A stretch of 32,998 nucleotides of DNA from Desulfobulbus propionicus (lineage in GTDB: Bacteria; Desulfobacterota; Dissulfuribacteria; Dissulfuribacterales; DYOW01), in NCBI GenBank assembly GCA_020720325.1, contig DYOW01000020.1, forward strand, positions 1 through 32,998, written 5' to 3'. Below, one piece after another: positions 1 through 32,998 of the stretch (positions within the stretch are counted from its first letter, which is position 1; each line of letters starts with the position of its first letter). A model generated the notes under the pieces. It was not told the origin of the DNA, did not search any database, and saw nothing but the letters and a program-made list of their open reading frames with translations. Both the position numbers and the translations under genes were made by a program.

Positions 1-424
1 CCCTTCTTGCATCGGTTAAGCCTAAGTTTGGAAGGTCAAATCTTGGAGCGCCAGCTCCTGCATTGTAGCTTGTTGCATCGTTAAAAAGCGCTCTACCCTG
101 GTTGCCAGAAGCAAGATGTCCTGCCACGTCAAAGCTTACGATATCTTTGTTAGTTGTTGGTCTTGTGAAGTTTCTTTCAAGACAGCATGTATTAGAAGCA
201 GCTGTAGAAGCCTTTGTCCAATATCTGTAGTGAAGTGAAGTTGCTGCTGCTGCCCTGTTAGCTGTGATAACAGAAACAACAGTTGAAACATTACCTGTGT
301 TTGAATTGATGTAAGGGAAAAGGATAGGACCATTTCCACCTGTTACAGCGGAAGAAATTGATGCAGTAGCGATTGTTGCTACACCTGCAATTAATCCTAA
401 AATTGTTTTTCTCATTTTAGACAT
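1..424 (-). CDS. Putative secreted/surface protein, C-terminus truncated by window edge
   Basis: Open minus-strand frame running off the left edge (not in ORF track because no stop): MSKMRKTILGLIAGVATIATASISSAVTGGNGPILFPYINSNTGNVSTVVSVITANRAAAATSLHYRYWTKASTAASNTCCLERNFTRPTTNKDIVSFDVAGHLASGNQGRALFNDATS... Sec-type signal peptide; AGGAGG Shine-Dalgarno at 433-438. Confidence 0.8.
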   Translation of the reverse strand, partial: MSKMRKTILGLIAGVATIATASISSAVTGGNGPILFPYINSNTGNVSTVVSVITANRAAAATSLHYRYWTKASTAASNTCCLERNFTRPTTNKDIVSFDVAGHLASGNQGRALFNDATSYNAGAGAPRFDLPNLGLTDARR

Positions 425-655
425 TTTTTAAACCTCCTATGGTATTAAATAAAATTTTTTTTAATTTAAAATTTTGCCTTTATAAAACTTTTAAGCTACC
501 TTTAGCTCTCGACCTCCTGACGCCCTCCTGCTAACCACCTCCTTTCTAACATTATTTTATAATTTCTAAAAGACTTTTCGGCTTTTTAAATAAAAGCATA
601 AAAGATTTTTTATCATCTTAACTTTTATTCTATCATTAATTTAATTTTTTTAATT

Positions 656-661
656 TGTCAA
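656..661 (-). promoter_or_regulatory. Possible sigma-70 -35 element (TTGACA) for the secreted protein at 1-424
   Basis: Reverse complement reads gcTTGACAaattaaaaaaattaaatTAATGAtagaat; perfect -35, weak -10 at 17 bp spacing. Confidence 0.35.
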
Positions 662-733
662 GCACTAAATAAAAAGCTTTTCAAAAAATTTATAACAGAG
701 ATCTTTTTTTGTCAATAAAAAAATTTCCTATGG

Positions 734-1855
734 CTAAAAAATTCTCTGTAATTTTTTGTCCCATACCCTAATTGAAAGATTTTTTTTAATAAAATTACTC
801 ATCAATTTTTTTTCATAATGAGTATAATTTTTTTTTATTAGTTTGTCAATAATACCTCTTATTTTTTTTTGTGGCAATATTTTTTTATCACCATCCTCAA
901 TATTTAAAAAAAAACCTCTGTCTATTATATATTTTGCCAGTTCAATATCGCTTAAAAAACCCTCAGATCTTCCAACCACAGGGCAACCGCAGGAAAGCGC
1001 CTCAGCGGCTACAAGACCAAAACCTTCATAATAAGAAGGAAAAAAAAGAAAATCTACAATATTATAGATTTTATTAAGCTCTTTCTTATCAATATCCTTT
1101 AAATAAATTATATTTCCATTACATAAAGGATTTCCACCGCCTGAACAACCAACAATAATCCATAAAATATCCTGATTTTCATTTATCACATCTTCAAAAA
1201 GCTTAGTTCCCTTGGCCTCTTCCCATCTGCCCACAAAAAGTCCTATTTTTCTCTCTCCAAAATCATACTTTTTTTTGATTTCTAAAACATCTTTTGCAGG
1301 TAAAGGCTTAAAAACATCCGTATTCACAGGATTATTAATCTTAAATATCTTTTGGGGAGGTAGCTCATAATATTCAATAAGTTGATCTTTCACACTTTCG
1401 CTCACTGCAATAATGGCATCAGAACCCTTTATGGCATTTTTTTCAAATATATCCCCCACAACATGTCGCAACTCCCAATATGTCGCATCTGGCACAAATT
1501 TCCTTACTGCCTCTGCATAATATGGGTGCACTGAATGAAACACAGTGTAGGTTTTAACCTTTTTATCAATAAATCCACCACCGTAATAACCATTTAAAAT
1601 AACAATATCATCCCTGTTAAATGATAATTTTTCTGCATACTGCCCGGCCTGATAAACCCTTCCAAGCCATTCATTATATATATGCAATTCATTTTGAAAA
1701 TCTTCAGCATAAACAAAAAGAACATTATAGCCGTAATCTCTGAGGATATCTTTCAGATATTGATTAAATGTCTCTATCCCTCCTGTATGGGTTTCAATAT
1801 TAAAGCCAGTAACTACAACTGCCTTTTTTTGTTCTTTTTTTCTAAAAAAAATCAA
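734..1855 (-). CDS. Glycosyltransferase family 4 (GT1/GT4 type)
   Basis: GT4 features: N-terminal NIETHTGGIETFNQYL, VGRWEEAKGTKLF, C-terminal FFPSYYEGFGLVAAEALSCGCPVV (E-x7-E motif). Confidence 0.88.
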   Translation of the reverse strand: MIFFRKKEQKKAVVVTGFNIETHTGGIETFNQYLKDILRDYGYNVLFVYAEDFQNELHIYNEWLGRVYQAGQYAEKLSFNRDDIVILNGYYGGGFIDKKVKTYTVFHSVHPYYAEAVRKFVPDATYWELRHVVGDIFEKNAIKGSDAIIAVSESVKDQLIEYYELPPQKIFKINNPVNTDVFKPLPAKDVLEIKKKYDFGERKIGLFVGRWEEAKGTKLFEDVINENQDILWIIVGCSGGGNPLCNGNIIYLKDIDKKELNKIYNIVDFLFFPSYYEGFGLVAAEALSCGCPVVGRSEGFLSDIELAKYIIDRGFFLNIEDGDKKILPQKKIRGIIDKLIKKNYTHYEKKLMSNFIKKNLSIRVWDKKLQRIF

Positions 1856-1932
1856 TTTGTTTTACCTCATTAATGCTTGCCAAAAGACATGCTTAATTTT
1901 AATACTTCATATTTTTTTTGCAAATATTTTGA

Positions 1933-1946
1933 TTTTATCGATAAAA
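1933..1946. repeat. Perfect 14-bp palindrome TTTTATCGATAAAA
   Basis: Direct reading; lies upstream of the sigma-54-like site. Confidence 0.5.
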
Positions 1947-1977
1947 ACAACATAATAAACCCAAATAAAATATTGCC

Positions 1978-2007
1978 TTTACTTTAATATTTTGAAACTA
2001 AAGTAAA
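1978..2007. repeat. Perfect 9-bp inverted repeat TTTACTTTA-N12-TAAAGTAAA
   Basis: Direct reading; ends 6 bp before the TTGGCAT element. Confidence 0.55.
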
Positions 2008-2013
2008 ATAATA

Positions 2014-2031
2014 TTGGCATAAATATTGCTT
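2014..2031 (+). promoter_or_regulatory. Sigma-54 (-24/-12) promoter-like site
   Basis: TTGGCATAAATATTGCTT: GG (2016-2017) and GC (2028-2029) separated by exactly 10 bp, matching TGGCAC-N5-TTGCW with one mismatch; about 55 bp upstream of ATG 2084. Confidence 0.6.
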
Positions 2032-2083
2032 AACTTATTTTGAAATATTTTTAAACAATTTTTTCATAGAAGGAGAACTATAT

Positions 2084-2911
2084 ATGCAAATTAATACATT
2101 ATCAGGCATGAGTCCCTTAAAAAATAGATTACTTGCAAAATCCCAGGAAAACATCAACAATAATAATTTTAGCAATCTTTTAGACCAAAATATCGCCCCC
2201 AAAAAAACAACGCAGGCACAAACCGTTAGTTCTTCAGTTCCTGCTTCTTTTGAACTGGAGAACAGCTCTTTATCAAATATCAGCGCTTTGACATCCAACT
2301 CCGCCAACACATCTTCAATAGCCTCTTCAACAACCTCCCAAGCAGAACAAACAGCGCCTTTGGTAATTGATCCATCGGATATCTCAGAAAAAAATGCCAC
2401 CTCCGACGCTGTGCAGGTTAAAATAAACGGAGATACCATGACTTTTTCCGTTGATATGAGCAAAACAGACAATGTTAGCATAACTGTCAAAAAAAATGAC
2501 GATGGCTCTTTCACGTTTAATATTACGGATTCAGGGGACACTGACGGTGACTCAACAATAGACAACACTACCGATGAAACTACAGATAGCGAAACATCTT
2601 CTGATCCCACAGCGCCAACCACACCTACAACTAATCCAACTACCCCAGCCACTACTGACAATTCCTTTGAGCTTTTTGATGAGGAATGGATGATAGAAGG
2701 GCATGATTATAGCAATTCTGATCCAGCTTACAGCCCTGTTACAGGTAATAACCTGAATGTTACAATGGGGAATTTTGTAAAAATGATGGATCGCGCCTCC
2801 TGGGATCCTGTCACAAAAACACATCTTGGCACACCTACAGGACAGTCCTGGGTACAGTTTCAATATATGCTAGCCTCAGGTCTTGATCCTTATGTTACCT
2901 TATTCTATTAA
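2084..2911 (+). CDS. Hypothetical protein, Ser/Thr/Asp-rich, with distinct C-terminal region
   Basis: RBS agaaggagaac upstream; long low-complexity linker (DSGDTDGDSTIDNTTDETTDSETSSDPTAPTTPTTNPTTPATTD) then SFELFDEEWMIEGHDYSNSDPAYSPVTG...GQSWVQFQYMLASGLDPYVTLFY. No family recognised. Confidence 0.7.
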   Translation: MQINTLSGMSPLKNRLLAKSQENINNNNFSNLLDQNIAPKKTTQAQTVSSSVPASFELENSSLSNISALTSNSANTSSIASSTTSQAEQTAPLVIDPSDISEKNATSDAVQVKINGDTMTFSVDMSKTDNVSITVKKNDDGSFTFNITDSGDTDGDSTIDNTTDETTDSETSSDPTAPTTPTTNPTTPATTDNSFELFDEEWMIEGHDYSNSDPAYSPVTGNNLNVTMGNFVKMMDRASWDPVTKTHLGTPTGQSWVQFQYMLASGLDPYVTLFY

Positions 2912-2912
2912 A

Positions 2913-3020
2913 AATTAATTTAACTCTGATTATTGATTACTTCGTCAGGTTGCATTATTTTTTTTGTAGAGAAGCATAAGCGCGTCCCTACAAGATAAGT
3001 GTAATCAGGGTTTAATTAAG
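2913..3020. repeat. MITE-like imperfect inverted repeat / nested hairpin
   Basis: Ends pair imperfectly (aattaatttaactctgatta / taatcagggtttaatta); inner TTGTAGAGA (2964-2972) / TCCCTACAA (2985-2993) pair 8/9. Confidence 0.4.
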
Positions 3021-3500
3021 TATTTTTCTTGCCCGGCTGTTTTTTCCTACCGGAATAAAATCAGGAATTTTTTTCCCAATTCATTGAATGTTGCCTAAAT
3101 ATAAAGCCATCATCCACACACACTGAACGGCTGAGAAAATTTATATTCTCTTTTTCAAGATAATGGTAGAGCAGCAAAAACTTTCTTTTTTTTATTCATT
3201 TAGTTGATATAAAAAAAATGTTGCAAAAATTCTTTCTTAATGATATAAATATCTTTTTTATATTTTGAAAAATTTCTGATTAATTTTTCCAGTGTTTTAT
3301 TCCGTTATAAGCCTGACACAGACATAATGTAAAATTATTTTCAATGAAAATATATAGTGTTAAACGAATTAATATTACCAGAAAATTAATCAGTAACGAA
3401 AAAAATCTAATAAACATGCCTTAACTACCCTTATGGTGCCAATAAATTTGGTTAGCGGGTTTTAAAAAGGCAGAAGAAAACAACCATAAAAGGAGAAAAA

Positions 3501-4343
3501 ATGAACTATCTTACAATGAAAAACCTGCTTGAAGCAGGCGTGCATTTCGGACATCAGACAAGAAGATGGAATCCAAAGATGAAACCATATATCTTTGGGG
3601 CAAGAAACGGCATTTATATCATAGACCTTCAGCAGACAGTAAAATTTTACAGGGAAGCCCATGACTTCGTATATAATCTTGCTGCAAAGAACGGTACTAT
3701 TTTGTTTGTGGGAACAAAAAAACAGGCTCAGGATGCTGTGGCAGAAGAGGCAGTGAGATGCCAGATGCCTTATATAAATTTCCGCTGGCTTGGCGGTACG
3801 CTTACAAATTTTATTACTGTCCAGAAAAGCATCAATAAACTCAAAAAAATTGAGTCAATGTTCAATGACGGCACAATCGAACGTTTTACAAAAAAAGAAA
3901 TTCTTATGATGAGCAAACAAAAAGAAAGACTCAATATGTCCCTTGGCGGCATAAAAAATATGGAAAAACTTCCTGATGCCCTTTTTATTATTGACTCAAA
4001 TGAAGAATCCATCGCCGTTAAAGAGGCAAACAAACTTGGAATAACTGTTGTGGCTGTTGTTGATACCAATTGTGACCCCGAGGGCGTTGACTATATCATT
4101 CCCGGCAATGACGATGCAATAAGGGCAATAAAGCTCATTTCAAGCCGCATTGCGGATGCAGTCATTGAAGGAAAGGCAAAATACAACGAATCAATCCAAA
4201 GCCTTACCGATAAGAAAGAGACTGCTGAAACCTTCTTTCAGGAAGCGGAAGAAGGCATTGAGCCGGATACTTCAGGACAGATTGAAGAAGTTTCGCAAAA
4301 TGAGATTGTTGAAGAAACAGTTGCTGAGGAAGAAAATTTTTAA
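3501..4343 (+). CDS. rpsB: 30S ribosomal protein S2
   Basis: [42 protein letters not shown]2 signature; followed by tsf. Confidence 0.98.
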
Positions 4344-4430
4344 TATAGCTTCAAATATATTAAAAAAAATTACTTAAAAAATTAAACTTTATTCTTTATT
4401 AAATATTAAAAAGTTATAAGGAGGAGGATT

Positions 4431-5027
4431 ATGGCAGAAATAGCTGCAGCTACAGTAAAAGAACTTAGGGATCGCACAAATGCGGGAATGATGGATTGCA
4501 AAAAGGCTCTTTCGGAAACAAACGGCGATATTGAAAAGGCAGTTGCATGGCTCAGACAAAAAGGCCTTGCAGTCGCTGCAAAAAGAGCTGGAAGGGCAAC
4601 ATCAGAAGGAACAATCCAGACCTATATCCATTCTAACAATAAATTAGGCGTTATGGTTGAAGTTAATTCCGAAACAGATTTTGTTGCGAAAACAGACCAG
4701 TTTATTCAATTTGCAAAGGATATTGCAATGCACATTGCAGCTACCAATCCTGTTTGTATCACAAAGGAAGAAATGCCTCAGGATGTTCTTGAAAAAGAAA
4801 AAGACATATATAGAAATCAGGCTCTTGAGTCAGGAAAACCTGCAAATATCGTTGAAAAGATGATTGAAGGAAGGGTTGAAAAATACTATAAAGAAGTTTG
4901 CCTTATGGAACAGCCTTTTGTTAAAGATCCTAATATAACAATTAAAGATATGCTTAATGACCTTATAGCAAAACTTGGAGAAAGCATAACTATAAGAAGA
5001 TATGTAAGATTTCAGGTAGGAAATTAA
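4431..5027 (+). CDS. tsf: Elongation factor Ts (short form)
   Basis: VKELRDRTNAGMMDCKKALSETNGDIEKAVAWLRQKGL; EVNSETDFVAK signature. Confidence 0.98.
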   Translation: MAEIAAATVKELRDRTNAGMMDCKKALSETNGDIEKAVAWLRQKGLAVAAKRAGRATSEGTIQTYIHSNNKLGVMVEVNSETDFVAKTDQFIQFAKDIAMHIAATNPVCITKEEMPQDVLEKEKDIYRNQALESGKPANIVEKMIEGRVEKYYKEVCLMEQPFVKDPNITIKDMLNDLIAKLGESITIRRYVRFQVGN

Positions 5028-5047
5028 TTAAATAAAGAAAATAAGTG

Positions 5048-5066
5048 TAAAGCTAAAAAAGCTTTA
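5048..5066. repeat. Small hairpin TAAAGCT-aaaaa-AGCTTTA in tsf-pyrH intergenic region
   Basis: Perfect 7-bp stem, 5-nt loop. Confidence 0.35.
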
Positions 5067-5156
5067 GTGTTAACTTAAAGGAATCATTATAATTAAAATT
5101 TCCTCTAACTTAACATTAACTTTGCGCTTAAACCTATTATTATAAAACTGATTTAC

Positions 5157-5176
5157 GGGCAGGTCAAACACTGCCC
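5157..5176 (+). promoter_or_regulatory. GC-rich hairpin GGGCAG-N8-CTGCCC in pyrH leader
   Basis: Perfect 6-bp stem 20 nt upstream of pyrH ATG, in otherwise AT-rich spacer. Confidence 0.35.
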
Positions 5177-5196
5177 TGTTTATAAAAATTAAAAAA

Positions 5197-5913
5197 ATGT
5201 CAGAAAATCCCAAATATAAAAGAGTTTTATTAAAATTAAGCGGTGAAGCCCTTGCCGGAGATAAAGATTTTGGTGTCTCCATTGAAACCCTTGAAAGAAT
5301 TGCGGAAGAAATCTGCTCGGTAAGAAATAAAGCTATTGAAATAGCCATTGTTGTGGGTGGAGGGAATATTTTCCGTGGTGTTAAAGGCGCTGCCGCAGGC
5401 ATGGACAGGGCCACAGCAGATAATGTTGGTATGCTTGCCACCCTTATTAATTCAATTATATTACAGGATGCCTTAATAAGGACAGGCGCGGATGTTTTTG
5501 TCATGTCTGCCATTGATGTGGGAAGAATGGTAGAGCCTTTTGTAAGAACAAGGGCTATTTCGCTTCTTGAACAAGGGAAAATACTCATTTTTGCCGCTGG
5601 CACTGGTCATCCTTATTTTACAACCGATACTGCCGCCGCATTAAGGGCTCTTGAAATTAATGCAAACTGCCTTATGAAAGCCACAAATGTTGACGGAATC
5701 TATGACAAAGACCCCAGAAAATTTCAGGATGCGAAAAAAATTAAAGAAATAACATACCAGGAAGTTCTGGAAAAAGGTCTCAAGGTTATGGATGCCGCCT
5801 CAATTTCACTTGCAAAGGATGCTTGTCTGCCGGTGTTTGTCTTTAACCTTAACATAAAAGGGAACATTCAAAAAGCTCTGACAGGCGAGGATATTGGTTC
5901 TCTTGTTCTTTAA
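5197..5913 (+). CDS. pyrH: UMP kinase
   Basis: YKRVLLKLSGEALAGDKDFG; VVGGGNIFRG; TDTAAALRALEINANCLMKATNVDGIYDKDP. Confidence 0.98.
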   Translation: MSENPKYKRVLLKLSGEALAGDKDFGVSIETLERIAEEICSVRNKAIEIAIVVGGGNIFRGVKGAAAGMDRATADNVGMLATLINSIILQDALIRTGADVFVMSAIDVGRMVEPFVRTRAISLLEQGKILIFAAGTGHPYFTTDTAAALRALEINANCLMKATNVDGIYDKDPRKFQDAKKIKEITYQEVLEKGLKVMDAASISLAKDACLPVFVFNLNIKGNIQKALTGEDIGSLVL

Positions 5914-6116
5914 TAACTTTAGTAAAGTCTGATTAATTGTTAAAGGGAAACTTTTTATAAATCAGATATTACTTTAATAAAAAAATATTTAAATAAAATT
6001 AGAACAATTCATATTTAATTAAATATATATAAAAAACTCTTAAAAAAAATAAATTATCCTTTATTATAATACACTATTTATTATCTGTTTTTTGCCAAAG
6101 GAGTTAAAAATCAATT

Positions 6117-6686
6117 ATGGAAACCAATATAAAAAATGACATCTTAAATGATACAAAACAAAAAATGGAAAAGGCAGTGGAATCCTTTGAGCGTGAATTA
6201 TCCAAGGTTCGCACAGGAAGGGCAACCCCTGCTCTTCTCGATGGAATCAGGGTTGATTACTACGGAACCCCTACTCCTTTAAGCCAGGTTGCCAGCGTAT
6301 CCGTCCCCGAAAGCCGTCAGATGGTCATTCAACCATGGGATACAACCGTTATCGCTCAGATAGAAAAGGCAATCCAGAAATCTGATCTTGGTCTTACACC
6401 TACATCTGACGGTAAGATTGTAAGGATTAATATACCAGCTCTTTCCGAACAAAGAAGAAAAGACCTTGTTAAATCAACCAAAAAGATTGCCGAAGACAGC
6501 AGGGTTATTTTAAGAAACATCAGAAGAGATATAAATGAAAAACTGAAAAACCTAAAAAAAGATAAATCCATATCCGAAGACGATCAGTTTAAATTGCAGG
6601 ATGACACTCAAAAGCTCACTGACAATTATATCAAAAAGATTGATGAAATTCTTCTTGCCAAAGAAAATGAAATAATGGAATTTTAA
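6117..6686 (+). CDS. frr: Ribosome recycling factor
   Basis: [41 protein letters not shown]; conserved position after pyrH. Confidence 0.98.
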
Positions 6687-6736
6687 TAACTTATTAAAAA
6701 GATTACACTGACCAAAGAGGATATCTCTTTTTAACT

Positions 6737-7459
6737 ATGGAACTCCCTTTTGAATTGCAAAAAATACCCCTGCATGTTGCCATTATCATGGATGGAAACG
6801 GAAGATGGGCAAAAAAAAGAGCCCTTCCCAGGATAATGGGTCATAAAAAAGGGGTTAAGGCTGTGCAGGATACTGTGGAATTTGCGCGGGAAATAGGCAT
6901 AAAAGCCCTTACCCTTTATGCATTCTCCAAGGAAAACTGGCAACGTCCCCAAGAAGAAGTCAATGCGCTTATGGAGCTTCTTATAGAATACCTTGACTCT
7001 CAACTAGAAAAACTTCTCAAAAACAGGATTGCATTAAAAACAATAGGTGAAACCCATTTGCTTCCGGAAAAAGTCCGTGACAAACTCAATTTAACCATTG
7101 AAAAAACCCGTAATAACAAAGATATGACCCTTGTTCTTGCCCTTAGTTACAGCTCACAAAGTGAAATAGTAAGGGCAGCTAAAAAATTTGCCGCTATGTG
7201 CATAAAGAAAGAAGATATTCCGGATAGTCTTAATGAAGAAAAATTCAAAGCGCTCCTTGATACCTCAGGTCTCCCTGAGCTTGATCTCATAATAAGGACA
7301 AGCGGAGAACTAAGGTTAAGCAATTTTTTGCTTTATCAGGCAGCATATGCCGAGCTATATATGACAAAGACAATGTGGCCTGATTTTGATAAACAAGAAT
7401 TTGTAAAAGCGCTTAATGATTACGCCGCAAGAGAAAGACGCTTCGGCGCTATTTCCTGA
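6737..7459 (+). CDS. uppS: Isoprenyl (undecaprenyl diphosphate) synthase
   Basis: HVAIIMDGNGRWAKKRALPRIMGHKKG and LDLIIRTSGELRLSNFLLYQAAYAELY motifs. Confidence 0.97.
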   Translation: MELPFELQKIPLHVAIIMDGNGRWAKKRALPRIMGHKKGVKAVQDTVEFAREIGIKALTLYAFSKENWQRPQEEVNALMELLIEYLDSQLEKLLKNRIALKTIGETHLLPEKVRDKLNLTIEKTRNNKDMTLVLALSYSSQSEIVRAAKKFAAMCIKKEDIPDSLNEEKFKALLDTSGLPELDLIIRTSGELRLSNFLLYQAAYAELYMTKTMWPDFDKQEFVKALNDYAARERRFGAIS

Positions 7460-8277
7460 TGCATAAAAAACGCGTTATTACAGCGCTCATTGCAGCGCCC
7501 TTACTTTTTCTAACCCTCTGGTTTGGAAATTCTGCTTTTTTTCTTTTGTTAACTGCCATTGTTGGAATCCTCTGCCTTGCAGAATATTTTTTTATGACCT
7601 TTAAGTTTGGAGTGGCGCGTTTTCTGGGAATTTTTATGGGTTTCTTACCCATAGCGTTTTCAATTTCATTTAATAATCCTGAAAAGGGACTTTTTACAGG
7701 GCTTACAATGGGACTTGTTATAAGCGCCATGTTTTTCCTGCTTACCTTTGATTATTGGGATGACGCGCTGGCAAGCTGGGGCAAAATGATCCTTGGAATT
7801 TCATACGTGGGTTTTTGCATAGCCCATATCCCACTTATATACATCCTGCCTTTTGGGAAAAAATGGATTGTTTTTCTTTTTGTTGTAATTTTTGCAGGAG
7901 ATATAGGCGCATACTACGTGGGACATGCAATGGGCGTAAAAAAGTTAAGCCCTAAAATAAGCCAGGGTAAAACTGTTGAAGGGGCTATTGGTGGTCTTGC
8001 ATGTAATTTAATAGCAGGCATGATAATATGGTTTTTCTTTTTTGAAAAATTAAATCCGTGGTTTGTTATGGGAATATCAACTATAATAGGCGCTGTGGGA
8101 CAAATTGGCGATCTTGCCGAATCAATTGTAAAAAGGACCGCAGGTGTCAAAGATTCAGGTATGCTACTTCCCGGACACGGAGGTGTCTTTGACAGGATAG
8201 ATGCCCTGATATTTGCATCCCCGGCGCTCTACTGGTTTTTGCAATTTTTTGACAAATGGAGGATATCATTAGGATAA
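7459..8277 (+). CDS. cdsA: Phosphatidate cytidylyltransferase
   Basis: Multi-pass membrane protein; C-terminal CdsA signature SIVKRTAGVKDSGMLLPGHGGVFDRIDALIFASP. Confidence 0.96.
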   Translation: MHKKRVITALIAAPLLFLTLWFGNSAFFLLLTAIVGILCLAEYFFMTFKFGVARFLGIFMGFLPIAFSISFNNPEKGLFTGLTMGLVISAMFFLLTFDYWDDALASWGKMILGISYVGFCIAHIPLIYILPFGKKWIVFLFVVIFAGDIGAYYVGHAMGVKKLSPKISQGKTVEGAIGGLACNLIAGMIIWFFFFEKLNPWFVMGISTIIGAVGQIGDLAESIVKRTAGVKDSGMLLPGHGGVFDRIDALIFASPALYWFLQFFDKWRISLG

Positions 8278-9446
8278 CACCAAAAAATATCTCAATTCTT
8301 GGTTCTACCGGCTCAATAGGAAAGGCAACCCTTGATGTGGTTAGGCAATCAAAAGGCAAAATTAAGGTAAGTGGGTTGGCTGGCGGAAAAAATATAGAAA
8401 CCATTAAAGAACAAGTCAGACTCTATGAACCCGAAATTGTCTCTGTTGCAAACCCCGAACTTGCAAATCAGTTAAAAAAAGACCTTAACGGAATGAATAT
8501 CAGGATAGTTGAAGGCAAGGAAGGCTGTGTCGAGGTGGCAACCCTTCCGTCTGTTGAGCTTGTTGTATCTGCTATTTCCGGCGCAATAGGCTTAATTCCA
8601 ACCTATTATGCCCTGCTTTCAGGCAAAAATGTTGCCCTTGCCAATAAAGAATCCATGGTGACCGCAGGCCAGCTCCTTAAAAACATTGCAAAAGAAAAAA
8701 ACACCCTTATTATCCCTGTTGACAGCGAACATAATGCTGTTTTTCAATGTCTTCATAATAAAGATTTGGATTATCTTGATAAAATTATACTCACAGCCTC
8801 AGGCGGGCCATTCTTAAATTATTCTATTGATAAACTAAAAAATGTGACTGTTAAAGATGCAATAAATCATCCTAACTGGTCAATGGGCAGGAAAATTTCA
8901 GTGGATTCCGCCACAATGATGAATAAAGGACTTGAGATAATTGAGGCAATGCGGCTTTTTGATATGCCCCTTGAAAAAATTGATGTGCTTATACACCCTC
9001 AAAGTATTGTTCATGCGATGGTTCGTTTCATAGATGGTTCACATATCGCACACCTTGGAGTAAGCGATATGCGCATCCCTATAAGCCACGCCCTTTCATA
9101 TCCCGAAAGAATTCCCGTTGTCACAAAGGAACTTAACCTTGCGACAATAGGCGCATTAAATTTTATGAAACCCGATACAGATAAATTTCCATGTTTAAGA
9201 CTTGCTATTGAGGCTGCAAAAAAAGGGAAAAATGCGCCGGTAATATTAAATGCTGCGAATGAGATCGCAGTTGATTTTTTTCTTGATGGAAAAATTCATT
9301 TTACCGATATAGCCCTTGTAGTTGAAAAAACCATTGAGAATGTCAATATTGATAATATAGAAAATCTGGATGATGTGATGCATTGGGACTCCATGGCGAG
9401 ACTTTCTGCCACCAACATTATCTATGAAAAATTTTTGAATAATTAA
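8256..9446 (+). CDS. dxr: 1-deoxy-D-xylulose 5-phosphate reductoisomerase
   Basis: ISILGSTGSIGKATLDVV; ALANKESMV; PVDSEHNAVFQCL; ASGGPF; NHPNWSMGRKISVDSATMMNKGLEIIEA. Overlaps cdsA by 22 nt. Confidence 0.98.
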   Translation: MEDIIRITPKNISILGSTGSIGKATLDVVRQSKGKIKVSGLAGGKNIETIKEQVRLYEPEIVSVANPELANQLKKDLNGMNIRIVEGKEGCVEVATLPSVELVVSAISGAIGLIPTYYALLSGKNVALANKESMVTAGQLLKNIAKEKNTLIIPVDSEHNAVFQCLHNKDLDYLDKIILTASGGPFLNYSIDKLKNVTVKDAINHPNWSMGRKISVDSATMMNKGLEIIEAMRLFDMPLEKIDVLIHPQSIVHAMVRFIDGSHIAHLGVSDMRIPISHALSYPERIPVVTKELNLATIGALNFMKPDTDKFPCLRLAIEAAKKGKNAPVILNAANEIAVDFFLDGKIHFTDIALVVEKTIENVNIDNIENLDDVMHWDSMARLSATNIIYEKFLNN

Positions 9447-9463
9447 CTTAGGAGATTTATTTA

Positions 9464-10552
9464 ATGACAACTGCTATAGCGTTTTTGATTGTGCTAAGTG
9501 TTCTTATCTTTGTGCATGAATTCGGGCATTTTATTATGGCAAGATTTATGGGGGTCAGGGTTCTGACATTTTCTTTTGGATTTGGCCCAAGAATCTGGGG
9601 AGTAAAAAAAGGCGACACTGATTACTGCCTTTCTTTGTTTCCGCTTGGGGGATTTGTTAAATTATTCGGAGATAATCCTGAGGATGAAATTTCTAAGGAA
9701 GAAGAAAAATGGTCTTTTACACATAAGCCTGTTTGGCGCAGGGCGCTGATTGTCCTTGCAGGCCCGGCATTTAATCTGATTTTTGCATGGTTTGTATTTT
9801 TTCTATTACTCGCAACAGTTGGAAATCCGGTTCATCTTTCTGAAATAGGCGATGTAAATCCTGGATCCCCCGCTCAGCTTGCCGGAATACAAAAGGATGA
9901 CATGGTTATCTCAATTAATGACAAAAAAATCAATGAGTGGGAAGAAATGTCAAAAATTATCAAAAGTGACGGAAGAACGGGGGCTTTGAAGGTAACTGTA
10001 AAAAGAGGCTCTGAAACCATTAATTTTGTTGTGCAGCCCAAAATCCAAAAAATAAAAAATCTCTTTGGCGAAGAAGTTGACAGTCCGGCGCTGGGCATAA
10101 CCTCAAAGGGCGCCGTAAAAATAGAAAAGATTAATCCCTTTAATGCGTTTTCTGTTTCCATTAAAAAATTTATCGAGCTTGTGGATATTACCATTCAGGG
10201 TTTTGTCAAGCTTTTTCAGGGAGTGATCCCGCTTTCCACTCTTGGCGGGCCGGTTCTTATCGCACAGTTGGCTGGAAAACAGATACAATATGGTCTTATA
10301 AGCTTTGTTTCCTTTATTGCAGTGTTAAGCATTAATCTCGGAGTTTTAAATCTTTTACCCATTCCAATTCTTGACGGAGGACACCTTGTTTTTTACATGA
10401 TAGAGGCAATAAGGGGCAAGGCATTATCATTAAAACAAATGGAACTTGCGCAAAAAGTTGGCATGGCAATACTTGGACTTTTGATGATAATTGTATTTTA
10501 CAATGATATCGCAAGGTTAATAGGGATATTGCCACCTTTGACACCGCCGTAA
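9464..10552 (+). CDS. rseP: Site-2 protease, RseP family zinc metalloprotease with PDZ domain
   Basis: FVHEFGHFIMARFMGVRV (HExxH); PDZ segment; NLLPIPILDGGHLVFY (LDG motif). Confidence 0.96.
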   Translation: MTTAIAFLIVLSVLIFVHEFGHFIMARFMGVRVLTFSFGFGPRIWGVKKGDTDYCLSLFPLGGFVKLFGDNPEDEISKEEEKWSFTHKPVWRRALIVLAGPAFNLIFAWFVFFLLLATVGNPVHLSEIGDVNPGSPAQLAGIQKDDMVISINDKKINEWEEMSKIIKSDGRTGALKVTVKRGSETINFVVQPKIQKIKNLFGEEVDSPALGITSKGAVKIEKINPFNAFSVSIKKFIELVDITIQGFVKLFQGVIPLSTLGGPVLIAQLAGKQIQYGLISFVSFIAVLSINLGVLNLLPIPILDGGHLVFYMIEAIRGKALSLKQMELAQKVGMAILGLLMIIVFYNDIARLIGILPPLTPP

Positions 10553-10558
10553 TCATAA

Positions 10559-11287
10559 ATGATTATCCTTGCCATTGAAACCACAGCCAAAATGGGAGGA
10601 ATTTCCATTATTAGAAACGGGGAAATCCTTGCGGAAATCATGCATGCCGGCGCGGAGACATATTGCGTCCGCCTTTTACCTGATATTGAAAAAATCTTTG
10701 CTTCCCTTGACATTTCATGGAAAGACCTTTCAGGTGTGGCTGTTAGTTTGGGTCCCGGGAGTTTTACCGGATTAAGGATTGGAATTGCCACTGCAAAAGC
10801 AATTGCCTTTAGCCTTGACATACCCATTCTTGGAATCCCAACCCTTGATGCCCTTGCAACGAATATCACAGCCTGCTCTGATTTATTAATCTGCCCTGTG
10901 ATTGATGCAAGAAAAGAACAGATTTATACTGCTATTTACACATATAAAAAAAATGAATTAACCAAAATAACCTCTTATATGGCAATAAAACCCCTTGAAT
11001 TTATTCAGACTCTTTCTGGAAAAAATGAATCTATATGTTTTCTTGGGGATGGATTAATAAGATACAACGAAATATTTGATTCTTTTTTTCAAAAAACAAG
11101 ATGCTTTGCCGCTGCGAAAAATCTTAATTACGTCAAGGCATCAAATATAGCCTTTCTTGCTGCTTTAAGGTTAAAAAAAGGACAGAAAGACGATCCTCTC
11201 ACGCTTCAGCCAATATATATAAGACCATCGGACGCTGAGGTAAAAAAATTGTTTCCTGATAAAGATTCTCCAATTTTTTACGAATAA
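10559..11287 (+). CDS. tsaB: tRNA threonylcarbamoyladenosine biosynthesis protein TsaB
   Basis: ILAIETTAKMGGISI...; LSGVAVSLGPGSFTGLRIGIATAKAIAF. Confidence 0.93.
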   Translation: MIILAIETTAKMGGISIIRNGEILAEIMHAGAETYCVRLLPDIEKIFASLDISWKDLSGVAVSLGPGSFTGLRIGIATAKAIAFSLDIPILGIPTLDALATNITACSDLLICPVIDARKEQIYTAIYTYKKNELTKITSYMAIKPLEFIQTLSGKNESICFLGDGLIRYNEIFDSFFQKTRCFAAAKNLNYVKASNIAFLAALRLKKGQKDDPLTLQPIYIRPSDAEVKKLFPDKDSPIFYE

Positions 11288-11367
11288 ATATATTAAATAT
11301 ATTGATAATTTCACAATCAGGAATTATATTTAATTTGTAAAGGCATATCTAAAATAACGGAAAAAAA

Positions 11368-12081
11368 ATGATATTAAGGGTAAATAACACATATAACCCG
11401 GTATCAAACGGTAATAGTTCATATTATGGGACTAAGAGAACAAATCCGTCCAATCCCCAAAAAAATACCTCTGAAAATTCAAATAATAATAAAAATTCTG
11501 TCTCCCAAACAAATAATTCCAGCGATAACTCTGTTGCAAAGAATCAATTAGTAAAGTCTTCTACAGAATCAACCCAAAAAGCTAAAATACAGGAGGTAGT
11601 CACCAAACTTCTTGCAAGGCAAAACAGTGTGATTGCCCATGAAGCAGCCCATAAAGCAGTGGGAGGCTCACTTGCAGGCCCCCCATCATTTCAATATACT
11701 CAGGGTCCTGATGGCAATGCTTACATATCCGGCGGCGAGGTCCCGATAGACATGTCCGAGGGCAAGACACCTCAGGATACAATAAGCAAAATGCAGCAGG
11801 TCATCGCCGCAGCCCTTGCCCCTGCCGACCCTTCCCCGCAGGATTATAAGGTTGCCGCTACAGCAAGTCAGATTCAAGCATCAGCAAGAAACCAACTTCT
11901 TTCTGAAACTAATGAAAGACTTAAACAAAATACTGCGAGCAAAGAGGGAGAAAATAGTGTCACAAAAAATAATGCAAAAGAAAACAATAATAGCACAAAC
12001 TCTCAGGCTATCAAACAATACAATAATGTTCAAAACGCCACTTCCTTTTATTCTTCAAAAAATCTAATTGGTATCGGATAA
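11368..12081 (+). CDS. SprA-related putative metalloprotease
   Basis: Asn/Ser-rich N-terminus then VIAHEAAHKAVGGSLAGPPSFQYTQGPDGNAYISGGEVPIDMSEGKTPQDTISKMQQVIAAALAPADPSPQDYKVAATA; HEAAH = HExxH; pattern recalled for the SprA-related family. Confidence 0.8.
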   Translation: MILRVNNTYNPVSNGNSSYYGTKRTNPSNPQKNTSENSNNNKNSVSQTNNSSDNSVAKNQLVKSSTESTQKAKIQEVVTKLLARQNSVIAHEAAHKAVGGSLAGPPSFQYTQGPDGNAYISGGEVPIDMSEGKTPQDTISKMQQVIAAALAPADPSPQDYKVAATASQIQASARNQLLSETNERLKQNTASKEGENSVTKNNAKENNNSTNSQAIKQYNNVQNATSFYSSKNLIGIG

Positions 12082-12084
12082 TAA

Positions 12085-13206
12085 TTGAAATCCCGCCTGA
12101 TTTTTTTTATACCTACCCTTGCCGGAGGCGGAGCAGAAAGAGTGGCGTCATATCTTATTCCATATTTAAACAACCATTTTGATTTGCTTGTGGCGCTTAT
12201 TGAAAAAAAAATTGACTACAGCATACCTGACACCCTAAAAATACGTTTCCTATCAGAAAAAAACCTCAATTTAACAGGGCATATTTCAAATTTTCCCTTA
12301 CATTTATCAAAATTTATAAGTATAATCAGGGAATTTAAGCCGGATGCTGTATTAAGCTTTATGGAACAGGCAAATATAATTAATATTTTATCTTCTTTTG
12401 CAGGTAAACATAAAACCATTATTTCCCAGCGGACAAACCCCATAAAACAATATGAAAACAAAGGCTTGTTGGGCAAAATTATTAAATTTCTCTCAAAAAC
12501 TCTTTATAAAAAGGCAGATAAAATTTTATCAGTGTCTCAGGGAATAAAGAACAAACTTGCAGAACACTATGATATCAGGGAAAAAAATATTTTTGTTATA
12601 CCAAATCCTGTGCTAATCAACCCAAATGAAGGAGAAAACATTTCAAAAAACCTGCCGGATAACAAGCCTTATATACTTAATGTGGGAAGGCTTGATATAA
12701 AAACAAAAGGACTTGATGTTCTTTTAAGGGCTTTTTTAATAATTAGCAAGACATATCCTGATATTTATCTAGTTATTGTGGGAGACGGAAAGGACAGGGA
12801 AAATATTATTAATCTTGCCAAATCACTTCAAATAGCAGAAAAAGTTATACTTGCAGGATGGCAAAAAAATCCCTTCCAATATATGAAAGATGCAGAATTA
12901 TTTATATTATCCTCAAATTATGAGGGATGGCCAAATGTCATTATTGAGGCAATGGCGCAGGGCTGTCCCGTAATTGCAACTGACTGCGAAACAGGCCCAA
13001 AGGAAATTATAAAAGGCAATGAATTTGGAATACTTGCTCCAGTAAACAACTCTGAAGAAATCGCAAGGGCGGCATTACGGATTTTAAGCGATAAAAATCT
13101 TAAAGAATATTACAAGGAAATGGGAATAAAAAGGGCAAGTGAATTTGATATTGAAATAATCGGTAAAAACTATGAGGATGTCATTAAAAGTGTTATATCA
13201 CAATAG
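12085..13206 (+). CDS. Glycosyltransferase family 4
   Basis: TTG start; IPTLAGGGAERVASYLIPYL; NVGRLDIKTKGLDVLLRAF; LFILSSNYEGWPNVIIEAMAQGCPVIATDCETGPKEII. Confidence 0.92.
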   Translation: MKSRLIFFIPTLAGGGAERVASYLIPYLNNHFDLLVALIEKKIDYSIPDTLKIRFLSEKNLNLTGHISNFPLHLSKFISIIREFKPDAVLSFMEQANIINILSSFAGKHKTIISQRTNPIKQYENKGLLGKIIKFLSKTLYKKADKILSVSQGIKNKLAEHYDIREKNIFVIPNPVLINPNEGENISKNLPDNKPYILNVGRLDIKTKGLDVLLRAFLIISKTYPDIYLVIVGDGKDRENIINLAKSLQIAEKVILAGWQKNPFQYMKDAELFILSSNYEGWPNVIIEAMAQGCPVIATDCETGPKEIIKGNEFGILAPVNNSEEIARAALRILSDKNLKEYYKEMGIKRASEFDIEIIGKNYEDVIKSVISQ

Positions 13207-13353
13207 GTTATTGTTTTTTGCATAAAATTTCCTTTATTTTTTTTAAATCAAAAAAAACAATGATTTTTTCGATAAAAATGTTATTATATTTATTATAATC
13301 ATCTGATAAAGCTGTTAAATATCTCCATAATTTTATTAAGGAGCCTTTACATA

Positions 13354-14316
13354 ATGGCAAACAATGTCAAAGAGCTTGTCACAAAGTTAAGACCAACGCT
13401 AAGTCTTGCAAGATATGGGAAAATCTTTACAGATACCACTGATTTTTCAAATATTGACCACGGAGATGTGATTAAGATAAATAATCTTCATTATGTCGTT
13501 ATAAGGGATGAAGTTGAAAGAAGCTATGGCATTGAAGACCCAAAATACTGGGTAAAAAGGTGCGTGTGCCTTGAAAACGGCGAAAGATATATTATAAAAC
13601 TTGTTTTTTATGAAAATTTTATCCTGAATCTTGGTGTGTTAAAGATAAAATGCTACAGAAGCCCTGAAAAAGAAGCAAGAATCCTTAACCTCGTAAAAAA
13701 CGACAAACGATTTATGCAGGGCATGCCTTTTAAGGATGAAAAGGGTAATTCAGTCCGGATTATCGAGATTGTTATCGGGAAAAAACTTGATGATTATATA
13801 GCTAAAATAGAGGCTGACCACAGGACATATTTCTTTGAATGTTTCCCGGAAATACTTGAAAAATACATTTACGCATGTGAAGCAATTAATTTTCTGCATG
13901 AAAATAATGAAAAACATGGAGATATAAGAAGAGACCACCTCTGGATAGAATACAAAACCGGTGATTATGTATGGATTGATTTTGACTATACCTTTGATTT
14001 TTATGAAAATCCCTTTGGTCTGGATATTTTTGGTCTGGGAAACCTGCTTGCCTGTTATTTGGGAAAAGGCGAAATTTCAAACATTGACCTTGAAAAGATG
14101 TCACAGACAAAAGAGCTGGATTTTAACATAACCAAAGACGACTATTCCCTGTTATATTCAAACAGAGTATATAACCTTAAACAAATTTACCCCTATATTC
14201 CCGAAAGACTTAACGAAATCCTGATGCATTTTACTGTTGGGTCTGAGGTCTTTTATGAGACAGTTGATGAATTTCTACTGGATTTAAATAAATGTCTGCA
14301 TGAATTAAAAAAATAA
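13354..14316 (+). CDS. Atypical protein kinase-like protein
   Basis: Candidate kinase motifs: GERYIIKLVFYE (VAIK-like Lys), SPEKEARIL (alphaC Glu), HENNEKHGDIRRDHLWI (catalytic loop, HGD for HRD), VWIDFDYTF (DFD for DFG). Confidence 0.65.
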   Translation: MANNVKELVTKLRPTLSLARYGKIFTDTTDFSNIDHGDVIKINNLHYVVIRDEVERSYGIEDPKYWVKRCVCLENGERYIIKLVFYENFILNLGVLKIKCYRSPEKEARILNLVKNDKRFMQGMPFKDEKGNSVRIIEIVIGKKLDDYIAKIEADHRTYFFECFPEILEKYIYACEAINFLHENNEKHGDIRRDHLWIEYKTGDYVWIDFDYTFDFYENPFGLDIFGLGNLLACYLGKGEISNIDLEKMSQTKELDFNITKDDYSLLYSNRVYNLKQIYPYIPERLNEILMHFTVGSEVFYETVDEFLLDLNKCLHELKK

Positions 14317-14331
14317 AAAAGGAGATAAGAT

Positions 14332-14784
14332 ATGGAAAACAACAAATTGCTGGTCGCAGTTGACACATCCGAAAACTCCGAAAGAGCCATACATTACATA
14401 TCCTACATTTTAAAAAACAGGGATGATTTCCAGATAGGTTTATTATATGTGCATATGCTTCCTGACAAAGACATTTTTCCCGATGAGGAGTCATGGAAGC
14501 TCTGTTGTGCGGAAAGGGAAAGAAAAGGGGATGCTTTCCTGAAAAAATGTGAAAAAACATTATTGGAAAAAGGCTTTAAAAAAGAAAATATCAAACAAAT
14601 TTTTTATTACATGGAAGCAGGCTCTGTTGCTCAGAAAATCCTCGAAATTCAGGAAAAAAACGGTTATGGGACTATTGTCGTGGGAAGAAGAGGTATTTCA
14701 AAGGCAGAGGAATTTCTTTTCGGAAGCGTTTCCAATAAAATCATACATTATGCCAAAAACAGCGCTGTATGGGTTGTAGAGTAA
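14332..14784 (+). CDS. Universal stress protein family
   Basis: LLVAVDTSENSERAIHYISYIL...GTIVVGRRGISKAEEFLFGSVSNKIIHYAKNSAVWVVE (G-x2-G-x9-G-S/T nucleotide motif). Confidence 0.92.
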   Translation: MENNKLLVAVDTSENSERAIHYISYILKNRDDFQIGLLYVHMLPDKDIFPDEESWKLCCAERERKGDAFLKKCEKTLLEKGFKKENIKQIFYYMEAGSVAQKILEIQEKNGYGTIVVGRRGISKAEEFLFGSVSNKIIHYAKNSAVWVVE

Positions 14785-14830
14785 TTTAGGAGATTTTAAA
14801 TTCTTGGTTTTTTTGTTTTCTGGTTTAATA

Positions 14831-14854
14831 TATAGAGAAAATTCTTTCTCTATA
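14831..14854. repeat. Perfect hairpin TATAGAGAAA-attc-TTTCTCTATA
   Basis: 10-bp perfect stem, 4-nt loop, between usp and glgA-like gene; no clear T-tract. Confidence 0.55.
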
Positions 14855-14870
14855 AACTTATTTAATCCCC

Positions 14871-16430
14871 ATGGAAAAAAACAAAATAAAAAATATCTGT
14901 ATGCTCACAAGGGAGTACGGCAGCATTGCCGGCGCAGGCGGAGTTAAAGATGTTGTGCCGGAGCTTTCTGAGTCCTTTATTCATCTTGGTTTTAAAGTTG
15001 ATGTCATTATGCCGTGTTATGGTTTTATTGACCCGGTTGAAAAAGGTTTTTCTTCTCTTGAGGGTGAATTTGAAGTTGATATGAACTACAAAGACAGGGA
15101 ACGGCGGGAAAAAATAACCTTTTATGAAAAAAATGAAAACAGCATAAACATAATTCTTGTAAGCTCAAAGAGATTTTCAGAAAAAAACGGTGTTTATTCC
15201 TACACAGCCATTGATGAGGAAAAAAATCCATCTCATCCAAAAGGTGGAGGACATTACGACTACTTCCCAATGAATGTGCTTCTTCAAAAGGCTGCTCTTA
15301 TCTATTATCTTTCTCAGCATAAAAAGCCGGATATATTCCACTGCCATGACGGACATACTGCTCTTTTGCCTGCAATTATGAGAGAACTTGAGGGTTTCAG
15401 GGTATATTTCAGGGATTCATGCAGCCTTATCACCATTCATAACGCTGGCAAAGGCTACCATCAGGAAATTATGGACATATCCTTTGCAAAGGCAAACACT
15501 GGTCTTCCCAAGCGCCTCATTGACAAATCAATCTTAGCAAAGGCATTCGACCCTTTTATTGCAGGTGCATATTACTGCCCTATAAATACAGTCAGCGAAA
15601 ATTATGCAAGGGAACTCCGGGAAACACCCCTTGACGAGCTAACAGGCTGGCTTGGACACACCCTCAAGGCAAAGGGCATAACAATAGATGGAATTACAAA
15701 CGGCATAAATCCAAATAATTTTAATCCCAAAAATCCCGAAAAATTAGGTCTTGATGTTGCTTTTGACCCTTTAAATGGTGATTTTAATGGCAAATATCAT
15801 GCAAGAAATAAAATCTATAATATTTTAAGGGAAAACAGCGCATTAAAAATATTCGGAAATCTTTATGAATCACAATCCCCTATCCTTACTGTTATAAGCC
15901 GTCTTACAAAGCAAAAAGGCATTGAGGTTCTTGTGGACGCATTGACAAGTCTTTTTAGAACAGATTTTCAGATTATCATCCTTGGGGAAGGGACAAAGGA
16001 TATTGAAGAACATATTAAAAACCTTGTTCAAAACCCATCGCTTAACGGTAGGGCAGCATTTATTGCCGACTATAACCCTGAGCTTTCAAACCTTATCTAT
16101 GCGACAGGGGATTTTTTTATTATTCCTTCTTTATATGAACCATGCGGACTAACTGACTTTAAGGCGCAGCTTGTGGGCAATCTCCCAATAGTAAGGGAAA
16201 CAGGCGGTCTTGTAAAGGTTATTGACGGATTTAACGGGTTTTCATATAAAAATCAAAATGCGCAGGAATTAAGGGAGGTTATTGCAAGGGCAATTGAAAC
16301 CTATAAAAATTCTCCTGATACAATTCACAGGATGAGGGTTGACGCTGTAAAAAATATCTATGAAAATTATACATGGGAAAAGGTTGCAATAAAATACCTG
16401 GCTTTATATGAAAAGGCAATGGAATTTTAA
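14871..16430 (+). CDS. glgA: Glycogen/starch synthase, GT5 family
   Basis: ICMLTREYGSIAGAGGVKDVVPELSESFIHLGFKVDVIMPCYG; DIFHCHDGHTALLPAIM; TVISRLTKQKGIEVL; PSLYEPCGLTDFKAQLVGNLPIVRETGGLVKVIDG. Confidence 0.88.
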   Translation: MEKNKIKNICMLTREYGSIAGAGGVKDVVPELSESFIHLGFKVDVIMPCYGFIDPVEKGFSSLEGEFEVDMNYKDRERREKITFYEKNENSINIILVSSKRFSEKNGVYSYTAIDEEKNPSHPKGGGHYDYFPMNVLLQKAALIYYLSQHKKPDIFHCHDGHTALLPAIMRELEGFRVYFRDSCSLITIHNAGKGYHQEIMDISFAKANTGLPKRLIDKSILAKAFDPFIAGAYYCPINTVSENYARELRETPLDELTGWLGHTLKAKGITIDGITNGINPNNFNPKNPEKLGLDVAFDPLNGDFNGKYHARNKIYNILRENSALKIFGNLYESQSPILTVISRLTKQKGIEVLVDALTSLFRTDFQIIILGEGTKDIEEHIKNLVQNPSLNGRAAFIADYNPELSNLIYATGDFFIIPSLYEPCGLTDFKAQLVGNLPIVRETGGLVKVIDGFNGFSYKNQNAQELREVIARAIETYKNSPDTIHRMRVDAVKNIYENYTWEKVAIKYLALYEKAMEF

Positions 16431-16455
16431 AAATATTTAAATTTAAGGTGTTATT

Positions 16456-16740
16456 TTGCAGATAAAAAATATTATCTGGTTGATTGACATTGTTGAAAAA
16501 ATAAAAATTAAACATTCTGTATCACAAATTGAGGTTATAGAAATATTAGAAAATAAACCAAAATTCAGGTTTGTTGAAAAAGGTTTCAGAAAAAATGAAA
16601 ATGTTTACTGTGCGTTAGGTAAAACAAATTCAGGACGATATTTAATTATTTTTTTTATTTATAAATTAAATTGTAATGCAATAATAATTTTTGCAAGAGA
16701 TATGACAAAATCAGAAAGGCATAAATATGAAAAAAAATAA
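16456..16740 (+). CDS. BrnT-like type II toxin
   Basis: TTG start; IVEKIKIKHSVSQIEVIEIL...YCALGKTNSGRYLIIFFIYKLNCNAIIIFARDMTKSERHKYEKK resembles BrnT C-terminal ARxMTxxERxxY. Confidence 0.75.
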   Translation: MQIKNIIWLIDIVEKIKIKHSVSQIEVIEILENKPKFRFVEKGFRKNENVYCALGKTNSGRYLIIFFIYKLNCNAIIIFARDMTKSERHKYEKK

Positions 16741-16990
16741 AACTACAATCTCTAAAAGCAAGTCTTATAAAGAAATCGGTGAGTTCTGGGATACTCATGA
16801 CCTCTCTCATTACTGGGAAAAAACAGAGGTTACAAACTTTGATGTTAACATTAAATCACAACAAAAATATTTTCCTATTGATGCCAATCTTACTAAAAAA
16901 ATAAAAAAATTAGCAAAAAAAAGGGGAGTAAAAACAACAACACTGATAAATTTATTATTACAGGAAAAAATTTCTGAAAATGTAATGTAA
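16727..16990 (+). CDS. BrnA/CopG-like antitoxin
   Basis: Overlaps toxin ORF by 14 nt; FWDTHDLSHYWEKTEVTNFDVNIKSQQKYFPIDANLTKKIKKLAKKRGVKTTTLINLLLQEKI (ribbon-helix-helix-type C-terminus). Confidence 0.78.
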   Translation: MKKNKTTISKSKSYKEIGEFWDTHDLSHYWEKTEVTNFDVNIKSQQKYFPIDANLTKKIKKLAKKRGVKTTTLINLLLQEKISENVM

Positions 16991-17040
16991 ATATTTGAAG
17001 TTGATAGAATTAAATTTATAAACAGGTAAAATTTACATAT

Positions 17041-19806
17041 ATGTCAATAAAATCATTATCTAATCTTTTTTCTCCAAAAAATATCGCCATTCTTGGCTCT
17101 GATTTCAAAGTGGGAACCGCAGGAAGAGTGCTTCTTAATAATTTAATCCAGGACAACTATGAAGGGGCAATATATCCTGTATTTTCAGAAAAACCCGCTG
17201 TTCTGGGGATTCCTGCCTTTAAAAATCCCGAAGACCTGCCGGATGACATCCAGCTTGCAGTCCTTGCAGGAGAACCTGAAAAATATTTGCAACATCTGGA
17301 TGCCTGCAAGAAAAAAAAGATAAAATCTATCCTTCTTTTTGGATATGATTTCAGACACAGAATAAAAGAACCCGACAAACTGCTTGCTGAAATAAAAAAG
17401 ATATGCAATGAAAATAACATAAGATGTCTGGGTCCCAATTCATTTGGTTTTATCCGCCCAAAACACAATCTTAATGTAAGCACCATAAAACAGGGATTAC
17501 AGCCCGGAAACCTTGCTTTCATCACCCAGAGCGCCACCCTTGGCTCAGCAATTCTCGACTATGCCCTTAAAAAAAATATAGGTTTCAGCCTGTTTATCTC
17601 CCTTGGAGCGCAGATAGACATTGATTGTTCCGAGCTTATTGATTTTCTTGCGACTGACCCGGATACAAAGGGAATAGTCCTTCACCTTGAATCAATAAAA
17701 AAAGGAAGGCAATTTATAGGGGCTGCCAGGTCTTTTGCAATGGTAAAACCCATTATAGCGGTAAAAGGTGGAAAATTTACCGAATCCTCCCAGGTTTCCC
17801 TTACCCATTCAGGCACAATGGCAGGAGAGGACAGGGTTTATGACGCTGTGTTTAAAAGGGCTGGAATTGTAAGAGTTGACCAGGTCTTTGAACTTTTTAA
17901 TGTTTCTGAGGCGCTTTCATGGCAAAAACCACCTGCAGGAAACAAACTTTTAATAGTAACAAATGCCGGAGGTCCCGCTGTTCTTGCCACTGATAAACTC
18001 ATAAGTTCAGGAGGCGCCCTTGCAAAATTGACAGATGACACCCTTGCCAAGTTAAATAAAGTCCTTCCTCCCTTCTGGTCTTCTGCAAATCCCATAGATG
18101 TGCTCTCAGACGCATCCCCCCAGCGAATTGCAAATGTCACTGAGATATGTCTTAATGCAAAGGAAACCAATGGAACGCTTGTAATCCTTACACCCCAGTT
18201 TGCCACCCAATCCATATTAACAGCCCAGGAAGTGGTGAATCTCTCAAAAAAATATCCGCAAAAAACCCTTCTTGCATGCTGGATGGGCGCTGGCGATATG
18301 GAAACAGCAAGAAAAATACTTGATGAAGGAAAAACGCCTAATTATGAAGCCCCTGAAGAGGCTGTCAAAAGCTTTGTCTTCATGCATAATTATAAGAAAA
18401 ATATCTCCCATCTCTATGAAACCCCCGCAAATATCCTTGCAGACCTTATCCCTGACTATGACGATGTGGAAAAAATCATAAATAACGCCGGGCTTGAAGG
18501 AAGAATAATCCTTAGCGAAAGGGAGTCAAAAGAAATTTTAAGCTGTTACGGTATTTTTTCACCTGAATTAAGACTGGCAAAAACCCCGGAACAAGCCCTT
18601 GCAATTGCAAAAGAAATAGGATTTCCTGTGGCAATGAAGATTGAATCCCCGCAGGTTACACATAAATTAAGCGTGAAAGGGATTTTTTTACATGTAAAAG
18701 AAGAAGAGGTTATCCAAACCTTTAATGCAATAAGCGAAAATCTGGCTAAATTTGCCCCTGACGCGCAATTTTCAGGGGTGACAGTTCAAAAAATGATTCT
18801 ATGGACAGGTTATGAGCTGACTATAGGCGCTAAAAAGGATACAACCTTTGGTTCGGTTATTCTGTTTGGCGCTGGCGGTGTGCTTGTTGAGGCAATAAAG
18901 GATTATGCAGTGGCGCTTCCACCCTTAAATCAAACCCTTGTAAAAAGACTCTTTGAAGAGACAAAAGTATATAATTTTCTTAAATACAGCGCCCGTTTCA
19001 CTCCTAATCTTGATAAACTTGAAGAGGTGATACTTAGATTTTCCCAGCTTATATGTGATTTTCCAATTATAAAAGAGGTGGATATCAATCCTTTCTATCT
19101 TGGGGAAAAAGACTACCTGTGTCTTGACGCAAGGATAATCCTTGAAGATGATGTAAAACATGGTTATAAAAAACCTCTTGGGGCATTTTGTCCTGCAAAT
19201 CTTGTCATCTGCCCCTATCCTATAAATTATATTGACAGCGCCATTGATAAAGACGGCAAGACCTTTATTGTAAGACCCATAAAACCCGAAGACGAGCCTC
19301 TTCTTTATGAACTTTTCAATACATTTTCCCCTGAGACAATAAGAATGAGATTTTTCCGTCCGCTTACTGAAATTTCCCACGAACAAATGGTTAAATACTG
19401 CCATCTTGATTATGACAGAGAAATTGCCCTTCTTGGCGCTTATCATGAAGACAATAAAGAAGTTGTCATGGGGGTTGGAAGGCTTATAATCTTTCCGGAT
19501 AATGAATATGCGGAATATGCGGTGGTTATTGGGGATCCGTGGCAGGGAAAAGGCATCGCGGGCATTCTTACTAAGAAATGCCTTAAAATTGCCATGAAAA
19601 AAGGACTAAAACATGTTGATATGGATGTGTTAAAAGAAAATTCCCCGATGAGAGGACTTGCGGTTAAATTTAATTTTATTGAGATAAAACAGGATGAAGA
19701 TGAAGGCATCATTAAATACAGGCTGTTTTTGGATAATACAGATATATTAAACCAAAATATTAAGACAAACGGCAAAAAGCCCAGAAAAGGTATTTCAAAA
19801 AAATAA
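17041..19806 (+). CDS. NDP-forming acyl-CoA synthetase fused to C-terminal GNAT acetyltransferase (Pat/PatZ-like architecture)
   Basis: CoA-binding/succinyl-CoA synthetase-like N-terminus (ISLGAQIDIDCSELIDFLATDPDTKGIVLHLE), LTHSGTMAGEDRVYDAVFKRAG, ATP-grasp segment (IGFPVAMKIESPQVTHKLSVKG), GNAT C-terminus (FIVRPIKPEDEPLLYELF...VVIGDPWQGKGIAGILTKKCL). Confidence 0.92.
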   Translation: MSIKSLSNLFSPKNIAILGSDFKVGTAGRVLLNNLIQDNYEGAIYPVFSEKPAVLGIPAFKNPEDLPDDIQLAVLAGEPEKYLQHLDACKKKKIKSILLFGYDFRHRIKEPDKLLAEIKKICNENNIRCLGPNSFGFIRPKHNLNVSTIKQGLQPGNLAFITQSATLGSAILDYALKKNIGFSLFISLGAQIDIDCSELIDFLATDPDTKGIVLHLESIKKGRQFIGAARSFAMVKPIIAVKGGKFTESSQVSLTHSGTMAGEDRVYDAVFKRAGIVRVDQVFELFNVSEALSWQKPPAGNKLLIVTNAGGPAVLATDKLISSGGALAKLTDDTLAKLNKVLPPFWSSANPIDVLSDASPQRIANVTEICLNAKETNGTLVILTPQFATQSILTAQEVVNLSKKYPQKTLLACWMGAGDMETARKILDEGKTPNYEAPEEAVKSFVFMHNYKKNISHLYETPANILADLIPDYDDVEKIINNAGLEGRIILSERESKEILSCYGIFSPELRLAKTPEQALAIAKEIGFPVAMKIESPQVTHKLSVKGIFLHVKEEEVIQTFNAISENLAKFAPDAQFSGVTVQKMILWTGYELTIGAKKDTTFGSVILFGAGGVLVEAIKDYAVALPPLNQTLVKRLFEETKVYNFLKYSARFTPNLDKLEEVILRFSQLICDFPIIKEVDINPFYLGEKDYLCLDARIILEDDVKHGYKKPLGAFCPANLVICPYPINYIDSAIDKDGKTFIVRPIKPEDEPLLYELFNTFSPETIRMRFFRPLTEISHEQMVKYCHLDYDREIALLGAYHEDNKEVVMGVGRLIIFPDNEYAEYAVVIGDPWQGKGIAGILTKKCLKIAMKKGLKHVDMDVLKENSPMRGLAVKFNFIEIKQDEDEGIIKYRLFLDNTDILNQNIKTNGKKPRKGISKK

Positions 19807-20780
19807 TGTCTGACTTCTATAAAATAAATATAGTGACACACGATATCTACAGACTGCATGATACGAGCGGAGATAAATATCATCCTGAAAAGCCCGGGCG
19901 AATAACCTCTGTAGTTGAACATCTCAAAAAAGGGATGCTTTCCACAAACTTAAATTTTATTGAAGCCAATTGCCCTGAAAGGGAATGGATATTAAAGATA
20001 CATAATAACAATTATCTCCTGCGTTTTGAGGAGGCATGCCTTGCGGGAAAGGAATATCTTGCCCATCCTGACAACAGGATTTCATATAATTCCTTTGAGG
20101 CAGCCTTTTATTCCTGCGGTTCAGGCTTGACTTCAATAGATTATGTTGAAAAACAGACAGATGGAGTATTTTTCTGCCTTTCAAGACCACCGGGACATCA
20201 TTCTGAAACATCCCTTGCCCTTGGATTTTGTTTTATTAATAATGTTGCGGTTGCGGCAAAATACTGGCAGGAAAAATATAATAGAGAACGGATTTTTGTG
20301 CTTGATTTTGACGCCCATCACGGAAACGGCATTCAGGCAAGCTTTGAGGAAGATCCATCTGTATTTTATGCAAGCATCCATGAACATCCCACATTTAGTT
20401 TTCCCGGCACAGGTTATGCTGACGACAACGGAAGCGGAAAAGGCATTGGCGCGACATTAAATATTCCCTTAAAGCCTGGTTCAGGCGATAAGCAGGTTCT
20501 TGAAATAATGGATACAACTATTTATGATGCTTTGGAAAGGTTTAAGCCTGATGCGATCATTGTCGCGGCAGGATTTGACGCCCATATTGATGATGATATG
20601 TCAGGACTTGCCTTTTCAACAAGGCTTTATGGAGAAATCGGAATGAGGCTTTTTGTGATGGCAAAAAAATTCTGTGATGGTAGAATTATAAGCATATTGG
20701 AGGGCGGCTATAATATCAACGCGCTTTGTAACAGCATTGAGACATATCTGGCGGGTATATCTATTAAAACAGGAGAATAG
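19806..20780 (+). CDS. Histone deacetylase/AcuC-like family deacetylase
   Basis: CLSRPPGHHSETSLALGFCFINNVAVAA; VLDFDAHHGNGIQASFEEDPSVFYASIHEHPTFSFPGTG; IIVAAGFDAHIDDDMSGLAFST. TAATG overlap with upstream gene. Confidence 0.95.
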   Translation: MSDFYKINIVTHDIYRLHDTSGDKYHPEKPGRITSVVEHLKKGMLSTNLNFIEANCPEREWILKIHNNNYLLRFEEACLAGKEYLAHPDNRISYNSFEAAFYSCGSGLTSIDYVEKQTDGVFFCLSRPPGHHSETSLALGFCFINNVAVAAKYWQEKYNRERIFVLDFDAHHGNGIQASFEEDPSVFYASIHEHPTFSFPGTGYADDNGSGKGIGATLNIPLKPGSGDKQVLEIMDTTIYDALERFKPDAIIVAAGFDAHIDDDMSGLAFSTRLYGEIGMRLFVMAKKFCDGRIISILEGGYNINALCNSIETYLAGISIKTGE

Positions 20781-20784
20781 CAAT

Positions 20785-21426
20785 ATGTATATATCTGAAT
20801 ATATGACAAAAGACCCTTTAAAAATAAATCCTGACCTGACCATATCTCAGGCAAGAGAAATTTTGGATTCAAAACACTTCAGACATCTTCCTGTTGTTGA
20901 TGATAACGGGCGCCTTCTCGGTATCATAACAGACAGGGATATAAGGTCTGCCTATCCTTCCTCCCTTGCCCCGGATGAAGAAAGAAAAAGAACCCTTGAA
21001 CAGACAACAATAACCCCGGTAGGCTCAATAATGAGCAGGGTATTATCAACCCTTTCCCCTGATGCCACCCTTGATGACGCTCTTCTATTCTTCAGAAAAC
21101 ATATTGTCGGGGCAATTCCAATTACCGATAAGGAAAATAAACTTGTTGGAATTTTTTCAATAAGGGATATGATTAAAGCATACAGTAATATCTTTGGATT
21201 GGGTGAGAAAGGAAGCCAGTTAATTGCCGTTGAAGACGACCTTGACAAAAAGAATATAATGAGCCTTATTGTAAGGGTTTTGGAAAGCAATAATATATCT
21301 TTTACACGGATTATGCGCACAGGCAGCAGGATTTATATAAGGGCGCAATCCTATAATATAAAATCCATAAAGGCAGCGCTGGAATCAGAAGGACTTAATC
21401 TTATTGAAAGAAAGGTGGACGTATGA
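20785..21426 (+). CDS. CBS-pair protein with C-terminal ACT-like region (AcuB-like)
   Basis: ATG at 20785 preceded by aggagaatagcaat, preferred over ORF-track start 20737. Two CBS repeats (MTKDPLKINPDLTISQAREIL...; IMSRVLSTLSPDATLDDALLFF...) plus LIVRVLESNNISFTRIMRTGSRIYIRAQ ACT-like tail. Confidence 0.88.
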   Translation: MYISEYMTKDPLKINPDLTISQAREILDSKHFRHLPVVDDNGRLLGIITDRDIRSAYPSSLAPDEERKRTLEQTTITPVGSIMSRVLSTLSPDATLDDALLFFRKHIVGAIPITDKENKLVGIFSIRDMIKAYSNIFGLGEKGSQLIAVEDDLDKKNIMSLIVRVLESNNISFTRIMRTGSRIYIRAQSYNIKSIKAALESEGLNLIERKVDV

Positions 21427-23513
21427 AATACCTTCTATATCCTGAATCGGTTTGTGTCATAGGGGCATCAAGAAATCCCCAGAAACTCGGCTATGCAATA
21501 CTTAAAAATGTTATTGACAGCGGTTTTAAAGGGGATATCTTCCCCGTTAATCCATCTGGCGAGGAAATTCTGGGGTATAAATCCTTTCCTGATGTAAAAT
21601 CCATAAAAGACAGGGCGCATCTTGCAGTAATCACAATTCCTTCAAGGTTTGTGATTGAAACCATAAAAGAATGCGGTGAAAACGGCGTTAAAGCAATAGT
21701 TGTAATATCCGCAGGTTTCAGGGAAACAGGGCACAAAGGGTTAATGGCTGAGATGGAAATCGCAAGGCTTGCTGAAGAATATAATATGGATATTGTTGGG
21801 CCCAACTGTCTTGGTTTAATAAACACACATACCCCCGTAAATGCGTCATTTGCGGCTGGAATGCCATTAAAAGGCAATATTGCCTTTATGTCACAGTCAG
21901 GGGCATTATGCACTGCAGTTCTTGATATGTCCTTTAATCTTGGAATAGGATTTTCAACATTTGTTAGTCTTGGGAACAAGGCGCATATTAATGAAGTGGA
22001 TTTTCTCTCTGCCTTTGACAATGACCCAAACAGCAGCGTAGCGCTTGCATATCTTGAGGGTATCTCAAACGGCGGTCTTTTTATTAAAAAAGCAAGAGAC
22101 ATAAGCAAAAGAAAACCAATAGTTGCCATAAAATCAGGCACAACTGACGCTGGTTCAAGGGCTGTAAGCTCCCATACCGGCACCCTTGCAGGAAGCGAAA
22201 AGGCATATGAGGCTGCCTTTAAACAGGCTGGTGTCATAAGGGCAGGAACAGTATCAGACCTTTTTGACATATCCTGGGCTTTTTCCACCCAACCTTTGCC
22301 TACCACAGAGAGAATCGCAATAGTGACAAATGCAGGCGGACCTGGCATACTTGCGACAGATATGGCTGAAAGAAAAGGATTAAAGCTTGCATCCCTCACA
22401 TCCGAGACAATGGAAGAATTAGCAAAATCGCTTCCTTCTGCTGCAAGTGTGCTTAACCCTGTTGATGTCCTTGGAGACGCGCTCTCAGACAGATATAAAG
22501 TCGCAATAAAACTTGTCCTTGAAGACCCCAATGTGGGCGGTGTAATAGTCATACTAACTCCGCAGATAATGACTGAAATCGAAGAAACAGCAAATGTCAT
22601 TATTGAACTTTCAAAACAGTATAATAAACCCATTCTTACAAGTTTTATGGGTGATGCCACAACAGGCAAAGGGGTCGCCATACTTTCCCGAAACAAAATC
22701 CCCAATTATCCCATTCCCGAACGCGCTGTTTATGCCCTTAAGGAAATGGTGAATTACAGGCTCTGGCAGGATGTTCAGGACGAAGAAATTACAGAATTTG
22801 AATTTGATAATGAAAAAATAAATAATATCTTTCAAAAAGCCCTCTCCAAAGGAAGACTTACTCTTGGCGAAACAGACGCAAAACAGATAATGGAGGCAAT
22901 AGGCATGAAAGTCCCCCCTTCCAAACTCTGTTCGTCTGCAGATGAAGCGATTAAGTTTGCCGATGAGATTGGCTATCCTGTGGTTATGAAGATAGCCTCC
23001 CCTGACATACTTCATAAAACCGATGTTGGTGGAGTAAAACTTGATGTAAGAACTCCCGAAGATGTCAGAGACAGTTTTGACCTTATAACCATGAGGTCAA
23101 TGAGATATATGCCAAATGCCGAAATATGGGGTTGCAATGTGCAGAAACAACTTCCAAAGGCAAGGGAAATGATTATCGGAGTCAACAGAGATACTCAGTT
23201 TGGTCCCCTTGTTATGGCAGGACTTGGCGGCATATATGTTGAAGTATTAAAGGATGTCGCATTCAGAATAGCGCCTTTTTCAAGAAAAACAGCAAGGGAG
23301 ATGCTCTTTGAGATAAAAACAATTAATCTCATAAGAGGAGTAAGGGGACAGGCGCCCGGAGATATTAACGGCATTATTGACACCCTTATCAGGATATCAC
23401 AACTTGTCACAAGATTTCCAAATATTGTTGAGCTTGATATTAATCCCCTCTTTGTTTATGAAGAAGGCAAAGGTGTTGTGGGACTTGATATGAGACTTGC
23501 ATTAAAACCATAA
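21423..23513 (+). CDS. Acetate-CoA ligase (ADP-forming), fused alpha-beta type
   Basis: LYPESVCVIGASRNPQKLGYAILKN; SSHTGTLAGSEKAYEAAFKQAGVIRA; YPVVMKIASPDILHKTDVGGVKLDV; FGPLVMAGLGGIYVEVLKDVAFRIAP. ATGA overlap with CBS gene. Confidence 0.94.
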   Translation: MKYLLYPESVCVIGASRNPQKLGYAILKNVIDSGFKGDIFPVNPSGEEILGYKSFPDVKSIKDRAHLAVITIPSRFVIETIKECGENGVKAIVVISAGFRETGHKGLMAEMEIARLAEEYNMDIVGPNCLGLINTHTPVNASFAAGMPLKGNIAFMSQSGALCTAVLDMSFNLGIGFSTFVSLGNKAHINEVDFLSAFDNDPNSSVALAYLEGISNGGLFIKKARDISKRKPIVAIKSGTTDAGSRAVSSHTGTLAGSEKAYEAAFKQAGVIRAGTVSDLFDISWAFSTQPLPTTERIAIVTNAGGPGILATDMAERKGLKLASLTSETMEELAKSLPSAASVLNPVDVLGDALSDRYKVAIKLVLEDPNVGGVIVILTPQIMTEIEETANVIIELSKQYNKPILTSFMGDATTGKGVAILSRNKIPNYPIPERAVYALKEMVNYRLWQDVQDEEITEFEFDNEKINNIFQKALSKGRLTLGETDAKQIMEAIGMKVPPSKLCSSADEAIKFADEIGYPVVMKIASPDILHKTDVGGVKLDVRTPEDVRDSFDLITMRSMRYMPNAEIWGCNVQKQLPKAREMIIGVNRDTQFGPLVMAGLGGIYVEVLKDVAFRIAPFSRKTAREMLFEIKTINLIRGVRGQAPGDINGIIDTLIRISQLVTRFPNIVELDINPLFVYEEGKGVVGLDMRLALKP

Positions 23514-23527
23514 ATTAAGGAGGAAAA

Positions 23528-24592
23528 ATGATTCCCATATATATTACATCAACTCAGAATTTTTCAGGAAAAAGCGCTATTTGTGTTGGTCTTATCAAAA
23601 AGCTTCTGGCAAAAGGCTTAAAAACCGGATATATAAAACCTTTCAGCGCTCATGCAAAATATTTTAACGGCAAATTGATAGATGAAGACACTGTTTTTAT
23701 AAGAGATATATTTGAAATGCCCGAACCTGTTGAAAAACTCTGTCCTGTCATGCTTTCCGACAGGGTGGTTGAAGATATAGTAAAGACCGGCGAACACAAT
23801 TATAAGGAAGTAATTCTTAATGCCTTTAAGGACATATCTTCCAATAAAGATGTGATGATTATTGAAGGCGCATCAAATCAAAGGGAAGGCTGGCTTTTGG
23901 ATCTCTCACCTTTAAAGATAGTTAAAGAATTTGATGCAAAGGTATTCGCAATAGTACCATTTGAAAACAATCTGCAGTTTATGGATGATGTCCTCACACT
24001 AAAGGGAAAATTCGAAGACAGGCTTGTTGGAGTTATTCTTAACAGGATTCCAAAAATAAAGCTTAATACAGTTAATGAAAGTTTCAGACCATATATAGAA
24101 TCAAAGGGGATCCGCGTGCTTGGAGTATTTCCAAAAGAAGTTGTTTTGATGTCAGTAAGCGTTCAGGAAATACTGGAAGGTCTGGGAGGCGAAATTCTCT
24201 GCGCCAGAGAAAATATCAATGAACTTGTGGAGCATCTTATGATCGGGGCAATGAGCGTGGACAGCGCTCTGAGATATTTCAGAAGGCATTCCAACAAGGC
24301 GGTAATAACGGGTGGAGACAGACCGGATGTCCAGCTTGCAGCCCTTGAAACCTCTACAAAATGCCTTATCTTAACAGGAAATCTAAGACCAAATCCAATG
24401 ATTGTCGCAAAGGCAGAGGATATGGGCGTGCCTATTATACTCACCCAATACGATACATTAACAACTGTTGAGATAATCGAATCATTTTTCGGAAAGACCA
24501 GATTCCACCAGAAGAAAAAAATCATGGCCTTTGAAGAAATGATGGATAAAAATCTTGATTTTGATAGACTTTATTCAGTATTAATGATATAA
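23528..24592 (+). CDS. Phosphotransacetylase N-terminal-like protein (P-loop BioD-like domain + DRTGG domain), no PTA catalytic domain
   Basis: IYITSTQNFSGKSAICVGLIKKLLAKGLKTGYIKPF; DRTGG-like SVDSALRYFRRHSNKAVITGGDRPDVQLAALETSTKCLILTGNLRPNPMIVAKAEDMGVPIILTQYDTLTTVEII. RBS aggagg. Confidence 0.87.
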   Translation: MIPIYITSTQNFSGKSAICVGLIKKLLAKGLKTGYIKPFSAHAKYFNGKLIDEDTVFIRDIFEMPEPVEKLCPVMLSDRVVEDIVKTGEHNYKEVILNAFKDISSNKDVMIIEGASNQREGWLLDLSPLKIVKEFDAKVFAIVPFENNLQFMDDVLTLKGKFEDRLVGVILNRIPKIKLNTVNESFRPYIESKGIRVLGVFPKEVVLMSVSVQEILEGLGGEILCARENINELVEHLMIGAMSVDSALRYFRRHSNKAVITGGDRPDVQLAALETSTKCLILTGNLRPNPMIVAKAEDMGVPIILTQYDTLTTVEIIESFFGKTRFHQKKKIMAFEEMMDKNLDFDRLYSVLMI

Positions 24593-24621
24593 TTAAAAAA
24601 AATTACAGGATTATAACTAAG

Positions 24622-25101
24622 ATGGAAAAAGTTACTGTTCAGAAAGGAAAATTTATAATTAGTAATGATACAACGATAGAGATCGTTACAGAATTCCTTG
24701 GCGCATCTCTTGCTGTTATTATCTATGACAGGGTTGAAAAAATCGGAGGAATTTTAGTCTGTATGATTCCCAAAAGCCTCATGCTTGTTATGGGTAATGA
24801 TAAAAACGTAAGACATGGACTTAACACTGGTCTTCCTGCCCTTTTTAAGGGATTTATGCCAAATTCCAAAAAAGAAAATTTTGAAATTTATCTTGTGGGC
24901 GCAGGCTCTTTTCTAAGCTCTCCCCCACAGTTTGATATCGGAGACCAACTTTACAGAACTGCGACACATATCCTTACAAAAAATAAATTTGAGATAAAGG
25001 GTGAGCATATTAAATGGCAGATAAACAGATCTGCGCTTCTTAATATTGAATCAGGAGAAGTAAAAATAAGACTCACCGACGGTCAGGAGATCAAATTATG
25101 A
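24622..25101 (+). CDS. CheD-like protein lacking the canonical catalytic Cys and His
   Basis: TEFLGASLAVIIYDRVEKIGGILVCMIPKS compares with CheD LGSCVAV..DPVAKVGGxxHxMLP; tail INRSALLNIESGEVKIRLTDGQEIKL matches CheD RSVxxxxxTGxxxVRxxGGxE. Confidence 0.7.
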   Translation: MEKVTVQKGKFIISNDTTIEIVTEFLGASLAVIIYDRVEKIGGILVCMIPKSLMLVMGNDKNVRHGLNTGLPALFKGFMPNSKKENFEIYLVGAGSFLSSPPQFDIGDQLYRTATHILTKNKFEIKGEHIKWQINRSALLNIESGEVKIRLTDGQEIKL

Positions 25102-25964
25102 AAGGCGATACAGTAGTTATAGATACATCACTTGAGCATATATTTGAACATATAAACCAGCTTCCTGTTTTTCCAAAGGTTGTATTTAAGGCATTAAAGC
25201 TTCTTGACGACCCTGATGCAAATCTGAAAGAACTTGCGGACCTCATAAGATATGACCAGGGGTTAAACGCCAATTTTTTAAGACTTGCCAATTCAGCCCG
25301 TTTCGGACTTTCAAGGCAGGTGACACGTCTTGACATGGCCCTTGCCCTTCTTGGCATAGATCAGATAAAAGAAGTCCTTCTTGTCAGCGCCGCCAAACCA
25401 TATCTTGACAAACCTCTTCAGGGATATGGAATGTCAGGTTTTGAGCTCTGGACACATTCCCTTGCAATTACAGTGGTAAGCGAGGTTGTTAGCCGTAAAA
25501 TGGGAATACAGGATTCCACCACGCTTTTTACCGCTTGTCTGATGCATGACATTGGAAAAGTTGCAATGAATGTGCAAATAGGCCTTAAAAACAGTGAAAT
25601 ACTTCAACTTGTTCATCAGGAAAATGTTTCTTTCAATGAGGCTGAATGGAAGGTTGTTGGCGGGGATCACGCTGTTGTTGGCTCAGAGATTTTAAGACAA
25701 TGGGAATTTCCCTTTGAGATAGTGCGCGCTGTGAGAAACCATCATGACCCTGACCTTTACATACAGGACGAACTATCCCTCTGGCTGTCATCCTGCAACA
25801 CCATGACAACCCTTATGGGGCTTTCCTACGGACTTGATACCTTTATGTATAAAATACACCCTGATTTACCCAAAAAACTTGGTCTGACATACGACTTTCT
25901 CTTTGATGTGCTTCAGGATTCAGTGATTGAATTTGAAAAAACAAGAGACATGCTTTATTTATAA
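25098..25964 (+). CDS. HDOD domain protein
   Basis: LPVFPKVVFKALKLLDDPDANLKELADLIRYDQGLNANFLRLANSARFGLSRQVTRLDMALALLGIDQIKEVLL; CLMHDIGKVAMN. ATGA-type overlap with CheD-like gene. Confidence 0.93.
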   Translation: MKGDTVVIDTSLEHIFEHINQLPVFPKVVFKALKLLDDPDANLKELADLIRYDQGLNANFLRLANSARFGLSRQVTRLDMALALLGIDQIKEVLLVSAAKPYLDKPLQGYGMSGFELWTHSLAITVVSEVVSRKMGIQDSTTLFTACLMHDIGKVAMNVQIGLKNSEILQLVHQENVSFNEAEWKVVGGDHAVVGSEILRQWEFPFEIVRAVRNHHDPDLYIQDELSLWLSSCNTMTTLMGLSYGLDTFMYKIHPDLPKKLGLTYDFLFDVLQDSVIEFEKTRDMLYL

Positions 25965-25988
25965 TATTTTATAACAAACTGACTTATA

Positions 25989-27503
25989 ATGAAAAAACTT
26001 TTATATTTGGGGTTCTTTTTTTTTATCATTTTTTTGAATAATCTTTGTGCTGAACCCCTAACCCTTAAAGACCTCGTAAAATCCTCCATTGAAAAAAATC
26101 TTGATATTCAAGCTGAAGAAATTACCATTAAAGAATCAGAAGAATTAACCACTGTTGCAAAATCCAAATACGAACCCCAGATTGAGATAAATCTTAGAAC
26201 AATTGACAGAAATATTCCTTCCTCCACTGCATTTTCCAGCGACGATTCAGATATCTACAGGGAAATCGGGGCTGATGTCTCTCTTTCCAAAATGTTTTCA
26301 TCCGGACTAAAATCCACCGTTAAACTCGAAACAGACAAGTCAATGAACAATTCCTCTGTTGACTCTTTAAGACCCCATTACAATACACTTTTACGCTTTG
26401 ATATAACACAGCCTCTTTTTAAAAATTATGGCGCCCTTATTAACAACAAAGACATTGAAATCAGCAAAAAAGTTGTTTTACAGGCAATAAAAAACTATGA
26501 GAAACAAATAGAATCCATTTCATATGAAACAGAGGCGCTCTACTGGGAACTCTATCAATCCCTTGAAATACTTAAATTAAGTTATTTTTCAAAAGAGCTC
26601 ACAATTAAACTCCTGAAAGCAAATCAGGATAAATTTAATGCCGGCATAATTCCAATAACCGAGGCACAGCAATCTGAAACAGCCCTTGCAGGAAAAGAAG
26701 AAGACATAATAAAGGCAAAGGAAGCAATTGATATTCTTCAAAATAAAATAAAGGATATAACTGGAATCACCTCTTCAATCAATATTATTGAAGAACCTGA
26801 TTATTACTCAAAAACCAGAATTTTTAATGAAAATGAAGGAATTGACATTGCCCTAAGCAAAAGGCCTGAAATAGATATTCAAAAAACTGCCATAGAAATT
26901 ACTGAAATCGATGAAAATTACTATAAAAATCAAACCAGACCCAGCGTTGACCTTCTTGCAAGCGCAAGTTTCAGCGGGCTTTCAGGCGAGGAAAGAAAAA
27001 CAGAATTTTTCCCTGATTTTTCAAATCCAAATAAAGGCGGATATTTTGATTCAGTTAGCGGCGCTGCCACAGGAGATGGAAAGGAATTGTTTGCAGGCAT
27101 AAAATTTTCCCATCCCCTTGATAATAAGGGCGCCAGGGCAAATCTTAAAAAAACGCAATGGACAAAAGAAAAAAACCAGCTAAAACTAATAAGACTCAGG
27201 GAAAAAATAACCCTCGATGTAAAAAACGCCCTGGTCACTATCAATAAGACAAAGGAAAGAATCGAGACATCCATGGAATTTGTCAGGCTTGCGCAGATTA
27301 CGCTTGACCAGGAAATGGAAAGGTTTAGCGCAGGGTTATCTGATACCTTTCATATTTTAAGATATCAGGAAGACCTTGTTAATGCGAAGATAAAACTAAC
27401 TGTCGCAAATTTTGATTATTACAAGGCAATGGCAAACTTTTATTTTGTGACATCCCAAAATCTGGATAATATGGATATAAGAGTTGGCTATAAAGCACAG
27501 TAA
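25989..27503 (+). CDS. TolC-family outer membrane efflux protein
   Basis: Signal peptide; LKDLVKSSIEKNLDIQAEEITIKESEELTTVAKSKYEPQIEI; two-part OEP pattern; FSAGLSDTFHILRYQEDLVNAKIKLTVANFDYYKAMANFYF. Confidence 0.9.
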   Translation: MKKLLYLGFFFFIIFLNNLCAEPLTLKDLVKSSIEKNLDIQAEEITIKESEELTTVAKSKYEPQIEINLRTIDRNIPSSTAFSSDDSDIYREIGADVSLSKMFSSGLKSTVKLETDKSMNNSSVDSLRPHYNTLLRFDITQPLFKNYGALINNKDIEISKKVVLQAIKNYEKQIESISYETEALYWELYQSLEILKLSYFSKELTIKLLKANQDKFNAGIIPITEAQQSETALAGKEEDIIKAKEAIDILQNKIKDITGITSSINIIEEPDYYSKTRIFNENEGIDIALSKRPEIDIQKTAIEITEIDENYYKNQTRPSVDLLASASFSGLSGEERKTEFFPDFSNPNKGGYFDSVSGAATGDGKELFAGIKFSHPLDNKGARANLKKTQWTKEKNQLKLIRLREKITLDVKNALVTINKTKERIETSMEFVRLAQITLDQEMERFSAGLSDTFHILRYQEDLVNAKIKLTVANFDYYKAMANFYFVTSQNLDNMDIRVGYKAQ

Positions 27504-27504
27504 A

Positions 27505-28874
27505 ATGTCCTGGCAATTTTTTTTTCTTCCTACATAGAAAAATGGAATAAGTGGAAATCAAAGTCCGTTAAAAGATTTATTTTCGGCTCTGCCTTTATTG
27601 TTTCTCTCCTAACAGGAATTGTCTATGTCTTTCACGGCGTTAAGGATATTTACTCAGCTTCAATATTCGGAACAACCGATATCTTTGAAAGCTTTATCCT
27701 TGCCTACACCATTCCTTCATTTATAATAAATCTCATGGCAGGTTCAATAGCTTCAGCTTTTATTCCTGTTTATCTTGATGTAAAAGCAAAAACAGACGAT
27801 GTGTCTGCCTCAAAGCTTTTTAACACCTTTTTAATTTCAGTTCTTTTAATGCTCATAATCTTAACTGTGCCGCTCCATTTTGGGGGAAATTACTTTATTA
27901 AATTTATAGCCGGTTCTTACACGCCGGAAAAAATTATTAAAACCATTGAAATTTACAATTTTCTCCTTATATTAATAGTGTTACAGGTTCTGATTAATCT
28001 GTTCTCAGCCCTTCTAAATGCTTCAAACCGTTTTATCCTTAGCTCAATAACACCCTTAATTTCTTCAATATTAACTATTTTGCTTCTCTTTTTTGCAGGT
28101 AAATTCCTCAATATTTACGCTGTGATTTACGGGCTTATTTTGGGAAGCATTGTCCAGCTAATTCTTCTTATAAACAGGGCATATAAAAAAAATATCTTTA
28201 GCCTGGAACCTCCTTCATTTCACCCGGGCCTTTTTCGTATATGGAAACATTATCTACCTCTTCTCGCAGGCTCTTTTTTTGTCTGTGGAACAATTACCGT
28301 GGATCAGGTAATGGCAGCAACCCTTCCAGCCAAAAGCCTTGCAGCGTTAACGTACGGAGACAGGATTGTATCCGCTATTACAACGCTTCTTATGACAGGG
28401 CTTGGCACAGTTATTCTTCCTGTGTTTTCAAGGCTTATTGCGGCAAATGAAATAGATAGCTTAAGAAAAACCCTATGGTTTTATGTAAAACTAAGCATTC
28501 TTGCAGGGGCTTTGATTTCTGTTTTTTTTATTTTTTTCTCTGAAAATATTGTTAAAATATTCTGGGAAAGGGGCGCATTTACCCAGGAAGACACTATTAT
28601 TGTGTCAAAAATACAATGGATTTACGGGCTTAAAATACCCTTTGTGCTTGCAATAATATTGATTGTCAGGACTATTTCAGCGCTTGGGTTTAATCATTAC
28701 ATAACAGGCATTGCCGTAATAAATATGTGCTCTAATATTATTTTAAACTATATCTTAATGAAATACTTTGATGCCGCCGGAATAGCTGCTTCAACGGTGA
28801 TTGTACATACTATTTCATTTATTCTGGTATTCTTAAGCATAAAAAAAATATTGTTAACGAGAAAAAATCTTTGA
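27505..28874 (+). CDS. murJ: MurJ/MviN-like lipid II flippase; N-terminus out of frame at a T9 tract
   Basis: Same-frame coding extends upstream of ORF-track start 27735: KRFIFGSAFIVSLLTGIVYVFHGVKDIYSASIFGTTDIFESFILAYTIPSFIINLMAGSIASAFIPVYLD (MurJ TM1-2), but no in-frame ATG/GTG/TTG there. ATG 27505 is in the +1-offset frame and ends at TAG 27535; a -1 shift in T9 (27517-27525) joins them. Confidence 0.75.
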
Positions 28875-28879
28875 TATCT

Positions 28880-29830
28880 ATGGAATATATACTATGTAAC
28901 TGCTGCGGCAGCACAAAATTAAAAAAAATCTATGAAAAACCCGATGAAAAGTTCTTTTCTGACGAATGGTTTAATATTGTTGAATGCGAAGAATGCCACC
29001 TTGGTTTTATAAATCCAAGACCATCGGAACAGGAAATAAGCAAATATTATCCTTCTGATTTTTTCAATTACTTCCGAGAGATTGACCATACAAAACGTTA
29101 CACCGAAGAATCAGAATATTTTCTTGATATTGAAAAATCAAGACAAAACCCCAAATTACTTGACATAGGTTGCGCCAACGGTGATTTTCCAAGGTTTATG
29201 AAAAACCGTGGGTGGATTGTGGAGGGTGTGGAGCCGTCAGTCACTTCTGAACCTATAGATGATTTCAAAATATACAAAAAGAAACTTACGGATTTGGAGC
29301 TTAAAAACGAATATTATGACGCTGTCACTGCATGGGCAGTTTTGGAACATACCCACAATCCCTTGGAATATTTTAATAAAATCGGAAAAATTTTGGCAAA
29401 TAACGGCAGGTTTGTCTTTCTTGTCACAAATTTTGAAAGCCTTGCCTCAAAATATCTTTTTGCCGAGGATATACCAAGGCATCTTTATTTTTTTACCCCA
29501 AAAACCATTAAGCGATATCTTGAGAGTTCAGGCATGAAGCTCGTGAAAATAAATTTTTCTGATAAAATATACATGATGCGTTCAAATAACTGGCTCTTAT
29601 TTCTTATAAAATATTTATCAGGGGAAAAACTGCTCTATTCTGATATTCCTTTATCTTACACTAAATTTTTACAAAAAAATAACTTAAAGGATACATTTAT
29701 AAGAAAATTAATTTTTTCTTCAAAAAATCCTCTTTTTATCATGGATAAAATTTTCTGCCCTTTTTTTGATAAAGTTTCTATATTATTAAAAAGATACGGG
29801 ATTATGATATGTGTTGCGGAAAAAAAGTAA
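28880..29830 (+). CDS. Class I SAM-dependent methyltransferase with N-terminal CxxC pairs
   Basis: YILCNCCGSTKLKKIYEKPDEKFFSDEWFNIVECEECHLGFINPRPS; LLDIGCANGDFPRFMKNRGWIVEGVEPS; AVLEHTHNPLEYFNKI. ATG 28880; TTG 28871 also possible. Confidence 0.85.
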   Translation: MEYILCNCCGSTKLKKIYEKPDEKFFSDEWFNIVECEECHLGFINPRPSEQEISKYYPSDFFNYFREIDHTKRYTEESEYFLDIEKSRQNPKLLDIGCANGDFPRFMKNRGWIVEGVEPSVTSEPIDDFKIYKKKLTDLELKNEYYDAVTAWAVLEHTHNPLEYFNKIGKILANNGRFVFLVTNFESLASKYLFAEDIPRHLYFFTPKTIKRYLESSGMKLVKINFSDKIYMMRSNNWLLFLIKYLSGEKLLYSDIPLSYTKFLQKNNLKDTFIRKLIFSSKNPLFIMDKIFCPFFDKVSILLKRYGIMICVAEKK

Positions 29831-29912
29831 AACTAACAATTTTCCTGATGGCTGTGTTGCCTGTCTTCAAAAAATGCTAATTTTACACATTGCGATAAAT
29901 TAATTTTTATTT

Positions 29913-30734
29913 ATGAATACTAAAAAAAAAACATCTCCTTCTTATTGGGAAAATATCTGGCAAAACTCTGATGCTATAAAGGGAATTGATCCCCATGACA
30001 ATAAAATCAGCAATTTTGTAAACAGACAGCTTCACCTGTTTTTTAAAGACTTCCTGAAAAGTCATTTTAGGGACAGCCCCCTTAACAAACTAAAATTACT
30101 TGAGGTTGGATGCGCTTCCTCAGCATGGCTTGCCTATTTTGCTAAAAACTATGACATGGAAGTCTGCGGCATTGACTATTCTGAAAAAGGATGTGAACTT
30201 GCAGAAAAAATCCTTGAAAAAAAAGGTGTTGCGGGTAATATTTCCAGGGAAGACCTTTTTAATCCTTCTCAAAGCCTTTTGCATTCTTTTGATATTGTCT
30301 TTTCATTCGGGCTTGTGGAACACTTTGATCCAATAAATTGTCCTCTCTCTTATTGTTCAAAATTTTTAAAAAATAATGGAATAATGATAACAATTATACC
30401 TAATCTTAAAGGTATTTATGGTTTAATCCAAAAAAAAATTGATATTGAAATTTATAATGCGCATACGCCAGCGGATATTATGGAATTAATCAGGGAACAC
30501 GAAAAAGCTGATTTGGAAATTATAAAATCCCAGTATATTATTTTTTTAAACTTAGGCATGTTAAATATTGAAAAAATAAAAAAAAATTCCCCTTTGCTAT
30601 GGGAAGCCTTAAAAAAAATACGGGGAGCAACAGACATGTTTTTCTGGTTTGCAGAAAAAAAATTCCCGAAAATTTTTATACCCAATAAGACATTTTCTCC
30701 ATACATAATCTGTATTTCAAAATTAAAAACATGA
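29913..30734 (+). CDS. Class I SAM-dependent methyltransferase
   Basis: LKLLEVGCASSAWLAYFAKNYDMEVCGIDYSEKGCELAEKIL; FDIVFSFGLVEHFDP. Confidence 0.85.
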   Translation: MNTKKKTSPSYWENIWQNSDAIKGIDPHDNKISNFVNRQLHLFFKDFLKSHFRDSPLNKLKLLEVGCASSAWLAYFAKNYDMEVCGIDYSEKGCELAEKILEKKGVAGNISREDLFNPSQSLLHSFDIVFSFGLVEHFDPINCPLSYCSKFLKNNGIMITIIPNLKGIYGLIQKKIDIEIYNAHTPADIMELIREHEKADLEIIKSQYIIFLNLGMLNIEKIKKNSPLLWEALKKIRGATDMFFWFAEKKFPKIFIPNKTFSPYIICISKLKT

Positions 30735-30782
30735 ACGGCATTGGCTTTAGTTTTTTTCAAAAAAAATTTCAGGAGGTTTTAC

Positions 30783-31586
30783 ATGTCAGATGACAAAGTG
30801 TTTACCTTTGGTAAAAACTGGTCGGATTTCCTAAGTGTTTTATCCGAAGACAGGATAAAAGAGGCAGAAGAATCCTTAAAAAAGATGATTGGCTTGCAAG
30901 ACCTCGCGGGTTTATCCTTTATTGATATTGGCTCCGGAAGCGGGCTATTTTCCCTTGCAGCCGCCAGATTAAATGCTTCAAAAATCCATTCCTTTGATTA
31001 TGATATCCAGAGCGTTAACTGTGCAAAAGAACTGAAAAGGCGTTTTTTCTCAGATAATGACAACTGGATCATTGAACAAGGTTCTGTGCTTGATCCTGAC
31101 TATTTGAATAAACTTGGAAAATTTGACATTGTATATTCATGGGGAGTTTTGCATCATACCGGAGATATGTGGAAGGCTTTGGAAAATGTGTCATGTCTTG
31201 TTAAGGTCAATGGCATCCTTTTTATTTCCATTTATAATGATCAGGGACTAATGAGCAAATTTTGGAGGATTATCAAGAAAACTTACAATAAAATCCCTGA
31301 TTTTTTAAGACCTTTCTATATTTTTATCGTCTGGTCTCCATTTGAGGCAATATCAATGGCAGGACAAATCATAAGAGGAAAATTACCATGGCAAAGCTGG
31401 ATTGACTATAAAAAAAACAGGGGCATGTCAAGGTTATATGACATAATTGACTGGATTGGCGGTTATCCCTTTGAAGTTGCCAAACCAGAAGATATTTTTA
31501 GGTTTTACAGGTCTAAAGGTTTTATTTTACAAGAACTTGTCACAAGACAGGGAATAGGATGCAATGAGTTTGTGTTTAGAAAATAG
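30783..31586 (+). CDS. Class I SAM-dependent methyltransferase
   Basis: ATG 30783 with strong RBS aggaggttttac (preferred over TTG 30741); LSFIDIGSGSGLFSLAAARLNASKIHSFDYD; FDIVYSWGVLHHTGDMWKALENV. Confidence 0.88.
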   Translation: MSDDKVFTFGKNWSDFLSVLSEDRIKEAEESLKKMIGLQDLAGLSFIDIGSGSGLFSLAAARLNASKIHSFDYDIQSVNCAKELKRRFFSDNDNWIIEQGSVLDPDYLNKLGKFDIVYSWGVLHHTGDMWKALENVSCLVKVNGILFISIYNDQGLMSKFWRIIKKTYNKIPDFLRPFYIFIVWSPFEAISMAGQIIRGKLPWQSWIDYKKNRGMSRLYDIIDWIGGYPFEVAKPEDIFRFYRSKGFILQELVTRQGIGCNEFVFRK

Positions 31587-31620
31587 AGTTAATATCAGCT
31601 TCTTTTGTTTCACCAATCTC

Positions 31621-31656
31621 TGAATGATTTTTTTATTACCTTCTAACAATCATTCA
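31621..31656. repeat. Inverted repeat TGAATGATT-N18-AATCATTCA between convergent genes
   Basis: Perfect 9-bp arms; right arm overlaps the stop codon of the minus-strand gene. Confidence 0.35.
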
Positions 31657-32099
31657 TTATGCGTTTTCTTTTTAACTCCGAGCCACTTTTGAATAGCCTC
31701 ATCCCTTTTTTTTGATGACTTATAGGCAACATGCAACATTGATCCATGATCCCAATATTTATAATTTGTTGGTTTACAAAAAGATAAAATCCTTTGCATC
31801 ATTTTTAAGTCATTATTGGTTATAGGAATTTCATCTGGGACTCCGGTCATATTTCCTGTTATTTTATAACCTACCCTAACATCAAGAGTTGCGACCAGTT
31901 CGCAAATATTGGTGGCGCAAAAGTCATAACATCCTCCTGTGCCACAAGCATTTAAATCTTCAAATGCTTCACGCAGCTCATTCTTTGCCTGCTCCACACT
32001 TTTAATATGCTGAACCCAGCTTTCGTCAGCCGCAAAGCCAGCTTGCAAACATCCCAAAAACAAAAAAAATGCAGTTGTCAAAGATACAAATCTTATCAT
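31650..32099 (-). CDS. Hypothetical exported Cys-containing protein
   Basis: ATG at 32099 preceded by AGGAGGT; MIRFVSLTTAFFLFLGCLQAGFAADESW signal peptide; NACGTGGCYDFCATNICELVATLD Cys cluster. Confidence 0.72.
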   Translation of the reverse strand: MIRFVSLTTAFFLFLGCLQAGFAADESWVQHIKSVEQAKNELREAFEDLNACGTGGCYDFCATNICELVATLDVRVGYKITGNMTGVPDEIPITNNDLKMMQRILSFCKPTNYKYWDHGSMLHVAYKSSKKRDEAIQKWLGVKKKTHNE

Positions 32100-32296
32100 T
32101 TTGTTACCTCCTATAATCATTGGGTCAAATTGCTTTTTGTATCATCATATACATAATCATATACAAGAGACTCTCATAAATACTCCACAGTTTATGAAAT
32201 AATATCCGATTATGAACATTTTTTTGTATATCTTTAGTAATATTTTTATTATAATAAAGTCTGAAATAAATGATACACTAAAAAAAAGGATGTCCG

Positions 32297-32755
32297 ATGT
32301 TAAAACAAACAAATACATTAAAAATTTTTTTTATTATATTAACTTTAAGCCTTATTTTGCCTTTAACAAAGGCTTTTTCCAGGGATATGGCAGGGGAATT
32401 CATCTCAAACTATGACGGAGACACAATGACCGTAAAAATCTTAACCCCTAATGATCCTCTTTACGGAACATCCGAACCTGTAAGGTTAAAAGGAATTGAC
32501 ACCCCGGAAATAAGAGGAAATTGTATCGAAGAAATAAGACTTGCTGAAAAAGCGAGAATCAGACTTAACCAGCTTTGTTATAACAAACCGGTTTTACTAA
32601 AATATGTATTCAGAGACAAGTACAATAGATTGTTAGCCGATGTTTTTTGCGGCGGACTGGATGTGACAGCGATACTTCTCAGGGAACACCTCGGTGTTGC
32701 CTACTCAGGGCACACACAACGTATTGATTGGTGCGGATATCTAAAAAAATATTAG
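32297..32755 (+). CDS. Exported thermonuclease (SNase)-family protein
   Basis: Signal peptide ILTLSLILPLTKAFS; SNase core ISNYDGDTMTVKIL...VRLKGIDTPEIRG...EKARIRLNQL...DKYNRLLADVF. Confidence 0.87.
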   Translation: MLKQTNTLKIFFIILTLSLILPLTKAFSRDMAGEFISNYDGDTMTVKILTPNDPLYGTSEPVRLKGIDTPEIRGNCIEEIRLAEKARIRLNQLCYNKPVLLKYVFRDKYNRLLADVFCGGLDVTAILLREHLGVAYSGHTQRIDWCGYLKKY

Positions 32756-32810
32756 AGAAGTTAAAAATCTTGGTTGGGAGTCTTGGGAGTCTTCAGAATT
32801 TTGTGTCAGA

Positions 32811-32998
32811 TTAAATCTGAATTTTTTCAAAATATATCATAATTTCCTGTCGATTAATTTCTTCAAAAAGAAGTTTATCAATACCTTTTTCAACCAAAAT
32901 ATTTCAAAATCTACAAATTGTTGTATGATCAGGAACATCTTCTCAACGGATGTTCCGCCAAGAAAGTCTGTTGTTCATCCAGCTAACTACTTGATTTT
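32811..32998 (-). pseudogene. Decayed IS transposase fragment (IS5-like N-terminal region)
   Basis: One minus-strand frame reads QVVSWMNNRLSWRNIR*EDVPDHTTICRF*NILVEKGIDKLLFEEINRQEIMIYFEKIQI*; VPDHTTICRF typical of IS5-like transposases; two internal stops. Confidence 0.65.

Follow-up and report, generated by a model that had tools for sequence, protein, structure and literature searches.

A candidate lysine acetylation operon that includes an ADP-forming acetyl-CoA synthetase in Dissulfuribacterales

When the genes of a putative lysine acetyltransferase, a deacetylase and an AcuB-like regulator lie directly upstream of an ADP-forming acetate-CoA ligase, which enzyme of acetate metabolism do they control? 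The question is raised by a gene run in the window, by which we mean the whole 32,998-nucleotide stretch of DNA analysed here. The first-pass annotation had suggested that the three regulators act on the ADP-forming enzyme instead of AMP-forming acetyl-CoA synthetase (Acs). The run comprises the following features:

17041–19806, + strand: PatF, NDP-forming acyl-CoA synthetase with a C-terminal GNAT fusion, 921 aa (ORF, Pfam)
19806–20780, + strand: HDAC, Zn-dependent deacetylase of class-II type, the proposed eraser, 324 aa (ORF, Pfam Hist_deacetyl)
20785–21426, + strand: AcuB-like sensor with a pair of CBS domains followed by an ACT-like domain at the C-terminus, 213 aa from the ATG (ORF, Pfam)
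21423–23513, + strand: ACD, intact single-chain ADP-forming acetate/acyl-CoA synthetase, 696 aa (ORF, Pfam)
23528–24592, + strand: free-standing Pta-N-like protein (AAA_26 and DRTGG), homologous to the regulatory N-terminal portion of phosphotransacetylase
24622–25964: CheD-like and HDOD genes, overlapping each other, at the end of this run

The order of the first four genes and all three of their junctions, as initially annotated, were borne out by ORF coordinates, the DNA and Pfam. PatF and HDAC share a TAATG overlap (19804–19808, read from the DNA and ORF coordinates); HDAC and the AcuB-like gene are joined by TAG, 4 nt and ATG (20778–20787, read from the DNA); and the AcuB-like gene and ACD overlap in ATGA (21423–21426, also read from the DNA). 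The single transcript proposed at the same time is supported: PatF, HDAC, the AcuB-like gene and ACD are likely transcribed as one unit. The Pta-N-like gene starts 14 nt downstream of ACD and is followed, with short gaps, by CheD, HDOD and TolC-like genes (the last called by eye). On balance, we favor reading the four genes as one operon of acetate metabolism, with activities predicted from sequence.

No CheD–HDOD pair was seen beside ACD in relatives. At 16456–16990, on the same strand as PatF and ending 50 nt upstream of it, a BrnT-like small ORF (called by eye) is followed by a CopG/BrnA-type antitoxin (PF12441); these are probably a toxin-antitoxin pair. In a MurJ-like ORF at 27735–28874 the model match begins only at position 57; the gene may be truncated or may begin further upstream.

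Predicted proteins and the acetate enzymes of the host

PatF contains CoA_binding_2, Succ_CoA_lig, Ligase_CoA_2 and ATP-grasp_5 domains together with Acetyltransf_1. It scores 403 bits against TIGR02717 (acetate-CoA ligase alpha), under the cut-off of 567, and its best PDB match, over the whole length, is 9it0, a 'Protein acetyltransferase' (1e-144). We propose that it is a type I, PatZ-like lysine acetyltransferase. The ligase domains of PatZ-type GNATs are described as inactive, with the catalytic histidine absent (PMC8556138), and the solved acetyltransferase aligns an N at that place. The window PatF keeps both the alpha-His (H256) and the beta-His (H541) of active ACDs, as well as their Glu, ATP-grasp Lys and Asp/Asn positions. 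Both histidines are also present in the PatFs of G010, G004, G014, G007, G040 and G051, and G003 has the alpha-histidine only. One or both are gone in G006, G012 and the BioD-linked sets of family f10, where the losses (in most f10 genomes, G006 and G012) are to R, N, S or a deletion. The ligase domain thus appears to be in varying states of decay across the family, and that of the window PatF could still be working.

The annotated 'AcuC-like' deacetylase is, as predicted from its residues, a complete HDAC-fold enzyme: it has the His-His dyad, the Asp/His/Asp zinc ligands and the catalytic Tyr of the superfamily, and this set (H131–H132, D169, H171, D258, Y302) is invariant in 12 orthologues. 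Its best PDB matches are HDAC6, HDAH, HDAC4 and HDAC10, which we take to be class II. Since AcuC of Bacillus is a class I HDAC (PMC13039410, PMC8556138), the name fits the role of the protein and not its lineage. A second HDAC, on contig C76 of the same genome, is also of class-II type, which ruled it out as a class I AcuC that takes over the role. A search of the window genome assembly found no sirtuin gene, so that, of the known types of lysine deacetylase, only the two HDACs were found there. Elsewhere, a sirtuin gene (L090:8030–8782) lies near an HDAC–AcuB pair, placing two kinds of deacetylase in one neighborhood.

By sequence and by its model, the CBS2+ACT protein is a good full-length AcuB homologue, as had been annotated. 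A CBS-family profile matches Geobacillus AcuB over almost its entire length (9e-34). The AlphaFold2 model (pLDDT 93) has the ACT topology beta1-alpha1-beta2-beta3-alpha2 described for BsAcuB (PMC13121692), and the top 19 structures that it matches in the PDB are all AcuB chains or the Thermus homologue (TM 0.73–0.80). R33, H34 and R51 correspond in identity and number to residues of the BsAcuB nucleotide site (PMC13121692), and the near family shows no variation at any of them; R33 and H34 are highly conserved among 200 AcuBs (PMC13039410). The ACT domain of AcuB contacts AcuC through the Met within RVQTM (PMC13039410), and the counterpart here, R-[AV]-[QT]-[ST]-[YFM] as assigned by reading the alignment, is largely retained. 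Two papers from 2026 disagree on the ligand: AMP and not Ap4A makes AcuB inhibit AcuC in one (PMC13121692), and Ap4A strengthens the inhibition in the other (PMC13039410).

The call of an intact ADP-forming acetate-CoA ligase also held. ACD has the entire ACD domain set in Pfam; its alpha and beta parts are complete, each with its histidine (alpha-His H251, beta-His H531). It passes the TIGR02717 cut-off of 567 with 576 bits, though the nearest relative with a solved structure is a 4-hydroxybutyrate-CoA ligase (8wzu). In a tree from a quick search without bootstrap, clade I ACDs, including that of the window, pair with a Pta-N-like gene (support 99), and clade II ACDs pair with the transferase/GNAT fusion described below (support 100); in both clades some members lie downstream of HDAC–AcuB and some elsewhere. 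The Pta-N-like gene adjoins nearly every clade I ACD examined, in genomes without Pta, and its product may regulate ACD.

The assembly of the window genome measures 2.44 Mb, with a completeness of 97.6%. Its order, Dissulfuribacterales, in which Seep-SRB2 has been placed, has chemolithoautotrophs tied to sulfur disproportionation (PMC10553843), and the genome carries the CdhC gene of the acetyl-CoA pathway. Neither acetate kinase (Ack) nor a phosphotransacetylase (Pta) catalytic domain was found in the assembly, so ACD is probably the main ATP-yielding acetate route of this genome. Across 31 genomes of the order ACD replaces Ack, the two being mutually exclusive: Ack is present in 0/9 genomes with clade I ACD and in 15/22 without it (p = 8e-4, a value that ignores relatedness).

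A check for an AMP-forming acs elsewhere in the genome, suggested with the first annotation, found one canonical Acs, on contig C193, with a PKTRSGK acetylation site. The P[KQ]TRSGK motif is kept in 33/33 Acs proteins examined. Acs is present in 14/16 HDAC-bearing relatives in the order outside family f2; the two exceptions, G007 (no Acs at threshold) and G042 (only a distant Acs, 47%), are both less than 90% complete. The in-frame stop in the second Acs of many relatives proved to be an artefact: the gene simply terminates there, after DTSTLED, as it normally does, and 5/5 of these second copies examined retain the PKTRSGK site.

Conservation of the set and its neighbors

Co-directional HDAC–AcuB–ACD genes were counted automatically at 22 loci, in which two pairs represent the same locus, giving 20 distinct loci; L055 and L070 are further examples found by eye. 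With at least 20 distinct loci the arrangement is real and more than chance, and we rejected a unique or chance origin; uniqueness to this genome was the first outcome that the earlier annotation had named as telling against its proposal. The ACDs at these loci belong to two separate clades, and the writer is either PatF upstream or the transferase/GNAT downstream. The eraser and sensor may have been linked to ACD repeatedly, or once long ago with later losses; both fit.

Within the order of the window the core is PatF–HDAC–AcuB. ACD follows it in the window, G003, G006 and G010, BioD follows it in many f10 genomes, and in other families BioD, a tetrapyrrole methylase or other genes stand in place of ACD. 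In L040, L041, L044 and L045 the set is followed by BioD (dethiobiotin synthetase-like) and a long protein of ~1050 aa. All four genomes of the order that hold HDAC and clade I ACD have the two adjacent. In the f2 genomes checked, HDAC–AcuB and ACD are at separate places.

A scan of named genomes found that many Desulfobulbales and relatives have HDAC–AcuB–ACD followed by a 625-aa fusion of an acetyl-CoA hydrolase/transferase with a GNAT, which by its sequence would be a second acetyltransferase fused to a metabolic enzyme, found across Desulfobulbales. ACD lies directly upstream of this gene at L061:1942–5948, L072:11678–15719 and L075:11999–16002. The deposited strain Desulfobulbus alkaliphilus DSM 24258 also carries HDAC–AcuB–ACD–GNAT (L076). 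At L075:7721–16002 the one-strand order is acs–HDAC–acuB–ACD–(transferase/GNAT), with acs directly upstream of HDAC, so that both acetate-activating enzymes and the regulators share one locus. Desulfobacterales have HDAC–AcuB without ACD, some with a sirtuin nearby.

Co-occurrence was counted among 31 genomes of the order with a close Acs; these are draft genomes, in which an absence can be a gap, and E-value thresholds were chosen by the analyst. The set of writer, eraser and sensor is conserved. PatF is present in 14/15 genomes with HDAC and 4/16 without it (p = 1.7e-4, ignoring relatedness), and the sole HDAC genome without PatF, G015, carries the other writer. The two writers are alternatives: within the order they were not seen together in any genome, and almost all HDAC genomes carry one or the other. 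Phylogenetic pairing of HDAC with PatF gave 3.4 same and 0 opposite (p ~0.125), a result whose direction holds with too few pairs for significance. HDAC and clade I ACD are independent of each other (4/15 with HDAC, 5/16 without; p = 1.0). The set occurs without clade I ACD in 11/15 genomes and clade I ACD without HDAC in 5/9, and on this distribution ACD was rejected as an obligate partner of the set.

Candidate targets of the set

The canonical Acs with its acetylatable lysine in the same genome, the independent distribution of set and ACD, and the lack of a recognizable site in ACD leave the 'instead' of the original proposal unjustified. We lean towards a different reading, and hold it with modest confidence: the target of the set is Acs, and the opposing, ATP-yielding arm is encoded in the same operon as the set. 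PatF would acetylate lysines from acetyl-CoA and HDAC would strip the acetyl groups. The AcuB-like protein would bind adenine nucleotides at its CBS domains and inhibit HDAC through its ACT domain, so that deacetylation would track the energy state of the cell. As in Bacillus and enterobacteria, the main target would be an AMP-forming Acs, here the one on contig C193, modified at the lysine of PKTRSGK. ACD, made from the same transcript, would convert acetyl-CoA to acetate with ATP yield in place of Pta–Ack, and co-expression would let the cell prevent a futile cycle by switching off the ATP-consuming Acs whenever ACD is running. This reading draws on the AcuB identity (PDB matches, model, R33/H34/R51), the invariant catalytic set of HDAC in a genome without a sirtuin match, the co-occurrence of writer and eraser (14/15 versus 4/16), the acetylation site in the genome's Acs and in all 33 examined, the Acs beside HDAC–AcuB–ACD–GNAT in L075, and the exclusion of Ack by clade I ACD (0/9 versus 15/22). 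Against it, Acs is unlinked to the set in the window genome, several genomes have Acs without the set, and phylogenetic pairing leaves the associations short of significance. Because Acs is near-universal in the order, its presence with the set is itself little evidence, and the substrates of a class-II HDAC could be other proteins or small molecules.

A rival reading is plain shared expression, in which ACD merely sits in an acetate operon and HDAC acts on many proteins or a small acetylated molecule. The BioD, tetrapyrrole methylase and other genes that follow the set in other families would suit this explanation, as would the polyamine deacetylases among the class-II relatives (PDB matches) and the multiple substrates of Bacillus AcuC (PMC13039410); that HDAC is consistently accompanied by an AcuB homologue and a protein-acetyltransferase-like fusion argues instead for a dedicated protein-acetylation circuit, and we find shared expression alone unlikely. 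Somewhat unlikely, too, is that ACD itself is a substrate, alone or with Acs, reversible acetylation gating ATP-yielding acetate formation or uptake. The adjacency of HDAC–AcuB and ACD persists at the 20 or more loci, with two well-separated ACD clades and two writers, and in all four genomes of the order that have both genes, which keeps direct control within reach. Yet genomes keep or lose the set without regard to ACD (4/15 versus 5/16, p = 1.0), and HDAC–AcuB and ACD lie apart in the f2 genomes checked. In the ACD sequence comparison no lysine set the HDAC-linked ACDs apart, and PX4GK was absent from every ACD compared, so we rejected both as marks of regulated ACDs. The open-access literature searched yielded no account of an ACD regulated by acetylation, and nothing on lysine acylation of Acs in Syntrophus. 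The fuller claim, that AcuB-gated reversible acetylation directly controls ACD and that eraser and sensor joined ACD genes more than once in Desulfobacterota, we regard as speculative. It is also doubtful that PatF is a working acyl-CoA synthetase with a coupled GNAT, a 'writer' that senses flux through its own ligase domain. Such a role would account for the catalytic positions retained in contrast to PatZ-type proteins (PMC8556138) and for the histidines of PatF in G004, a genome with no ACD, Ack or Pta match; the loss of the histidines in other family members implies that ligase activity is not generally needed, and the score is far under the ACD model cut-off.

Comparison with known systems

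AcuB had no worked-out role until 2026, and that work concerns Bacilli alone. The loci described here pair an AcuB homologue with another deacetylase class and two fused writers across Desulfobacterota, and place an AcuB-type set beside an ADP-forming enzyme that replaces Pta–Ack. It becomes testable whether, in anaerobes that metabolise sulfur or sulfate, protein acetylation determines if acetate metabolism consumes or yields ATP; we found no description of such a switch in the open-access literature.

Like Bacillus acuABC–acsA, the window groups genes for an acetyltransferase, a Zn deacetylase and a CBS/ACT regulator in an acetate context, and its AcuB homologue is full length with the nucleotide residues. 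The Bacillus writer, AcuA, is a stand-alone GNAT and its deacetylase, AcuC, is class I, whereas the window has a 921-aa NDP-ligase/GNAT fusion and a class-II-type HDAC. In Bacillus acsA adjoins the operon; in the window ACD does, with Acs on contig C193, and the order writer–eraser–sensor–ligase is unlike that of Bacillus. PatZ/Pat of E. coli and Salmonella share with PatF an N-terminal NDP-forming ligase and a C-terminal GNAT in one chain, but the PatZ ligase lacks the catalytic histidine and the window PatF retains the alpha-histidine. The partner of enterobacterial PatZ is the sirtuin CobB; PatF, unlike PatZ, is adjoined by HDAC and AcuB-homologue genes. Single-chain ADP-forming acyl-CoA synthetases such as 8wzu have all the domains and both histidines found in the window ACD, which differs from them in sharing an operon with lysine acetylation enzymes. 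The HDAC–AcuB–ACD–(transferase/GNAT) loci of Desulfobulbales have the same order of eraser, sensor and ACD as the window, but their writer is the transferase/GNAT, downstream, and their ACD comes from the other clade.
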